Of a stretch of 64,000 nt of DNA, positions 1 to 64,000 are shown one piece after another (position 1 is the stretch's first letter; the number at the start of each line of letters is the position of its first letter). The translations under genes and the position numbers were made by a program. The DNA is taken from positions 372,001 through 436,000 of the forward strand of contig JACDOF010000001.1 of assembly GCA_017656235.1 (NCBI GenBank). Reading direction: 5' to 3'. The notes under the pieces were generated by a model. That model made no database searches. It was not told the origin of the DNA and worked only from the letters and a program-made list of their open reading frames with translations. Source of the stretch: Brevibacillus sp. Lineage in GTDB: Bacteria > Bacillota > Bacilli > Brevibacillales > Brevibacillaceae.

Positions 1-1019
1 AAAAGCTGGCGGACGAGGCCATCGTGAATATTCTGGTTCCCTCCCGCAAACAGCAGAGCGGATTTAAGAACCCGTTCGAGATGCTGTTTTCCGCACAGCA
101 GCATTCCCAAACCGCGCAGCAGGATGGAGACGAAGCAGCGATCCAGCAGCAGCGCAGACAAGTCGCTTATCAGCTGGCCAGCGGGCAGTTGGAGGAACAG
201 ATGATCGAGATCGAAGTAGAGGATCAAACCCCTTCCATGTTCGACTTGTTTCAGGTGCCCGGGGCCGAACAGATGGGCATGCAGATGCAGGACATGTTAG
301 GCAGTCTCCTGCCCAAGCGGACCAAGAAACGGAAGCTGAAGATCAAGGATGCACGCAAGGTGTTGACCCAGCAGGAAGCCCAAAAACTGGTAGACATGGA
401 CGAAGTGATCCAAGAATCGGTTTATCGCGCGGAACAACAGGGTATTATTTTTATCGACGAGATCGACAAAATCGCCGGGAAAGACGGCCGCGGGCCGGAC
501 GTGTCGCGTGAAGGCGTACAGCGTGACATTCTGCCGATCGTGGAAGGGTCCACGGTAATGACCAAGTACGGGCCGGTCAAAACCGATTACATCCTGTTCA
601 TAGCTGCCGGAGCCTTCCACATCGCCAAACCGTCTGACCTGATCCCTGAGCTGCAGGGGCGGTTCCCGATTCGAGTCGAGTTGACCAGTTTACAGGAAGA
701 AGATTTCATCCGTATCCTGACAGAGCCGAGAAACGCACTGATTAAACAGTACACCGCTTTGTTGGAAACGGAAGGTATCAGAATAGAATTTTTAGATGAA
801 GCTATTAGAGAAATCGCCAAACTGGCTACAGAAGTAAACCAAGCGACTGACAACATCGGGGCGAGGCGTTTGCACACGATCTTGGAGAAGTTGTTGGAAG
901 ACCTTTCTTTTGAGGCGCCGGACATTCACTTGGAAAAGGTGGTCATCACGCCCGAATATGTTCGGGAGAAGCTGGCCAGCATCGTGAAGAACCGCGATCT
1001 CAGCCAGTACATTTTGTAA
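1..1019 (+). CDS. hslU: ATP-dependent protease ATPase subunit HslU/ClpY, 5'-truncated by window edge
   Basis: C-terminal ~339 residues of the AAA+ unfoldase that feeds substrates to the HslV/ClpQ peptidase. The reading frame is open from base 3 (AAG) with no true start in the window, so the N-terminal domain with Walker A lies upstream. Visible are part of the intermediate domain (lower-complexity Q-rich stretch around 90-200), Walker B (IIFIDEID, near 445-470), the ELQGRFP sensor/arginine-finger segment near 650-670 and the sensor-2 GARRLH motif near 860. The GTG at 24 is an internal codon. codY follows after 31 bp, the same hslU-codY order as B. subtilis clpY-codY, so the two are probably co-transcribed. 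Confidence 0.97.
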
Positions 1020-1050
1020 AAGTTTAAGGAGAAGACGTCAGGAGGAATGG

Positions 1051-1833
1051 ATGATGGACTTACTGTCAAAAACCAGGCGAATCAACCGCATGCTGCAAAA
1101 ATCAGCAGGCCATGCGGTTAACTTCAACGAAATGGCGCAAGTGCTGAGCGATGTCATTGACGCCAACATCTTTGTGGTCAGCCGCAAGGGGAAGATGCTG
1201 GGGTACGCCATCGCCCAGGAAATTGACAATGAACGGATACGCAAAATGTTGGAGGAACGTCGCTTTCCGGAGGAGTACAGCCAGAATCTGCTGAAAGTGG
1301 AAGAGACGTCAGCCAATCTCGATATTGAGAGCCCGTATACGGCTTTTCCCGTTGAGATGAAAGAAGTATTCTCCACTGGTTTGACCACGATCGTGCCGAT
1401 CATGGGCGGCGGAGATCGGTTGGGAACGCTCATCCTGGCGCGGGTTAACAACCGATTTGTCGATGACGACCTGATTCTGGCCGAAGTGGGAGCCACTGTC
1501 GTAGGGATGGAGATTCTCCGTGAACGTTCGGAAGCGATTGAAGAAGAAGCGCGAAGCAAAGCTGTTGTACAAATGGCCATCGGTTCTCTATCGTACAGCG
1601 AGCTGGAGGCAGTGGAACACATTTTTGAAGAACTGGATGGGAAAGAGGGCCTGCTGGTCGCCTCAAAGATTGCCGACAGAGTGGGCATCACTCGTTCTGT
1701 CATTGTAAATGCGCTGCGCAAACTGGAGAGTGCGGGTGTTATCGAATCCCGCTCTTTGGGAATGAAAGGAACCTTTATCAAGGTGCTGAACGAAAAACTG
1801 CTGCCCGAGTTGGAGAAGTTAAAGACCTCTTGA
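1051..1833 (+). CDS. codY: GTP-sensing global transcriptional regulator CodY
   Basis: 260 residues, the normal CodY length. An N-terminal GAF domain (about 1-155) binds branched-chain amino acids in this family, and a C-terminal winged helix-turn-helix (about 197-230, with [16 protein letters not shown]) binds DNA. The start ATG at 1051 is preceded by GGAGGAA at 1041-1047; ATG 1054 is an equally possible start one codon later. In B. subtilis CodY represses stationary-phase genes including fla/che, and its gene sits just upstream of that operon as here. A strong terminator follows at 1856-1891, so codY belongs to the hslU transcript and not to the flagellar one. Confidence 0.98.
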
Positions 1834-1855
1834 CGGGCTGCGGAAAAAATGAAAT

Positions 1856-1891
1856 ATGACTGCTGTCTGAGGGCAGCAGTCATTTTTTTTT
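1856..1891 (+). terminator. Intrinsic terminator of hslU-codY
   Basis: Perfect 10-bp stem ATGACTGCTG (1856-1865) with CAGCAGTCAT (1874-1883), 8-nt loop, followed by an uninterrupted run of T. It separates codY from the flagellar operon. Confidence 0.93.
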
Positions 1892-2272
1892 ATGTTGTTT
1901 TGTCGAAGATTTTGTGTCGAATATTGAAAGAAAACCATGTGATTTATTCGCCATTTTTAGGATGAAAGATGGAAAAATGCGATTTCTATTGCTTGTAAGT
2001 TGGCAGTATTAGCAAATTGGTCCTGATTTAAAGATGAGACTTTTTTCGCGAATGTAAAACTGATGTGATTTTTCGCGTAGAAATTGTCGATTTAGAAGGA
2101 ATTATTGCGGGTTTTGCAGAAGATGTAAGGCACCATAGAGGAAAATGGTTACATTCTAAAAATGTGTCGAAAAATGAACATCGTGTATCGAAAGATGTTT
2201 CAATATGCAATTTAATGGGTAATCAAACAAAATGGGAATCCAATATTGTAAAAAACAGGGGAGGGAGCCGGA
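1892..2272 (+). promoter_or_regulatory. AT-rich fla/che upstream regulatory region with Spo0A-box-like sites
   Basis: About 380 bp without a convincing gene, much richer in A+T than its surroundings. It holds TGTCGAA at 1901-1907, 1915-1921 and 2165-2171, and TTCGCCA (TGGCGAA on the other strand) at 1947-1953. TGTCGAA is the established Spo0A box of Bacillus. Related variants occur at 2085-2091 (TGTCGAT) and 2186-2192 (TATCGAA). A direct repeat TTTTTCGCG lies at 2042-2050 and 2069-2077. The fla/che promoter must be here, but I could not pick a good sigma-A or sigma-D promoter; a weak extended -10 candidate is TTTAAT near 2210. That Spo0A acts here is inference. Confidence 0.6.
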
Positions 2273-2680
2273 TTGATTCAGTCAGACAGCCTGCGCTTGC
2301 TGGAGCGTTCATTGGATGTCAGCATGCTGAGACAGCGAGTGATTGCCAACAACATCGCCAATGTGGACACTCCGCGCTTTAAAAGCAAGCAGGTCGTGTT
2401 TGAAGAACTGCTCCGACAAGAACTGGAGCAGCCGACCAGCAAGTTGCGCGCATACCGGACAGACCCGCGTCACCTGTCGTTCGGTACGATCGGTTCCACA
2501 CCTGAGCCGCGAATTACTGCAAATCCGAATGCGATCGTACAGAACAACGAGAACGACGTTGACCTGGAGTACGAAATGAATCAGATGGCCAAAAACCAGA
2601 TTTGGTACAACGGTCTGGTCCAATTGACGAACGGCTATTTCAGCAAACTGCGAAGCGTCATTGGCGAAGGAAGGAGGTAA
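2273..2680 (+). CDS. flgB: Flagellar basal-body rod protein FlgB
   Basis: 135 residues, typical for this proximal rod subunit, which is exported by the flagellar type III system and assembles on the MS ring. The N-terminal rod/hook signature is clear (ANNIANVDTPRFKSKQ, residues about 25-40). The start is TTG at 2273, preceded by GGGGAGGG at 2259-2266; no ATG is near this position in the frame. It is the first gene of the fla/che operon and flgC follows after 6 bp. Confidence 0.96.
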   Translation: MIQSDSLRLLERSLDVSMLRQRVIANNIANVDTPRFKSKQVVFEELLRQELEQPTSKLRAYRTDPRHLSFGTIGSTPEPRITANPNAIVQNNENDVDLEYEMNQMAKNQIWYNGLVQLTNGYFSKLRSVIGEGRR

Positions 2681-2686
2681 TGGCGG

Positions 2687-3151
2687 ATGAGTTTGTTTCG
2701 GGGGATGGATACAAGCGCGTCAGCATTGACCGCCAACCGTTTGCGGCTTGATACCGTCGCCGCCAACATAGCCAATGCCAATTCAACAAGGGCCCGACTG
2801 GTCAACGGTGTCTGGGAGCCGTATCGCAGAAAAATGGTAGAGATCGCTCCCAAGTCCGAACAGTCGTTTGACAATCTGTTGGAAGCTGCGATCGGGACCG
2901 TCACTGGCGCCAATCCGGAGCAGGGTGTCCGCGTAATGGCGATCCGGGAGGACAACACACCGTTTAAACGGGTGTATAATCCCGATCATCCGGATGCTGA
3001 TGAGCAGGGCTATGTCAGATTGCCCAACGTGGACATCATGAAAGAAATGGTCGACATGATTTCAGCGTCCCGCTCATACGAAGCCAACGTCACGGTGTTG
3101 AATGCGTCCAAGAGTATGATGATGAAAGCTTTGGAAATTAACGGTAGATAA
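2687..3151 (+). CDS. flgC: Flagellar basal-body rod protein FlgC
   Basis: 154 residues. Proximal rod subunit paralogous to FlgB. The N-terminal signature ANRLRLDTVAANIANANSTR and a C-terminal heptad-like segment (SRSYEANVTVLNASKSMM) are shared by axial proteins that pack N- and C-terminal helices together in the rod. The ATG at 2687 has the strong RBS AAGGAGGT at 2671-2678, which overlaps the end of flgB. An ATG at 2680 is in a different frame. Confidence 0.97.
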   Translation: MSLFRGMDTSASALTANRLRLDTVAANIANANSTRARLVNGVWEPYRRKMVEIAPKSEQSFDNLLEAAIGTVTGANPEQGVRVMAIREDNTPFKRVYNPDHPDADEQGYVRLPNVDIMKEMVDMISASRSYEANVTVLNASKSMMMKALEINGR

Positions 3152-3163
3152 GGGGCGTAACAG

Positions 3164-3463
3164 GTGATGCAAATCAATCCTCTCAGCAACATATCGCTTC
3201 AGCCCTCCACCGTGATGACAAAACAGACTCCGGCGGAGGTTGCCCGGTCGTTTTCCGGGTATTTGGCCGATGCGATGGAACAGGTAAACAAGGCCCAGAA
3301 AGATGCGGAAGTGCTGAACCAAAAGTTTGCTGCCGGTCAGGTGGAAGATATTCATCAAGTGATGATAGCCGGACAAAAAGCGTCCGTTATGCTTGAACTA
3401 ACGATGCAGGTACGGAACAAGGTAATCGAATCCTACCAGGAAATCATGCGGATGCAGCTCTAA
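3164..3463 (+). CDS. fliE: Flagellar hook-basal body complex protein FliE
   Basis: 99 residues, normal for FliE, the adaptor between the MS ring (FliF) and the proximal rod. The conserved C-terminal half (VEDIHQVMIAGQKASVMLEL, then VRNKVIESYQEIMRMQL) is intact. The start could be GTG 3164 or ATG 3167; they are adjacent codons in one frame, and no strong RBS decides between them. It lies between flgC and fliF in the conserved order. Confidence 0.95.
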   Translation: MMQINPLSNISLQPSTVMTKQTPAEVARSFSGYLADAMEQVNKAQKDAEVLNQKFAAGQVEDIHQVMIAGQKASVMLELTMQVRNKVIESYQEIMRMQL

Positions 3464-3493
3464 TCTTTATGTAGCCGCTTGGTGAGGTGAAAC

Positions 3494-5077
3494 ATGAACG
3501 AACGTCTGACATTGTACAAAGAACAACTGAAAGAAAAGTGGAACGCACTTAACAGCCGGCAGAAGTGGATAATCGGGTTTACAGCTCTGTTCCTGGTGCT
3601 ATCGCTGGGGTTATACATATTTTTTGCTTCTCAGCCGGTATACGTTTCGCTTTATGATCAGCGGTTGAGCGAACAGGAAATCGGGCTTATCAAGCAAGAG
3701 TTGGACAGCAAACAGATTCCATACCGGATCACCGGCGGCGGTACACGTATTGAAGTGCCACAAGTAATGGCTCAGGATATCATTGTCGAATTGGCAGCAC
3801 AAGGCATTCCCAGAGAGGCCGGCATCAGCGCCGAAATCTTCTCAGGGGCCGGCAGTTTTGGCATAACCGACAGGCAGTTTGACGTCCTGAAAAAGGAAGC
3901 GCTGCAGCAGGAACTGAAAAAAATGCTTGAGCGCGTAAATGGCGTACGTTCCGCTCAGGTGATGATCACCCTGCCGGAGGAGAATCTGTTCGTAACCGAA
4001 ACGTCGGATCAGGCGACTGCTTCTGTCATCGTCGATGTAGAGCCGGGAACCAGACTCAACCAGGAGCAGATCAAGGCGCTGCACTACCTGGTATCCCGCT
4101 CGGTCGAGAACTTGCCGCTCGAAAACATCACCATCACGGACCAGTACTCCAACTTGCTGGAGTTGGAAGCGGAAGAGGGCAGTACTGGCACGATGACGCT
4201 CTATGAGCAGCAGCAAAAGATCAAGTCCGACTACGAACGCAAGATCCAGCACGATCTGTACAACCTGCTTGGCACAATCATGGGCCGGGACAAAGTCATT
4301 GTCCACGCGACCGTCAAGATGAACTTCGCCAAGGAAAACCGGGTGGAGAACCTGGTAGAGCCGGTTGACAAGGAGAATAATGAAGGCATCATCATCAGTG
4401 CCGAAAAGTTATCCAAAACGTACAGCGGTCAGGGAGCCCCTCCGGGTGGTATCGCCGGAACGGGCAACAATGACGTACCCGCCTATCCCGGCGGAACCCA
4501 GCAGGGTGCCAGCAGCGAGTATGAAGAGTTAAGTGACCGGGTTAACCGGGAAGTAAACCGGATCACCCGCAACATCACGGAGAGTCCTTATCAAGTTGAA
4601 GATATTTCGATCAACGTCGGCGTTGAACCACCACCAGGAGGACAACTGGACCCGCAAACTGTGGAGAACATCAAACAGGTCCTGCGCAATGTGGTTCTTG
4701 TGACGCTGAGCGAACGGGATCGGGAATTGACCCAGGCCGAACTGGATCAGCGCATTTCCGTCTTTGAGCGTCAATTTGACGGAAAGGTTGTGGTCGAGCA
4801 GCAATCTGCACTGAGCCCGTACATTTTGTATGGTGTTGGAGCGCTTGCCCTTCTGGCCATTGCGGCTGTAGCCTATCTCGTCGTCCGCCGACGCCGTCAA
4901 GCCAAGCAAGAAGAAGAGATTCCGGATTTACCCGCTCCTCAGCCTTCAGAAGTGCCCGATCTTGTATACAATGAGGACAGTGATGAAGTTGTCGTACGCA
5001 AGCAATTAGAGAAGTTAGCCAGAAGCAAGCCGGAAGAATTTGTCACGCTGCTTCGCACCTGGCTAGCTGAAGAGTAG
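3494..5077 (+). CDS. fliF: Flagellar MS-ring protein FliF
   Basis: 527 residues. It forms the membrane-embedded MS ring that houses the export gate and carries the FliG rotor. A first membrane segment lies at about 25-46 and a second at about 440-462, flanking the large extracytoplasmic ring-building domains. The region around 300-340 is rich in Gly/Pro/Ala, as in the variable part of other FliF proteins. The cytoplasmic tail (last ~62 residues, ending EEFVTLLRTWLAEE) is the usual FliG-binding segment. ATG 3494 follows GGTGAGGTG. fliG starts 13 bp after the stop. Confidence 0.98.
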   Translation: MNERLTLYKEQLKEKWNALNSRQKWIIGFTALFLVLSLGLYIFFASQPVYVSLYDQRLSEQEIGLIKQELDSKQIPYRITGGGTRIEVPQVMAQDIIVELAAQGIPREAGISAEIFSGAGSFGITDRQFDVLKKEALQQELKKMLERVNGVRSAQVMITLPEENLFVTETSDQATASVIVDVEPGTRLNQEQIKALHYLVSRSVENLPLENITITDQYSNLLELEAEEGSTGTMTLYEQQQKIKSDYERKIQHDLYNLLGTIMGRDKVIVHATVKMNFAKENRVENLVEPVDKENNEGIIISAEKLSKTYSGQGAPPGGIAGTGNNDVPAYPGGTQQGASSEYEELSDRVNREVNRITRNITESPYQVEDISINVGVEPPPGGQLDPQTVENIKQVLRNVVLVTLSERDRELTQAELDQRISVFERQFDGKVVVEQQSALSPYILYGVGALALLAIAAVAYLVVRRRRQAKQEEEIPDLPAPQPSEVPDLVYNEDSDEVVVRKQLEKLARSKPEEFVTLLRTWLAEE

Positions 5078-5090
5078 GGAGTGAATACGG

Positions 5091-6104
5091 ATGGCTCGCG
5101 CCACCAAAGAATTGTCAGGCAGACAAAAGGCGGCGATTCTTCTGATAACGCTTGGTCCGGAAGTATCGGCTCAAGTATTCAAACACTTGCGCGAAGACGA
5201 AATCGAGCAGCTGACATTGGAGATAGCCAATGTCAGAAAAGTCGCAAGTGAAGAAAAAGAAAAAGTGCTGCAGGAGTTTCACCAGATTGCCGTAGCGCAG
5301 GAAGTGATCTCACAAGGCGGCATCACCTATGCAAAAGAGATCCTGGAGAAGGCACTGGGTGAGTCAAAAGCGATCGACATCATCAATCGGTTGACTGCCA
5401 ACCTGCAGGTACGGCCGTTTGACTTTGCCCGCAAGGCAGATCCTGGACAGATTCTGAACTTCATACAAAACGAACATTCGCAAACGATAGCGTTGGTGCT
5501 GTCCTATCTGGACCCCAACCAGGCGGCGATGATTCTCTCGTCTCTGCCGCAGGAGAGACAGGCGGACGTGGCAAAGCGGGTTGCCCTGATGGACAGTACT
5601 TCACCGGAGGTAATCGCGCAAGTAGAGCAGGTGTTGGAACAAAAGCTGTCGGCCACGGTTACCCAGGACTATACGCAGGCGGGCGGTATCGAAGCCATTG
5701 TCAACATCCTGAATGGGGTCGACCGCAGTACCGAACGAACCATCCTCGATGCGCTGGAGATCCAGGACCCCGAGTTGGCAGAAGAAATCAAGAAGCGGAT
5801 GTTCGTCTTCGAAGACATCGCTACACTCGACAACCGCTCCATCCAGCGTGTTATCCGCGATGTGGACAACGCAGACCTGCAGCTTGCGCTCAAGGTGGCC
5901 AGCGAAGAGGTGCGGGAAACGATATTCCGCAACATGTCCAAACGGATGGCCGAGACGTTCAAGGAAGAGATGGAGTTTATGGGTCCCGTTCGGCTGCGTG
6001 ATGTCGAAGAAGCGCAATCGCGCATCGTGGCAACGATCCGCCGCTTAGAGGAGGCTGGTGAGATCATCATCGCCCGTGGCGGAGGTGATGACATCATTGT
6101 CTAG
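5091..6104 (+). CDS. fliG: Flagellar motor switch protein FliG
   Basis: 337 residues, normal length. Rotor protein joining FliF to FliM and carrying the torque helix that meets the stator. The three-domain layout is visible: N domain (FliF binding), middle domain, and C domain with the charged torque segment (IQRVIRDVDNADLQLALK). The middle-domain motif normally written EHPQ reads EHSQ at residues 128-131 (5472-5483), a Pro to Ser change at a site involved in FliM contact. The 3' end overlaps the start of fliH. Confidence 0.98.
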   Translation: MARATKELSGRQKAAILLITLGPEVSAQVFKHLREDEIEQLTLEIANVRKVASEEKEKVLQEFHQIAVAQEVISQGGITYAKEILEKALGESKAIDIINRLTANLQVRPFDFARKADPGQILNFIQNEHSQTIALVLSYLDPNQAAMILSSLPQERQADVAKRVALMDSTSPEVIAQVEQVLEQKLSATVTQDYTQAGGIEAIVNILNGVDRSTERTILDALEIQDPELAEEIKKRMFVFEDIATLDNRSIQRVIRDVDNADLQLALKVASEEVRETIFRNMSKRMAETFKEEMEFMGPVRLRDVEEAQSRIVATIRRLEEAGEIIIARGGGDDIIV

Positions 6105-6930
6105 GATCTTTAAAGCGTCCTGCTACACTGCCTCCGAAGAAAAGGTGATTCTCTCGGTACAGCTGCCTGCACCTTCTCAGACGGATCAAGCGTCCGAAAG
6201 GTTGCAGGAAAAAAAAGAAAATTTTCACCCGGCGATGGAAAAGGCGGAAGAAGAAGCCAGCATGATCCTGCGTGACGCTGAGGAGACGGCTCAAAAGCTT
6301 CTTGATGAAGCTGTGCGGCAGGCCGAAGAGATGCGCCAACAGGCGCGGGAGGAAATCGAGCAGTGGTGGAAGGAGAAGCAGCAGGAACTCGCGGAATTGG
6401 CTGAGCAGGTTCGCCGGGATGCCCATGCCGAAGGATTCGCACAGGGAAGGGATGAAGGAAGGGCAGCAGCACGCGAAGAAGAGCAGGAGCACATCCAAAA
6501 GGCAAGAGATGTATTGGAGAAGGCTCATCTGGACAAAGAAGAGATTATTTCGGAGGCGGAACCTTTTCTCGTCGGGTTAAGCGTGGAAATCGCCAAAAAG
6601 GTTATTGGAGAGGAACTGCGCGCGTCTCCCGAAAAAATCGTCAGTATGGTGCAAAACGTGCTGCGTCGATCACGAGTTCACGGACAAATAACCCTTTGTG
6701 TCAATCACCGGCACTACCATTGGGTGGAGGAGCACCGCAGCCAGTTTTTGGCTCTTTTGGACGGAGAGGCTGAATTGATTGTTCTGCCGGATTACTCCGT
6801 GCACGATGATGGATGTGTCATACGCACGCCGTTTGGAAGCGTCGACGCGCGCATTGACACCCAATTGACCGAGATCAAACACGCCTTGATGTCAATTGCC
6901 AAGGGACGTGAAGCGGATGAGCACACTTGA
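6097..6930 (+). CDS. fliH: Flagellar assembly protein FliH (export ATPase regulator)
   Basis: About 277 residues. FliH is the stator-like partner of the FliI ATPase. The first ~150 residues are highly charged and helical, with many Ala/Glu/Gln heptads. The C-terminal domain (about 155-275) is related to ATPase peripheral-stalk subunits. The start chosen is TTG 6097, 8 nt after GGAGGTGA (6081-6088), giving an N-terminus LSRIFKA; ATG 6088 lies inside that RBS and GTG/ATG codons further upstream lack one. It overlaps fliG by 8 bp and fliI by 14 bp, suggesting translational coupling. Confidence 0.92.
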   Translation: MSRIFKASCYTASEEKVILSVQLPAPSQTDQASERLQEKKENFHPAMEKAEEEASMILRDAEETAQKLLDEAVRQAEEMRQQAREEIEQWWKEKQQELAELAEQVRRDAHAEGFAQGRDEGRAAAREEEQEHIQKARDVLEKAHLDKEEIISEAEPFLVGLSVEIAKKVIGEELRASPEKIVSMVQNVLRRSRVHGQITLCVNHRHYHWVEEHRSQFLALLDGEAELIVLPDYSVHDDGCVIRTPFGSVDARIDTQLTEIKHALMSIAKGREADEHT

Positions 6931-8242
6931 CCTGGACAAGTATCTGCAGACACTGAAGCAGCTTGACCCGGTACGGATCAACGGGAAGGTGACGCAAGTG
7001 GTCGGACTTACCGTTGAATCTCAGGGACCGGAAGCGAAATTGGGCGAGGTTTGTCACATTTTATCCCCGCACAATCAGGAGTCGATAGCTGCTGAAGTGG
7101 TCGGGTTTCGCGATAACAAGGTTCTCCTGATGCCGCTTGGAGAGCTGTCGGCAATCGGGCCCGGTTGTGACGTGGTCGCCACAGGACAACCGTTGACGGT
7201 AAAAGTAGGACCGGAAATCCTCGGAAGGGTACTGGATGGTTTGGGCCGACCGCTGGATGGAAGTCCACTGCCCTTCGGGTTGACCAGTTATCCAACGAAC
7301 AACCAACCGCCCAATCCGATTGCGCGCCCACGTATCAGCGAACCGCTCGGTGTTGGTGTTCGAGCAATCGACGGTCTCTTGACCATTGGAAAAGGGCAGC
7401 GTGTTGGTATCTTTGCCGGCTCCGGTGTGGGCAAGAGTACACTGTTGGGCATGGTCGCGCGCAATACGTCCGCAGATATCAACGTGATTGCGCTGATCGG
7501 CGAGCGTGGACGCGAGGTAATGGAGTTTATCCAACGCGATTTGGGGGAAGAAGGACTGAAGAGATCGGTTGTGGTCGTGGCCACTTCTGATCAACCGGCC
7601 ATGATTCGCATCAAAGGAGCGTTGATCGCCACTTCGATCGCCGAATATTTCCGCGACCGCGGGCTTGACGTGATGCTGATGATGGATTCGGTGACGCGCT
7701 TTGCCATGGCCCAACGCGAGATTGGACTGGCCATTGGCGAACCACCGGCAACCCGCGGATATACGCCTTCTGTCTTCGCCTTGCTGCCCAAGCTGTTGGA
7801 ACGGGCAGGGACGGCTGCAAAAGGCAGTATTACGGCATTTTACACGGTGCTTGTTGACTCTGATGACATGAACGATCCGATCGCCGACGCCGTACGCGGG
7901 ATCCTTGACGGACATATCGTTCTTGACAGGAAGATTGCACAGAAGGGCCACTTTCCGGCCATTGATGTCCTGGCCAGTGTCAGCCGGGTGATGAACGAGA
8001 TCGCATCGGATGATCATCTGGAGGCGGCCCGGCACCTGAAGTCCCTGCTTGCCACCTATCGGGAAGCGGAGGATCTCATCAATATTGGAGCGTACAAACT
8101 GGGAACCAACCGTGAGATAGACGCAGCGATTCGCTATCGTGACGTGATCCGTGATTTCACAGCGCAGGGAATCCATGAACCGGCAGAGCTTACCAATACG
8201 ATCAACGCGCTGATTGCACACTTTGGAGGGACGAATCCATGA
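6917..8242 (+). CDS. fliI: Flagellum-specific ATP synthase/export ATPase FliI
   Basis: 441 residues. F1-beta-like ATPase that energises loading of substrates into the flagellar type III exporter. Walker A (AGSGVGKST, about residue 165-175) and Walker B (VMLMMDSVTRFA, about 250-260) are intact. ATG 6917 is chosen: it gives the usual family length and N-terminus, whereas an upstream in-frame TTG at 6896 has no RBS. The end overlaps the fliJ start by 4 bp (ATGA). Confidence 0.98.
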   Translation: MSTLDLDKYLQTLKQLDPVRINGKVTQVVGLTVESQGPEAKLGEVCHILSPHNQESIAAEVVGFRDNKVLLMPLGELSAIGPGCDVVATGQPLTVKVGPEILGRVLDGLGRPLDGSPLPFGLTSYPTNNQPPNPIARPRISEPLGVGVRAIDGLLTIGKGQRVGIFAGSGVGKSTLLGMVARNTSADINVIALIGERGREVMEFIQRDLGEEGLKRSVVVVATSDQPAMIRIKGALIATSIAEYFRDRGLDVMLMMDSVTRFAMAQREIGLAIGEPPATRGYTPSVFALLPKLLERAGTAAKGSITAFYTVLVDSDDMNDPIADAVRGILDGHIVLDRKIAQKGHFPAIDVLASVSRVMNEIASDDHLEAARHLKSLLATYREAEDLINIGAYKLGTNREIDAAIRYRDVIRDFTAQGIHEPAELTNTINALIAHFGGTNP

Positions 8243-8739
8243 GGAGCTTTACGTTTCATCTCCAGAAAATTCTCGATCTGAAGGAAAAAGAACGGGAACA
8301 GGCACAGTGGGCATTTGGCAAATCGCTTCGCCGGAAGGCGGAGGAGGAAGCCAGGTTGGTCGAACTGACCCGGCGTAGAGACGAGTTGGCCCAGAAGCTC
8401 TGCGAAATGCAGCACAAGTCCTGCAGCGTCTCCCAATTGCTCGAGACAAGCCGCTACCAACAAGCTGTAGAGCGGGCGATTGAGACACAACAGCAAACCC
8501 TGTACGGATGTGAACAGGAGATCGAACGGTGCAAGCAGACACTGACCAACCGGATGAAGGAAACGAAGCTCTGGCAGCAGATGCGGGAGCGGGCACGAGA
8601 GCGATTCGAACAGATGGAAAAGCAGCGCGAGCAAAAAATGTTGGATGAGCTGGGCGTCAGCCGCTATATCTTACAGAGGGCCGCCAATGTTGGCTCAACA
8701 TCCAGAGAGTCTGGTGCTCGCCCAATGTCGTCTATGTAA
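8239..8739 (+). CDS. fliJ: Flagellar export chaperone FliJ
   Basis: 166 residues, almost wholly helical and rich in Glu, Arg, Lys and Gln, matching the long coiled-coil FliJ that sits in the FliI hexamer and escorts export chaperones. The first residues (FTFHLQKILDLKEKEREQA) are the typical FliJ N-terminus. It starts inside the fliI stop (ATGA). The family is weakly conserved, so identification rests on this N-terminus, composition and position between fliI and ylxF. Confidence 0.93.
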   Translation: MRSFTFHLQKILDLKEKEREQAQWAFGKSLRRKAEEEARLVELTRRRDELAQKLCEMQHKSCSVSQLLETSRYQQAVERAIETQQQTLYGCEQEIERCKQTLTNRMKETKLWQQMRERARERFEQMEKQREQKMLDELGVSRYILQRAANVGSTSRESGARPMSSM

Positions 8740-8775
8740 CGTTTGGAGATCCAGGGACAACAGGAGGTGACTGCG

Positions 8776-9654
8776 ATGGAAGAGGTGCAAGAGGAAAGGC
8801 CCTATAGCTGGTGGGAGCGCTTCTTTTACATATTCCTGATACCCGCTTTGTTCGCGTCTCTCTTGGGAGGAGTGCTGCTCCATTTCTCCGGACACGACGT
8901 GGTGGGGATGGTCATCGAGAAAGGGAATTCCATCCCGATCGTTGAAAAGATCGTCCCCGGCGAGAGCGAAGTGGAAGAGGAGTTGGCTGCGGCAGATTCA
9001 GTCGTGAAGCTGGAAACAGAATTAAAACAGAAGGATGAGCAAATCAGCCAACTGCAGAAGGATCTGGTTGAAAAAGAGGCAGCGATCAAGGCCATCCAAG
9101 AGCGCGAAGCCGAACTGCAAAAGCTCCTGGAACAAAAACAGGCCGATGAAGCAGAGCGGCAGAAGCAGTATCAGGATCTGGCCAAACTGTACACATCCAT
9201 GTCGTCGCGAAACGCAGCCTCGATTATTGCCAATTTGTCACTGGAAGAGTCCATCGCGGTAATGTCCAAAATGAAACCCGATCAACAGGCTGAAATCCTG
9301 TCCAAGATGGACCCGAAAAAAGCAGCGGACATTTCCATATTGCTCAAGGATACCGTCATCAGCAAAGACGAAGACATTGCTCTGCTTCAGCAGAGGATTC
9401 AAGCGCTGACGAAAGCATTGAGCGAAACGCGACCACAGAGCACGGTCGGACTGGACGCTCTGGTAAACTCATTTTCCCAAATGGCACCTCAGGACGCCGC
9501 ATCAATCCTGATGACCATGATGGGCACCGACCAAAACAGCGCGCTGTCCATTCTGGCCGAAATGGCCAATGATACACGGGCTCAGGTTCTTGCCGCCATC
9601 TCAAATGAGAATAAAGGCATGGCCGCCCGCATTTCTGCCGCGTTGCTGCGGTAG
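8776..9654 (+). CDS. ylxF: YlxF/MotE-type flagellar operon membrane protein
   Basis: 292 residues. One membrane segment near the N-terminus (about 17-38, FFYIFLIPALFASLLGGVLL), then a long Glu/Lys/Gln coiled coil (about 80-135) and two repeats resembling the MgtE N-domain (around 150-195 and 230-285, each with the pattern AASILxxM...A..L..M). ATG 8776 is chosen because AGGAGGTG precedes it by 7 nt; the frame is open to 8743 but lacks an RBS there. MgtE-N proteins of this type are chaperones or stator-associated proteins in some species; the precise role here is unknown. Confidence 0.85.
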   Translation: MEEVQEERPYSWWERFFYIFLIPALFASLLGGVLLHFSGHDVVGMVIEKGNSIPIVEKIVPGESEVEEELAAADSVVKLETELKQKDEQISQLQKDLVEKEAAIKAIQEREAELQKLLEQKQADEAERQKQYQDLAKLYTSMSSRNAASIIANLSLEESIAVMSKMKPDQQAEILSKMDPKKAADISILLKDTVISKDEDIALLQQRIQALTKALSETRPQSTVGLDALVNSFSQMAPQDAASILMTMMGTDQNSALSILAEMANDTRAQVLAAISNENKGMAARISAALLR

Positions 9655-9713
9655 GCGGACAACCGCTTACCGATTTGATAAAGCAACAAATCAACGTATT
9701 AGGAGGTGACGAC

Positions 9714-11096
9714 ATGAATGTAGCCAACACGTTGATGATTGGCGGTGCGCCTGATCCGACTGCTGCCGCTGACAGACAGCAACTGGAAGGAACTGCCGCA
9801 TCGATTGGCAATCTGTTTGCCCTGCAGCTGGGAAATGTGATGCAAGCCATGCAGTCCACCACGCTCTCTGCTGACAACGCCGCAGAACAGCTTTCAGACA
9901 GCGAACTAACCCCTGACGCAATGCTGGCTATGCTGGAACAATTTCTGGCGATGGGATTGCTTACGACTGAGCAGTATGAACAGTTGACAGCATCGGTGCA
10001 AACGGGCTCAGCAGACAATGCTCAGTCGGCAGAAACCATGATGCTGCTGTCCAATGCAGACGGGCGTGCCAACCGCCAACTTGTCGCTACGTTCATGAAG
10101 CAGGGACTGGCTGAAGACCAAGCCGTACAGCTGGCCAACATCCTCGTGGATGCGGCTCGGTCCGGCAAGGACGCCAATCACCCTGCTGTTCGGCAAAATG
10201 CCGAGCAAGCAGCCAACTGGCTGGGCAAATTGCTGACTGCCAAGGAACCGGATCAGCCGGAAGCGATTGTGCAGCGCACAGCCACCCGTCCTGTCCTGCT
10301 AAAGCAGGCGGACAGCAGCAAATCGCTCGCCCATCTTCACCTGAACAGAGAAGAGGCCGCTGTTCCCAACAGTACGATGCAACCGCTGCGTCTGCATCAG
10401 GCGATTGCCACCTATCAGGCGGAGACTGGGGCCTACAGCCGCAGTCAGCGGAGCAATCTTCAGCAATCACTCCTTTCCGCGAGCCAGGTACAGCCGCTCG
10501 CAGAAGACCAGGGGGGATTGGCCGCTGTACCCGTGGGACAAGCAGCCCAACCGGTACACTCTACCTTGTTCATTCAACCGCAAAATGGGGCGCAGGCTGC
10601 CTACCCGGTTCGCTCCGAACAATTTGTCCAACAAGTCAGCAACCTGTTTCTGACACGGCTGAAGGTGACAGAAGGAGACGGCTTCAGTGAGGCCAAGCTG
10701 GTCCTCCATCCCCGTTCTCTCGGCCAGGTTGACGTGAAGATTACTTCGCAAAACGGGGTGATCACCGCTTACTTTACTGCCGATACTGCCAGCGGAAGAG
10801 AACTGTTGGACAACCAACTGTCCCAGCTTCGCACCGCGTTGATCCAGCAAGGATTACAGGTGGATCGGTTGGAAGTGACACACCAGTCATCCCAGCAGCA
10901 CGTGCTGGATTTCCACCAGCAGAAAGAGCAGGGCAGACAGCAGCAGACCCCGAATCAGCAGCAGTCCCAAGAGCCTTCTGCTGAGGAACAAGCCGAATTC
11001 TCATTTGACGCGCTGATCGATGAAACAGCTTCTCTGGCTGCTCTGTGGAACCGGGCGCGTCTGGCAGGAAGCCGAGGGTATTCCGTTTACGCATAA
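9714..11096 (+). CDS. fliK: Flagellar hook-length control protein FliK
   Basis: 460 residues. FliK is a secreted ruler that stops hook growth and switches FlhB specificity. The N-terminal two thirds is Ala/Gln-rich and low in conservation. The C-terminal domain (about 310-410: LTRLKVTEGDGFSEAKLVLHP, then LGQVDVKI and LRTALIQQGLQVDRLEV) is the conserved Flg_hook domain. ATG 9714 has AGGAGGTGA just upstream. In related genomes the next gene is the hook cap gene flgD, but here it is a TIGR02530-type gene. Confidence 0.95.
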   Translation: MNVANTLMIGGAPDPTAAADRQQLEGTAASIGNLFALQLGNVMQAMQSTTLSADNAAEQLSDSELTPDAMLAMLEQFLAMGLLTTEQYEQLTASVQTGSADNAQSAETMMLLSNADGRANRQLVATFMKQGLAEDQAVQLANILVDAARSGKDANHPAVRQNAEQAANWLGKLLTAKEPDQPEAIVQRTATRPVLLKQADSSKSLAHLHLNREEAAVPNSTMQPLRLHQAIATYQAETGAYSRSQRSNLQQSLLSASQVQPLAEDQGGLAAVPVGQAAQPVHSTLFIQPQNGAQAAYPVRSEQFVQQVSNLFLTRLKVTEGDGFSEAKLVLHPRSLGQVDVKITSQNGVITAYFTADTASGRELLDNQLSQLRTALIQQGLQVDRLEVTHQSSQQHVLDFHQQKEQGRQQQTPNQQQSQEPSAEEQAEFSFDALIDETASLAALWNRARLAGSRGYSVYA

Positions 11097-11113
11097 GGAA
11101 AGGAGCACACAGG

Positions 11114-11515
11114 ATGGACCATTCATTCCGCGTGGGACAAAGCTACTTTCCTGCCAAACCGGTTGCCAAGATCAGACAGCCGGCTTTGCCAGCGGTAAAG
11201 AAGCCCTTTCAGCAATGGCTAACGGAAAGCCTGCAGAAACCCGGACAGGACACGGCCGCTCGAAAGCTCACGTTTAGCCAACACGCTCTCAATCGTTTGA
11301 CGGAACGGGGAATCACGCTGGCAGAAACCGATCTGAACAGGCTGGAAGAAGCCGTACGCAAAGCTGCCGCCAAAGGAGCCAAAGAATCGCTTATTTTGAT
11401 GGACAACGTAGCGTACGTGGTCAGCGTCGCCAATCAAAAGGTGATTACGGCGGTGGACGAAATGAGCATGAAAGAGAGTGTTTTCACCAACATCGACAGC
11501 GCCATTTTGCTGTGA
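11114..11515 (+). CDS. TIGR02530-type flagellar operon protein
   Basis: 133 residues. Resembles the small flagellar operon protein family (TIGR02530) that lies between flgD and the hook gene in many Firmicutes. The core LTFSQHALNRLTERGI, LMDNVAYVVSVANQKVITAVD is the recognisable part (residues about 55-120). No membrane segment or signal peptide. Function is not established; the position suggests a role in hook assembly. ATG 11114 follows AAAGGAG. There is no flgD between this gene and fliK (only 17 bp). Confidence 0.85.
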   Translation: MDHSFRVGQSYFPAKPVAKIRQPALPAVKKPFQQWLTESLQKPGQDTAARKLTFSQHALNRLTERGITLAETDLNRLEEAVRKAAAKGAKESLILMDNVAYVVSVANQKVITAVDEMSMKESVFTNIDSAILL

Positions 11516-11605
11516 AGCCGGGCTGGACCTGACAGGAGGCCCGTTGATTGCCGAACGACCGAGGCAATCAGATAAAATCCACATCTCGATTTGGGAGGTA
11601 TTGGC

Positions 11606-12418
11606 ATGCTACGATCTTTATATTCGGGTGTTTCCGGCATGCGCGGTTTTCAAACCAAGCTGGACGTGATCGGGAACAACATCGCCAACGTTAATACGGT
11701 CGGGTTCAAGAAGAGCCGCGTCATGTTCCAGGACATCTTAAGCCAAAACGTTGCTGGCGTGACGGGACCAGAGGATGGGGAAGTAGGAGGAACCAACCCG
11801 AAACAAATCGGGCTGGGGACCTCCATCGCATCGGTTGACGTCATACACACGCCCGGCAGTCCGATGACGACCAACCTGGTTTCTGACCTCGCGATTGAAG
11901 GAGACGGCTTCTTTGCCGTCAGTCCCGGCGGCGATGATGAGACGATCTATCTGACCCGCAATGGCAGCTTCACCCGCGACGCACTGGGTCAGCTGGTTAC
12001 ATCACAAGGGATGTTTGTTTTGGACGCAGGCGGAGCACCGATTGTCATCAGCCGGGAAGAGTATGTCTCTTATTCGATTGGCAAAAACGGGGTGATTACC
12101 GGGACGACTCCTGACGGAGAAACAGAAGAGATCGCAACAATTGGCATGGTGATGGTCAGCAATCCCGGCGGCTTGAAAAAAGTGGGCAATTCGCTGTACG
12201 AAGTGACGGCCAATGCCAACCCCGACGGTGAATTTGAGATCGTGACACCGCCGGAAGCGAACTCGGCGATCATTTCCGGCATGCTGGAAATGTCCAACGT
12301 TGACCTGACCGAAGAGTTTACCGAGATGATCGTCGCACAGCGCGGTTTTCAGGCCAACTCACGGATCATCACCACGTCTGACACCATTCTTGAAGAGCTG
12401 ATCAACCTGAAGCGCTAA
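11606..12418 (+). CDS. flgE: Flagellar hook protein (FlgE/FlgG-type hook-basal body protein)
   Basis: 270 residues, with the axial-protein N-terminus (MLRSLYSGVSGMRGFQTKL then IGNNIANVNTVGFKKSR) and the C-terminal SNVDLTEEFTEMIVAQRGFQ / ANSRIITTSD signature. In B. subtilis the gene at this spot, once called flgG, encodes the short hook protein FlgE of similar length. An automatic annotation could equally call it FlgG. ATG 11606 follows GGGAGGT. The 90 bp upstream includes no extra gene. Confidence 0.9.
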   Translation: MLRSLYSGVSGMRGFQTKLDVIGNNIANVNTVGFKKSRVMFQDILSQNVAGVTGPEDGEVGGTNPKQIGLGTSIASVDVIHTPGSPMTTNLVSDLAIEGDGFFAVSPGGDDETIYLTRNGSFTRDALGQLVTSQGMFVLDAGGAPIVISREEYVSYSIGKNGVITGTTPDGETEEIATIGMVMVSNPGGLKKVGNSLYEVTANANPDGEFEIVTPPEANSAIISGMLEMSNVDLTEEFTEMIVAQRGFQANSRIITTSDTILEELINLKR

Positions 12419-12502
12419 TCGCTTGACACCAGCATAACAGCGGCAGGCAGACAGGGAAGGGAGTGAACCGCTCTCTTCCCCGCCTCCCGAAAGGAGTCAA
12501 AC

Positions 12503-12724
12503 ATGATTCTGCTTACCCGCTTGAACGGCAGTCAATTCTACCTGAATGCAACCCATATCGAACTGGTGGAGGCGACTCCGGATACGGTAATAACCTTGCA
12601 CAACGGCAAAAAGTATCTCGTCAAGGAACCTGCAGAAGTTGTTGCGGCCCAGGTTTGTTCGTTTTATCATGGAGCCTCGATGGTGGCCGTGATCCCGCGG
12701 ACAGCGGACGAAACTAATGAATAG
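12503..12724 (+). CDS. swrD: FlbD-family flagellar protein SwrD
   Basis: 73 residues. Matches the small FlbD/YlzI family: ILLTRLNGSQFYLNATHIE at the N-terminus and a central TVITLHNGKKYLVKEPAEVV. In B. subtilis this gene, between flgE and fliL, was named swrD and is needed for full motor power and swarming. ATG 12503 is preceded by AAAGGAG. fliL starts 12 bp after the stop. Confidence 0.92.
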   Translation: MILLTRLNGSQFYLNATHIELVEATPDTVITLHNGKKYLVKEPAEVVAAQVCSFYHGASMVAVIPRTADETNE

Positions 12725-12736
12725 CAGGAGGCGCTT

Positions 12737-13183
12737 ATGCTGCAAAACAGATTGTTTAACATGGCGCTGATCATCATCATCGCGATTACGCTGCTGGGTG
12801 TCGTGGCCTTTGTCCTCTGGCAGACCTACCTGGTGCCAGGCGAGGAGAAGGCGGCAGCGGAAGCGAGAGCGCTGACAGCAGACGAACTGGTGGAATACAC
12901 CATCGATACCGGTGAAATCACGACCAATTTGTTGACCAACAACTTTATCATCGTTCGCTTCAGCATTACAGCAGACAGCAAAGAAGCCAAGGAAGAGCTG
13001 GAGAAGCGCAAGCCGCAGGTTAACCAGATTATTATCAAGACCCTGGCCGGACTGACCCCGGACGATATCAAGGGAACGGATGGACTGAACAAATTGGAAG
13101 CGAAGCTGATGAACCAGCTCAGCGAAGTGATGCAGGAAGGAAAAATCATCCAGGTGATATTGACCAAACACGTATTGTCGTAG
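12737..13183 (+). CDS. fliL: Flagellar basal body-associated protein FliL
   Basis: 148 residues: a single N-terminal membrane anchor (about 9-30, ALIIIIAITLLGVVAFVLW) and an extracytoplasmic domain (LTNNFIIVRFSITAD, ending LTKHVLS) typical of FliL. FliL surrounds the stator and supports torque. ATG 12737 follows AGGAGG. It sits between swrD and fliM as in other Bacillales. Confidence 0.95.
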   Translation: MLQNRLFNMALIIIIAITLLGVVAFVLWQTYLVPGEEKAAAEARALTADELVEYTIDTGEITTNLLTNNFIIVRFSITADSKEAKEELEKRKPQVNQIIIKTLAGLTPDDIKGTDGLNKLEAKLMNQLSEVMQEGKIIQVILTKHVLS

Positions 13184-13226
13184 GAAGAAAGCAAGCCAGG
13201 TACATAGGAAAAGGGAGGTGACTCTC

Positions 13227-14222
13227 ATGGCCGAGGTTCTCTCACAGAATGAGATTGACGCGCTGTTGGCCGCTCTCTCATCGGGAGAGATGGATGCAAA
13301 TGAGCTGAAGAAAGAAGAGACAGAGCGAAAAGTAAAAGTATACGATTTCAAACGCGCACTGCGTTTTTCCAAGGATCAGATTCGCAGTTTGACCAGGATT
13401 CACGAAATCTACGCGAGACTGTTGACGACCTACTTTTCAGCTCAGCTTCGGACCTTTGTGCAAATCAATGTCGCCTCTGTCGACCAGTTACCATATGACG
13501 AATTTATCCGTTCCATTCCAAAAATGACGATCTTGAACATTTTTGAAGCGCCGCCGTTGGAAGGCAGGATGGTATTGGAAGTAAATCCCAACATCGCCTA
13601 TGCCATGCTGGACCGATTGCTGGGCGGACAGGGAAACGCACCTGCGAAAATCGGCTCCCTTACCGAAATTGAGTCAATTGTGATGGAACGAGTGTTTAGC
13701 AAGGCGCTGGACAGTTTCCACGAAGCATGGAAACAGGTAATTGAGCTGGATCCGATGCTCGAGGTCATGGAAATGAATCCGCAATTCATGCAAATCGTTT
13801 CCCCTAACGAGATTGTCGCCGTCATCTCCTTCAGCACCAAAATCGGCGATACGACAGGAATGATCAACCTGTGTTTGCCGCACGTGGTCATCGAACCGAT
13901 CATGCCAAAGCTGTCCGGGCAGTACTGGTTCGCCAACCACCGAAAAGTCCGGGATGAGAGTGAACGCCTGCGCTTGGAAGAGAACTTGAAGACGGCAAAA
14001 GTCCCGGTCATTGCTGAACTGGGCAGTGCCACAATCACGGTGGCCGAGTTTCTCAGTTTGGCCAAGGGGGACGTGATCCAGCTTGATCAGTCACTCGAGA
14101 GCAAACTGAAAATCAAGGTGGGCAACCACGTAAAATACCTGGGGCAGCCGGGAACGTCAAAAGGCCGAATGGCAGTCCTGATTGACGAAGTCGTCGAGGA
14201 AGGGGAGGAAAACCTTGAGTAG
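13227..14222 (+). CDS. fliM: Flagellar motor switch protein FliM
   Basis: 331 residues. C-ring protein that binds CheY-P. The N-terminal CheY-binding peptide (LSQNEIDALLAAL, residues 4-16) is intact, followed by a CheC-like middle domain and a C-terminal SpoA/FliN-like domain (about 250-320). ATG 13227 has GGGAGGTGA at 13214-13222; a GTG at 13218 lies inside this RBS and is not the start. The stop is embedded in the start region of fliY. Confidence 0.97.
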   Translation: MAEVLSQNEIDALLAALSSGEMDANELKKEETERKVKVYDFKRALRFSKDQIRSLTRIHEIYARLLTTYFSAQLRTFVQINVASVDQLPYDEFIRSIPKMTILNIFEAPPLEGRMVLEVNPNIAYAMLDRLLGGQGNAPAKIGSLTEIESIVMERVFSKALDSFHEAWKQVIELDPMLEVMEMNPQFMQIVSPNEIVAVISFSTKIGDTTGMINLCLPHVVIEPIMPKLSGQYWFANHRKVRDESERLRLEENLKTAKVPVIAELGSATITVAEFLSLAKGDVIQLDQSLESKLKIKVGNHVKYLGQPGTSKGRMAVLIDEVVEEGEENLE

Positions 14223-15510
14223 GGATATGTTGTCGCAAGAAGAGATTGATGCCTTGCTGCGCGCAAACAATGTGGAAGCCGATTCAGACGGCACGGATTC
14301 GATGAACGTCACACAATACCTGACTGCATTTGAACAGGACGCGCTGGGTGAAATCGGAAACATTTCATTTGGCAGTGCAGCGACAGCCCTGTCCACGCTG
14401 CTGAACCAAAAGGTGGACATTACGACTCCGTCTGTTACCGTGATTAATCGAAACGACCTGGAGAAGGAATTTCCACAGCCGCACGTAGCCGTACACGTGG
14501 AGTATACGGAAGGTTTCCAAGGGATTAATCTCCTGGTTATTCGCACAGAAGATGCTGCGGTGATCGCCGACCTGATGATGGGCGGCAGCGGCAAACCGGA
14601 ATCAAGCGAACTGACCGATTTGCACCTGAGCGCCGTTCAGGAAGCGATGAACCAGATGATGGGATCAGCCGCTACTTCCATGTCAACGGTGTTCAACAAA
14701 CTGGTCAACATATCGCCGCCAGGAATTGACGTGATGGATGTGTCCAAAGGGCTTGCCGGCGATGAGAATTGGGAAGAAGATACCTTGGTGAAAGTTGCCT
14801 TTAAGATCAAGGTGGGGGATCAGGGCGAGTTGATCGATTCGATGATCATGCAGCTTCTGCCGGTCAGCTTTGCCAAACAGATGATCAACATGCTTGTTGG
14901 CACGGACGGAAGTGCGGAAGCAGCGCCCGCCGCCGCAGCACCGGAAGCGCCAGCGGCACCGCAGCCGCAACCGAGCCAACCTGCCAGCGCACCGGCCGGA
15001 CAGCAACCGCCGCAAGCGGAACAGCCGGAACCCGGTCAGCCAGCCGCAGCCCCAGCAGCGGATCCATACACTCATCATCCGCCGATGCAAGGGCCGTATC
15101 CCGGTTATCCACCGTATCCTTACCCGCCCCATTACCAGCAGCCGCATGGGCCGCAGCACTTCGGCGGACTTGGGGCAGGAAACCCTCAGGCCAGCGTAAG
15201 ACCGGCAGAATTTACTCCGTTCACGCCGGAGCGCATGCCAATGCCTGACGAGCGCAACCTGAATCTGCTGCTTGACATTCCGCTGCAGGTCACAGTTGAG
15301 TTGGGTCGGACCAAAAAGTTGATCAAGGAGATTTTGGACCTGTCCGCTGGTTCGATCGTTCAACTGGACAAACTGGCGGGGGAGCCGGTCGATATTCTCG
15401 TCAACAACAAACTGATCGCCAAAGGGGAAGTCGTGGTCATCGACGAGAATTTCGGCGTGCGGGTGACGGATATTATCAGTCAATGGGATCGCGTCCAAAA
15501 GCTGCAGTAA
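14215..15510 (+). CDS. fliY: Flagellar motor switch phosphatase FliY
   Basis: 431 residues. C-ring component of Bacillus-type motors and CheY-P phosphatase. A FliM-like CheY-binding peptide (LSQEEIDALLRAN) is at the N-terminus. Two phosphatase signatures follow: EIGN in DALGEIGNISFG and EAMN in SAVQEAMNQMMG. A long Pro/Ala/Gln-rich linker, later rich in Pro/Tyr/His, covers about residues 231-347 (14905-15255), and a FliN/SpoA domain ends the protein. The linker makes it longer than B. subtilis FliY. TTG 14215 is chosen: it has GGGGAGG 6 nt upstream and overlaps the fliM stop. Confidence 0.96.
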   Translation: MSRDMLSQEEIDALLRANNVEADSDGTDSMNVTQYLTAFEQDALGEIGNISFGSAATALSTLLNQKVDITTPSVTVINRNDLEKEFPQPHVAVHVEYTEGFQGINLLVIRTEDAAVIADLMMGGSGKPESSELTDLHLSAVQEAMNQMMGSAATSMSTVFNKLVNISPPGIDVMDVSKGLAGDENWEEDTLVKVAFKIKVGDQGELIDSMIMQLLPVSFAKQMINMLVGTDGSAEAAPAAAAPEAPAAPQPQPSQPASAPAGQQPPQAEQPEPGQPAAAPAADPYTHHPPMQGPYPGYPPYPYPPHYQQPHGPQHFGGLGAGNPQASVRPAEFTPFTPERMPMPDERNLNLLLDIPLQVTVELGRTKKLIKEILDLSAGSIVQLDKLAGEPVDILVNNKLIAKGEVVVIDENFGVRVTDIISQWDRVQKLQ

Positions 15511-15538
15511 TCTGAATACGTAAGGGAGGATCTTTACC

Positions 15539-15901
15539 ATGTCTCACAAAGTACTAATCGTAGATGACGCTGCTTTCATGAGAATGATGATTAAGGAAAT
15601 TCTGACCAAAAACGGGTACACCGTAGTGGGTGAGGCGAGTGACGGAGCACAAGCGGTAGAAAAGTACAAGGAACTGGAACCGGATTTGGTGACAATGGAT
15701 ATCACCATGCCGGAGATGGACGGGATCACAGCACTGAAAGAGATCAAGAAAATCGATGCCAACGCCCGGGTAATCATGTGCTCTGCGATGGGGCAGCAGG
15801 CGATGGTGATTGATGCCATCCAGGCGGGTGCCAAAGATTTTATTGTCAAACCATTCCAGGCTGATCGCGTCATTGAAGCGATCAAAAAGACGTTGGGATA
15901 G
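15539..15901 (+). CDS. cheY: Chemotaxis response regulator CheY
   Basis: 120 residues, a stand-alone receiver domain. The acidic pair D9-D10, phospho-acceptor D54 (VTMDITMPEMDG) and the KPF lysine near the C-terminus are all present. CheY-P binds FliM and FliY to set rotation; it is phosphorylated by CheA and dephosphorylated by FliY and CheC. ATG 15539 is preceded by GGGAGGA. The gene sits between fliY and fliO, as in B. subtilis. Confidence 0.98.
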   Translation: MSHKVLIVDDAAFMRMMIKEILTKNGYTVVGEASDGAQAVEKYKELEPDLVTMDITMPEMDGITALKEIKKIDANARVIMCSAMGQQAMVIDAIQAGAKDFIVKPFQADRVIEAIKKTLG

Positions 15902-15904
15902 CAG

Positions 15905-16606
15905 ATGTTCCTCCGATGTGTATGGCGACTCAGCCGGATCGTTTGCGCTGTATTGATCCTGCTGGGGACATTTCCCTATGCTGGTCACGCCGAAGATGGA
16001 GAGACCAGTGTATACGACGCCCTGCAGCAACAAGCGGACAAGCCTGCCGGACAACCTGCTGACAGCGGCGATTCCAAGGCAAATGCAGAGGGTTCCGTAC
16101 CGCTGCCCGGAGAAGAGCCTCCCAGCGGATGGATGCTGCTGTTGCAGGTACTTTTCTCGCTGGGATTGGTCGTTTTGCTGCTGATTTTGCTGCTGCGTTT
16201 TTTGGCCAGCCGACAGTTCGGCGGACTCAGCCAGAACGGTCCGCTCAAAGTAGTGGGCACTGTTTCGCTGGGCAGCGGAAAGTCGGTCAGCTTGGTGATG
16301 ATCGGGGATTCGCTGTACGTGCTTGGCGTAGGCGAAGATGTGCGCCTGCTCCGTCACATCCCGGCCGGAGATGAGCTGGACGTCATTCTCGCTGAGGCGG
16401 AGATGAGGCCGACTGCTGACTCCCTGCTGGGCGGGTGGCTTTCGCAGCTGCGTGGCCAAAGACAGCAGAATCCAGTCTCTCAATTGGATCCAGGCGATGA
16501 TTTTGGGGAATTGCTTCGAAAACAGTGGGAGGAAGTAAATCGACCAGGTCGCCATGACGGGCCTGCAATTGAGGACGAGGAGCGAAGCAGAGGGGAGAAA
16601 ACATGA
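15905..16606 (+). CDS. fliO: Flagellar biosynthesis protein FliO (FliZ of B. subtilis)
   Basis: 233 residues. An N-terminal signal peptide (hydrophobic stretch about 9-22, ending GHA) is followed by a polar segment and a membrane helix at about 76-98 (LLLQVLFSLGLVVLLLILLL), then a cytoplasmic FliO-type domain (GPLKVVGTVSLGSGKSVSLV). FliO assists assembly of the FliP export gate. The end overlaps fliP by 4 bp (ATGA). FliO is poorly conserved; position and architecture support the call. Confidence 0.93.
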   Translation: MFLRCVWRLSRIVCAVLILLGTFPYAGHAEDGETSVYDALQQQADKPAGQPADSGDSKANAEGSVPLPGEEPPSGWMLLLQVLFSLGLVVLLLILLLRFLASRQFGGLSQNGPLKVVGTVSLGSGKSVSLVMIGDSLYVLGVGEDVRLLRHIPAGDELDVILAEAEMRPTADSLLGGWLSQLRGQRQQNPVSQLDPGDDFGELLRKQWEEVNRPGRHDGPAIEDEERSRGEKT

Positions 16607-17364
16607 TCAGGAATATGCCGATCTTGTTTGTGCCAGCAGTTCTCGGGCTCCTTCTGGGCACAATGGATACCGCGTTTGCGGCAGAAGAGTTGATTCCGAC
16701 GATTGATATTCAAATCGGCGGAGGGGAAGACGGTCCATCCGGAACAGCGACCACGGTCCAGATCCTGCTTTTGCTCACGGTGCTGTCGGTAGCTCCCGCG
16801 ATTCTGCTTTTAATGACCTGCTTCACGCGCATCGTTGTCGTGCTATCCTTTGTCCGCAATGCACTGGCAACGCAGCAGATGCCGCCCAATCAGGTGCTGA
16901 TTGCCTTGGCTCTGTTCATGACATTTTTTGTGATGGCGCCAACGTTCGCGACCGTTAATGAAACGGCGGTGCAGCCGTTCCTGGCGGGTGAGCTGAACCA
17001 ACAGCAGGCTTTGGAGGCCGCGGTCATTCCGTTTAAGGAGTTCATGGCGAAACACACCCGTGAGAAAGACCTGCGCCTTTTTTTGGAGTACTCGAAGGCG
17101 GAACGGCCCGCATCCGTACAGGATATTCCGCTGACGGCACTGGTTCCGGCCTATGCGATCAGTGAGCTGAAAACGGCGTTCCAGATTGGATTTATGATAT
17201 TTGTCCCCTTTCTGGTTATCGACATGGTCGTCTCCAGTGTCCTGATGGGGATGGGGATGATGATGCTGCCGCCCGTCATGATTTCTCTGCCGTTTAAAAT
17301 CCTGCTGTTTATCATGGTTGACGGCTGGTATCTGGTGGTTAAGTCACTATTGGCAAGCTTTTGA
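16603..17364 (+). CDS. fliP: Flagellar type III export gate protein FliP
   Basis: 253 residues. It has a cleavable signal peptide (first ~26 residues, ending TAFA), as FliP uniquely does, then membrane segments and the conserved core (LLLMTCFTRIVVVLSFVRNA; ALFMTFFVMAP). FliP with FliQ and FliR forms the helical export gate. It starts in the fliO stop and is followed by fliQ after 11 bp. Confidence 0.97.
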   Translation: MIRNMPILFVPAVLGLLLGTMDTAFAAEELIPTIDIQIGGGEDGPSGTATTVQILLLLTVLSVAPAILLLMTCFTRIVVVLSFVRNALATQQMPPNQVLIALALFMTFFVMAPTFATVNETAVQPFLAGELNQQQALEAAVIPFKEFMAKHTREKDLRLFLEYSKAERPASVQDIPLTALVPAYAISELKTAFQIGFMIFVPFLVIDMVVSSVLMGMGMMMLPPVMISLPFKILLFIMVDGWYLVVKSLLASF

Positions 17365-17375
17365 GGAGGACATCC

Positions 17376-17645
17376 ATGACTCCCGAACTGATCCTGCAAA
17401 TCGCCCAAAGAGCCGTATACACCATCTTGCTTGTACTGGCGCCTTCGCTGGGAATCGGGCTGCTGGTGGGTCTTGCCGTCAGTATCTTTCAGGCTACGAC
17501 ACAGATTCAGGAGCAAACACTTGCCTTCATTCCCAAAATCGTTGCCATCCTGGTGGCGCTGATGATTTTCGGTCCGTGGATGCTGCAGTTGTTGGTCGAG
17601 TTTGCCATGAGCATCTTCGCCAACCTGCATCGATTTGCGAGGTAG
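17376..17645 (+). CDS. fliQ: Flagellar export gate protein FliQ
   Basis: 89 residues with two long hydrophobic helices (about 16-40 and 53-77), the standard FliQ layout. ATG 17376 is chosen because GAGGAGGA ends 6 nt upstream; an earlier in-frame ATG at 17361 overlaps the fliP stop and lacks an RBS. Part of the FliPQR gate complex. Confidence 0.96.
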   Translation: MTPELILQIAQRAVYTILLVLAPSLGIGLLVGLAVSIFQATTQIQEQTLAFIPKIVAILVALMIFGPWMLQLLVEFAMSIFANLHRFAR

Positions 17646-17648
17646 AGC

Positions 17649-18431
17649 ATGCAGTTGATTTTGCAGTACTTTCCCGTATTTCTGCTGGTATTTGTGCGGA
17701 TGACTGCGTTTATCGTAACGGCGCCGGTCATTTCAGCGCGAGGGGTGCCTGCCCAGACGAAAGTTGGGCTTGCCTTCCTGATGGCTTTTATCAGTTTTGC
17801 TTATGTGCCCTACTCCACCCCCATCCCGCTTGACCTTACGTTTGTGATGCACGTCATGAAGGAAGCGTTGGTCGGGATGCTGCTTGGCCTGATCCTGCAG
17901 ATGATTTTTTATGCGGTACAGGTGGCGGGTGGATTGGTCGACATGCAGAATGGGTTTGCGCTGGCCAACGTGATTGATCCGCGTACCGGTGCGTACGTAC
18001 CGATCACGGGTAACTTTAAAAACATCATTGCCACTCTCTATTTCTTGAGCATGGATGGTCACCACATGTTAATTCGCGGGATTATCGCCAGCTACCGGGC
18101 AGTTCCGCTTGACAAGGCGTGGGTGGGCTTTGGCAGTGAACCACTGTTTTACCTGGCCGTGAAGAGTTTTTCGTACATGTTTATGAGCGCCTTTTTGATT
18201 GCTGCGCCCATGGCTGTCGCACTTTTTCTGGTAGACCTTTCTCTTGGTATTATCGCCAAATCGGTGCCGCAGTTTAATATTTTTGTGGTTGGATTGCCGA
18301 TAAAAATCATTGCCAGCTTCTTGATGCTGTTCGTCGTTCTGCCCGGTTTTTTGGTGGTCTTGAGCGAACTCTTTAAACGAATGTTCATGGCCATGTCGGA
18401 AATGATGACAATTCTGGGAGGATCGACATGA
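17649..18431 (+). CDS. fliR: Flagellar export gate protein FliR
   Basis: 260 residues, about six hydrophobic segments across the protein, including FLLVFVRMTAFIVTAPVI near the N-terminus and IKIIASFLMLFVVLPGFL near the C-terminus. Conserved family pieces such as GVPAQTKVGLAF and LPIKIIASF are visible. FliR completes the FliPQR gate and contacts FlhB. ATG 17649 follows the fliQ stop by 3 bp; the end overlaps flhB by 4 bp. Confidence 0.96.
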   Translation: MQLILQYFPVFLLVFVRMTAFIVTAPVISARGVPAQTKVGLAFLMAFISFAYVPYSTPIPLDLTFVMHVMKEALVGMLLGLILQMIFYAVQVAGGLVDMQNGFALANVIDPRTGAYVPITGNFKNIIATLYFLSMDGHHMLIRGIIASYRAVPLDKAWVGFGSEPLFYLAVKSFSYMFMSAFLIAAPMAVALFLVDLSLGIIAKSVPQFNIFVVGLPIKIIASFLMLFVVLPGFLVVLSELFKRMFMAMSEMMTILGGST

Positions 18432-19564
18432 GACGGCTACATTCTGCTGCCAGGTGCACGCGTACAGGAATCCAGCCGAGTTTTCTGTTTCCTGTCCAGC
18501 TGCAGTTTTTTACCGGGGAAAAAACGGAAAAAGCGACACCGCAGAAGAAGAAGGACGCACGCAAAAAGGGGCAGGTGGCCAAAAGCGCCGAGTTGGCTCC
18601 CGCCATCAGCATCAGCCTGATCTTCCTGTTCCTGTTGCTGAGTGGTTCATGGATGCTGGATTCGCTGCTTGGGATGATCAGGGAGTCACTGGTTACCTAC
18701 ACCAGTTGGCAGGTTAACCCGGAAAACTTGAATGTCCTGACCTACCAGGTCACCTTTGAGGCGGTAAAAGTGGTGGGACCAATCATGCTGGTCAGTTTGA
18801 TCGTCGGCCTGGGCGTCAACTATTTGCAGGTGGGCCCGTTGTTTACGGTAGAGCCGCTGAAACTGAAGCTGGAAAAGATCAATCCGATTCAGGGGGCCAA
18901 ACGCATTTTCTCGCTCCGCTCATTGGTAGAACTGCTGAAGGCGATTTTCAAAATCTCCATCAGCCTGTATATCGCCTACCTGCTATTGTGGAGTGCCAAA
19001 GACCAGATGCTTCAGCTTTCACTCAAGTCGGTTGACGCCGTCCTCGGGTTTACGGCCTGGGAAGTGCTGAAACTGGGCGTGTTTATCGGGCTCTTCTTGC
19101 TTGTCCTGGCCGTGTTGGATTATGTCTACCAGCGCTATGAACACGAGAAAAGCCTGCGGATGTCCAAACAGGACATCAAGGACGAGTTTAAGCGGATGGA
19201 AGGGGATCCACTGATTAAAAGCAAGATCAAGGAACGGCAGCGGCAAATGGCGATGCGGCGCATGATGCAGGAAATTCCCAAAGCGGACGTGGTCATCACC
19301 AACCCGATCCACTTTGCCGTAGCGATCCGTTATGACGCCGAGACGATGTCTGCGCCGACCGTGATTGCCAAGGGACAGGATTATCTTGCGCTGAAGATCA
19401 AGGAGATCGCCAAAAAACACCGCATCATCACGATGGAAAACAAGCCCCTTGCCAGGGCTCTCTATAGTCAGGTTGAGATCGGGCAGCAGATTCCGGAAGA
19501 GTTGTTCAAGGCGGTAGCGGAAGTGCTGGCCTATGTGTACAAGCTTCAGGGGAAAGTGAGATAG
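18428..19564 (+). CDS. flhB: Flagellar export switch protein FlhB (NPIH variant)
   Basis: 378 residues. Membrane protein with four hydrophobic segments and a cytoplasmic autocleaving domain that switches export from hook to filament substrates. The conserved LQFFTGEKTEKATPQKKKDA segment begins at about residue 25, so this start (ATG overlapping the fliR stop) adds roughly 20 residues compared with B. subtilis; a later start was not obvious. The autocleavage motif, almost always NPTH, reads NPIH at residues 292-295 (19301-19312). Cleavage Asn, Pro and His are retained. Confidence 0.96.
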   Translation: MRRLHSAARCTRTGIQPSFLFPVQLQFFTGEKTEKATPQKKKDARKKGQVAKSAELAPAISISLIFLFLLLSGSWMLDSLLGMIRESLVTYTSWQVNPENLNVLTYQVTFEAVKVVGPIMLVSLIVGLGVNYLQVGPLFTVEPLKLKLEKINPIQGAKRIFSLRSLVELLKAIFKISISLYIAYLLLWSAKDQMLQLSLKSVDAVLGFTAWEVLKLGVFIGLFLLVLAVLDYVYQRYEHEKSLRMSKQDIKDEFKRMEGDPLIKSKIKERQRQMAMRRMMQEIPKADVVITNPIHFAVAIRYDAETMSAPTVIAKGQDYLALKIKEIAKKHRIITMENKPLARALYSQVEIGQQIPEELFKAVAEVLAYVYKLQGKVR

Positions 19565-19582
19565 GGGAAAGGAGGAGACGGT

Positions 19583-21631
19583 GTGGGATTTCGATTCCAG
19601 TTCAAAGAGTTTGGCGTCATTTTATTCGTAATCGGCATTATCGTCACAATGGTCATCCCGCTGCCGGCAGACGTTCTCGACGTACTGTTGGTGACGAACC
19701 TTGCTTTTGCCCTGACGATCCTGCTCGTCTCCATGAATACAAAAGAAGCTTTGCAATTTTCCATCTTTCCGACTCTGCTCTTGATCACCACGCTGTTCCG
19801 GCTGGCCTTAAACGTCTCTACGACGCGGAACATTCTCTCCACGGGAACGGGCGGCAGGGTCATCGAAACCTTTGGTCAGTTTGTGGTGGGAGGAAACGAG
19901 GTTGTCGGATTCGTCGTCTTCCTGATCCTGATCATCATCCAGTTCATCGTCATTACCAAAGGTTCCGAACGCGTAGCAGAGGTGGCAGCCCGCTTTACGC
20001 TGGATGCCATGCCCGGCAAACAGATGAGCATTGACGCCGACCTCAACGCCGGAATGATCAACGAGCAGGAAGCGCGCAGCCGCCGCTTGAAGATTGAGCG
20101 GGAAGCCGACTTTTACGGTGCAATGGACGGTGCCAGCAAGTTTGTCAAGGGTGATGCCATCGCTGGGATCATCATTTTTATCATCAACATTATCGGCGGT
20201 TTGATCATTGGCATGGCAATGCTGGGGATGGATCTGGGTGATGCTGCGAGCACCTTTACGAGACTCTCGGTCGGGGATGCCCTGATCAGCCAGATACCTG
20301 CTTTGCTCATCTCCACCGCGACCGGTATCATCGTCACGCGCGCGGCCTCAGACGGCGGGCTCGGGCAGGATATTACCGGACAGATCTTCAACAGTCCGCG
20401 TCTTTTGTACATTGTGGCCGGATTGATCGCTTTCCTTGGCATTCTGACACCGATTGGCATCTTTGCCACGCTTCCGATTGCACTGGTTCTGGGATTTGCT
20501 GCCTGGAAGCTTACCAAACAACAAAATGCGATGCTGGAAGAGGATGCTGTTCAAGAGGAAGAACAGCAGATTGAAGAGGTGCGCAGTCCGGAAAGCGTGG
20601 TCAACCTGCTGCAAGTCGATCCGATCGAGTTTGAATTCGGTTATGGCCTGATTCCGCTTGCGGATACCAAGCAGGGTGGCGATCTTCTGGACCGGGTCAT
20701 CATGATTCGCCGTCAATGCGCGCTGGAGTTGGGGATTGTCGTCCCGGTCATCCGCATCCGCGATAACATTCAGTTAAAACCGAACGAATACATCATCAAA
20801 ATCAAGGGGAATCAGGTAGCCAAAGGAGAAATCCTGCTGGATCACTACCTGGTGATGAGTCCGGGCATCGAGGATGACGCGGTTGTCGGCATTCCCACCA
20901 CAGAACCGGCGTTTGGACTCCCCGCATTATGGGTAACAGAAGAAAATAAGGAGACTGCCGAATTGGCCGGCTACACCGTTGTCGACCCGCCATCGGTGGT
21001 GGCAACGCACTTGACGGAAGTGATCAAGCGGCACGCCCACGAGTTGTTGGGACGGCAGGAGACCAGGGCTTTGCTGGACAACGTGAGGGAAACGGCACCT
21101 GTACTGGTCGACGAGCTGGTCCCCGGCATGCTCTCGATTGGCGATGTTCAGAAAGTGCTGCAAAAGCTGCTGCGTGAGAAAGTATCGATTCGCAATCTGA
21201 CCGTCATTTTGGAGGCCTTGGCCGATCATGCTGTCTACACCAAGGATCCTGATGTACTGACGGAGTACGTTCGGCAGGCGTTGGCACGGCAGATTACGCT
21301 CCAGTACACGGAACCCGGTCAGCCGCTGCGCGTGATTACGGCCGGACCGACGCTGGAAAAGGTGATTTCGGAGCGAATCGAGCAGTCTGAACAGGGGAGC
21401 TATCTGGCCATCGATCCTGAAACATCACAGCGAATTTATGAAAGCCTCTCTGAGCAGGTAAGCAGGATGATCAATGCCGGACATCATCCGATCATGCTTG
21501 CCTCACCGGCGATTCGCATGTACCTGCGTCAGCTGATGGAACGAATGATGCCGGATATTCCCGTCCTTTCCTACAACGAGCTTGAGCCGCATGTGGAAGT
21601 TCAGAGCATAGGGATGGTGAACCTGTCGTGA
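19583..21631 (+). CDS. flhA: Flagellar export gate protein FlhA
   Basis: 682 residues. The N-terminal half carries about eight membrane segments (up to about residue 310) and the loop with the conserved RFTLDAMPGKQMSIDADLNA. The C-terminal cytoplasmic domain forms the nonameric docking ring for export chaperones. Start GTG 19583 has AAAGGAGGAG upstream. The end overlaps the flhF GTG start by 4 bp. Confidence 0.98.
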   Translation: MGFRFQFKEFGVILFVIGIIVTMVIPLPADVLDVLLVTNLAFALTILLVSMNTKEALQFSIFPTLLLITTLFRLALNVSTTRNILSTGTGGRVIETFGQFVVGGNEVVGFVVFLILIIIQFIVITKGSERVAEVAARFTLDAMPGKQMSIDADLNAGMINEQEARSRRLKIEREADFYGAMDGASKFVKGDAIAGIIIFIINIIGGLIIGMAMLGMDLGDAASTFTRLSVGDALISQIPALLISTATGIIVTRAASDGGLGQDITGQIFNSPRLLYIVAGLIAFLGILTPIGIFATLPIALVLGFAAWKLTKQQNAMLEEDAVQEEEQQIEEVRSPESVVNLLQVDPIEFEFGYGLIPLADTKQGGDLLDRVIMIRRQCALELGIVVPVIRIRDNIQLKPNEYIIKIKGNQVAKGEILLDHYLVMSPGIEDDAVVGIPTTEPAFGLPALWVTEENKETAELAGYTVVDPPSVVATHLTEVIKRHAHELLGRQETRALLDNVRETAPVLVDELVPGMLSIGDVQKVLQKLLREKVSIRNLTVILEALADHAVYTKDPDVLTEYVRQALARQITLQYTEPGQPLRVITAGPTLEKVISERIEQSEQGSYLAIDPETSQRIYESLSEQVSRMINAGHHPIMLASPAIRMYLRQLMERMMPDIPVLSYNELEPHVEVQSIGMVNLS

Positions 21632-23016
21632 GAGTAAAGCGATACCTCGTGGATTCCATGCCGGACGCGCTGGAAAAAATCAGGTTTGACCTCGGGAAGG
21701 ATGCCGTTATTCTCAACACCAAACCGGTTAAGACAGGTGGTTTTCTGGGCATGTTCCGCAAGCAGCAGATCGAAGTAATCGCTGCTGTTGATGCAAAGCA
21801 GGGAAAGGCAGCCGAGGAGCCGCTCAGGCCGGCTGAAGGGTCGAGGACAACGGTCGCCTCCTATGCAGCCAAACAGGCCTACAACCGCGGCGTCCCAGCC
21901 GCCGATCGTACAAAAAGGGGGACGGCCAGCCAATCGTCACCCTCATCGGTTCCGTCAGCAGTCCGGGAAGAAGAGGCGCTCTCCCAGTCACAACTGTCCC
22001 AATCATCCGCTTCTTTTGAAAGGGAGTCAAAACCAGTGGAACACGTTGCGGCTTCTGCTCCACAGGGGATGGAGGAGCACCGAAAGGATGGGGGACAGCA
22101 AAAGAGAGCAGCGGGTTCCGCTCACGTCGGTTCAGAAGAGAATCTGGCCGGTGAACTCCGCGACATACGGGAGATGTTCAGCAAGCTGCTGCTGAAGGAA
22201 GACAGTGGCGGCACCTTGCCTGCCTCTTTTGTCGCGATTCGTGATCGCCTGCTGAGCCAGGAAGTGGACCCGTCCATCGTCAGTACGCTGATGCAAAAGC
22301 TGCTCAAACGCTGGGAACATCCCGCCGCAGCCGGTCCGACGGAAGTGCGCGAAGCCGCCCGCAGTCTGCTGATGGAGATGTTGAAAGACAAGACGCCGCT
22401 CATTTCGACAGTTCCTCGGTCAATCAAATACGCCTACTTCTTTGGGCCAACCGGTGTGGGCAAGACCACGACAATTGCCAAACTGGCCGCAGAGTGCATC
22501 CTGAAAGAAAAGCGAAAAGTGGGATTTATCACCTCCGACACCTATCGCATTGCTGCCGTGGAGCAGCTAAAAACGTACGCCAACATCCTTAACGCGCCGT
22601 TGGAAGTGGTTTTTTCCGCGAAAGAGATCGAACAGGCGATGGAACGTTTGCACGACTGCGAGTTGATTCTGATTGATACGGCAGGGCGAAACTACCGGAA
22701 CGATGAGTACGTGATGGCGATGAAGGAACTGCTTAGGACCGGCGAGGCAAGTGAGAATTACCTTGTGTTAAGCCTGACGTCGCGTTATGCGGACATGCAG
22801 GCCATTGTGGATCGCTTCAGCGATGTGGCCTATGCCAAGGTGATTTTTACAAAGTCTGACGAGACCGAATCGTATGGCACGATGCTCAACGTGGTTCACA
22901 ACTACGGTCTTTCCCTCTCCTTTATCACAACAGGCCAAAACGTACCCGATGACCTGAGTGTGGCCACACCGGAACGGGTAGCCGATCTGATTCTGGGAGT
23001 AGATGACCATGCGTGA
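21628..23016 (+). CDS. flhF: Flagellar placement SRP-type GTPase FlhF
   Basis: 462 residues. An N-terminal basic/variable region (about 1-180, Ser/Gln/Ala-rich) precedes the NG GTPase core related to Ffh/FtsY: Walker A GPTGVGKTTT (near 22445-22475), DTAGRN (near 22675) and TKSD (near 22855). FlhF helps set the position and number of flagella and is controlled by FlhG. GTG 21628 overlaps the flhA stop; the downstream flhG start is embedded in its 3' end. Confidence 0.97.
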   Translation: MRVKRYLVDSMPDALEKIRFDLGKDAVILNTKPVKTGGFLGMFRKQQIEVIAAVDAKQGKAAEEPLRPAEGSRTTVASYAAKQAYNRGVPAADRTKRGTASQSSPSSVPSAVREEEALSQSQLSQSSASFERESKPVEHVAASAPQGMEEHRKDGGQQKRAAGSAHVGSEENLAGELRDIREMFSKLLLKEDSGGTLPASFVAIRDRLLSQEVDPSIVSTLMQKLLKRWEHPAAAGPTEVREAARSLLMEMLKDKTPLISTVPRSIKYAYFFGPTGVGKTTTIAKLAAECILKEKRKVGFITSDTYRIAAVEQLKTYANILNAPLEVVFSAKEIEQAMERLHDCELILIDTAGRNYRNDEYVMAMKELLRTGEASENYLVLSLTSRYADMQAIVDRFSDVAYAKVIFTKSDETESYGTMLNVVHNYGLSLSFITTGQNVPDDLSVATPERVADLILGVDDHA

Positions 23017-23878
23017 TCAGGCTGAGCAATTGCGAGAGCGAATCCAGCGCATCGCGCCTGAGAAGGGACGGCAGACCCGGCTGATAGCCGTTACCAGCGG
23101 CAAGGGAGGGGTTGGCAAGTCCAACGTCACGCTCAACTTTGCTCTCGGACTGATTGAGAGCGGCCAAAAAGTAGTCGTGTTCGATGTTGATTTGGGCCTG
23201 GCCAATCTGGATGTGCTGATGGGCGTATCGGCCCGCCATCACTTGCTTGATCTGATTCACCAGGACATCTCTTTGTGGGAAATCATTGAGAGAGGGCCGA
23301 ACGGTCTCGAATTTATTGCCGGAGGCTCAGGTTTTACCCAGTTTTTGCAGCTGGATGAGCACAAGCTGAACAAACTGCTGGCTCAACTTAGCCTGCTGCA
23401 GGGGTATGCTGACACCGTTCTCCTTGATACCGGTGCCGGCATCTCCAAGGAGTCGATGCAGTTCATTTTGTCTGCGGATGAGGTGTTTCTTGTCACGACG
23501 CCCGAACCGACATCGATTACCGATGCGTATGCCGTGATCAAAATGATTCACGCCCGCAACCCGCACACCCAGATCAAGCTGATCATCAACCGATCCAGTT
23601 CGTACCGTGAAGGAAGACATACGGCAGACAAGCTGACGATGGTAGCCAAGCAGTTTCTGGGAATGGATGTACAGACACTGGGATTTGTCTTTGACGATCC
23701 CCATGTCTCACAGGCGGTGAAGCAGCAGCAGCCATTTCTCGTGGCATATCCCCACTCTCAGGCGAGCAGGAGCATCCGCTCGCTGGTAAGCACCCACCTT
23801 GGCAGCGCCAGCCGCAATGAGGGGGAAATCGGGGGATTGCGCGGATTTATAACCAAGATACGAAACATGATCCGGTAA
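23009..23878 (+). CDS. flhG: Flagellar number regulator FlhG (MinD-like ATPase, YlxH)
   Basis: 289 residues. ParA/MinD ATPase with a deviant Walker A (GKGGVGKSN, about residue 31-39) and the FDVDLGLANLDVL segment. A short N-terminal DQAEQL motif fits the FlhF-activating helix of the family. A C-terminal amphipathic helix (GFITKIRNMIR) could bind membrane. ATG 23009 is preferred over ATG 23003 because GGGAG lies 9 nt upstream of it. It precedes the che genes as in B. subtilis ylxH. Confidence 0.96.
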   Translation: MRDQAEQLRERIQRIAPEKGRQTRLIAVTSGKGGVGKSNVTLNFALGLIESGQKVVVFDVDLGLANLDVLMGVSARHHLLDLIHQDISLWEIIERGPNGLEFIAGGSGFTQFLQLDEHKLNKLLAQLSLLQGYADTVLLDTGAGISKESMQFILSADEVFLVTTPEPTSITDAYAVIKMIHARNPHTQIKLIINRSSSYREGRHTADKLTMVAKQFLGMDVQTLGFVFDDPHVSQAVKQQQPFLVAYPHSQASRSIRSLVSTHLGSASRNEGEIGGLRGFITKIRNMIR

Positions 23879-23903
23879 CAATCTAGGGAAGGAGCGACAT
23901 CTT

Positions 23904-25055
23904 ATGCGGAACCTTCGTGTTTTGGTTGTAGACGACTCAGCATTCATGCGCAAAGTGATATCCGACATCCTGACGAAGGACCCGCAGATTGAAGTCGTGG
24001 ACCGCGCCAGAAACGGCGAGGAGTGTATTGCCAAAGTCAAGGAACTGAAGCCAGATGTCGTTACGCTTGATATTGAGATGCCGGTGATGGACGGACTATC
24101 GGCGCTTGAGATTTTGATGAAAGAGCATCCTCTGCCGGTTGTCATGCTGAGCAGCTTGACACGGGAAGGGGCCGATGCCACCATCCGTGCACTGGAGCTT
24201 GGGGCATTCGATTTTATAGCCAAAACGTCCGGGCCCATCTCTCTGGACATACAAAAAGTGGCGGAAGAGATCGTGGAGAAGGTAAAAGCAGCAGGGATGG
24301 CCAGGCATCGTTTTAACAGATGGCCGCTGGCTGCTCACCGTTCTCCTTTACATACACGCAGTTTGCCTCAGCCGGAGTTGCAGCCGTCCAGGCTCAACAA
24401 ACCAGAACCTGAGAGGACGGACGCAAGCGGCAGCAAACCGCCATCGCAAGAGAGCAGCAAGGTTCATGCTGGAGGTCCTGCAAACAAACTGGTAGCCATC
24501 GGCACCTCAACCGGTGGCCCCAAGGCCCTGCAAACCGTTTTGACTTCCCTCCCGGCCCATTTTCCGGCGGCTGTCGTTATCGTTCAGCACATGCCGCCTG
24601 GATTTACGCAGTCACTGGCGCGGCGTTTAGACACGCTGTGCGCGATCCGGGTTGTGGAAGCTGTCGATGGACAGCCGCTGGAGGCGGGCACAGCCTATAT
24701 CGCTCCCGGCGGATACCACATGGAAATTGTACAGCGCAGCAGCGGACAGCTCGTCATCTCGCTCAATCAACAGGAGCCGCGCGGCGGACACCGTCCATCA
24801 GTGGATGTCATGTTTGAGTCGATCAGCCACCTGAAGAACGTGGAAAAGTGGGCCGTTATCATGACGGGGATGGGGAAGGACGGTACAAACGGGTTGAGAC
24901 AAATGAAGGAAATGGATCAGGTCACCAGCATCATCGAGCACGAGTCAAGTTGTGTGGTGTATGGAATGCCTCGCTCGGCAATCCAGGCAGGTCTAGCGGA
25001 TAAGGTCGTTCCTCTGGAGAAAATCGCAGAAACCCTCGTCCAGCTAGTCAATTGA
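23904..25055 (+). CDS. cheB: Chemotaxis protein-glutamate methylesterase CheB
   Basis: 383 residues: N-terminal receiver domain (D10-D11, phospho-acceptor D56 in TLDIEMPVMDG), a variable linker (about 135-190), and the C-terminal methylesterase/deamidase domain. The catalytic triad is visible: Ser in AIGTSTGGPKAL, His in VQHMPPGF and Asp in MTGMGKDGTNG. It removes methyl groups from chemoreceptors when phosphorylated by CheA. ATG 23904 follows GGAAGGAG. The stop overlaps the next start region. Confidence 0.98.
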   Translation: MRNLRVLVVDDSAFMRKVISDILTKDPQIEVVDRARNGEECIAKVKELKPDVVTLDIEMPVMDGLSALEILMKEHPLPVVMLSSLTREGADATIRALELGAFDFIAKTSGPISLDIQKVAEEIVEKVKAAGMARHRFNRWPLAAHRSPLHTRSLPQPELQPSRLNKPEPERTDASGSKPPSQESSKVHAGGPANKLVAIGTSTGGPKALQTVLTSLPAHFPAAVVIVQHMPPGFTQSLARRLDTLCAIRVVEAVDGQPLEAGTAYIAPGGYHMEIVQRSSGQLVISLNQQEPRGGHRPSVDVMFESISHLKNVEKWAVIMTGMGKDGTNGLRQMKEMDQVTSIIEHESSCVVYGMPRSAIQAGLADKVVPLEKIAETLVQLVN

Positions 25056-25072
25056 TTGGGAGGTGGATTTAC

Positions 25073-27133
25073 GTGGACATGAATCAGTACTTGGACATGT
25101 TTATCGAGGAATCGAAAGAGCATCTGCAGTCAATTAACCAAAATCTGCTGCAGTTGGAAAACGACCCGGACAACATTCAAATCGTCAATGAGATCTTTCG
25201 CTCCGCCCACACCTTGAAAGGAATGGCTGCGACGATGGGCTTCGAGGACATGGCCAGCCTCACTCATGAAGCGGAAAACGTGTTGGACCTCATTCGCAAT
25301 CACAAGCTGCGCATCAACAGCGACATCATGGATATCATCTTTCAGAGTGTCGACCTGATTGAAGGGATGGTCTACAACATCAGCGAGGGCGGAAACGGAA
25401 CCGCTGACGTTTCGGGACCGGTAGCAAAGCTGCGTGCGATCGTAAACGGCGACCTGGACGCAATAAAGGAAACAGGTGGCACAGAGCAGGCCGCAAAACA
25501 AGCGGTTCCGGACGAGAGCCTTGCGGCTGGAACAAGTCGCCATTATATGCTGGATGACTACGCGCTGACAGTCATGAAGCAATCGAAGGAAACCGGACAC
25601 AACCTCTACTGGCTGCAGGTGGAACTGCGTGAAGACTGCATCTTGAAAGCGGCACGCGCCTATATGGTATTCGACCAGTTGGAAGCCCACGGCGAGATAA
25701 TCAAGGCGAATCCGTCCGTGGAAGACATCGAAAACGAGCGTTTCGACAATTCCTTCGAGGTTGTCTACATCAGTAAATCAGGTGCGGAGGAGATCCGGCA
25801 GGCAATTGAGTCCATCTCCGAAATCCACCAGGTACATATTGAAACGATCGATCTGACTTCCCCATCGCACGAAGAGGTATCTCATGCCCGTCAGGAGGCC
25901 AGTGCAGCGGCTGAACAAACAGTGGAGCGCAAGCCCGCCGTTGAGCAGCAAGGTGCGGCCAGCAGCAACAAGAAAGTCTCCACCGGCAAGACGATTCGCG
26001 TTGACATCGAGCGGCTTGATGTATTGATGAACCTGTTTAGCGAATTGGTAATCGACCGCGGTCGACTGGAGCAGTTGGCCCGCGAATCGGGGCAGCCCGA
26101 ACTGCAGGAAACCGTTGAGCACATGAGCCGCATCAGCGGCGATCTGCAAAGCATTATTCTGACCATGCGCATGGTCCCGGTCGAACAGGTGTTTAACCGG
26201 TTTCCGCGAATGGTGCGCGATTTGGCAAAGGAATTGAACAAGAAGGTAAACCTGGAGATCTTCGGCGCCGAAACGGAACTGGACCGCACCGTGATAGACG
26301 AAATTGGCGACCCACTGGTTCACCTGCTGCGCAATTCGATCGATCACGGCATCGAGTCTCCGGAAAAGCGGAAGCAAAGCGGAAAAAGTGAAGAAGGCAC
26401 GATCCAGCTTAAAGCCTACCACAGCGGCAATCACGTCTTCATTGAAGTCCGCGACGACGGTCAAGGGATTAACAAGGAGAAAGTGCTGAAAAAAGCGATT
26501 GAGCGCGGAATCGTCGGTGCAGCAACGGCGGACAGCTTGAGTGACAAGCAAATCTATGAACTGTTGTTCTCTTCGGGCTTCAGTACGGCAGACGTGATCT
26601 CGGACATCTCCGGGCGCGGTGTCGGACTTGACGTCGTCAAGACGAAAATTGAATCGTTAGGTGGTTCCGTCAGTGTCGATTCAAAGCAGGGAGAAGGAAC
26701 GACATTCCTGATTCAACTGCCGCTGACGCTCTCCATCATCTCGGCCATGCTGGTACAAGTGGAAAACGAAAAGTATGCAGTTCCGCTCAGCTCCATCATC
26801 GAGACAGCCGTCTTCCGCCCGGACGAAATCATGACGGCACATCGTCAGAAGGTGATCGACTTCCGCGGCCGCGTCGTCCCGCTGGTCTCGCTCAAGGAGA
26901 TTTTCCAAATCCCTGACAGCGGCCAGAAGAAAGAGGACGAGGTGGCAGTGGTTATCGTGCGCAAAGGTGAAAAGATGGCCGGGCTGGTTGTCGATTCCTT
27001 CATCGGCCAGCAGGAGATCGTCTTGAAGTCGCTTGGCAAGTACCTGGTGAATGTGTTTGCCATTTCCGGAGCGACCATTCTGGGCGACGGACAGGTGGCA
27101 CTGATCATCGATTGCAATGCGCTCATTAAATAA
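25073..27133 (+). CDS. cheA: Chemotaxis histidine kinase CheA
   Basis: 686 residues. Hpt domain with phospho-accepting H46 (RSAHTLKGMA), a P2 CheY/CheB-docking region (about 160-275), P3 dimerisation helices (about 310-375), an HATPase domain (N box LLRNSIDHGIE; G1 EVRDDGQGI; G2 SGRGVGLDVV) and a C-terminal CheW-like domain. Start GTG 25073 is chosen: GGGAGGTGG ends about 7 nt upstream and the N-terminus then reads MDMNQYL as in Bacillus CheA. ATG 25079 is a weaker alternative. Confidence 0.97.
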   Translation: MDMNQYLDMFIEESKEHLQSINQNLLQLENDPDNIQIVNEIFRSAHTLKGMAATMGFEDMASLTHEAENVLDLIRNHKLRINSDIMDIIFQSVDLIEGMVYNISEGGNGTADVSGPVAKLRAIVNGDLDAIKETGGTEQAAKQAVPDESLAAGTSRHYMLDDYALTVMKQSKETGHNLYWLQVELREDCILKAARAYMVFDQLEAHGEIIKANPSVEDIENERFDNSFEVVYISKSGAEEIRQAIESISEIHQVHIETIDLTSPSHEEVSHARQEASAAAEQTVERKPAVEQQGAASSNKKVSTGKTIRVDIERLDVLMNLFSELVIDRGRLEQLARESGQPELQETVEHMSRISGDLQSIILTMRMVPVEQVFNRFPRMVRDLAKELNKKVNLEIFGAETELDRTVIDEIGDPLVHLLRNSIDHGIESPEKRKQSGKSEEGTIQLKAYHSGNHVFIEVRDDGQGINKEKVLKKAIERGIVGAATADSLSDKQIYELLFSSGFSTADVISDISGRGVGLDVVKTKIESLGGSVSVDSKQGEGTTFLIQLPLTLSIISAMLVQVENEKYAVPLSSIIETAVFRPDEIMTAHRQKVIDFRGRVVPLVSLKEIFQIPDSGQKKEDEVAVVIVRKGEKMAGLVVDSFIGQQEIVLKSLGKYLVNVFAISGATILGDGQVALIIDCNALIK

Positions 27134-27147
27134 AGGAGGGATATCTT

Positions 27148-27624
27148 GTGCTGGAGCAGACAGAAATCGTCGGCGAAGTAAAAGTAATCGTGTTTCGTCT
27201 CAAGGATGAGGAGTATGGTGTCGAAGTCGGACAGGTTAAATCAATCGAGCGTCTGACCCACATCACCCGGGTTCCCCGCACGCCTGACTTTGTCAAAGGT
27301 GTGATCAATCTGCGCGGGGTTGTCACACCCATTATCGATCTGCGCAGCCGGTTTGGGCTGGAAGAGGCGGATCATACGGAGTCGACCCGGATCATTATCG
27401 TCTCGGTTGGAGAAGTGGAAGTGGGCCTGATCGTCGATGCGGCCAACGACGTCATCGACATTCCGGTAGACGCGATTGAACCACCCCCTGAGGTGGTCGG
27501 CGGCGTGGAAGCCGCTTACCTGCGCGGCGTGGCCAAGCTGGAAAAACGCTTGCTGATCCTGCTCAACCTGGACAAGGTGCTGACACCGGAAGAAATGAAA
27601 CAGCTTGATGGACTAGAAGGGTAA
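27148..27624 (+). CDS. cheW: Chemotaxis coupling protein CheW
   Basis: 158 residues, a single CheW/SH3-like domain (VFRLKDEEYGVEVGQVKSIER; GVINLRGVVTPIIDLR). It bridges CheA to chemoreceptors. GTG 27148 is preceded by AAAGGAGGG. It lies 14 bp after cheA and 3 bp before cheC. Confidence 0.97.
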   Translation: MLEQTEIVGEVKVIVFRLKDEEYGVEVGQVKSIERLTHITRVPRTPDFVKGVINLRGVVTPIIDLRSRFGLEEADHTESTRIIIVSVGEVEVGLIVDAANDVIDIPVDAIEPPPEVVGGVEAAYLRGVAKLEKRLLILLNLDKVLTPEEMKQLDGLEG

Positions 27625-27627
27625 TCT

Positions 27628-28263
27628 ATGGTGGACTTTTACAAAAAGATTGGCGATTTCCAACTGGATGTACTGCGGGAAGTGGGCAATATCGGGGCCG
27701 GACACGCTGCCACTGCACTGGCCAAGCTGCTGCAGAGAGAAGTGGACATGAAGGTACCGCTGGTGAAGATTCTCTCCTTTGACGAGATCGCTGACTTTGT
27801 CGGCGGTGCGGAAACGGTTGTCGTCACGGTATTTCTGCGGGTTGAAGGAGACTGCCCGGGCAACATGTTTTTCATCATCGACGAAATGTCAGCTCATAAC
27901 CTGCTCACTCAACTCCTGGGTGTTGAAGCGGGCGAGTGGAGCGGACAGTTAAGCGAAATGGAATTGTCGACCCTGCTGGAGATTGGCAATATCCTCGTAG
28001 GTTCGTATCTGTCTTCCCTGGCCGATTTTACCGGTCTTAACCTGCAGCCCAGTGTACCGTCCCTGGCTATCGACATGGCTGGTGCCATTCTCAGCTACGG
28101 ACTGATCGAACTGGGACGTCAGGGTGATGTTGCCCTTACCATTGACACCGCATTTTTTGAAGGAAGCGAAGAAGTGAAGGGACACTTCTTCCTCATACCA
28201 GATCCGGAAACGTTTTACAAGTTATTTTCTTCATTGGGAGTTCCGCTAGATGGAAATTATTAA
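27628..28263 (+). CDS. cheC: CheY-P phosphatase CheC
   Basis: 211 residues. Both conserved phosphatase signatures are intact: LREVGNIGAGHAATAL near the N-terminus and LLEIGNILVGSYLSSL in the middle, each with the catalytic Glu-x-x-Asn pair. CheC hydrolyses CheY-P and is stimulated by CheD. It overlaps cheD by 14 bp, which fits their physical partnership. Confidence 0.97.
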   Translation: MVDFYKKIGDFQLDVLREVGNIGAGHAATALAKLLQREVDMKVPLVKILSFDEIADFVGGAETVVVTVFLRVEGDCPGNMFFIIDEMSAHNLLTQLLGVEAGEWSGQLSEMELSTLLEIGNILVGSYLSSLADFTGLNLQPSVPSLAIDMAGAILSYGLIELGRQGDVALTIDTAFFEGSEEVKGHFFLIPDPETFYKLFSSLGVPLDGNY

Positions 28264-28738
28264 AATCGGAATGGCCGATTTGGGCTGGGCGAAAGCTCCG
28301 GATCGGCTGCGAACAACCGGCTTGGGCTCCTGCGTGGGCGTGGTGCTCTACGATGCTTTAGCCAAAATCGCCGGCATGGCCCACGTGATGCTGCCGGATT
28401 CATCGCTGGCAAAAAGCAGCCAAGCTGCCGCGATTGGCAAATATGCTGACACCGCCATTCCGGAGCTGATCAGACAGATGCAGCAGGCCGGCGCTGCCCC
28501 GCACCGTATGACCGCCAAGCTGGCGGGTGGTGCCCAAATGTTTTCCTTTATGGCAGGAAACGATACGCTGCGGATTGGGCCGCGAAACGTGGAGGCGTGC
28601 CGCTCTGTTCTGACTCAGGCCCGTATCCCGATCGTTGCCGAAGAAACGGGTGGCAACTGCGGACGCACCATCGAGATGGACGCCGAGACCGGTATCTTGC
28701 ATATCCGCACAGTAAACCAAGGAGTTAAGGAAGTTTAA
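28250..28738 (+). CDS. cheD: Chemoreceptor glutamine deamidase CheD
   Basis: 162 residues. The catalytic Cys is in GLGSCVGVVLYD and the His in GMAHVMLPDS, the expected CheD active-site motifs. It deamidates receptor glutamines and binds CheC. ATG 28250 lies inside the end of cheC. The following gene is a small membrane protein and not sigD directly, unlike B. subtilis. Confidence 0.97.
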   Translation: MEIIKIGMADLGWAKAPDRLRTTGLGSCVGVVLYDALAKIAGMAHVMLPDSSLAKSSQAAAIGKYADTAIPELIRQMQQAGAAPHRMTAKLAGGAQMFSFMAGNDTLRIGPRNVEACRSVLTQARIPIVAEETGGNCGRTIEMDAETGILHIRTVNQGVKEV

Positions 28739-28741
28739 GCC

Positions 28742-29125
28742 ATGGCTAACACGCTGAAGTTTAACTTGTTTATGGGTGGACTCGCTTTTTTGATCACGTT
28801 CGTATCCGCTTTGTCCGCAAACGTGTGGCTTGTCTCGCTCGAACGTGCCATATGCGCCTTTTTCTTGTTCTTTCTGATCGCTTTTCCCATTCACTGGTTG
28901 TATCGCGCATGGCTGGGACAAGCAGATTCCGGCAAGGAAAGCGGAGAAGCGGGTCAACATGTTGATCTGGTCGCAGCGGATGAACAATCTGAGGCTGCAT
29001 CGTCGGAGCGCGAGCCGGAGGGGGAGGAGTTTACGCCGCTGTCGGCTCCGCGCGTGGATACCAAGCAGACTGACGTACAACCTGCAGATATTGCGAACAT
29101 CGTAAGACGGTTAACGGATGAATAA
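28742..29125 (+). CDS. Uncharacterised two-helix membrane protein between cheD and sigD
   Basis: 127 residues, not recognised. Two hydrophobic helices (about 7-27 and 34-54) are followed by an acidic, Ser/Glu/Ala-rich tail (about 60-105) and a short C-terminal segment ADIANIVRRL that may be helical. No catalytic motif. It has no counterpart in the B. subtilis fla/che operon, where cheD is followed by sigD. ATG 28742 is 3 bp after the cheD stop with AAGGAAG upstream, so it is clearly co-transcribed and translated with the chemotaxis genes. Confidence 0.85.
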   Translation: MANTLKFNLFMGGLAFLITFVSALSANVWLVSLERAICAFFLFFLIAFPIHWLYRAWLGQADSGKESGEAGQHVDLVAADEQSEAASSEREPEGEEFTPLSAPRVDTKQTDVQPADIANIVRRLTDE

Positions 29126-29141
29126 AGGTTGGTGGTAAACC

Positions 29142-29930
29142 ATGGCTCACGTAATCAATCGCGCGAAGACGAAAGAATTTGACAAATGGATCGCTTGGAA
29201 AGAAGAAGGAAATCGCCAGGCAGAAACAGAATTGATAGAACAGTTCATTCCACTCGTACACAAAGTAGTCAATCGCTTGGCGATTGGCCTGCCCAACAAC
29301 GTCGACAAGGATGATCTGGTCAGTTACGGCAGGTTCGGCCTGTTGGACGCGATCAACAAGTTCGACCATACGCGCGGGTTAAAGTTCGAAACGTACGCAA
29401 TGTGGCGGATCCGTGGGGCGATCATTGACGGACTGCGGGAGAACGATTGGATCCCCCGCACGGTGCGGGAGAAGGCCAAAAAGATCGAAGAGGCGTACAC
29501 GGTGCTGGAGCAAAAATTCCTGCGAACACCAAGTGATCAGGAAGTTTGCGAGTATCTTGGAATCAGTGAGCAGGAGCTTCACCAGGTAGTGTACGATACC
29601 TCGCTGGCCTCGATGGTTTCCATCGATGAAACCGTAGGGGAAGAAGACGAACAGAAGACAGCACGGCACAGTTACATTATTGATGAGATTTCCCCATGCC
29701 CGGAGAGCGTAGCGGAAGTGAGAAGCTTGAAAGAAGTGCTGACCCGGGCCATCGACAAGCTGCCCGAGAAAGAGCGGCTGGTCGTATCCCTTTTTTACTT
29801 CGAGGAACTGACACTATCGGAGATCGCTGAAGTGATGGGCCTCTCCCCTTCGCGGATTTCACAGCTTCACTCAAAGGCAATTTTTCGACTCCGCTCCGCG
29901 TTGACGCGTTGGAAGTCCCAATTGTTGTAA
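29142..29930 (+). CDS. sigD: RNA polymerase sigma factor for flagellar genes, SigD/FliA
   Basis: 262 residues. Sigma-70 family of the FliA type: region 2 (DLVSYGRFGLLDAINKFD; LKFETYAMWRIRGAIIDGLR), region 3, and region 4 with a helix-turn-helix (LTLSEIAEVMGLSPSRISQLHSKA, split here: LTLSEIAEVM then GLSPSRISQLHSKA). It directs transcription of late flagellar, filament and chemoreceptor genes. ATG 29142 is preceded by GGTTGGTGG. The FapA-type gene starts 38 bp after the stop. Confidence 0.97.
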   Translation: MAHVINRAKTKEFDKWIAWKEEGNRQAETELIEQFIPLVHKVVNRLAIGLPNNVDKDDLVSYGRFGLLDAINKFDHTRGLKFETYAMWRIRGAIIDGLRENDWIPRTVREKAKKIEEAYTVLEQKFLRTPSDQEVCEYLGISEQELHQVVYDTSLASMVSIDETVGEEDEQKTARHSYIIDEISPCPESVAEVRSLKEVLTRAIDKLPEKERLVVSLFYFEELTLSEIAEVMGLSPSRISQLHSKAIFRLRSALTRWKSQLL

Positions 29931-29968
29931 GTCGGCGCAGTTGGGCACAGATAAAGGAGGTGAGACAG

Positions 29969-31369
29969 ATGCAACCACCGTACACAATTGAAGTAACCGT
30001 GGCAGATGACAAAATGGCTGCACAGTTGATTCTGCGTACGGAGGGAGCTGAGTTCACACTGACTGAGGGCGAGTTGACGGATGTGCTGTCCAAACACGGC
30101 ATCGTGTATGGCATTGACCGTACGATGATTCAACAGCTGTGTCAGACACCTCACAAGTACGCCAACGTCCCGCTGACCATCGCCCGCGGTAAACACCCCG
30201 CGCCAGGCAAGAATGCGTGGATCGAACACACCTTCCAATCAACCGGACTGGGGGACGGCAAGCCCAAAGAACTGGAAGACGGGCGAGTTGACTTCTACAA
30301 CGTGACTTCCATTGCCAATGTGACGCGCGGGCAGCTGCTGGCACGAAAACATCCGGCTGTCCCTGGCGAAGAGGGAATTGCCGTCACAGGAGAGCATACG
30401 GCTCCACCACCGGTGAAAGACGCCGTCATCAAGCCGGGCAAAAATGTCGTGTTGAATGAAGACAAAACACTGCTTTACGCAACCATTGACGGACAGGTGT
30501 CCATCACGGAAAATCAGAAAATAAACGTTTTTCCGGTATTCGAAGTGAATGGCGACGTAGACTTTAATGTCGGCAACATCGATTTTGTCGGTACGGTTGT
30601 CATCCGCGGCAATATCCCGACCGGGTTCCGCGTCAAGGCTTCGGGGGATATTCGCGTCTACGGCAGCGTGGAAGGCGCGGAGGTGGAAGCAGGAGGTTCC
30701 ATCGAGATAAAAAACGGGATCGCTGCCCAGGATAAAGGATATGTCAAAGCAGGCGTCGATGTAATCGCTTCCTACATTCAAAACGGAAATGTTTCCGCCG
30801 GTAATGAAGTGATCATCTCGCAAAGCATCATGTTTTCACAGGTTCGCGCCGGAAAAAACGTGATCTGCACACGAACCAAGGGCATCATTATCGGCGGGAC
30901 GATTCAGGCAGGCGAGAAAATATGTGCCCGTGTCATCGGCAACCAGAGTTCCACCCCGACCGTACTGGAAGTGGGAGTCAAGCCGGAGCTGCGCAACGAA
31001 TGGCAGCAAATCAGCAAAGAGATGCAGACTCACTATGAAAACCTGCGCAAAACCGACCAGGCGTTGTCCGTTCTGGATCAACTTGTTCAGACCCATGGCG
31101 AACTGCCGGCTGACAAGAAAGCGCTGCAGATCAAATTGACCAACACCCGGCTCATGCTGGAAAAGGAACTGAAACAACTGCATGAGCGTAAAAAAGAAGT
31201 AGAGTCAGAATTGGAAGGGGACGTTCCGGCCAGCGTGGAAGCGCAGGTCGTGATGTATCCAGGGATCAAGCTAGTGATTGGCAAACTGGTACGTTTCATT
31301 AAACAGGAATATTCCCGTACGCGTTTTCTTGTCCTGGATGGCGAGATTACCAACTCACCCCTTTACTAA
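29969..31369 (+). CDS. FapA family (DUF342) protein
   Basis: 466 residues. Resembles the DUF342/FapA family: an N-terminal domain, a repeated beta-helix-like core with many Gly/Val repeats (about 170-320, e.g. VNGDVDFNVGNIDFVGTVVI, KASGDIRVYGSVEGAEV) and a C-terminal coiled coil (about 345-420). In Vibrio, FapA is linked to polar flagellation; in Bacillales the role is unknown. ATG 29969 is chosen because AAAGGAGGTGA lies just upstream. Its place right after sigD suggests a flagellar or surface role, which is inference. Confidence 0.88.
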   Translation: MQPPYTIEVTVADDKMAAQLILRTEGAEFTLTEGELTDVLSKHGIVYGIDRTMIQQLCQTPHKYANVPLTIARGKHPAPGKNAWIEHTFQSTGLGDGKPKELEDGRVDFYNVTSIANVTRGQLLARKHPAVPGEEGIAVTGEHTAPPPVKDAVIKPGKNVVLNEDKTLLYATIDGQVSITENQKINVFPVFEVNGDVDFNVGNIDFVGTVVIRGNIPTGFRVKASGDIRVYGSVEGAEVEAGGSIEIKNGIAAQDKGYVKAGVDVIASYIQNGNVSAGNEVIISQSIMFSQVRAGKNVICTRTKGIIIGGTIQAGEKICARVIGNQSSTPTVLEVGVKPELRNEWQQISKEMQTHYENLRKTDQALSVLDQLVQTHGELPADKKALQIKLTNTRLMLEKELKQLHERKKEVESELEGDVPASVEAQVVMYPGIKLVIGKLVRFIKQEYSRTRFLVLDGEITNSPLY

Positions 31370-31376
31370 ATACGCT

Positions 31377-31413
31377 GCTTTGGCCAGACCAGCCAAGCCG
31401 GTTTGACCAAAGC
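31377..31413 (+). other. Intercistronic hairpin downstream of the FapA gene
   Basis: GCTTTGG (31377-31383) pairs with CCAAAGC (31407-31413), and CAGACC (31385-31390) pairs with GGTTTG (31400-31405) allowing one G-T, around a 9-nt loop, with a single 1x1 mismatch. No T tract follows, so it looks like an mRNA processing or stability hairpin and not a terminator. Confidence 0.6.
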
Positions 31414-31434
31414 GTGCAAGGGAGATGATCGCCA

Positions 31435-31761
31435 ATGAGTCTTAAAGCGGTCGAATTGCAAGTCGCACTGCCTCGCACACAGGAGGTTACCCGCATCCAG
31501 GATCAACAGCAGCAGCGGTCGATGCACGAACAACAGGAGTTGATCGCTGCGCGCAAGGAACTGGACGAACTGGCCCGAAACCGACCGACAGACGTAAGCG
31601 AAGCGGCCCAGGGACAGATCAGGGAGAAACAGGACAGGAATAAAAGGCGCGATGCGGTTGCGAAGCGGAAGCGGACGGACAGCGAACAGGCAGATAAAAA
31701 GCGCGAACAGCAACTGCTGAGCGATCCGGTACGCGGTCGCCATATAGACATTTCCCTATAA
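31435..31761 (+). CDS. Uncharacterised charged small protein in the sigD-distal operon
   Basis: 108 residues, not recognised functionally. Almost entirely charged or Gln residues, predicted long helix, no Cys, no membrane segment. The N-terminus (LKAVELQVALPRTQEVTRIQ) and the C-terminal DPVRGRHIDISL look like the conserved ends, with a variable Lys/Arg/Gln/Glu middle. ATG 31435 has AAGGGAG about 10 nt upstream. It sits between the FapA gene and the SwrB-like gene and is absent from B. subtilis at this place. Confidence 0.8.
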   Translation: MSLKAVELQVALPRTQEVTRIQDQQQQRSMHEQQELIAARKELDELARNRPTDVSEAAQGQIREKQDRNKRRDAVAKRKRTDSEQADKKREQQLLSDPVRGRHIDISL

Positions 31762-31773
31762 CGGAGACAACAG

Positions 31774-32277
31774 GTGAATGCGATGGGTCAACCTATCTTA
31801 CTCCTTGCAGCAGCAGGCATCCTGATTGTGATCGGCGCTCTGTTATGGTTTCGAAGAGCAGAGACCGCCCCGCAAGCCCCTCTTTTGGAACGGATGAGGG
31901 AACAGGCGCACATCGAGGAGACAGTGAAGCGGTTTGTCACAGAGATCAAACAAGAAAACCAGCGGATCATAAGCCGTTTCCAGAGCAGCAAGGCGGAATG
32001 GAAGGAAGAAATGGAACAACTGCGCGTCCGTGTGGCGCAGCTCGAACAGCAGGTAGCTGAATTGTCGGGCATGGTGCGCATGTCATCGGCAGAATCTGCA
32101 GTCGGCACCCGGCAAAACGAAGATCGGCTCTCTCTCAAAAACCGTTACAAGCGTGTCTTTGAACTGGAAAGCGAAGGACTTGGTGCGGAAGAAATCGCCA
32201 AACGTCTCGGCGCAGGACGGGGCGAGGTTGAACTCATCCTGTCTCTGGCAGCCAAAGGGGAGGGAACCAGCCGATGA
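31774..32277 (+). CDS. SwrB-like membrane-anchored coiled-coil protein
   Basis: 167 residues. An N-terminal membrane helix (about 7-26), a coiled coil (about 40-110) and a C-terminal helix-turn-helix-like segment (RYKRVFELESEGLGAEEIAK then RLGAGRGEVELILSLA). This architecture and the place between sigD and rpsB match B. subtilis SwrB (YlxL), which activates flagellar type III export and swarming. Sequence identity cannot be judged here, so the symbol is left empty. GTG 31774 has CGGAG 7 nt upstream; ATG 31783 is an alternative. It overlaps the next gene by 4 bp. Confidence 0.8.
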   Translation: MNAMGQPILLLAAAGILIVIGALLWFRRAETAPQAPLLERMREQAHIEETVKRFVTEIKQENQRIISRFQSSKAEWKEEMEQLRVRVAQLEQQVAELSGMVRMSSAESAVGTRQNEDRLSLKNRYKRVFELESEGLGAEEIAKRLGAGRGEVELILSLAAKGEGTSR

Positions 32278-32933
32278 TCGGCCGACAGGCTGTTGTCGGT
32301 TTCGGTTTCGGTCTTTTGTTTGCCGCTGGTTTTCTGTATGTATATCCGGTTCAGCAGCAGAAACCGGAAGCACCTTCCGCCGCGTTATCCACGGAAGAAC
32401 TGGAAGCAGCAGCCAAGGCGCAGGGAAAAGTGATGTTGTCTGCGGAAGAGTACCGGCTGCTTGCTGAACGGGGTCAGTCGGGCGGGCAGACAGTGACAGA
32501 CAATTCGTCTTCCCCAACACCCGCTGCCGTTCGGCCGCGGGAGGAAACGGATCAGAACCCTCTCAGGGAAACCGGAACGGCAGCTTCTCCACTTTCTTCC
32601 CAGGAGGCCGTGGATGCCGAGACGATCGGGCAGAAACAGGGGACGGACAGGGAAGCGGCGGATGGGGCAAGCCAGTTGTCTGCTTCTCACCCTTCCATGG
32701 CGTTCCAAGAGACCGAGCATGGTGTGGTTGTCCATATCGCCAGCGGACTGACCAGTTCGGAAGTAGCCGATCTGCTTTACAAAAGTGGCTTGATTCACGA
32801 CAAACAGGCGTTTGTCGAACGGTTGTGGCAAATGAACAAGCACCGGGACATCCGCATGGGTACGTACACCATTTCCCGCGGAACCAAAACCGATGAAATC
32901 ATTCGCATGATCACCGCTCGCCCCAATGGGTGA
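32274..32933 (+). CDS. Membrane-anchored protein with MltG/YceG N-domain-like tail
   Basis: 219 residues. N-terminal membrane anchor (about 5-25), a Gln/Glu/Ser-rich spacer (about 30-140) and a C-terminal ~70-residue domain (VVHIASGLTSSEVADLLYKS, then MGTYTISRGTKTDEIIRMIT) like the LysM-like first domain of MltG/YceG lytic transglycosylases. The catalytic transglycosylase domain is absent, so enzymatic activity is unlikely. ATG 32274 overlaps the SwrB-like stop by 4 bp. Its last codons form part of the operon terminator hairpin. Possibly a cell-wall targeting factor for the flagellum, by inference. Confidence 0.78.
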   Translation: MIGRQAVVGFGFGLLFAAGFLYVYPVQQQKPEAPSAALSTEELEAAAKAQGKVMLSAEEYRLLAERGQSGGQTVTDNSSSPTPAAVRPREETDQNPLRETGTAASPLSSQEAVDAETIGQKQGTDREAADGASQLSASHPSMAFQETEHGVVVHIASGLTSSEVADLLYKSGLIHDKQAFVERLWQMNKHRDIRMGTYTISRGTKTDEIIRMITARPNG

Positions 32934-32950
32934 AGTGGTTTTTTGTTTTT
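32913..32950 (+). terminator. Terminator of the fla/che operon, overlapping the last gene
   Basis: Stem ACCGCTCGCCC (32913-32923) pairs with GGGTGAAGTGGT (32928-32939) with G-T pairs and one bulged A, followed by a T-rich tract (TTTTTTGTTTTTG). The stop codon of the preceding gene (32931-32933) lies in the 3' arm. Confidence 0.75.
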
Positions 32951-32961
32951 GCGGTCGTTTC

Positions 32962-32990
32962 TTGCATTTGCCTTTTCCATGTGATATATT
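32962..32990 (+). promoter_or_regulatory. Sigma-A-type promoter for rpsB-tsf
   Basis: TTGCAT (32962-32967) and TATATT (32985-32990) separated by exactly 17 bp, in an AT-rich gap directly after the flagellar operon terminator. Confidence 0.85.
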
Positions 32991-33022
32991 GATCTACGGT
33001 GTTGAAAACGCACGTCGTCCAA

Positions 33023-33059
33023 TTCCGGCAAGGGTGCTACTTCGGTAGTTTTGCCGGAA
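33023..33059 (+). promoter_or_regulatory. Hairpin leader of rpsB mRNA
   Basis: TTCCGGCAA (33023-33031) pairs perfectly with TTGCCGGAA (33051-33059), and an inner CTAC/GTAG stem (33037-33040, 33045-33048) closes a TTCG tetraloop. No T tract follows, so it is not a terminator. It lies in the 5' leader about 57 nt before the rpsB start and could be an S2 autoregulatory site, which is inference. Confidence 0.7.
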
Positions 33060-33115
33060 GATGCGGGCGGCGGAGGGAAGACACAAAAACCATCTTAAGA
33101 GGAGGTGTGAACAAT

Positions 33116-33829
33116 ATGGCGGTTATTTCCATGAAACAGCTCCTCGAGGCTGGTGTTCACTTCGGGCACCAAACTCGTCGCTGGAACCCGAAAATGGAAC
33201 GCTATATTTTCACAGAACGTAACGGTATTTACATCATCGACCTGCAAAAAACGGTCAAGAAAGTGGAGGAAGCCTACAACTTCGTGCGCGAACTGGCGGC
33301 CAACGGCGGCAAAATGCTGTTTGTCGGCACCAAAAAGCAGGCGCAGGACTCCGTCAAGGAAGAGGCTGAGCGCACGGGTCACTACTACATCAACCAGCGC
33401 TGGCTGGGCGGGACGCTGACCAACTTTGAGACGATCCAAAAGCGTATTGCACGCCTTGCCGAGCTGAAGCGGATGGAAGAAGACGGTACGTTTGATGTCC
33501 TGCCGAAAAAAGAAGTGATCATCCTTCGCAAGGAAAAAGAGCGTCTGGAGAAGTTTTTGGGCGGTATCGCCAACATGGAAAAACTGCCGGACGCGCTGTT
33601 CGTCATCGATCCGCGCAAGGAACGCATTGCCGTTGCGGAAGCTCGCAAGCTGGGCATCCCGATTGTGGCAATCGTCGACACCAACTGTGATCCCGACGAG
33701 ATTGACTACGTGATCCCCGGCAACGATGACGCAATTCGTGCTGTAAAACTGCTGACCTCCAAAATGGCTGACGCGCTGTTGGAAGGCAGCCAGGGCCAAG
33801 GCGGCGAGGAAGAACAAACCACGGCGTAA
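33116..33829 (+). CDS. rpsB: 30S ribosomal protein S2
   Basis: 237 residues, normal for uS2. Signature pieces include [19 protein letters not shown] at the N-terminus and [19 protein letters not shown] with [18 protein letters not shown] in the second half. The C-terminal tail is acidic with Gly/Gln. ATG 33116 follows AGGAGGTG; the frame is open upstream through the leader but those codons lack an RBS. It is separated from tsf by a hairpin that could adjust the S2:EF-Ts ratio. Confidence 0.99.
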
Positions 33830-33837
33830 CGAACGAG

Positions 33838-33879
33838 GGTGGACTGAGGGTTTCAGAACCCCGTCCACCTTTCCTTTTG
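33838..33879 (+). terminator. Attenuator-like hairpin between rpsB and tsf
   Basis: GGTGGAC (33838-33844) pairs with GTCCACC (33863-33869); inside, GGGTT (33848-33852) pairs with AACCC (33858-33862). An imperfect T tract (TTTCCTTTTG) follows, so partial termination between the two genes is plausible. Confidence 0.7.
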
Positions 33880-33939
33880 ATCGTGCGCTACATAATGGTT
33901 ACCCCATCCACCATAACCATGTGTAAGGAGGACGATTGT

Positions 33940-34827
33940 ATGGCAGTAAGTGCACAACTGGTAAAGGAACTGCGCGAAAGAACTGGCGCGGGAATGATGG
34001 ACTGCAAAAAGGCGCTGGAAGAAACCGGCGGCGATATGGAAAAGGCGATCGACCTGTTGCGTGAGCGCGGAATCGCCAAGGCGGCCAAAAAAGCGGGCCG
34101 CGTCGCTGCGGAAGGCTTGGCCGCGACGGCTTTATCCGGCAATTTCGCAGCCATTGTCGAATTGAACTGTGAGACCGACTTTGTAGCCAAAAACCCGGAA
34201 TTCCAAACGCTGGTCAAGGAAATTGCCGAGCATATCGTTTCACAGCGCCCGGCAACTGTGGAAGAAGCATTGGAACAACCGTTCAAAGGCAGCGGAGAAA
34301 AACTGGGTCAGGTAATCAGCGAGAAGGTGGCCACCATCGGCGAAAACATCACGCTGCGCCGATTTGCTGTACTTGAAAAAACGGATGGCGGCGTGTTTGG
34401 CGAATACCTGCACATGGGCGGCAAGATCGGTGTGCTGACCGTGCTGGAGGGAACGTCCGACGAGGTGCTGGCCAAGGACATCGCCATGCATGCAGCAGCG
34501 GCTAATCCGCGCTACGCTACTCGGGACGAGGTTTCTCAAGAAGAGATTGACCGTGAACGGGAAGTATTGAAAAACCAGGCCCTTTCGGAAGGAAAGCCGG
34601 CCAACATCGTGGAAAAAATGGTTGAAGGGCGTCTCGCCAAGTTCTTTGAAGAATACTGCCTGGTTGAACAACCGTTTGTAAAAGACCCGGATAAAAAGGT
34701 GTCCGCTCTCTTGAAAGAAAAAGGCGCCGCGCTGAAGTCCTTTGTGCGCTATCAAGTCGGCGAGGGCATCGAGAAAAAGCAAGAAGACTTCGCCGCTGAA
34801 GTTATGGCGCAAGTGAATAAGAAGTAA
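33940..34827 (+). CDS. tsf: Translation elongation factor Ts
   Basis: 295 residues, usual EF-Ts length. The nucleotide-exchange factor for EF-Tu. The N-terminal UBA-like domain ([20 protein letters not shown]) and the [14 protein letters not shown] signature are present, with two core domains following. ATG 33940 has AAGGAGGACG upstream. A strong terminator follows. Confidence 0.99.
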
Positions 34828-34836
34828 AAACGTAAC

Positions 34837-34865
34837 AAGGGAACACCGGCGTGTTCCCTTTTTTA
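34837..34865 (+). terminator. Intrinsic terminator of rpsB-tsf
   Basis: Perfect 10-bp stem AAGGGAACAC (34837-34846) with GTGTTCCCTT (34851-34860), loop CGGC, then a T run. Confidence 0.92.
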
Positions 34866-34886
34866 AGAGGAGGCTGGTTGATCTGC

Positions 34887-34941
34887 TCCTTCCGTTCAAC
34901 CGGTACCTTCTCAGCGGGTACGCTTGCTTTGGCCGGAAGGA
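34887..34941 (+). promoter_or_regulatory. Nested stem-loop upstream of pyrH
   Basis: TCCTTCCG (34887-34894) pairs with CGGAAGGA (34934-34941) and inside it GTACC (34903-34907) pairs with GGTAC (34917-34921). No T tract follows. It lies in the 120-bp gap between the tsf terminator and pyrH, where a promoter for pyrH should also be, although none stands out. Function unknown. Confidence 0.5.
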
Positions 34942-34946
34942 AATGA

Positions 34947-35714
<768 letters not shown>

Positions 35715-35715
35715 A

Positions 35716-36273
35716 ATGCCACAGTCGATACTAAAAGATATGGAAGAACGCATGTCCAAGGCAGTTGCCACCTTGAAAAAAGACCTCGCCGCGCTGCGCG
35801 CCGGCAGGGCCAATCCTGCTCTTTTGGACAAAGTGACTGTCGATTATTACGGCACGCCCACGCCGATCAATCAATTGGCTAACATCAGCGCTCCGGAAGC
35901 CCGCCTGCTGACAATCCAGCCATGGGACAAATCGGCCCTCAAGGATATTGAGCGGGCCATCCAGCAGTCCGATTTGGGTCTGACGCCGTCCAATGATGGG
36001 TCCATTATCCGCATCGCCATCCCGCCGTTGACCGAAGAACGCCGACGGGAGTTGGTCAAGGTGGCCGGTAAAGACGGCGAAGAAGCAAAAGTGGCGATTC
36101 GCAACATTCGCCGCGACGCCAACGAGGAAATCAAGAAATTGGAGAAGGCAGGCACGATTTCGGAGGACGAGTCCCGCCGCCACCAGGAGACCATTCAGAA
36201 AACCACAGACAAGTTTATCGGCGAAGTGGATAAACTTGTAAAAGAAAAAGAGAAAGAGATCATGGAAGTGTAA
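35716..36273 (+). CDS. frr: Ribosome recycling factor
   Basis: 185 residues, the exact usual length. With EF-G it splits post-termination ribosomes. Typical segments: [20 protein letters not shown] and [23 protein letters not shown] 35716 has AGGGGGAAG upstream, overlapping the pyrH end. It is followed by a compact hairpin before uppS. Confidence 0.99.
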
Positions 36274-36296
36274 GCGGCTGGCTTAAAGGACGGAGA

Positions 36297-36317
36297 TCCC
36301 CCTCTTTTAGAGGGGGA
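36297..36317 (+). other. Compact hairpin between frr and uppS
   Basis: TCCCCCTCT (36297-36305) pairs perfectly with AGAGGGGGA (36309-36317) around a 3-nt TTT loop. The following sequence has no T tract. It may be a processing or stability element, 36 nt before the uppS start. Confidence 0.6.
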
Positions 36318-36352
36318 GTTATGTCTATATCTCTCATTCTGGGGGAACACTT

Positions 36353-37126
36353 ATGCTGGAACGAATCGGACATATGTTGGTGCGAAAAGCCAACCAAGAG
36401 GAAAAACGACCGGTCTTTGATGAGGCAGGGGAAATCCCTCGGCATATCGCCGTGATCATGGATGGCAACGGTCGTTGGGCCAAAATGCGCAACCTGCCGC
36501 GTATTGCCGGTCATCGCTCCGGCATGAAGACGGTCAAGGAAATCGTGAAAGCGGCTGATGGTATCGGAGTCAAGACGATGACGATGTACGCCTTTTCCAC
36601 TGAAAACTGGAAACGTCCCCGTGAAGAAGTTGACTACCTGATGAAACTGCCGCAGGAATTCTTGTCGACTGAATTGGAAGAATTGATCGAACGGAATGTT
36701 CGTGTCCGGATGCTGGGAAATCCTGAAGGTCTTCCGGCTCATACGATTGAAGCGATGAATATCGCGGAGGAGCGCACCCGGCATAATACGGGACTTCAGC
36801 TAAACTTTGCACTGAATTACGGAAGCCGGACAGAACTTGTCAGGGCGTTCCGGGAATTGGCCAGACAGGTGCAGGCAGGAACCATTCAGCCGGAAGAGGT
36901 AGATGAAGAGATGATTGCCCGGCACCTGTACACGAGCGATTTGCCTGATCCTGATTTGTTGATTCGGACCAGCGGCGAAATCAGGTTGAGCAACTTCATG
37001 TTGTGGCAGATGGCGTACACCGAATTGTGGTTTACGGACGTGCTTTGGCCCGATTTCACCAAGGAACATTTTTACCAGGCAATTGCAGAATACCAAGGTC
37101 GAGCTCGACGCTACGGCGCGGTTTGA
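36353..37126 (+). CDS. uppS: Isoprenyl transferase (undecaprenyl diphosphate synthase)
   Basis: 257 residues. cis-Prenyltransferase making the C55 lipid carrier for cell-wall synthesis. Conserved motifs: IMDGNGRWAK with the catalytic Asp, FSTENWKRP and DLLIRTSGEIRLSNF. ATG 36353 is preceded by GGGGGAA. The cdsA start lies 19 bp after the stop. Confidence 0.98.
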   Translation: MLERIGHMLVRKANQEEKRPVFDEAGEIPRHIAVIMDGNGRWAKMRNLPRIAGHRSGMKTVKEIVKAADGIGVKTMTMYAFSTENWKRPREEVDYLMKLPQEFLSTELEELIERNVRVRMLGNPEGLPAHTIEAMNIAEERTRHNTGLQLNFALNYGSRTELVRAFRELARQVQAGTIQPEEVDEEMIARHLYTSDLPDPDLLIRTSGEIRLSNFMLWQMAYTELWFTDVLWPDFTKEHFYQAIAEYQGRARRYGAV

Positions 37127-37145
37127 ACCCAAGAGGTGGAACGAT

Positions 37146-37931
37146 TTGAAGCAGCGAATCTTAACCGGGGTTGTAGGTGGAGGATTGATCCTCATCCCCG
37201 TTTTTCTGGGAGGGATCTGGTATTCCCTGCTGATCTTTCTGTTGGCCATCATTGGTCTGTATGAATATTTGCGCATGGCTGGTCTTAAACCGTATGGCTT
37301 TGCGGGACTGCTGAGCTACCTCCTGATGATCAGCACCCTGTGGCCGTATCTGTTTTACTCGCAGCAGCTTATCATCGACTTTTCCAACACGCTGATGCCT
37401 GTGCTGCTGCTGCTGCTGTTTTATTCGGTTTTTCGCAAAAACCGCTTTCACATCGAACATGTCGCCCTGACCATCCTGGGGGCGTTGTACATAGGTTTCG
37501 GTTTTCACTACATGGCCGCCGTACGCGGTCTGGAGAATGGTTTGTGGCTTACCTTGCTGACCCTGATCGGTATTTGGTCCACCGATTCCGGCGCCTTCTT
37601 TGTCGGGCGGGCTTTTGGCAGACGCAAATTGCTTCCTTCCATCAGCCCCAACAAGACAGTGGAAGGATCACTGGGTGGGTTGATTACCGCTTTGGTGGCA
37701 GTGGTGGGGCTTAACCTGCTGGTGGGCAAACTGCCCTTTTTCCAGGCATTGGCGATTGCCTTGGTAACAGGAATCGCGGCGCAAATGGGCGACCTGGTCG
37801 AGTCCGCGATGAAGCGCCATTTTGGGGTAAAGGATTCGGGACGGATTATTCCCGGACACGGCGGCGTGCTGGACCGGTTTGACAGTTTGTTAATTGTTTT
37901 TCCCACTCTCCATTTGCTCGGTTTGTTCTAG
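37146..37931 (+). CDS. cdsA: Phosphatidate cytidylyltransferase
   Basis: 261 residues. Integral membrane enzyme producing CDP-diacylglycerol from phosphatidate and CTP. About seven hydrophobic segments and the C-terminal CTP-transferase signature ([20 protein letters not shown] then [13 protein letters not shown]). TTG 37146 is chosen: it follows AGAGGTGG and gives the N-terminus MKQRILTG as in Bacillus CdsA. The frame is open further upstream inside uppS but without an RBS. Confidence 0.96.
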
Positions 37932-38047
37932 CGAAGAACCAAATCTTGCGCGAAACCAACCGACCTGTACCATTGATTCATACTCATGCCGTCAGAAAGA
38001 AAGCTGAGACGGCAGCCATAACACGTATTCGTCGTAGAGGTGAGACT

Positions 38048-39190
38048 GTGAAGAAAATTGCACTGCTCGGTTCGACCGGTTCGGTTGGCAAAAATACGCT
38101 GGAAGTGGTGAGGCAGCATCGTGCCTCCTTTCAGATCGTGGCCCTGGCAGCCGGTTCAAACATCGAGCTGCTTGCCCGCCAGATCAATGAGTTCCAACCT
38201 GAACTGGTTTCGGTCGGCAGGCCGGAACTGGTAGACGAACTTCGCCAGCTGACGGGATCTTGGCGCGGGGAAATTGTCTGTGGGGCAGAAGGGCTGATTC
38301 AGGCTGCCAGCTATCCATCGGCCAACTTTGTCATGACCGCGATCATCGGCAGTATCGGAGTTGCCCCGACACTGGCAGCCATAAAGGCAGGCAAAACGAT
38401 AGGTTTGGCCAACAAGGAAACATTGGTTACGGCTGGGCACATCGTGATGGAAACAGCCAAACGACACGGTACACGAATCATTCCGGTTGACAGTGAGCAC
38501 TCGGCGATCTTTCAGTGTCTTCAAGGGGAGCGGCGCGCTGACGTGGCCCGGATCATCTTGACCGCCTCCGGTGGATCGTTCCGTCATCTTACCCGCAGAG
38601 AATTGTCTCACGTGACCGTGGACGACGCGCTGAAACATCCCAACTGGAACATGGGTGCAAAAATCACCGTCGACTCGGCAACAATGATGAACAAGGGCTT
38701 TGAAGTGATTGAAGCACGCTGGCTGTTTGACCTTGCGTACGACCAAATCGACTGCCTGCTCCATTATGAAAGTGTGATCCACTCTATGGTAGAATATAAA
38801 GACGGGGCTGTAATGGCCCAGTTGGGGACACCCGACATGAAAGTGCCGATCCAGTATGCACTCTCTTATCCGCAGCGCATGCCGCTTGAAACCGAACCGC
38901 TTGATCTGGTCCGGTTCGGCAAGCTTCATTTTGCCGAGATGGACTATGAGCGGTTTCCCCTGCTCAAGCTGGCCTATGACTGCGGAAGAACGGGTGGAAC
39001 GCTGCCGGCCGTACTGAATGCGGCAAACGAAGTGGCAGTGGCTCGATTTTTGCGGGGGGAAATCCCCTTTTTGGCGATTGAACAGATAGTGGAGCGGGTA
39101 TGTGCCGCCCACCGTGTACAGGCCGATCCTGATTTGGAGGCGATCCTGGAAGCGGACGGCTGGGCACGCCGTGAAGCAGAGAACTGTTAA
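38048..39190 (+). CDS. dxr: 1-deoxy-D-xylulose 5-phosphate reductoisomerase
   Basis: 380 residues. Second step of the MEP isoprenoid pathway, NADPH-dependent conversion of DXP to MEP. NADPH-binding [16 protein letters not shown], substrate site [13 protein letters not shown] and the [16 protein letters not shown] motif are visible. GTG 38048 is chosen since GAGGTGAGA lies just upstream; the open frame from 37946 has no RBS. Another MEP-pathway gene, ispG, lies two genes downstream. Confidence 0.97.
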
Positions 39191-39231
39191 GCAGGCACGA
39201 ACCGATAACGAAATGAAAGGTGGCTATTCCA

Positions 39232-40506
39232 TTGCCGTTACCTAGCTTGGATTCGTTTGAGTCGATCCTTGCCATTATCGTGGTATTCAGCTTGCTGGTG
39301 CTCGTCCATGAACTTGGTCACTTCCTGCTGGCCAAACGGGCGGGGATCCTCTGCCGGGAGTTTGCGCTGGGCATGGGCCCCAAAATATTCCGTTTTAAAC
39401 GGGGCGAGACGGAATACACCATACGGGCCCTGCCAATCGGCGGCCTTGTCCGGATGGCCGGCGAAGATCCCGAAATGGACCTGTTGAAAACACGGATGGA
39501 GATTGCCATCGAACAGGACGCGATGGGCCGGATTACCCGGATCATCCTCGACCCGAACCAGTGGAGAGAATCCCATCTGATTCGCGGAACAGTAATCAAA
39601 CACGACCTGGAGCATCGACTCACCCTGACCCTGGAGACAGACGGGGAGCAGGTTGCCTATGAGGTGCATCCCCAGGCTCACCTGGTATTGGCTGACCAGG
39701 AGGTACAAATCGCTCCCTACGACCGCCAATTCCGGGGCAAAACGGTCAGTCAGCGCTTCTGGGCGATATTTGCCGGGCCGGCCGCCAACTTCCTGCTTGC
39801 CTTTCTACTGCTGGCTTCACTTGGCTTGTTGTTCGGCGTTCCGAACAATGAACCGCTGCTTGGTGAAGTGAAAACAGGAGGTCCTGCCGCACAGGCAGGG
39901 CTGCTGGAAGGAGATCGTGTTCTGGCGATTGATGGGCAGCCGATCCAAAGCTGGAAGCAGCTTGTGGAGATTGTAAGCAGTTCCCCCGGAAAGACGCTCA
40001 CCTTTCAGATTGAACGGGAAGGCGGGAAAAAGAGCGTCGATGTAACAGTGGGAAAAAGCGAAACCGGGACAGGCCAGATCATGGTGTACAGCTCGGTTAC
40101 TCATTCTCCGTGGGCTGCCGCCAAGTACGGTGCCATCGCCACATACGAGTACACCGCACTGATTCTTGGCAACCTGGCGATGCTGCTTACAGGTGCCGTC
40201 GGGTTTGAGGAGCTGAGCGGCCCTGTCGGGATTTTCAAGATGACCGGTGAGTTTGCCCAGCAGGGGCTGGAGATTTTGATCAGATGGTCTGCGGTTCTCA
40301 GTATCAATTTGGGGTTGTTTAACCTGCTGCCGCTCCCTGCGTTGGACGGCGGGCGCCTGGCATTCCTCGCCGTGGAAGCGCTCAGAGGCCGCCCGGTCGA
40401 TCCCCAAAAGGAAGGAATGGTGCACTTCCTCGGCTTCGCGTTTTTGATGTTGTTGATCCTCGTGGTCACCTGGAACGATTTGCAGCGGTTTATTTTTACG
40501 GGTTAA
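39232..40506 (+). CDS. rseP: RIP metalloprotease RseP (site-2 protease, YluC/RasP)
   Basis: About 424 residues. Intramembrane zinc protease: HELGH with the zinc-binding His pair lies in the first membrane helix (near 39305-39325), a PDZ domain occupies about 200-280 and the LPLPALDGGRL motif lies in the last third. It cleaves membrane-bound anti-sigma factors and other remnants. TTG 39232 has AAAGGTGG ending 8 nt upstream; GTG 39220 overlaps that RBS. Confidence 0.95.
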   Translation: MPLPSLDSFESILAIIVVFSLLVLVHELGHFLLAKRAGILCREFALGMGPKIFRFKRGETEYTIRALPIGGLVRMAGEDPEMDLLKTRMEIAIEQDAMGRITRIILDPNQWRESHLIRGTVIKHDLEHRLTLTLETDGEQVAYEVHPQAHLVLADQEVQIAPYDRQFRGKTVSQRFWAIFAGPAANFLLAFLLLASLGLLFGVPNNEPLLGEVKTGGPAAQAGLLEGDRVLAIDGQPIQSWKQLVEIVSSSPGKTLTFQIEREGGKKSVDVTVGKSETGTGQIMVYSSVTHSPWAAAKYGAIATYEYTALILGNLAMLLTGAVGFEELSGPVGIFKMTGEFAQQGLEILIRWSAVLSINLGLFNLLPLPALDGGRLAFLAVEALRGRPVDPQKEGMVHFLGFAFLMLLILVVTWNDLQRFIFTG

Positions 40507-40551
40507 CGCAGAACCGACAAGTTCAGGAAAGAGAAAGGGAAGGTGCCTGGC

Positions 40552-41607
40552 GTGTACAAACGTGAGGAGACGAAACCGGTATTTGTGGGAGATGTACAGA
40601 TTGGCGGGCAAAAGAGCGTCGTGATTCAATCGATGACCACGACAGATACCCGCGACGTGGAAGGAACGCTGGAACAGATCAATCGCCTGTACGACGCCGG
40701 CTGCCAAATCGTGCGGTTGGCCGTGGTAAACGAAGACGCAGCAAGGGCGATCAAGAAGATCAAAGAGCGCTCGCCGTTGCCGTTGGTTGCCGACATTCAC
40801 TTCGATTACCGGCTGGCGTTGATCGCCTTGGAGAGTGGAATAGACAAGATCCGTATCAACCCTGGAAACATCGGCTCCAAGGAGAAGACAAAAGCGGTCG
40901 TGGAAGCGTGCCGCGAGCGCAATATTCCGATTCGCATCGGGGTCAACTCCGGCTCCGTGGAAAAGCGGCTGCTCGAAAAATACGGCTACCCCAGCCCGGA
41001 GGCGATTGTGGAGAGTGCAATGGACCACGTCGAAATTTTGGAAGAGCTCAACTATGACAACATTGTCATTTCACTCAAGTCCTCCGATGTGCCGACGATG
41101 ATCGAGACGTACTCGCTGATGGCCAAGAAACGTCCCTATCCGCTGCACGTCGGGGTGACAGAGGCGGGCACACCGTTTTCCGGCGGGATCAAGTCTGCGG
41201 TAGGAATCGGAACAGTGCTCTCGATGGGGATCGGTGATACGATTCGCGTTTCGCTGACGGCCGACCCTGTGGAAGAGATCAAGGTAGCCAAGCAGATCCT
41301 GCGCAGCCTTGATATCGTAAACAACGACCCGATCGTGATCGCCTGCCCTTCCTGCGGCCGCTGTGCCATTGACCTGATTGGTCTGGCAACCAAGGTGGAG
41401 GAAGCAGTGGCCTCGATCAAAAAGCCGCTCAAGATTGCCGTCATGGGATGTGCAGTGAACGGTCCAGGCGAGGCACGCGAAGCAGATGTGGGTGTGGCAG
41501 GCGGCAATGGCGAGGGGCTGATTTTCCGCAACGGCGAGATCGTGCGGAAAGTGAAAGAAGATGAACTGTTTGAAGAACTGATGAAAGAGATTCACAGCAT
41601 GGTGTAA
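40552..41607 (+). CDS. ispG: 4-hydroxy-3-methylbut-2-enyl diphosphate synthase IspG
   Basis: 351 residues. Iron-sulfur enzyme of the MEP pathway. Three conserved Cys for the 4Fe-4S cluster are visible in CPSCGRC (near 41345-41365) and [11 protein letters not shown] (near 41445-41475). GTG 40552 is preferred because GGAAGGTG lies 6 nt upstream; GTG 40543, three codons earlier, overlaps that RBS. It is followed by proS. Confidence 0.96.
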
Positions 41608-41675
41608 CCTTGCTGGACCGTCCTGTCACCTGGTGGTAGCGACGTCGATTGGTTTTAAGAAGGAGGAACGATTAC

Positions 41676-43421
41676 GTGCTGAAGCAAAGTCAATATCTGA
41701 TTCCTACACTGCGGGAGGTACCTTCGGACGCTGAAATCGCCAGCCACAAACTGCTGCTGCGAGCCGGTCTTGCTCGTCAGCTTGCTTCCGGAATCTATTC
41801 GTATCTGCCTTTGGGCCTGCGCGTGATTCACAAGATCCAGACTATTGTTCGGGAAGAGATGAACCGGGCTGGAGCGCAGGAGGTGCTGCTGCCCGCGATG
41901 CAGCCCGCTGAACTGTGGGAGCAGAGCGGGCGCTGGGAGGCGTACGGACCGGAACTGGTACGGCTCCGCGACCGACATGAACGACGTTTTGCGCTCGGCC
42001 CCACGCACGAAGAGGTGATCAGCAGCCTGGTCCGTGACGACGTGAATTCATACAAGAAGCTGCCGCTCAATTTGTACCAGATCCAAACGAAGTTTCGCGA
42101 TGAGGTGCGCCCCCGTTTCGGGCTGATTCGCTGCCGTGAATTCATCATGAAGGATGCGTATTCCTTTGATACCTCGTGGGAAGGACTGGACAGGAGCTTT
42201 CAGGCCATGTTCGATGCCTATACCCGAATTTTCACTCGTGTGGGACTTAACTTTCGCGCTGTCGAAGCAGATGCCGGTTCGATCGGCGGTACCGGGACGT
42301 ATGAGTTCATGGCGCTTTGTGACATTGGCGAAGACACCATCGCCTACTCGACCGAAGGCGATTATGCTGCCAACCTGGAAAAGGCGGAGGTGGTCTACAA
42401 ACCGTCAAACAAACCCAAACAAGATGTGCCGCCGATGGAAAAAATCCATACCCCCGGTGTACGGACGATTGAACAGCTTCGTGAAGCGCTTGGCGTAGAT
42501 GCTGCTCAGATTGTCAAAAGCCTGATCTACCGCGTCGACGAAAAACTGGTCATGGTGCTGGTACGGGGCGACCACGAGCTGAACGAGGTCAAGCTGAAAA
42601 ACTTGTATGACGCCATCGACGTGCACTTGGCCAGTGAGGATGAGATTCGCAGCCTGACTGGTGCTCCTGCCGGATTTGTCGGTCCCTTCGGACTGGATAC
42701 CCAGAAGGTGGAGATTGTGGCTGACAACTTTGTGCAGGATGTGACGGACGGAGTGGCAGGCGCCAATGAAGCAGATTACCATTACCGTCATGTTGTGCCT
42801 GGACGGGACTTTACGGTCAGCCGCTACGCCGATTTGCGCAACATCATGGAGGGAGACGACTGCCCGCGCGGCGGTGGCAAGATCGCGTTTGCCCGCGGTG
42901 TTGAAGTGGGTCATGTCTTCAAGTTGGGCACCAAGTACTCCAAACCGCTCGGTGTTACGTTCCTCGACGAAAACGGGCGTTCACAGGAAATGGTGATGGG
43001 ATGCTACGGAATCGGCATCTCCCGGATTGTGGCGGCTGTGATTGAACAGCATCACGATGAAAACGGCATTATCTGGCCCGTGTCGATTGCTCCTTTCCAC
43101 GTGCATGTGATCCCGATCAACGCCAAAGTGGACGAGCAGCGGGAGATCAGTGAACAGATTGCCCGGGAACTTACGGCTGATGGATGGGAAGTCCTTTATG
43201 ACGATCGTTCGGAGCGGGCCGGAGTGAAATTCAAGGATGCTGACTTGATCGGTCTGCCGCTTAGGGTTACGGTATCGGACAAAGCACGTGACGGTGTAGT
43301 GGAAGTTCGTGTTCGCCGAACCGGGGAGACGCATGAAGTGGAAATTGGAAAGCTGACCGCGTTTATCCGCGAACTGTGGCCCAATCTGGATGGTGCGTCG
43401 ACAGCAAACGCGCAAATGTAG
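41676..43421 (+). CDS. proS: Prolyl-tRNA synthetase
   Basis: 581 residues, the bacterial-type class II enzyme. Class II motif 2 region ([20 protein letters not shown]), the YbaK-like editing insertion (about 230-385) and the anticodon-binding C-terminal domain (about 480-575) are in order. GTG 41676 follows AAGGAGGAA; codons upstream in frame have no RBS. A terminator separates it from polC. Confidence 0.98.
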
Positions 43422-43453
43422 CAGGAATCTGCACGCCGTTTGTCGAAGGTGAA

Positions 43454-43493
43454 GGGGGTGCTCCTCTTAAAACCGAGGAGTGCCCTCTTTTTT
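43454..43493 (+). terminator. Intrinsic terminator between proS and polC
   Basis: GGGGGTGCTCCTC (43454-43466) pairs with GAGGAGTGCCCTC (43475-43487) with G-T pairs, followed by TTTTTT. Confidence 0.85.
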
Positions 43494-43573
43494 CTTGCCG
43501 TGTCTTGCATGCATGCCGCAGCAGCAGTTTTCGTCCGGCACATTTGCACGCGACACGAGGTAGTGAGGTGGTG

Positions 43574-46500
43574 ATGATGGCATTGGCTGTCGAACAAAAG
43601 CAGCGATTCGCCCTTTTGTTGAATCAGTTGGAGATTCCGCAAGATTGGCGCGATACGTACTTTCACGACGGACAAATCGAAAAACTGGAGCTTTACAGGC
43701 AAAACAAACAGTGGGTATTCACGTTTACCCTGGAGCAGCTGCTTCCCGCAAACGTATACAAGGCGTTTCTTGGCCGTTTGGCACAGGCTTTCTCCCACAT
43801 AGCCCAGACGGATGCGGTATTTCGCTATCGGAAAGAGCCTTCGTTAGAGCAGTTGATGGAAGAATACTGGGAACTGATTCTATCCGGCCTGCAGCACTCG
43901 CTTAACTCGCTGACCGGTCCCCTCAAAGCGAGCCGCTGGCAGGTAAAGGGCCAGACCATAAACCTCCTGTTACCGACGGAAATGGCAGTGGAAATGGCCA
44001 AGCGAAAAGAGGCCAATCACCAACTTCAAACGGCCTTTGCCAAAATCTCGCAGCGGGTGCCGCAGTTTCAGTTTTCCTCGGACGAAAGCGACGAAATGTA
44101 CAGCGATTTTCTGAAACAGCGCCTGGAAGAAGAACGTGCCCTGGTGGAGGAAGTAATCAGCGCCCAGGCGGAGAAAGAGGCACAAGCGGTCGAGAATCCG
44201 CAGGAAGCGATAACGACACTGATAATCGGATACGAAATAAAGGAAGACCCGGTTCCGATCAAGCAGATACAAGAAGAAGAACGTCGTATCGTCATCCAGG
44301 GGACCGTCTTTCAAAGCGAACTGAAAGAGTTGAAGAGCGGGCGCCATCTGCTTACCTTTAACCTGACCGATTATACAGATTCGCTGACGGTGAAGATTTT
44401 TTCCCGGGACAAGGAGGATGTCAAGCTGTTTGCAGCGGTCAAGGACGGAATGTGGTTGAAGGTACGCGGCAGTGTGCAGCATGACACCTATTTGCGTGAA
44501 CTGGTGATGACGGCCAACGACATCAACCAGATCGAGCAGCTTGGCCGCCGCGACACCGCTGAACAAAAGCGAGTCGAACTGCATTGTCACACCCCGATGA
44601 GCGCACTGGACGGAGTTGCCTCCCTCAAGTCCCTGATCGGTACGGCAGCCAGCTGGGGCCATTCGGCCATCGCCGTGACCGACCACGGGGTGGTACAGGC
44701 CTTTCCTGAGGCATACAATCTGGCCAAGAAACACAACATCAAGTGTATTCTGGGCATGGAAGCGTATGTCGTGGAGGATGGGATTGACATTGTCTACAAC
44801 CTGGACCCTGCAGGCGAAAATGACCGCAGGATCAACGAAGATACCAGCTATGTCGTCTTTGACACCGAAACGACCGGATTAAACCCGGGGGAGCACACGA
44901 TTATCGAAATCGCAGCCGTCAAGATGAAGGGCGGCGAGATCATTGAAGAATGGTCGGAGTTGATCGACCCGCAAGTGCCTATCGGCGCAAAGACGACGGA
45001 AATCACGGGGATCACCAATGAAATGCTTGCGGGCAAGGAGACGATTGACGTCGTCCTGCGCAAGTTCAAAGAATTTGCCGGTGACGCCGTGCTGGTGGCC
45101 CACAACGCGGAGTTTGACCAGAGCTTTCTCAATGCCTGTGCCAAGCGGATAGGCATGGAACCGTGGGACAATCCGTTTCTTGACACCCTGCCGCTGGCGC
45201 GGATGCTGTACAGCGGTTTGCGCAACTACCGGCTGGGTACGCTGGCCAAAAAGTTCAATGTCGAGCTGATCAATGCCCACCGCGCTCTTGACGATACGGT
45301 AGCCTTGGCCAAAGTGTTTCAGTACATGTTGAAAGACATCCGTGAGGCAGGCATCGGCAGCCTGATGGAACTGAACGAACGAAGCAACGCCCAGGCCGAT
45401 TACAAAAGTTCGCGTCCCTTTCACGCGACGGTACTGGTCAGAAACAAGACCGGCCTCAAAAATCTGTACAAGCTGGTTAGCCGTTCCCACGTGGAGACGT
45501 TTTATCGGGTGCCGCGCATACAGCGCAGCCAGTTGATCAAACACCGCGAAGGGCTTTTGCTTGGTACGGCCTGCAAGGAGGGTGAGCTGTTTCAGGCCCT
45601 TCTGCGCGGCAAAAGCGTGGATGAGCTGTGCGAAATCGCCTCATTTTACGATTTTATTGAATTGCAGCCGATTGACCATTACGCGCCGCTGTTGAAAAAC
45701 GAGTCCATCCCGTCTCTGGAAGCCGTCAAGGGGTATCACCAAACCCTGTTGGAAGTGGGACAGAAACTGGGAAAACCGGTCGTGGCCAGCGGGGATGTTC
45801 ACTTTCTCAATCCGGAGGATCGGGTGTTTCGGGAAGTATTTCTCCACTCTCAGGGCGACCCGGATGCACTTGATCAGCCGCCGCTCTACCTGATGACGAC
45901 CGACGAAATGCTGGCGGCTTTTTCCCATCTGGGAGAGGAACTGGCCCATCAGGTGGTGGTTACGGCACCCAACCAGATTGCGGCGATGATCGAGGATGTC
46001 AGCCCCATTCCGGACAAGCTGTATACACCGGTCATTGACGGGGCAGACGAGGAACTGCGACAGATGTGTTACGCCAAAGCCAAAAAACTGTACGGCGACC
46101 CGCTCCCGGAAATCGTTGAGCAGCGGCTGGAGAAGGAACTGAACAGCATCATCAAACATGGGTTCAGCGTCATTTATCTCATCTCGCAGCGATTGGTCAC
46201 GAAGTCGCTGCAGGACGGGTATCTGGTCGGTTCCCGCGGATCGGTAGGCTCCTCCTTTGTCGCCACGATGGCCGAAATAACCGAGGTGAACCCGCTGCCG
46301 CCGCACTACTGGTGCCCGAACTGTCAGCACAGTGAATTTATCACCGATGGTTCGATCGGGTCCGGATTTGACCTGCCGGACAAGGATTGTCCGCGCTGCG
46401 GTCATCGTTACAAAAAGGACGGCCAGGATATCCCGTTTGAAACGTTTCTCGGGTTCAAGGGTGACAAGGTGCCCGATATCGACCTGAACTTTTCCGGCGA

Positions 46501-47893
46501 GTACCAGCCGCGGGCCCACAAGTACACACAGGAGTTGTTCGGGGTAGATAACGTCTACCGGGCCGGAACGATCGGTACTGTGGCCGAAAAGACGGCATAT
46601 GGCTATGTACGCAAATATGCCGAAGAGCGCGGTTTGGTTCTCCGCAACGCGGAAATTGCCCGGATGGTAAACGGGTGTACCGGCGTAAAGCGGACGACCG
46701 GCCAGCACCCCGGAGGGATCATAGTCGTACCCGACTACATGGAGATTGAAGACTTCTGTCCGATCCAGTACCCGGCCGACGACAGCGGTTCGGAGTGGCG
46801 AACGACACATTTTGACTTCCACTCCATTCACGACAACCTGCTCAAGCTGGACATTCTGGGTCACGACGATCCGACCGTGATTCGCATGCTGCAGGACTTG
46901 ACCGGGATTGACCCGAAGACGATTCCGCTGGATGATCCGCAGACGATGTCCATATTCAGTTCAACGGAAGCACTGGGAGTCACCCCTGAGCAGATCCGCA
47001 CCAATTTGGGAACGTTGGGCATTCCGGAGTTTGGCACGAAGTTCGTCCGCCAGATGCTGGAGGAAACGAAGCCGACCACTTTTGCCGAACTGGTGCAGAT
47101 CTCCGGTTTGTCACACGGCACGGATGTCTGGCTGAACAACGCACAGGAGTTGATTCGCAACAACGTCTGCAAACTGTCGGAGGTAATCGGGTGTCGTGAC
47201 GACATCATGGTTTATCTGATCTACAAAGGGCTTGAGCCTTCACGGGCTTTTAAAATCATGGAATCGGTGCGCAAGGGGAAAGGAGTCAACGAGGAAGACC
47301 AGGAGGAGATGCGTCGCAACAACGTCCCCGAATGGTACATCGATTCCTGCCAGAAAATCAAGTACATGTTCCCCAAGGCCCACGCTGCCGCGTATGTCAT
47401 GATGGCGGTGCGAATCGCCTACTTCAAGGTGCATCACCCGCTGGAGTTCTACGCGACGTACTTCACTGTGCGCGCGGACGATTTTGACATTCCGTTAATG
47501 GTAAAAGGATCGTCCGCCATTCGGCAAAAAATCGAAGAGATCGAGGCCAAGGGTCACGATGCCCAACCGAAGGAAAAATCCCTTCTGACCGTTCTGGAGA
47601 TGGCCCTGGAAATGGTGGAGCGCGGGTTCCGCTTCCAAAATGTAAACCTCTACCGCTCTGACGCGACCAAGTTCCTGATCGACGGCGACAGTCTGATCCC
47701 GCCGTTCAATTCGCTGCCGGGGCTTGGTACAAATGCGGCCATCAGCATCGTCAAGGCGCGAGAAGAAGGAGAATTTCTGTCCAAAGAAGACCTGCTGACT
47801 CGCGCCCGCATTTCCAAGACAATTCTGGAGTACCTGGACGAGCAGGGAGCACTGGCAGACCTGCCGGAGTCGAACCAGCTCACGCTGTTTTAG
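43574..47893 (+). CDS. polC: DNA polymerase III alpha subunit, PolC type
   Basis: 1439 residues, matching Gram-positive PolC. Order: N-terminal domain, OB fold (about 230-320), PHP domain (ELHCHTPMSALDG), an inserted DEDD proofreading exonuclease (VFDTETTGLNPGE), then the polymerase palm with a four-Cys zinc site (CPNC and CPRC) and the catalytic VPDIDLNFSGE. It is the main replicative polymerase with its own 3'-5' exonuclease. ATG 43574 or 43577 follows GTGAGGTGG; upstream in-frame codons lie in the proS terminator region. Confidence 0.99.
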   Translation: MMALAVEQKQRFALLLNQLEIPQDWRDTYFHDGQIEKLELYRQNKQWVFTFTLEQLLPANVYKAFLGRLAQAFSHIAQTDAVFRYRKEPSLEQLMEEYWELILSGLQHSLNSLTGPLKASRWQVKGQTINLLLPTEMAVEMAKRKEANHQLQTAFAKISQRVPQFQFSSDESDEMYSDFLKQRLEEERALVEEVISAQAEKEAQAVENPQEAITTLIIGYEIKEDPVPIKQIQEEERRIVIQGTVFQSELKELKSGRHLLTFNLTDYTDSLTVKIFSRDKEDVKLFAAVKDGMWLKVRGSVQHDTYLRELVMTANDINQIEQLGRRDTAEQKRVELHCHTPMSALDGVASLKSLIGTAASWGHSAIAVTDHGVVQAFPEAYNLAKKHNIKCILGMEAYVVEDGIDIVYNLDPAGENDRRINEDTSYVVFDTETTGLNPGEHTIIEIAAVKMKGGEIIEEWSELIDPQVPIGAKTTEITGITNEMLAGKETIDVVLRKFKEFAGDAVLVAHNAEFDQSFLNACAKRIGMEPWDNPFLDTLPLARMLYSGLRNYRLGTLAKKFNVELINAHRALDDTVALAKVFQYMLKDIREAGIGSLMELNERSNAQADYKSSRPFHATVLVRNKTGLKNLYKLVSRSHVETFYRVPRIQRSQLIKHREGLLLGTACKEGELFQALLRGKSVDELCEIASFYDFIELQPIDHYAPLLKNESIPSLEAVKGYHQTLLEVGQKLGKPVVASGDVHFLNPEDRVFREVFLHSQGDPDALDQPPLYLMTTDEMLAAFSHLGEELAHQVVVTAPNQIAAMIEDVSPIPDKLYTPVIDGADEELRQMCYAKAKKLYGDPLPEIVEQRLEKELNSIIKHGFSVIYLISQRLVTKSLQDGYLVGSRGSVGSSFVATMAEITEVNPLPPHYWCPNCQHSEFITDGSIGSGFDLPDKDCPRCGHRYKKDGQDIPFETFLGFKGDKVPDIDLNFSGEYQPRAHKYTQELFGVDNVYRAGTIGTVAEKTAYGYVRKYAEERGLVLRNAEIARMVNGCTGVKRTTGQHPGGIIVVPDYMEIEDFCPIQYPADDSGSEWRTTHFDFHSIHDNLLKLDILGHDDPTVIRMLQDLTGIDPKTIPLDDPQTMSIFSSTEALGVTPEQIRTNLGTLGIPEFGTKFVRQMLEETKPTTFAELVQISGLSHGTDVWLNNAQELIRNNVCKLSEVIGCRDDIMVYLIYKGLEPSRAFKIMESVRKGKGVNEEDQEEMRRNNVPEWYIDSCQKIKYMFPKAHAAAYVMMAVRIAYFKVHHPLEFYATYFTVRADDFDIPLMVKGSSAIRQKIEEIEAKGHDAQPKEKSLLTVLEMALEMVERGFRFQNVNLYRSDATKFLIDGDSLIPPFNSLPGLGTNAAISIVKAREEGEFLSKEDLLTRARISKTILEYLDEQGALADLPESNQLTLF

Positions 47894-47946
47894 GATGACG
47901 GAGCACCTGGCCGCAACGGTCAACCGCCGCCCTTTGTTTGTTCAGG

Positions 47947-47975
47947 TTGTCAGCCGTTCGATGTTATGTTATAAT
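47947..47975 (+). promoter_or_regulatory. Sigma-A promoter of the rimP-nusA-infB operon
   Basis: TTGTCA (47947-47952) and a perfect TATAAT (47970-47975) with a 17-bp spacer. Lies in the gap after polC, about 100 bp before rimP. Confidence 0.92.
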
Positions 47976-48007
47976 TTTTTTGGAAATACTGGTGATAACG
48001 CTGTTGG

Positions 48008-48034
48008 AGAGTGGGGAAACCCACTCTTTCTTTC
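48008..48034 (+). promoter_or_regulatory. Attenuator-like hairpin in the rimP-nusA leader
   Basis: AGAGTGGG (48008-48015), GAAA tetraloop, CCCACTCT (48020-48027), then an interrupted T tract (TTCTTTC). In B. subtilis NusA represses its own operon through a NusA-dependent terminator in this leader; the weak tract here fits such a site. It follows the promoter by about 30 nt. Confidence 0.75.
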
Positions 48035-48072
48035 TGGCTGAACAAACACGTTAGACAAAGGGAGGTACTTTT

Positions 48073-48531
48073 TTGAGCAAGGTAACGGAAATCGTCACAG
48101 ATCTGGTTCAGCCGATTCTCGATGAGTTGGGGCTGGAACTGGTCGAGATCGAGTACGTCAAGGAGGGCGGCAACTGGTTTTTGCGGGTCTACATCGATAA
48201 CGAGACCGGCACGATCGACATCGACGAGTGCGGCGTTGTCAGCGAACGGTTGAGCCAGCGCCTCGACGAGGTGGATCCGATTCCCAACGCCTATTTCCTG
48301 GAGGTATCGTCCCCTGGAGCGGAGCGGCCGCTGCGGCAGGAAAAAGACTTTCGCAAAGCCATCGGCAAGCATGTACATATTACCACCAAACAACCGCTGG
48401 AAGGACAGACGGTCTTTACCGGCGAGTTGATCTCATTTGAGGGAGGTCAACTGACGGTAAAAGAGGCAAAACAGTCGTTTGTCATTCCGCTGGATCAGGT
48501 CGACGAAGCCCGCACGGCGATCGTCTTTTAG
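48073..48531 (+). CDS. rimP: Ribosome maturation factor RimP
   Basis: 152 residues. Assists 30S subunit maturation. Typical segments: [20 protein letters not shown], then [18 protein letters not shown] 48073 has GGAGGT 6 nt upstream. First gene of the nusA operon. Confidence 0.97.
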
Positions 48532-48555
48532 TTGAAAGGAGGAACCAGTACTGAC

Positions 48556-49650
48556 ATGAATGTCGATTTTATGGATGCACTGAATGAGATTGAAAGAGAG
48601 AAAGGAATCTCCAAGGACGTCTTGATCGAAGCAATTGAGGCCGCGTTGATCTCCGGTTACAAACGAAACTTTAATTCCGCGCAGAATGTACGCGTTGATG
48701 TCAATCGACACACGGGCCAGGTGCGCGTATTTGCTCGCAAGACAGTGGTGGAAGAGGTCCTCGACCCGCGTCTGGAGATCTCGCTGGAAGCGGCGCAGGA
48801 GATCGACCCCAATTATCGGCTGGATGACATCGTCGAGCTGGAGGTGACGCCACGCGACTTTGGACGCATCGCCGCCCAGACGGCAAAACAGGTGGTGACC
48901 CAGCGCATCCGTGAGGCGGAGAGGGGGCTGATCTACAGCGAGTTCGTCGAGCGCGAGGAAGACATCATTACCGGTGTGGTGCAGCGGCAGGACGCACGCA
49001 ATTTCTACATTGACCTGGGCAAGGCGGAAGCCGTCATGCCGCTGACGGAAAAAATGCCGACCGATGACTTTAAACCGCAGGATCGGATTAAGGCCTACAT
49101 CATCAAAGTGGAGAAAACGACAAAGGGACCGCAGATCGTGGTCTCCCGCACTCATCCTGGATTGCTAAAACGATTGTTCGAACTGGAAGTACCGGAAATT
49201 TACGACGGTGTCGTGGAAATCAAGTCGGTGGCACGGGAAGCAGGGGACCGCTCCAAAATCGCTGTTCATTCGATCAATCCCGATGTCGATCCGGTTGGCG
49301 CCTGTGTGGGTCCCAAGGGGATGCGGGTGCAGGCCATCGTCAACGAACTGAAGGGCGAAAAGATCGACATCGTGCGCTGGTCGGAGGACCCGGCGGAATT
49401 CGTAGCCAACGCGCTTAGCCCATCCAAGGTGCTGCACGTCGAAGTACATGCGGCCGAAAAAATGACGCGCGTAATCGTGCCTGACTACCAACTGTCGCTG
49501 GCGATCGGCAAACGCGGCCAGAATGCCCGGTTGGCGGCAAAGCTCACCGGATGGAAAATCGACATAAAGAGCGAGAGTCAGGCTGAAGAGGAAGGTATCA
49601 GCTATCCAAAAGATAACGAAGAACCGTCGACGGATGTGGGAGTACAATGA
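48556..49650 (+). CDS. nusA: Transcription termination/antitermination factor NusA
   Basis: 364 residues, the short Gram-positive form without the C-terminal acidic repeats. N-terminal RNA polymerase-binding domain, S1 domain (about 130-200) and two KH domains with the GPKGMRVQAIVNEL and IGKRGQNARLAAKLTGW loops. ATG 48556 gives the family N-terminus; AAAGGAGG lies about 11 nt upstream. The end overlaps ylxR (ATGA). Confidence 0.98.
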   Translation: MNVDFMDALNEIEREKGISKDVLIEAIEAALISGYKRNFNSAQNVRVDVNRHTGQVRVFARKTVVEEVLDPRLEISLEAAQEIDPNYRLDDIVELEVTPRDFGRIAAQTAKQVVTQRIREAERGLIYSEFVEREEDIITGVVQRQDARNFYIDLGKAEAVMPLTEKMPTDDFKPQDRIKAYIIKVEKTTKGPQIVVSRTHPGLLKRLFELEVPEIYDGVVEIKSVAREAGDRSKIAVHSINPDVDPVGACVGPKGMRVQAIVNELKGEKIDIVRWSEDPAEFVANALSPSKVLHVEVHAAEKMTRVIVPDYQLSLAIGKRGQNARLAAKLTGWKIDIKSESQAEEEGISYPKDNEEPSTDVGVQ

Positions 49651-49937
49651 AAGTGAAAAAAGTCCCGTTGCGAAAGTGCATCGTCTGTCAACAGATGTTT
49701 CCTAAAAAGGAGCTGCTGCGCATCGTGCGCACACCGCAGGAAGAAATCGTGATTGACCCGACGGGCAAAGCGGCCGGCAGGGGAGCGTACGTCTGTACGA
49801 GTGAAACCTGCCGGACGCCGGATACCTTTGCATCGGGCAAGTGGAAAAAAGTGCTGGAGCGGGCGCTCAACATGAGCATTTCACAGGAACAGTACGAACA
49901 GTTTCGCCAGAATTGGCAGGAGATGATCGGCAAGTGA
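49647..49937 (+). CDS. rnpM: YlxR family RNA-binding protein (RnpM)
   Basis: 96 residues. The YlxR fold is recognised by [20 protein letters not shown] and [14 protein letters not shown]. In B. subtilis the protein was renamed RnpM, a modulator of RNase P. It overlaps nusA by 4 bp and ylxQ by 4 bp, so the three are tightly coupled. Confidence 0.95.
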
Positions 49938-50242
49938 ACGAGAAGCTGGCGCAGATGTTGGGTTTGACGATGCGGGCCCGCAAGCTGATCAGCGGAGAAG
50001 AACAAGTGCTGAATGCCGTGCGCAGCGGTAAAGCCAGGCTGGTTTTGCTCGCCGCTGATGCTTCAGCCAACACAGCCAAGAAAGTAACGGACAAATGTCG
50101 TCATTACGAGGTGTCCTGTCATACCGTCTCCGACCGCTACGAACTGGGACGGGCGATCGGCAAGGAGGCGCGTGTCGTAGTGGCCGTGACGGACGCCAAT
50201 CTCGCGGAAAACATCCAGCGCCTTCTCGCACCGAATCCATAA
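49934..50242 (+). CDS. ylxQ: L7Ae-family RNA-binding protein YlxQ
   Basis: 102 residues. L7Ae/L30e family, kink-turn RNA binders: [20 protein letters not shown] at the N-terminus and [18 protein letters not shown] 49934 overlaps the ylxR stop (GTGA). Its RNA partner in this organism is unknown. infB follows after 11 bp. Confidence 0.94.
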
Positions 50243-50253
50243 GGGGTGATTGT

Positions 50254-52668
50254 ATGAAGACACGCGTGTATGAATACGCAAAAAAACAGAATATGAGCAG
50301 TAAAGAAATCATTACGTTGCTGAAACGCTTAAATATAGAAGTAGCCAATCACATGAGCGTGATGGATCAAGAGATGATAACCAAGGTGGAACAGCACCTC
50401 GAAAAGCTGCGCACTTCTGCGCCGCGACCGGGCGAGAACAAGCAGGGTGCTGCCGGACAGAAAGCAGCAGCGTCACAGCAGTCTGCGGAAGCAAAACCAG
50501 CCCCTGAAGCGGGCAGGGCTGTTCAGGCAGGGGAGAAGAAAGAGCGAAACCGAAGCGGTGACAAGCAAAAAGGGAACCGCCCCGAACAGCGCAACAGGCA
50601 AAACCAGAAACAGGGGAAGAATCAGGAGCGGAGAGCGAACGACATGAAGAACCATGCAGGGAAACAAACAGACCGCAAACAAGTCAAGCAATCCACACAG
50701 GCAGCTGCAGCCGACCCCAAAGAGTTTGCCGATGAGTATGAGGATAAAGTAAAAATACCGCCCAAAGTGGGGATGGAGAAACGGGAGAAGATCAAAAAGG
50801 GTCCCAGCGGTAAAAAGAGTTTTGAAGAGACTAAGAAAAACGTTCCCTTCAACAAGAGCAACCGCCGCAATGACAAAGGCCGCGGCAGCCAGCGCGATCA
50901 GCGTCCGGCTCCCGAACCGCCGAGCAAGATCACCTTTACCGAGTCGCTCACTGTGGCCGAGTTGGCCAAGAAACTGCGCAAAGAGCCGGCCGAAATCATC
51001 AAGAAACTGTTTATGCTGGGCGTAATGGCCACCATCAACCAGGACTTGGACAAAGATACCATCGAACTGATTTGTGCCGAATACAATGTAGAGGTAGAAG
51101 AGAAGATCGTGATTGACGAGACCAATTTCGAGACGATTGAAGAGGTGGACAATCCGGAAGATCTGGTGGAACGTCCCCCTGTCGTGACGATCATGGGTCA
51201 CGTCGACCATGGCAAAACCACGCTTCTTGACGCGATTCGCTCCACCAACGTGGTGGCTGGAGAAGCAGGCGGAATTACGCAACATATCGGTGCCTATCAG
51301 GTAGAAGTCAAAGGGAAGAAGATCACTTTCCTCGATACGCCCGGACACGCCGCTTTTACGACGATGCGGGCGCGCGGGGCACAAATAACCGACATCACCA
51401 TTCTGGTTGTGGCTGCTGACGATGGTGTCAAGCCGCAGACTGTGGAAGCAATCAGTCACGCCAAAGCGGCGAACGTCCCGATCATCGTAGCGATCAACAA
51501 GATCGACAAACCGGAAGCAAACCCGGAGCGAGTCAAACAGGAATTGACAGAATACGAATTGGTAGCCGAAGAGTGGGGCGGCGACACCATTTTTTGCCCC
51601 ATATCCGCAAAAGAACGCAAGGGCTTGGAAGAACTGCTGGAGTACATTCTGCTCGTAGCAGAAATGCAGGAACTGAAAGCCAATCCGAACAAGCGGGCGC
51701 GCGGGACCGTCGTGGAGGCGGAGCTGGACAAAGGGCGTGGACCGGTCGCCACCATCCTCGTGCAGCACGGAACGCTGAAAGTCGGCGATCCGATTGTCGT
51801 CGGGCATACCTACGGCCGTGTGCGGGCGATGGTAAACGACAAGGGACGCCGGATGAAAGAAGCAGGACCGTCCACACCTGTGGAAATTACCGGACTGCAT
51901 GATGTGCCGCAGGCCGGCGATCAGTTCATGGTCTTTGAGGATGAGAAAAAAGCAAGGGCGATCGGAGAAGCGCGAAGCGCCAAACTGCGTGAATCGGAAC
52001 GTCGGGCCAACACACGGGTGTCGCTTGACGACCTGTTCCAGCAGATTCAGGAAGGGGACGTCAAAGAGCTCAATCTGATTATCAAGGCTGATGTCCAAGG
52101 TTCGGTGGAAGCGCTGCGCGGCGCCCTGGAAAAGATCGACGTGAACGGAACCCGCATCAAGGTCATCCACACCGGAGTCGGCGCGATTACGGAGTCAGAC
52201 GTAACACTGGCCAATGCATCCAATGCCATTATCGTCGGCTTTAACGTTCGTCCCGAGCCGAACGCCCGCAACATGGCCGAACAGGAAAAAATCGACATCC
52301 GCCTGCACCGCGTCATCTACAACGTAATCGACGAAATCGAATCGGCGCTCAAAGGGATGCTCGACCCCGAATTCAAAGAGTTGATTATCGGCCAGGCCGA
52401 AGTCCGTCAGGTGTTCAAGATCTCCAAAGTGGGGAATATCGCTGGCTGCTATGTCACCGAGGGACGTATCACCCGCGATGCCGGTGCCCGCGTGATTCGT
52501 GATGGCGTGGTCATCTACGAAGGCAAGCTGGATACCTTGAAGCGCTTTAAAGACGACGTTCGCGAAGTGGCTTCCGGGTACGAATGCGGCTTGACACTAG
52601 AAAAGTTCAACGACATCAAGGAAGGCGACATCATCGAAGCCTTCATCATGGAAGAAGTTAAAGACTGA
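50254..52668 (+). CDS. infB: Translation initiation factor IF-2
   Basis: 804 residues. A variable Gln/Lys/Arg-rich N-terminal region (about 50-240) precedes the GTPase core: G1 [11 protein letters not shown]3 DTPGHAAF, G4 NKIDKPEA, then beta-barrel and C-terminal initiator-tRNA-binding domains. The N-terminus [20 protein letters not shown] is the Bacillus-type IF2N. ATG 50254 follows AAGGGGTGA. It places fMet-tRNA on the 30S subunit. Confidence 0.98.
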
Positions 52669-52949
52669 TGGTCGGGGTAGCGCGAGTAGAGCTGCATCTG
52701 CCCGCCTGCCAGTCGCTGAAAGAGAAGCGGTCGATTGTCAAAAGTATCATCGCCCGCCTGCGCAACAAGTTTAACGTTTCCGTAGCGGAAACGGCTTATC
52801 TGGAGCAATGGCAGCGTACCGAACTGGTAATCGCTGCCGTTGCCAATGAGATCTCCTTTTTGGAACGGGAGTTGGCACAGGCCGTGCGGCTGGTTGAAAT
52901 GGTTCCCAATGTCGAGTTGATCGGCCATATTACGGAATACTACGAGTAG
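52668..52949 (+). CDS. ylxP: DUF503 family protein YlxP
   Basis: 93 residues, the usual size. DUF503 pattern: ARVELHLPACQSLKEKRSIV, ATG overlaps the infB stop (TGATG). Function in translation or ribosome assembly is suggested by constant linkage with infB and rbfA, but the activity is not established. Confidence 0.94.
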   Translation: MVGVARVELHLPACQSLKEKRSIVKSIIARLRNKFNVSVAETAYLEQWQRTELVIAAVANEISFLERELAQAVRLVEMVPNVELIGHITEYYE

Positions 52950-52976
52950 GGCGCGTACCGGAGGTGAATTGATCCG

Positions 52977-53339
52977 ATGAACAAGACGCGGTTGAACCGT
53001 GTGGGAGAAGAGATCAAAAAAGAACTTAGCATCCTCTTGCAGCGGGAGATGAAAGACCCGCGCATCGGCTTTGTTACCGTCACAGATGTGGAAGTGACCA
53101 GTGACCTCCAGCTGGCCAAAGTGTACGTCAGCATCTTTGGCAGCGAGGAACAGCGGGAAACAAGCCTTGCTGGCTTGCAGAAGGCAAAGGGATACTTGCG
53201 TACGGAAATCGGCAGACGTGTCAAACTGCGTCATACTCCAGAGCTTGTCTTTAAACTGGATCAGTCCATTGATTACGGAAACAAAATCGATTCGATCTTG
53301 CGGCAGCTTTCCACCAGCGAAGGGAATGGAACATCATGA
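52977..53339 (+). CDS. rbfA: 30S ribosome-binding factor RbfA
   Basis: 120 residues. Single KH-like domain: [38 protein letters not shown] and [18 protein letters not shown]. Needed for late 16S rRNA processing. ATG 52977 follows GGAGGTG. The end overlaps nrnA by 4 bp. Confidence 0.97.
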
Positions 53340-54331
53340 GCGCCTACGAGAACGCGCTGCGGGAAGCGGTGCAATTCATGCGCGAACACGAGCGGTTTTT
53401 GATCGTTTCGCACGTGAGCCCGGACGGCGATACGACCAGCGCCGCGCTGGCAACGGCGCTGATGCTGGAGCAGCTTGGGAAAAGCTACGTGATCGTCAAT
53501 GAAGGGGCTACACCGGCCAAGTTTGATTTCCTGCCGCGTTTTGCCCGCATTGTCAATCTGGCCGAGCAGCCACTGCAGGAGACATTTTCACACGTGATCG
53601 CGGTTGATGCGGCTGACAGCAGGCGGATGGGAGCGGTTTCCCATTTGTTTTCCCCTGACGTACAACTGCTTAACATTGACCACCATCCGACCAACGACTG
53701 CTTTGGCTCGCTTAACCTGATACGCACTGACGCAGCGGCTACGGTGGAGATCATGTACGATCTGGTGGAAGCAGGCGGGTTTCACCTTGACGAGGAACTC
53801 GCCACCTGCCTGTACACGGGATTGGTTACGGATACGGGCGGATTCCGTTACGCCAATACAAGTGCGGAAGTGATGAAGATTGCGTCCAGGCTGCTGGGGT
53901 ACGGTGTCAAACCGGGAGAGATCGCCGACCGCTGCTTGGAGTCGATCACCCTGGGCCATGTTCGTCTGCTGGAGCGGACCTTGGGCTCACTGACGCTGAC
54001 GCACGGCCGGATGGTCGCCGCCCTTAAAGTGACCCGCCGTGATCTTGTGGAGGCCGGGGCATCTTCAGATGATTTGGGCGGTTTGGTCAATTACGCAAGA
54101 AATATCGAAGGTGTGGAAGTAGGTCTGCTGTTGACCGAGGTGGAGGCTGGCCTTGTCAAGGCCAACCTGCGCTCCCGCCGTCAGGTTGATGTATCGAAAG
54201 TAGCCAAATCCTTTGGCGGAGGTGGGCATGCCAGGGCGGCCGGCTATACTTACCACGGCAGCATCGAGGATGCGCTGCAGGAACTCCTGGACAAGCTGAG
54301 CGAACTACTTGGAGTGGAAAAAGATGCGTGA
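53336..54331 (+). CDS. nrnA: DHH family phosphoesterase (NrnA-like oligoribonuclease/pAp phosphatase)
   Basis: 331 residues. DHH signature NIDHHPTND (near 53680-53695), N-terminal [25 protein letters not shown], and the DHHA1 domain with [11 protein letters not shown] near the C-terminus. NrnA degrades very short RNAs and 3'-phosphoadenosine 5'-phosphate. It sits between rbfA and truB, as in many Firmicutes but not B. subtilis. ATG 53336 lies in the rbfA stop. Confidence 0.94.
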
Positions 54332-55241
54332 CATGCACGGTGTATTGGTGTTGGACAAACCTGCCGGGCTTACTTCACACGACTGCGTTGCCCGTATTCG
54401 CCGGTTGTTTCGCGTCCGCAAGGTGGGACATGCCGGGACACTCGATCCGGATGTGACCGGCGTGCTTCCCATCTGTCTGGGACAGGCCACCCGAATCATT
54501 GAATACCTGCAGGAACTGCCCAAAGCGTACGAAGTGGTCATGCAGCTGGGCAGCTCCACCACGACGGAAGATGCCAGCGGAGAGGTGGTTGAAGAAACGA
54601 CTGTTGATGCGGAAGCAATCACGGAGGAGCGGGTTCGCTCCCTAATGCGAGACTTCCTGGGCGATATCAGTCAGGTCCCACCCATGTATTCAGCGGTCAA
54701 GGTGAACGGCAAACGATTGTACCAACTGGCCCGTCAGGGACATGTCGTCGAGCGAGAGCCGCGGTCCGTTACCATCTATGATCTGTCACTAAAGGGCATC
54801 ACCTGCACGCCACACGTGCAGCTTCGGTTTTACTGTCGCTGTTCAAAAGGTACCTATATCCGTACCTTATGTGTTGACCTTGGGGCAGCGTTGGGGTATC
54901 CTGCCCATATGACCTGGCTTAAGCGGGTGGAGAGTGGTTCGTTTCAGCTGCAGCAAGCGGTGCAGTTGGAAGAGATCGAACAACTGCATAGTCAGGGAGG
55001 AGATCTTTCCCGGCTGCTCATCCCCATTGACGAAGCCCTTTCGTTTATGCCGCGAGTAGAGGTTCCACCCGCACGAAAAACAGCGGTGCTGAACGGACTG
55101 CCGACTGCTCTGGCAGTTGGCGCGGCTGAAGAAGGAAGCCTGATACGGCTGTATGCCGGTGAGCAGCTCCTGGGCATTCACCGCGTCTTGCACGGACCCA
55201 AAGGGCTGTATGCCAAACCGGTAAAAGTTTTTCACTTTTGA
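54324..55241 (+). CDS. truB: tRNA pseudouridine(55) synthase TruB
   Basis: 305 residues. The catalytic Asp is in GHAGTLDPDVTGVLP. Other family pieces: LVLDKPAGLTSHDCV and VPPMYSAVKVNGKRLY. ATG 54324 has TTGGAG about 9 nt upstream and overlaps the nrnA end by 8 bp; ATG 54333 is another possibility. It makes pseudouridine 55 in the T loop of tRNAs. Confidence 0.97.
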   Translation: MRDMHGVLVLDKPAGLTSHDCVARIRRLFRVRKVGHAGTLDPDVTGVLPICLGQATRIIEYLQELPKAYEVVMQLGSSTTTEDASGEVVEETTVDAEAITEERVRSLMRDFLGDISQVPPMYSAVKVNGKRLYQLARQGHVVEREPRSVTIYDLSLKGITCTPHVQLRFYCRCSKGTYIRTLCVDLGAALGYPAHMTWLKRVESGSFQLQQAVQLEEIEQLHSQGGDLSRLLIPIDEALSFMPRVEVPPARKTAVLNGLPTALAVGAAEEGSLIRLYAGEQLLGIHRVLHGPKGLYAKPVKVFHF

Positions 55242-55252
55242 GGTGGGAAAGG

Positions 55253-56194
55253 TTGAAGACGATTCGATTGTCGTACCCGTTGCCGCAGGATTGTGAGACC
55301 GTACCCTGCTCTCTGGCCATCGGTTACTTTGACGGTGTGCACCTGGGGCATCGGCGGGTCATTCAAACCGCAATCGACGCCGCCAAGGCGCAGGGACTTC
55401 ACAGTGCGGTGATGACCTTTGATCCGCATCCCCGTGAAGTACTGGGCCAGAGCGGCTATACGCACTACCTGACGCCGCTTGCGGACAAACTGGAGCAGAT
55501 GGAGAAGATGGGCGTTGATATCGCCTATGTCATGACGTTTGACATTCCGTTTTCGTCCGTTTATCCCGAAGAGTTTATTGCGGAAGTGTTGGTGCCGCTT
55601 GAGGCTCGGCACATCGTCGTCGGTTTTGACTACACCTTCGGCTACCGCGGCAAAGGAACGGCCCAGACACTTGGCGAGCACAGCGAGGGTCGGTATACGC
55701 TGGACATCGTCGGACCGGTTAACCGTCTGGGCGAAAAAGTAAGCAGCACCGTGATTCGCGAGTATATTCATCATGGGGCGGTCGAACAAGCCCGACATCT
55801 GCTGGGACGTCCGTATAAAATCAAGGGTACGGTCGTACACGGAGACAAGCGAGGTCGCACGATCGGTTTTCCCACAGCCAATCTGGCGCTGGCAGGGCCT
55901 TATTTGATCGGAAAAAACGGCGTTTACGGTGTACGTGTCACACTGGACGGTCAGATCTATCACGGTGTGATGAACATCGGCATCAAGCCGACTTTTGCGC
56001 TGGAAAAAAAAGAAAAATCCCTGGAAGTGCATTTGTTCGATTTTGATGGCGAAATCTACGGTAACGAGCTTGCCGTGGAGTTCCTCTTTTTCCTTAGGGA
56101 CGAGCAGAAGTTTTCTGGCGTAGATGCGTTGGTTGCTCAGATCAGAAAAGATGTGGAGATGGCAAAACGGAAGTTTGCTTCGACGCAGTACTGA
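55253..56194 (+). CDS. ribF: Bifunctional riboflavin kinase/FAD synthetase
   Basis: 313 residues. N-terminal FMN adenylyltransferase domain (GYFDGVHLGHRRVI; the VVGFDYTFGYRGKG segment) and a C-terminal riboflavin kinase domain (GRTIGFPTANL, near 55855). TTG 55253 is chosen because GAGGTGG lies upstream and the N-terminus becomes MKTIRLSY as in B. subtilis RibC. It ends the nusA-infB operon. Confidence 0.96.
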   Translation: MKTIRLSYPLPQDCETVPCSLAIGYFDGVHLGHRRVIQTAIDAAKAQGLHSAVMTFDPHPREVLGQSGYTHYLTPLADKLEQMEKMGVDIAYVMTFDIPFSSVYPEEFIAEVLVPLEARHIVVGFDYTFGYRGKGTAQTLGEHSEGRYTLDIVGPVNRLGEKVSSTVIREYIHHGAVEQARHLLGRPYKIKGTVVHGDKRGRTIGFPTANLALAGPYLIGKNGVYGVRVTLDGQIYHGVMNIGIKPTFALEKKEKSLEVHLFDFDGEIYGNELAVEFLFFLRDEQKFSGVDALVAQIRKDVEMAKRKFASTQY

Positions 56195-56235
56195 CCCCTT
56201 TCTAATTATGCCCGCAAACTTTCCGCAGGCATCCT

Positions 56236-56264
56236 TTACTTCCCCACCCGCTTTGTGCTATAAT
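56236..56264 (+). promoter_or_regulatory. Promoter of rpsO
   Basis: TATAAT (56259-56264) with the extended -10 TGC immediately upstream, and a weak -35 TTACTT (56236-56241) at 17 bp. Confidence 0.85.
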
Positions 56265-56356
56265 TCGGTTGTTGTTTGACATACCGCAGCTTGGCTGTCC
56301 GATACTCACCGACGGCAGACTCGGCTGACGGGGATAAAACAGGGAGGTGAGACACA
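56265..56356 (+). promoter_or_regulatory. Possible structured leader of rpsO mRNA
   Basis: About 85 nt between the rpsO promoter and start. Short stems are possible, such as CAGC/GCTG (56287-56290, 56294-56297) and CCGA/TCGG (56309-56312, 56321-56324). S15 represses its own mRNA through a leader structure in several bacteria, including Geobacillus; whether this leader has that fold was not verified. Confidence 0.4.
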
Positions 56357-56626
56357 ATGGCTATTTCGCAAGAGCGCAAAAACCAACTGATCAATGAATT
56401 CCGCACCCATGAGAACGATACCGGTTCGCCTGAGGTGCAAATTGCGATTCTGACGGAAAACATCAACAATCTTAACGAGCATTTGCGCATCCACAAAAAG
56501 GATCACCACAGCCGTCGTGGTCTGCTGAAGATGGTTGGTCAGCGGCGTAACCTGCTGAACTACCTGAAAAACAAGGATGTTGCGCGTTATCGTGCGTTGA
56601 TTGACAAGCTTGGTCTGCGCCGTTAA
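56357..56626 (+). CDS. rpsO: 30S ribosomal protein S15
   Basis: 89 residues, exact family size. Contains [20 protein letters not shown] and the [20 protein letters not shown] rRNA-binding helix region. ATG 56357 follows AGGGAGGTGA. Own promoter upstream and terminator downstream; pnp follows, the common rpsO-pnp pairing. Confidence 0.99.
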
Positions 56627-56649
56627 CCGCGACACGATTGCAAGGAGGG

Positions 56650-56673
56650 AAAGCGGGGAAGCCCGCTTTTTCT
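56650..56673 (+). terminator. Intrinsic terminator of rpsO
   Basis: AAAGCGGG (56650-56657), loop GAAG, CCCGCTTT (56662-56669), then TTCT. Partial readthrough into pnp is likely since no clear pnp promoter was found in the remaining ~100 bp. Confidence 0.85.
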
Positions 56674-56773
56674 ATTATCCTTTTTATCGGTGCTGCAGCA
56701 GGAAATACTACATACAGGTAGAAATCAATCATGTCAGACATATATCCGTCTCGTAAGGAGGACGAACAGCCGA

Positions 56774-58900
56774 ATGGAGCAGCAATTCCGTATATATGAA
56801 TACGATCTGGCAGGCCGAAAGCTGTCGCTTGAGTTTGGCAAGCTGGCCAAACAGGCGACTGGTGCGGTCCTGGTTCGTTATGGGGATACGGCGGTGCTCT
56901 CAACCGTGACCGTATCCAAAGAACCAAAAGAACTTGATTTTTTTCCGCTCACTGTGAACTATGAGGAGCGTTTGTATGCTGTCGGTAAAATCCCCGGCGG
57001 CTTTATCAAACGTGAAGGACGTCCCAGCGAAAAGGCTGTGTTGGCCAGCAGGCTGATTGACCGTCCGATCCGTCCGCTGTTCCCGGACGGCTTTCGAAAT
57101 GAAGTGCAGGTCGTTAACACGGTGCTCTCCGTCGATCAGGATTGTTCGCCGGAGATTGCAGGCATGATCGGAACGTCCGCCGCGCTGTGCACGTCCGGCA
57201 TTCCGTTTAACGGTCCCATCGGCGGGGTAATCGTCGGCCGGATCGATGGGCAGCTGGTGATCAACCCGACTGTCGAGCAGCTGGAGAAGAGCGACATCCA
57301 CCTGACAGTGGCAGGAACCCGGGACGCGATCAACATGGTGGAAGCAGGCGCAAAGGAAGTGCCGGAAGAAGTGATGCTGGAAGCGATCATGTTCGGCCAT
57401 GCCGAAATTCAAAAACTGGTCGACTTCCAGAACAAGATTGTGGAAGAGATCGGACGCCCGAAGATGGAAGTCGTGCTGCATGAGGTGGACAGCGAGATCG
57501 ATGCGGCCGTGCGCAGCTATGCCGAAGCGCGGTTGAAAGAAGCGATCCGCATTGAGGAAAAGCAGGCGCGCGCTGATGCGATTGAGGCCATCAATCAGGA
57601 GACGCGCGAACACTTTGCCGAGATTTATCCGGAACAGGAAGCGGACATTAACGAGGTGCTGCACAATATTGTCAAGGATGAAGTGAGGCGGCTCATCACC
57701 CAGGAAAAGGTGCGCCCCGACGGTCGGGCCTTGAACGAAATTCGCCCCATCTCCTGCGAAGTGGGCATTCTGCCGCGCACCCATGGGTCCGGACTTTTCA
57801 CGCGCGGACAGACGCAGGCACTCAGCGTGTGCACACTTGGAGCTTTGGGGGATGTCCAGATTCTCGACGGCCTGGGACTGGAGGAATCCAAACGCTTCAT
57901 GCACCATTACAACTTCCCGCCGTACAGTGTCGGAGAAGCGCGGCCCTTGCGTGCGCCAGGCAGACGGGAGATCGGTCACGGTGCGCTGGGTGAACGCGCG
58001 ATTGAGCCGATCATTCCTTCTGAAACCGAGTTTCCGTACACCATCCGTCTCGTTTCGGAAGTGCTTGAATCAAACGGTTCCACGTCGCAAGCATCCATCT
58101 GCGCCAGTGTGTTGGCCCTGATGCAGGCCGGCGTACCCATCAAAGCGCCGGTTGCCGGTATCGCCATGGGACTCATCATGGATAAAGACGGGAAAGAGTT
58201 TTCGATCCTGTCGGACATCCAAGGCATGGAAGATCATTTGGGTGACATGGACTTCAAGGTCGCCGGTACGGCGAAAGGGATTACGGCCCTGCAAATGGAC
58301 ATCAAGATCGAGGGCATCAATCGCGAAATCCTGGAGCAGGCCCTGGCCCAGGCCAAGGAAGGTCGCCTGTTCATCCTGGAAAAGATGCTGGAAGTGATTC
58401 CGGAACCGCGCAAGGAATTGTCCCCTTATGCGCCAAAGATCCTGGTCATGACGATCAACCCGGACAAAATCCGCGATGTCATCGGTCCGCAGGGGCGCGT
58501 AATCAACAAGATTATCGAAGAAACCAAGGTCAAGATCGACATCGAACAGGACGGCCGCATTTACATCGCGTCGCCTGACGAAAAAGCCAATCAGCGGGCC
58601 AAACAGATTATCGAGGATCTGGTACGGGAAGTGCAGGTCGGCCAAGTCTATCTCGGTACGGTGAAGCGCGTTGAGAAGTACGGCGCCTTTATCGAACTGT
58701 TCGCTGGCAAGGAGGGGCTCTGCCACATTTCGCAGCTGGCGGAAGAGCGCGTCGCCAGGACAGAGGATGTCGTGTCTGTCGGTGACAAGATTTCCGTCAA
58801 GGTTGTGGAGATCGACGAGCAGGGACGTGTCAATCTCTCCCGCAAGGCGCTGCTGAAAGAACAGGCTGCTGCCAGAAAAGCCGCAGTCAAGGCGGATTAA
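56774..58900 (+). CDS. pnp: Polyribonucleotide nucleotidyltransferase (PNPase)
   Basis: 708 residues. Two RNase PH domains, an alpha-helical linker, a KH domain (about 555-615, [16 protein letters not shown]) and an S1 domain (about 620-690, [20 protein letters not shown]). It is the main 3'-5' phosphorolytic exonuclease of mRNA decay. ATG 56774 follows TAAGGAGGACG. It ends at a strong terminator. Confidence 0.99.
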
Positions 58901-58920
58901 ATCCCATATCACACCCAACG

Positions 58921-58967
58921 AAAAGCTTTCTACAAGAAGATGTTCTTCGAGTAGGCAAGCTTTTTTT
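58921..58967 (+). terminator. Intrinsic terminator of pnp
   Basis: Long interrupted stem: AAAGCTT with AAGCTTT, CTAC with GTAG, and GAAGA with TCTTC at the loop, followed by a T run. Spans 58922 to about 58967. Confidence 0.88.
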
Positions 58968-59049
58968 GCTTCTATCTCCCTTGACAAGCTCATACATTGG
59001 ACAAAAAGGACTGGATGAGCATCGTTACGAGAGGGAGAGGGATGACGTG

Positions 59050-60024
59050 ATGAAACTGCGCGCAAGAAGACTTGTTGCGTTCGCAGGAGTCTGGTGCATC
59101 TTGCTCGTCATGCTGGTCAACGTTGGCCCGGTAGACCAGTATGTTAGTGTGATGAAGAACGAAAGTGTGCTGCTCAAAGCAATGTCAGACGAAGACTCGT
59201 TAAAAAGACAGGTGGAGGAGTGGAAGAAATCGTACGATCGTCCGCCCATAGACGCCAAACTGGATCCAATCTGGAAAGCGATCCCCGGATACAGCGGACG
59301 GTCTGTGGATGTGGACGCGTCGCTGGCGCGGATGCTGGAGTCGGGTCTCATCTCACCAGACCAACTGGTTTACAAGGAAATACCGCCGAAGGTGTCACTC
59401 GAAGATCTGGGGGCGCATCCGATTTACCGCGGCAACCCGCAAAAACCCGCCATTTCCTTTATGGTAAACGTCGCTTGGGGGAATGAATACCTGCCGTCGA
59501 TACTCGATACGTTTGACAAGTACAAGGTGAAAACGACGTTTTTTCTGGATGGATCGTGGGTGAACAAGTATCCCGATTTGGCCAAGCAAATATTTGACCG
59601 CGGTCATGAGATCGGCAACCATGCGTATTCTCACCCGGACATGAGCCGAATCGGCGAACAGCGCGTCCGTCAGGAACTGGGCAAAACGCAGGAGGTAATC
59701 GAAAGAACGCTTGGTGTAAAACCCCGCTTGTTTGCTCCCCCCTCAGGAGCATTCACGCAAGAGGTAGTGGAGATTGCCCAGCGAGAGTTTCAGATGAAGA
59801 CGATCCTCTGGACAGCGGATACTGTTGATTGGCGCAGGCCGCCTGTTGTTGAAATGGTGCAGCGCGTAAAAGGAAAACTGGGCAACGGTGTCTTGATATT
59901 AATGCATCCCACGTCCGCTTCGGAAAAGGGCCTGGAAGCGCTGCTCAAAGAGGCCATTTCGCGGGGACTGATGCCGGCTACGGTATCGGAAGTGCTGTCC
60001 AGCAAGCGCATTGACCGGCCGTAA
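59050..60024 (+). CDS. ylxY: YlxY-type polysaccharide deacetylase family protein
   Basis: 324 residues. N-terminal membrane anchor (about 10-27), then a NodB-type domain (about 135-310). The HxxxH metal motif is kept (H191-AYS-H195), but the first catalytic motif, usually TFDDG, reads MVNVAWG (residues 138-144), so the paired Asp is lost; the B. subtilis YlxY shares a similar NVAWG. Deacetylase activity is therefore doubtful. ATG 59050 is preceded by GGGAGAGG; GTG 59047 is an alternative. Confidence 0.93.
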   Translation: MKLRARRLVAFAGVWCILLVMLVNVGPVDQYVSVMKNESVLLKAMSDEDSLKRQVEEWKKSYDRPPIDAKLDPIWKAIPGYSGRSVDVDASLARMLESGLISPDQLVYKEIPPKVSLEDLGAHPIYRGNPQKPAISFMVNVAWGNEYLPSILDTFDKYKVKTTFFLDGSWVNKYPDLAKQIFDRGHEIGNHAYSHPDMSRIGEQRVRQELGKTQEVIERTLGVKPRLFAPPSGAFTQEVVEIAQREFQMKTILWTADTVDWRRPPVVEMVQRVKGKLGNGVLILMHPTSASEKGLEALLKEAISRGLMPATVSEVLSSKRIDRP

Positions 60025-60035
60025 GCGCGTGGTTG

Positions 60036-60080
60036 ATCCGGCCGCCGTTCCGACTTCCGGGACGCGGCCGGATTTTGTTG
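60036..60080 (+). terminator. Terminator of ylxY
   Basis: ATCCGGCCG (60036-60044) pairs with CGGCCGGAT (60065-60073), extended inward with one bulge by CGTTCC/GGGACG, then TTTTGTTG. Confidence 0.85.
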
Positions 60081-60106
60081 TGGCACCGTGAGAATTTTGT
60101 TATAGT
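60078..60106 (+). promoter_or_regulatory. Candidate promoter of mlpA-dut
   Basis: TTGTGG (60078-60083), 17-bp spacer, TATAGT (60101-60106) with an extended -10 (TGT). Directly after the ylxY terminator and about 85 bp before mlpA. Confidence 0.65.
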
Positions 60107-60190
60107 TAGACATGTTCCATCATACATAGACAGTCGTTTAGCGCTTGTTACAAAAAGAACATCCTGCAAATCCTTAAGAGGAGGATCCAC

Positions 60191-61447
60191 GTGATTCAAC
60201 GACACATTTGTGAGAACGGACTTCGCATCGTTACGGAGAAAATCCCGTCCGTTCGTTCAGTTGCGCTGGGAGTATGGGTGGGGACCGGCTCCAAGTTCGA
60301 AAGTGAAGCCAACAACGGTATTTCTCACTTTTTGGAACACATGTTTTTCAAGGGGACAGAAAAACGATCGGCCAAGGAAATCGCCGAGTCTTTTGATGAG
60401 ATTGGTGGAAACGTGAACGCGTTCACTTCCAAAGAGTATACGTGCTATTACGCCCACGTTCTGGATCAGCACGCGGTAATGGCACTTGATGTTCTTTCCG
60501 ACATGTATTTTCATTCCGTGTTCGACGAGGAAGAACTGGAAAAAGAAAAAAATGTGGTAATCGAGGAAATCGGGATGTATGAAGATACTCCTGACGATCT
60601 CGTTCACGATCTGATTGCCAGAGCCAGTTTCAGCGATCATCCGCTGGGCTATTCCATTCTTGGTACGGAAGAGGTGCTGCGCTCCCTGTCAAGAAAGGAT
60701 CTGCTCGCGTACATAGACGGATTTTACACACCGCACAACACCGTGGTAACCGTGGCCGGAAATTTTGACGACGAACTGATTGAAGCAATCAAGCACCACT
60801 TTTCCCACTACCGCCGACACGGCAAGAACAGGGAAGTGGCGTCACCGACGTTTACCGCCAAAACAATCACCCAGTCGAAGGCGACCGAACAGGCTCATTT
60901 GTGCATTGCTTTTCCGGGTCTTCCGGTTGGGCATGAGCAGATTTATTCACTGATTCTGCTCAACAACGTCTTGGGCGGCAGCATGAGTTCCCGTCTGTTC
61001 CAGGAAATCCGCGAAGAGCGCGGACTGGCCTACTCCGTCTACTCCTATCACTCTGCGTACCGCGATACCGGGATGTTTACGATCTACACCGGGACTGCAC
61101 CGGAGCAGGTTGGACAGGTGTTCGACATCACGACACAGATTCTGGGCGACCTCTGCGAAAAGGGGATAAGCGAGAAAGAGCTGCACAAGGGAAAAGAGCA
61201 GCTTAAAGGGAGCCTGATGTTGAGCCTGGAGAGCACCAACAGCCGGATGAGCCGCCTTGGCAAAAACGAGCTGCTTTTGGAAAAACACCTGAGCCTGGAC
61301 GAAATCATCGCCAGGATTGACGGGGTCAGCATCGACTCGATTGCCGAAGTGGCCAACAAGCTGTTCCGTGCCCCGCTGGCTTTGGCAATGGTTAGTCCGC
61401 TGGAGCATTTCCCCAGCAATGTCCGCAATGATGTGCTGGTATCATAA
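60191..61447 (+). CDS. mlpA: M16 family zinc metalloprotease (MlpA/YmxG)
   Basis: 418 residues. Inverted zinc motif HFLEH (near 60328-60345) with the downstream Glu in NVVIEEIGMYEDTPDD, as in pitrilysin/mitochondrial processing peptidases. The C-terminal half has the companion R/Y motif region (EIREERGLAYSVYSY). GTG 60191 follows AAGAGGAGG. Physiological substrate unknown; the B. subtilis homologue sits at the same place. Confidence 0.96.
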   Translation: MIQRHICENGLRIVTEKIPSVRSVALGVWVGTGSKFESEANNGISHFLEHMFFKGTEKRSAKEIAESFDEIGGNVNAFTSKEYTCYYAHVLDQHAVMALDVLSDMYFHSVFDEEELEKEKNVVIEEIGMYEDTPDDLVHDLIARASFSDHPLGYSILGTEEVLRSLSRKDLLAYIDGFYTPHNTVVTVAGNFDDELIEAIKHHFSHYRRHGKNREVASPTFTAKTITQSKATEQAHLCIAFPGLPVGHEQIYSLILLNNVLGGSMSSRLFQEIREERGLAYSVYSYHSAYRDTGMFTIYTGTAPEQVGQVFDITTQILGDLCEKGISEKELHKGKEQLKGSLMLSLESTNSRMSRLGKNELLLEKHLSLDEIIARIDGVSIDSIAEVANKLFRAPLALAMVSPLEHFPSNVRNDVLVS

Positions 61448-61459
61448 GGAGGACGTGAG

Positions 61460-61921
61460 ATGACGCTCAAAGTAAAAGTAAAACCTCTTTCCCCGATGAT
61501 CGGAAATGAACTGCCGCTGCCCCGCTATGCCACTCCTGGTTCAGCGGGACTTGATCTGGCCGCATGCATCGAACAGGAGATTGTGATTCGTCCGGGAGAG
61601 CGGGCCAAGGTCCCCACAGGGCTGGCGGTGCAGATGCCGAACGCAAATGTGGTTGGGCTGGTTTTTCCGCGAAGCGGCAATGCCTGGAAGTACGGTGTTT
61701 CATTGACCAACTGTGTTGGCGTCATTGACAGTGACTACACCGGTGAAATCCAGGTCATTTTGCAGAACCTTGACAATGAACAGCCTTTTGTCGTGAAGCG
61801 CGGCGATCGGATCGCCCAGCTTCTGTTTGTCCCCGTCTTTCAGGCGGACCTTATGGTTGTAGAAGAATTGGATGAGACAGAACGAGGAGATGGCGGGTTC
61901 GGCTCAACGGGCACTCTCTGA
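61460..61921 (+). CDS. dut: dUTP diphosphatase
   Basis: 153 residues. The five trimeric dUTPase motifs are present: PGSAGLDLAA (1), PRSGNAWKYGV (2), NCVGVIDSDYTGEI (3), RGDRIAQLLFVPV (4) and RGDGGFGSTG (5). It hydrolyses dUTP to dUMP and pyrophosphate. ATG 61460 follows AAGGAGGACG, 12 bp after mlpA, so they are co-transcribed. It is not part of the B. subtilis segment at this point. Confidence 0.97.
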   Translation: MTLKVKVKPLSPMIGNELPLPRYATPGSAGLDLAACIEQEIVIRPGERAKVPTGLAVQMPNANVVGLVFPRSGNAWKYGVSLTNCVGVIDSDYTGEIQVILQNLDNEQPFVVKRGDRIAQLLFVPVFQADLMVVEELDETERGDGGFGSTGTL

Positions 61922-61930
61922 AGGAAAAAA

Positions 61931-61949
61931 TCCGGGCATAGTCCAGTTT
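61931..61949 (+). repeat. Terminator-like 19-bp repeat, copy 1
   Basis: TCCGGGCATAGTCCAGTTT matches the terminator core at 62207-62225 at 16 of 19 positions; the changes weaken its stem, so it looks like a degraded copy. Lies just after dut. Confidence 0.65.
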
Positions 61950-61972
61950 CAGACTGCAGACAAAGTGTCATG

Positions 61973-62175
61973 AAGGGACCAATCGTCCTGTTCGCGCTGT
62001 TGCCTGACCAGCAAGGATGTACAACTGCCCGCTTCGAAAACGATCCGTGGGGGCGAGGGCAAACCGGCTCAGCATTTCAGTGTAGCACCGAGTTGCCCTC
62101 GCTTTTCCCCACGTCCACGTTTCTTACGCTCGGTTGGTCAGGCAAAGGCGCTCGTCACGGACTATTGGCACCCTT
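61973..62175. repeat. ~200-nt nested inverted repeat of unknown nature
   Basis: No credible gene. The two halves pair in successive perfect blocks: AAGGG/CCCTT (61973-61977, 62171-62175), CCAAT/ATTGG (61979-61983, 62164-62168), GTCC/GGAC (61985-61988, 62159-62162), GCGC/GCGC (61994-61997, 62148-62151), TTGCCTGACCA/TGGTCAGGCAA (62000-62010, 62135-62145), CGTGGGG/CCCCACG (62046-62052, 62107-62113) and GCGAGGGCAA/TTGCCCTCGC (62053-62062, 62093-62102). A 30-nt apical loop has a further weak stem. It resembles a MITE-like or structured RNA element; identity not established. Confidence 0.8.
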
Positions 62176-62205
62176 CCCTTGGAAACAGGTTTTTCTGCAA
62201 TCCGG

Positions 62206-62231
62206 AACCGGGCATAGCCCGGTTTTTTTTT
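62206..62231 (+). terminator. Intrinsic terminator after dut region
   Basis: AACCGGGC (62206-62213), loop ATA, GCCCGGTT (62217-62224), then T to 62231. It precedes ymxH by about 40 bp. Copy 2 of the 19-bp repeat is within it (62207-62225). Confidence 0.93.
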
Positions 62232-62272
62232 GCGTATGTAAGATAGCGAGACGGTGAGAGGGGGAGTCCAAC

Positions 62273-62530
62273 ATGCGGCTGAGTGAGTTTGCCGGGAAAG
62301 AGATTATCGATTTTGACAATGGAGAACGCATGGGTATTATCGGTGATTCCGATCTGGAGATTAACGACACGTCCGGTGAGATTACCTCGATCATTCTGCC
62401 CGGCGGGTCGTTTTTTGGCTTCGGAAAGAAAAAGGAAGACGTAGTAATTCCCTGGAAGTCGATATTAAAGATCGGACCGGAGATGATTATTGTCGACCGC
62501 TCTGGGGCCAGACAGGTGCACCGCCGATAA
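62273..62530 (+). CDS. ymxH: YlmC/YmxH family PRC-barrel protein
   Basis: 85 residues, small PRC-barrel-like domain: MRLSEFAGKEIIDFDNGERM and a central ITSIILPGG, then VVIPWKSILKIGPEMIIVD. YmxH/YlmC members accompany sporulation genes; the function is not known. ATG 62273 follows GAGAGGGGGAG. Located before dpaA as in B. subtilis. Confidence 0.94.
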   Translation: MRLSEFAGKEIIDFDNGERMGIIGDSDLEINDTSGEITSIILPGGSFFGFGKKKEDVVIPWKSILKIGPEMIIVDRSGARQVHRR

Positions 62531-62614
62531 GGGAGTAACAGGATGATTGACTCACGAATAGGATGGGGTAGACCGCAACGATTTCCGGGTACCTTTTTAC
62601 CAACGGAAAAACCT

Positions 62615-62644
62615 TTGCGTTTCGAGGTTTTCTTGCAGTAAAAT
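62615..62644 (+). promoter_or_regulatory. Weak candidate promoter of dpaA
   Basis: TTGCGT (62615-62620), 18-bp spacer, TAAAAT (62639-62644). In B. subtilis the spoVF operon is read by sigma-K in the mother cell; I found no clear sigma-K consensus (CATAnnnTA) in this 135-bp gap. Confidence 0.35.
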
Positions 62645-62665
62645 GTACGGAAAGGGGAACGCAGC

Positions 62666-63559
62666 ATGCTAACGGGATATCATGTTGCCTTCATCGGTGG
62701 AGATGCACGTCAACTGGAAGTGATCAAGAAATGCATCCAGCTCGACGCCGGTGTTACGCTGATTGGTTTTGACAACCTGGAGAGCAGCTTCAGCGGGGCA
62801 ACAAAAAAAGCATTGACATGCGATGTGCTAAAAGATGTGGATGCCCTTATCCTGCCGATCGTAGGTACGGACGACCAGGGAAATGTGGAAAGCGTCTTCT
62901 GTTCCAAACCTCTGCAGTTTTTGGAAGAGCACGTGGTGTGCCTCAAGAAGAACTGTGTCGTCTATACCGGAATGGCAAAACCGTATTTGCGCACACTGCT
63001 GACGAGACACAAGATTGCGCTTGTGGAACTTCTCGACAGAGACGATGTCGCCATTTACAACTCGATCCCCACCGTAGAAGGTGCCCTGATGATGGCCATT
63101 CAGAACACGGACATCACCATCCACGGTTCGCAGGTGATCGTCCTGGGATTGGGACGGGTCGGGATGTCGCTTGCACGCAGCCTGCATGCACTCGGCGCAA
63201 AGGTACGGGTAGGGGCCAAACGTCCGGAGCACATGGCACGCATATACGAAATGGGACTTACCCCGTTTCACATCAGTGAGCTGAAATATCAGGTTAGCAA
63301 TGTGGACATCATCTTCAACACGATTCCTCATCTGGTCATAACGGCTGAAGTGATCGCCCAAATGCTGCAAACAGCGCTGATCATCGACCTCGCCTCCAAA
63401 CCGGGAGGTACGGATTTTCGCTTTGCGGAACGCCGCGGCATCAAAGCCCTCCTGGCGCCTGGGTTGCCCGGAATCGTTGCGCCGAAAACGGCCGGGCAGA
63501 TTCTAGCCAATGCCTTGGCCCGGCTGATTGCGGAACAATCCCAAGACCGGGGGGAATGA
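62666..63559 (+). CDS. dpaA: Dipicolinate synthase subunit A
   Basis: 297 residues. With DpaB it makes dipicolinic acid, the calcium chelator of the spore core. N-terminal segment MLTGYHVAFIGGDARQLEVI and a Rossmann NAD(P)-binding motif IVLGLGRVGMSLARSL (near 63135-63185) are as in SpoVFA. ATG 62666 follows AAAGGGGAA. The gene shows that the organism sporulates. dpaB begins 2 bp after the stop. Confidence 0.97.
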   Translation: MLTGYHVAFIGGDARQLEVIKKCIQLDAGVTLIGFDNLESSFSGATKKALTCDVLKDVDALILPIVGTDDQGNVESVFCSKPLQFLEEHVVCLKKNCVVYTGMAKPYLRTLLTRHKIALVELLDRDDVAIYNSIPTVEGALMMAIQNTDITIHGSQVIVLGLGRVGMSLARSLHALGAKVRVGAKRPEHMARIYEMGLTPFHISELKYQVSNVDIIFNTIPHLVITAEVIAQMLQTALIIDLASKPGGTDFRFAERRGIKALLAPGLPGIVAPKTAGQILANALARLIAEQSQDRGE

Positions 63560-63561
63560 TC

Positions 63562-64000
63562 GTGAGCGATTTGAGAGGAAAAACTGTCGGTTTTGGCCTG
63601 ACCGGCTCTCACTGCACGTTTGAAGAGACAATGCCGCAGATCAAGCGGTTGGTTGATGCCGGTGCGAGAGTAATCCCCGTGATTACCCAGACGATTCTAA
63701 GCACGGATACACGCTTTGGCACATCGGAAGGGTGGCAGAAGCAGCTTGTCGAGATTACCGGCGAGAAGATCATCTCCAGCATTCCGGAAGCGGAACCACT
63801 GGGACCATCCAGACTGCTTGATTTAATGGTGATAGCCCCTTGTACCGGCAATACGACCAGCAGGTTGGCCAACGCGATCACGGACAGTCCTGTCCTGATG
63901 GCGGCCAAAGCCACACTGCGCAACCTGCGTCCGGTGGTACTGGCCATTTCCACCAATGACGGACTGGGGCTGAACGGGGTGAACATTGCCAAACTGCTTG
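63562..64000 (+). CDS. dpaB: Dipicolinate synthase subunit B, 3'-truncated by window edge
   Basis: The first 146 residues are in the window and the frame is open to its end. Flavoprotein-type fold: N-terminal GKTVGFGLTGSHCTFEETMP, VIPVITQTI, and VIAPCTGNTTSRLANAITD, the pattern of SpoVFB. GTG 63562 follows the dpaA stop by 2 bp with GGGGGG just upstream. It works with DpaA in dipicolinate synthesis. Confidence 0.96.
   Translation, partial: MSDLRGKTVGFGLTGSHCTFEETMPQIKRLVDAGARVIPVITQTILSTDTRFGTSEGWQKQLVEITGEKIISSIPEAEPLGPSRLLDLMVIAPCTGNTTSRLANAITDSPVLMAAKATLRNLRPVVLAISTNDGLGLNGVNIAKLL

Follow-up and report, generated by a model that had tools for sequence, protein, structure and literature searches.

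Palindromic DNA has been described as a target of transposition, and Siguier et al. (2015), as cited in PMC5678879 and PMC4923244, are credited with palindrome targeting by some members of the IS1182 family. In the sections drawn on here, Wan et al. (2017, PMC5678879) describe that IS1272, an IS1182 member, replaces stem-loops, and pathway b of their Fig. 13 depicts an alternative: a cruciform is joined at its 5′ feet, and the whole stem-loop is thereby duplicated. The corresponding sections of Furi et al. (2016, PMC4923244) describe insertion of IS1272 and TnSha1 into hairpins that are partly deleted in the process; several of these hairpins are terminators. The locus that we analyzed, a palindrome between dut and ymxH of a Brevibacillus sp., has the stem-loop target of an IS1272-like replacement and lacks the removal of the stem-loop without target duplication. 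Since a whole stem-loop is found on both sides, the elements described here would follow the alternative drawn in PMC5678879.

Results

Extent and anatomy of the palindrome

We folded positions 61960-62190 of the window (the whole 64-kb stretch of DNA that was analyzed) and obtained -101.2 kcal/mol, compared to -74.7 (sd 5.0) for dinucleotide shuffles (z -5.27, with 0 of 200 shuffles as good). Folding of 61949-62206 as single-stranded DNA gave a z of -5.36. The nested hairpin that the initial annotation had placed between dut and ymxH is therefore real, with a stability far above that of shuffled sequences. Its proposed span, 61973-62175, is a true palindrome but covers the inner part only, as pairing continues into the two terminal inverted repeats listed in Table 1. 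Pfam analysis of the neighbors identified a dUTPase upstream and a PRC-barrel protein and dipicolinate synthase A (DpaA) downstream. A 95-aa ATG frame at 61970-62257 has no Pfam match, in agreement with the earlier view that the palindrome encodes no believable protein.

A repeat search revealed an 18-nt direct repeat outside both ends of the palindrome, within which we recognized two copies of a terminator hairpin with minimum free energies of -3.4 (left copy) and -10.9 (right copy). The statement that the palindrome is not a terminator was thus correct for the palindrome itself, which is nevertheless located inside a duplicated one. A terminator scan matched 62204-62226; one such match is no more than shuffles give (mean 0.7), so the right-copy terminator call rests on conservation.

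Table 1. Features of the element and its flanks (window positions)
Feature	Position	Strand	Basis and remarks
Complete MITE, 257 bp	61949..62205	+	End-repeat pair, 2 mismatches in all; ends uncertain by ~2 bases
Left terminal inverted repeat, TCAGACTGCAGACAAAG	61949..61965	+	15-base end-pattern count; same ends on IS1182-type elements of G001
Right terminal inverted repeat	62189..62205	-	2 mismatches to pattern
Conserved hairpin fold of body (models R1, R2)	61991..62156	+	R2 match and conserved pairs
Left copy of duplicated terminator hairpin	61932..61948	+	Decayed, without T-run; direct repeat with 62208-62224
Right copy of duplicated terminator hairpin	62208..62224	+	Intact, followed by T-run

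Copies in the genome and empty sites in relatives

When a 321-base query was searched against the 3.6-Mb genome from which the window derives, we obtained 42 matches, the site itself included, 12 of which cover most of the element. Aligned in one orientation, the intact copies start with TCAGnnTGnAGACAAAG and close with its near-inverse. The 15-base end pattern (≤1 mismatch) occurs 159 times in this genome, compared to 18 times for the reversed control, and longer and mosaic elements with the same ends are also present (107 to 615 bp). The initial annotation had called for a search for further copies and named a single copy with no compensatory changes as the outcome that would speak against both a mobile element and a conserved RNA; the analysis did not give that outcome. 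At one further site in this genome (L047:436-868), an element is apparently inserted within the hairpin of another element. A remnant carrying the body fold lies near a contig edge (L057:1-556, C21:1-556), beside what we take by eye to be the end of an IS256-type transposase gene.

The site between dut and ymxH contains a single terminator and no element in both congeners examined, G001 and G002, which answers the initial question of whether empty sites exist. Similarly, G001 and G002 each have one hairpin and no element at the site of L006, and at the site of L002 one hairpin copy is present in G001. Among the 17 whole-genome ymxH loci listed for relatives, 13 have a related single terminator before ymxH and the other four have other sequence there.

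The element is thus short (257 bp), noncoding (the longest frame has no Pfam match), and present in 42 matches; it has terminal inverted repeats and a target duplication, its sites are empty in congeners, and its ends are common to autonomous 1.55-kb elements of congener G001. These findings bear out the earlier proposal of a MITE or other nonautonomous mobile repeat, and by these sequence characteristics the dut-ymxH palindrome is the body of a MITE.

A probable autonomous partner of the IS1182 family

In G001, some of the end repeats are separated by 1,539 to 1,548 bp, a span that contains one long gene. Two products of this gene scored 486 and 479 bits against the NCBIfam model of the IS1182 transposase (cut-off 270), which places the G001 transposase in this family. 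The genome holds 23 IS1182 transposase matches, and we examined 13 copies. Hairpin repeats of 18-29 bp flank eight of these 13, seven of the eight being identical on both sides, and the remaining five are without a flanking repeat. The two ends of the G001 element differ at base 17 (C or G), a difference that the window element keeps. Two pairs of neighboring IS1182 copies share a hairpin on their outer sides only (G001:C1:2309510-2317135 and 3273920-3278570; L279-L282 and L289-L294), as would be expected of copies that moved as one composite element.

Because an intact IS1182 transposase was not found in the assembly of the window's own genome (31 contigs; weak model matches, the best at 26.8 bits), we infer mobilization from the congener: the common ends and the common mode of target duplication suggest that a transposase of the G001 type moves the window MITE. 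The family looks stranded in its host genome, with copies that may have outlived a lost transposase. An IS4/IS1634 partner, suggested by the long variable duplications (PMC2266710, in part), was considered and rejected, the partner in G001 being IS1182. The two PF01609 matches in the window's own genome are on contig C12, with none of these ends nearby.

Terminator hairpins as duplicated targets

To describe the target, we collected end-repeat pairs from loci of five genomes, allowing a total of up to four mismatches per pair, which gave 97. Flank similarity exceeded the 99th percentile of mismatched flanks in 63 of the 97 pairs. Direct repeats of 14-36 bp (median 22) were found at most four bases from both ends in 61 pairs. 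Not all of these are independent, as a single hairpin serves three tandem elements in L086, and two of the 61 pairs also figure among the 13 autonomous copies above. Nearly all of these repeats (58 of 61) fold better than 95% of their own shuffles, with a mean of -12.2 compared to -3.5 kcal/mol. The 36 pairs without an abutting repeat include false pairs, decayed sites, and one-sided hairpins. As judged from these flanks, the whole target stem-loop is duplicated on both sides of the element.

A T or A tract lies beside the repeat in 43 of the 52 elements with one listed body match and is absent from nine. Relative to the body, the tract has the same direction in 16, the opposite direction in 13, and is present on both sides in 14. 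Most insertions are thus at terminators, and both orientations occur. Decay of the hairpin copy without the T-run, visible in the window, is not general: among 35 elements with a one-sided tract, the copy with the T-run is more stable in seven, equal in 21, and less stable in seven.

Two further arrangements were observed. In L003 and L090, and in L289 and L294 of G001, the two flanking hairpins have matching stems, but one of them carries its loop in the opposite orientation; for L003 and L090, a simple duplication model does not predict this. In G011, two or three elements stand in tandem with copies of the same hairpin between them (L086:313-1348 and L089:530-1232), which could reflect a second hit on a duplicated hairpin or amplification of the unit.

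A conserved fold in the body

We aligned the homologous cores of 12 copies from the window's own genome with nine from G011 and one from G007 (alignment A1). RNAalifold predicted 40 pairs, nine of which have kept double changes. Pairing cells amounted to 98.3% compared to 90.7% in shuffles, double-change cells to 77 compared to 32.2, and the covariation score to 0.267 compared to 0.132 in shuffles and at most 0.069 in slid controls. Two of the five measures were not above shuffles, namely double-change pairs (9 versus 8.0) and pair types (17 versus 21.2). When we searched 149 relatives from 73 genera with a covariance model of this fold, 40 relatives in 16 genera had matches. We then used 45 matches from 35 loci, all 35 of which match, as a second alignment (A2), which is fitted to the model, so that its figures lean towards it: paired cells make up 93.5%, double changes occur in 31 of 40 pairs (24.2 in shuffles), there are 320 double-change cells (77.5), and the covariation score is 0.491 (0.156 in shuffles, 0 of 500 reaching it; at most 0.095 when slid). 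In these 45 sequences, the stems vary freely, with almost no variation in an internal loop around CUGYCCGCU and in the facing CGCUnGGu.

Model R2 scored 135 bits at the window element, its sole good match in the 64-kb window. Other modules of the same genome have this fold at 46-84 bits, fragments scoring lower, and elements whose ends are different carry it as well. On the same strand as IS1182 transposase matches, and 58-149 nt upstream of them, fold matches were found in G004 (4 of 4) and G008 (2 of 7), where the end pattern was not found with up to two mismatches. The fold was present in just two of the 30 transposase loci searched (L100 and L102), and the autonomous element of G001 is without it. 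In G018 (L197:1467-2996) and G023 (L202), noncoding tandem units of ~518 bp follow directly after a terminator. In each unit, the body fold is accompanied by another long hairpin (GAGGAAACAGGAGAAA and its inverse), and the ends of the units resemble another inverted repeat.

Known RNA families were considered and rejected: Rfam 15 gave no match in the window at the gathering score, permissive E-values yielding subthreshold matches only. At the fold in 20 further loci Rfam also gave none, the one match in those loci being a T-box elsewhere. When 99 genomes were searched with the DNA of the window element, only its own genome matched, so sequence alone misses the wider family. R2, applied to 398 genomes of the phylum with no more than seven candidates scored in each, returned the window's own genome and one weak match (30 bits), a weak negative.

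Discussion

Proposed mechanism

Very probably, a DDE transposase of the IS1182 family has moved, in trans, the MITE whose body is the dut-ymxH palindrome, duplicating a whole terminator hairpin. The basis for this in the DNA sequence is a multicopy element that shares its ends with IS1182-type elements of a congener, lies in terminator hairpins with the whole hairpin on both sides, and has a single hairpin at its empty sites. Weighing against this reading are the 36 of 97 end-repeat pairs and the five of 13 autonomous copies that have no such repeat, the missing intact transposase in the host assembly, the inverted loops in L003 and L090, and the absence of the body fold from the G001 element. 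In the pathway that we propose, the terminator would be extruded as a cruciform, the transposase would join the 3′ ends of the element to the 5′ foot of each hairpin, and repair would copy the whole stem-loop to both sides. As one hairpin copy keeps the T-run, the host gene could keep its terminator, which may make terminators tolerable landing sites. Much less surely, the conserved body might, as a DNA hairpin, bring the two ends of the short element together. An extension of this idea, which we put forward tentatively and consider doubtful as a whole, is transposition by shape at both ends. The enzyme would read the foot of the target hairpin, and the large conserved DNA hairpin of the mini-element, with its nearly invariant internal-loop bases, would hold the paired ends of that element in a matching geometry. 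On this view, the fold is an undescribed portable cis module, common to elements that differ in their ends and occur in relatives of Brevibacillus and in other Bacilli.

Alternative readings of the body

Selection on RNA should favor G-U pairs over A-C, and a palindrome kept as DNA should not. In the variable stems, we counted 16 G-U pairs, 22 A-C mismatches, and 1243 standard pairs; since G-U is no commoner than A-C, DNA rather than RNA pairing is indicated. The earlier suggestion of a structured RNA is borne out in part, as different genera have kept the fold through many compensatory changes. The absent G-U preference, however, points to a DNA palindrome. We favor a body that acts as DNA, an RNA role being less likely. 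Were the body instead a functional structured RNA, for instance a leader controlling the transposase, carried in mini-elements or acting by itself, one could account for covariation above controls (save for two of the five A1 measures), for nearly invariant internal-loop bases on one strand, for the fold matches upstream of transposases in G004 and G008, and for tandem units that come after a terminator. Set against this are the G-U count, the occurrence of MITE bodies in either direction relative to the terminator, and the 28 of 30 transposase loci from which the fold is missing, and we consider a functional RNA rather unlikely.

The paired changes could also reflect template-switch correction between the palindrome arms, the body having no function of its own. 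Copying of one arm from the other would be expected to leave few G-U pairs, and among the 12 copies from the window's own genome the stems diverge by 3.9% compared to 12.5% in unpaired columns. Such correction should, however, erase asymmetric internal loops, which are nearly invariant in the 45 sequences, and the fold is also found on elements whose ends are different; this explanation therefore strikes us as improbable. A regulatory leader of ymxH-dpaA, proposed in the initial annotation, is scarcely credible, having its position alone in its favor. The element was not found before ymxH in the 17 listed loci of relatives, and a search with model R1 of 209 kb, comprising 18 ymxH loci and 24 other named loci, gave no match (best E 0.18). 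The same element also occurs at dozens of other sites, adjoining unrelated terminators in both orientations, and a terminator stands between it and ymxH. As an ancestral function, the leader is already refuted.

Comparison with known systems

Dozens of natural insertions, by MITEs and by autonomous elements, have a whole terminator stem-loop as the duplicated target. These support a structure-directed duplication pathway, which for the IS1182 family we found solely as a drawn alternative and which would explain target duplications of variable length. In addition, a large hairpin fold with nearly invariant loop bases is carried on mobile elements of many Bacilli genera, and its role as DNA or RNA is directly testable. 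Among the openly licensed PMC papers listed by our searches, we recognized none that reports either the body fold or the duplication of entire terminator hairpins by IS1182 elements.

As far as the cited sections describe them, IS1272 and TnSha1 of staphylococci (PMC4923244, PMC5678879) resemble the elements reported here in their transposase family (by the NCBIfam model) and in their stem-loop targets, which are often terminators, lack a sequence consensus, and lie downstream of genes. They differ in that they remove or replace the stem-loop with no target duplication, whereas here the stem-loop is on both sides. The ISMac2-linked MITEs of Methanosarcina acetivorans (PMC3852290) are likewise short noncoding relatives of an IS1182-family element; by the table in that source they are 160 and 169 bp long with direct repeats of 4 and 0 bp, and on this description they are set apart. 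Similarly, the structured bacterial MITEs QMITE2 and BOX (PMC10969869) are intergenic and have a stable predicted stem-loop and, in QMITE2, end repeats, although QMITE2 has direct repeats of 7-9 bp according to a figure legend of that review and is set apart by description. An IS1182-linked MITE is thus a known kind of element, and what is new is its mode of duplication together with its conserved body.
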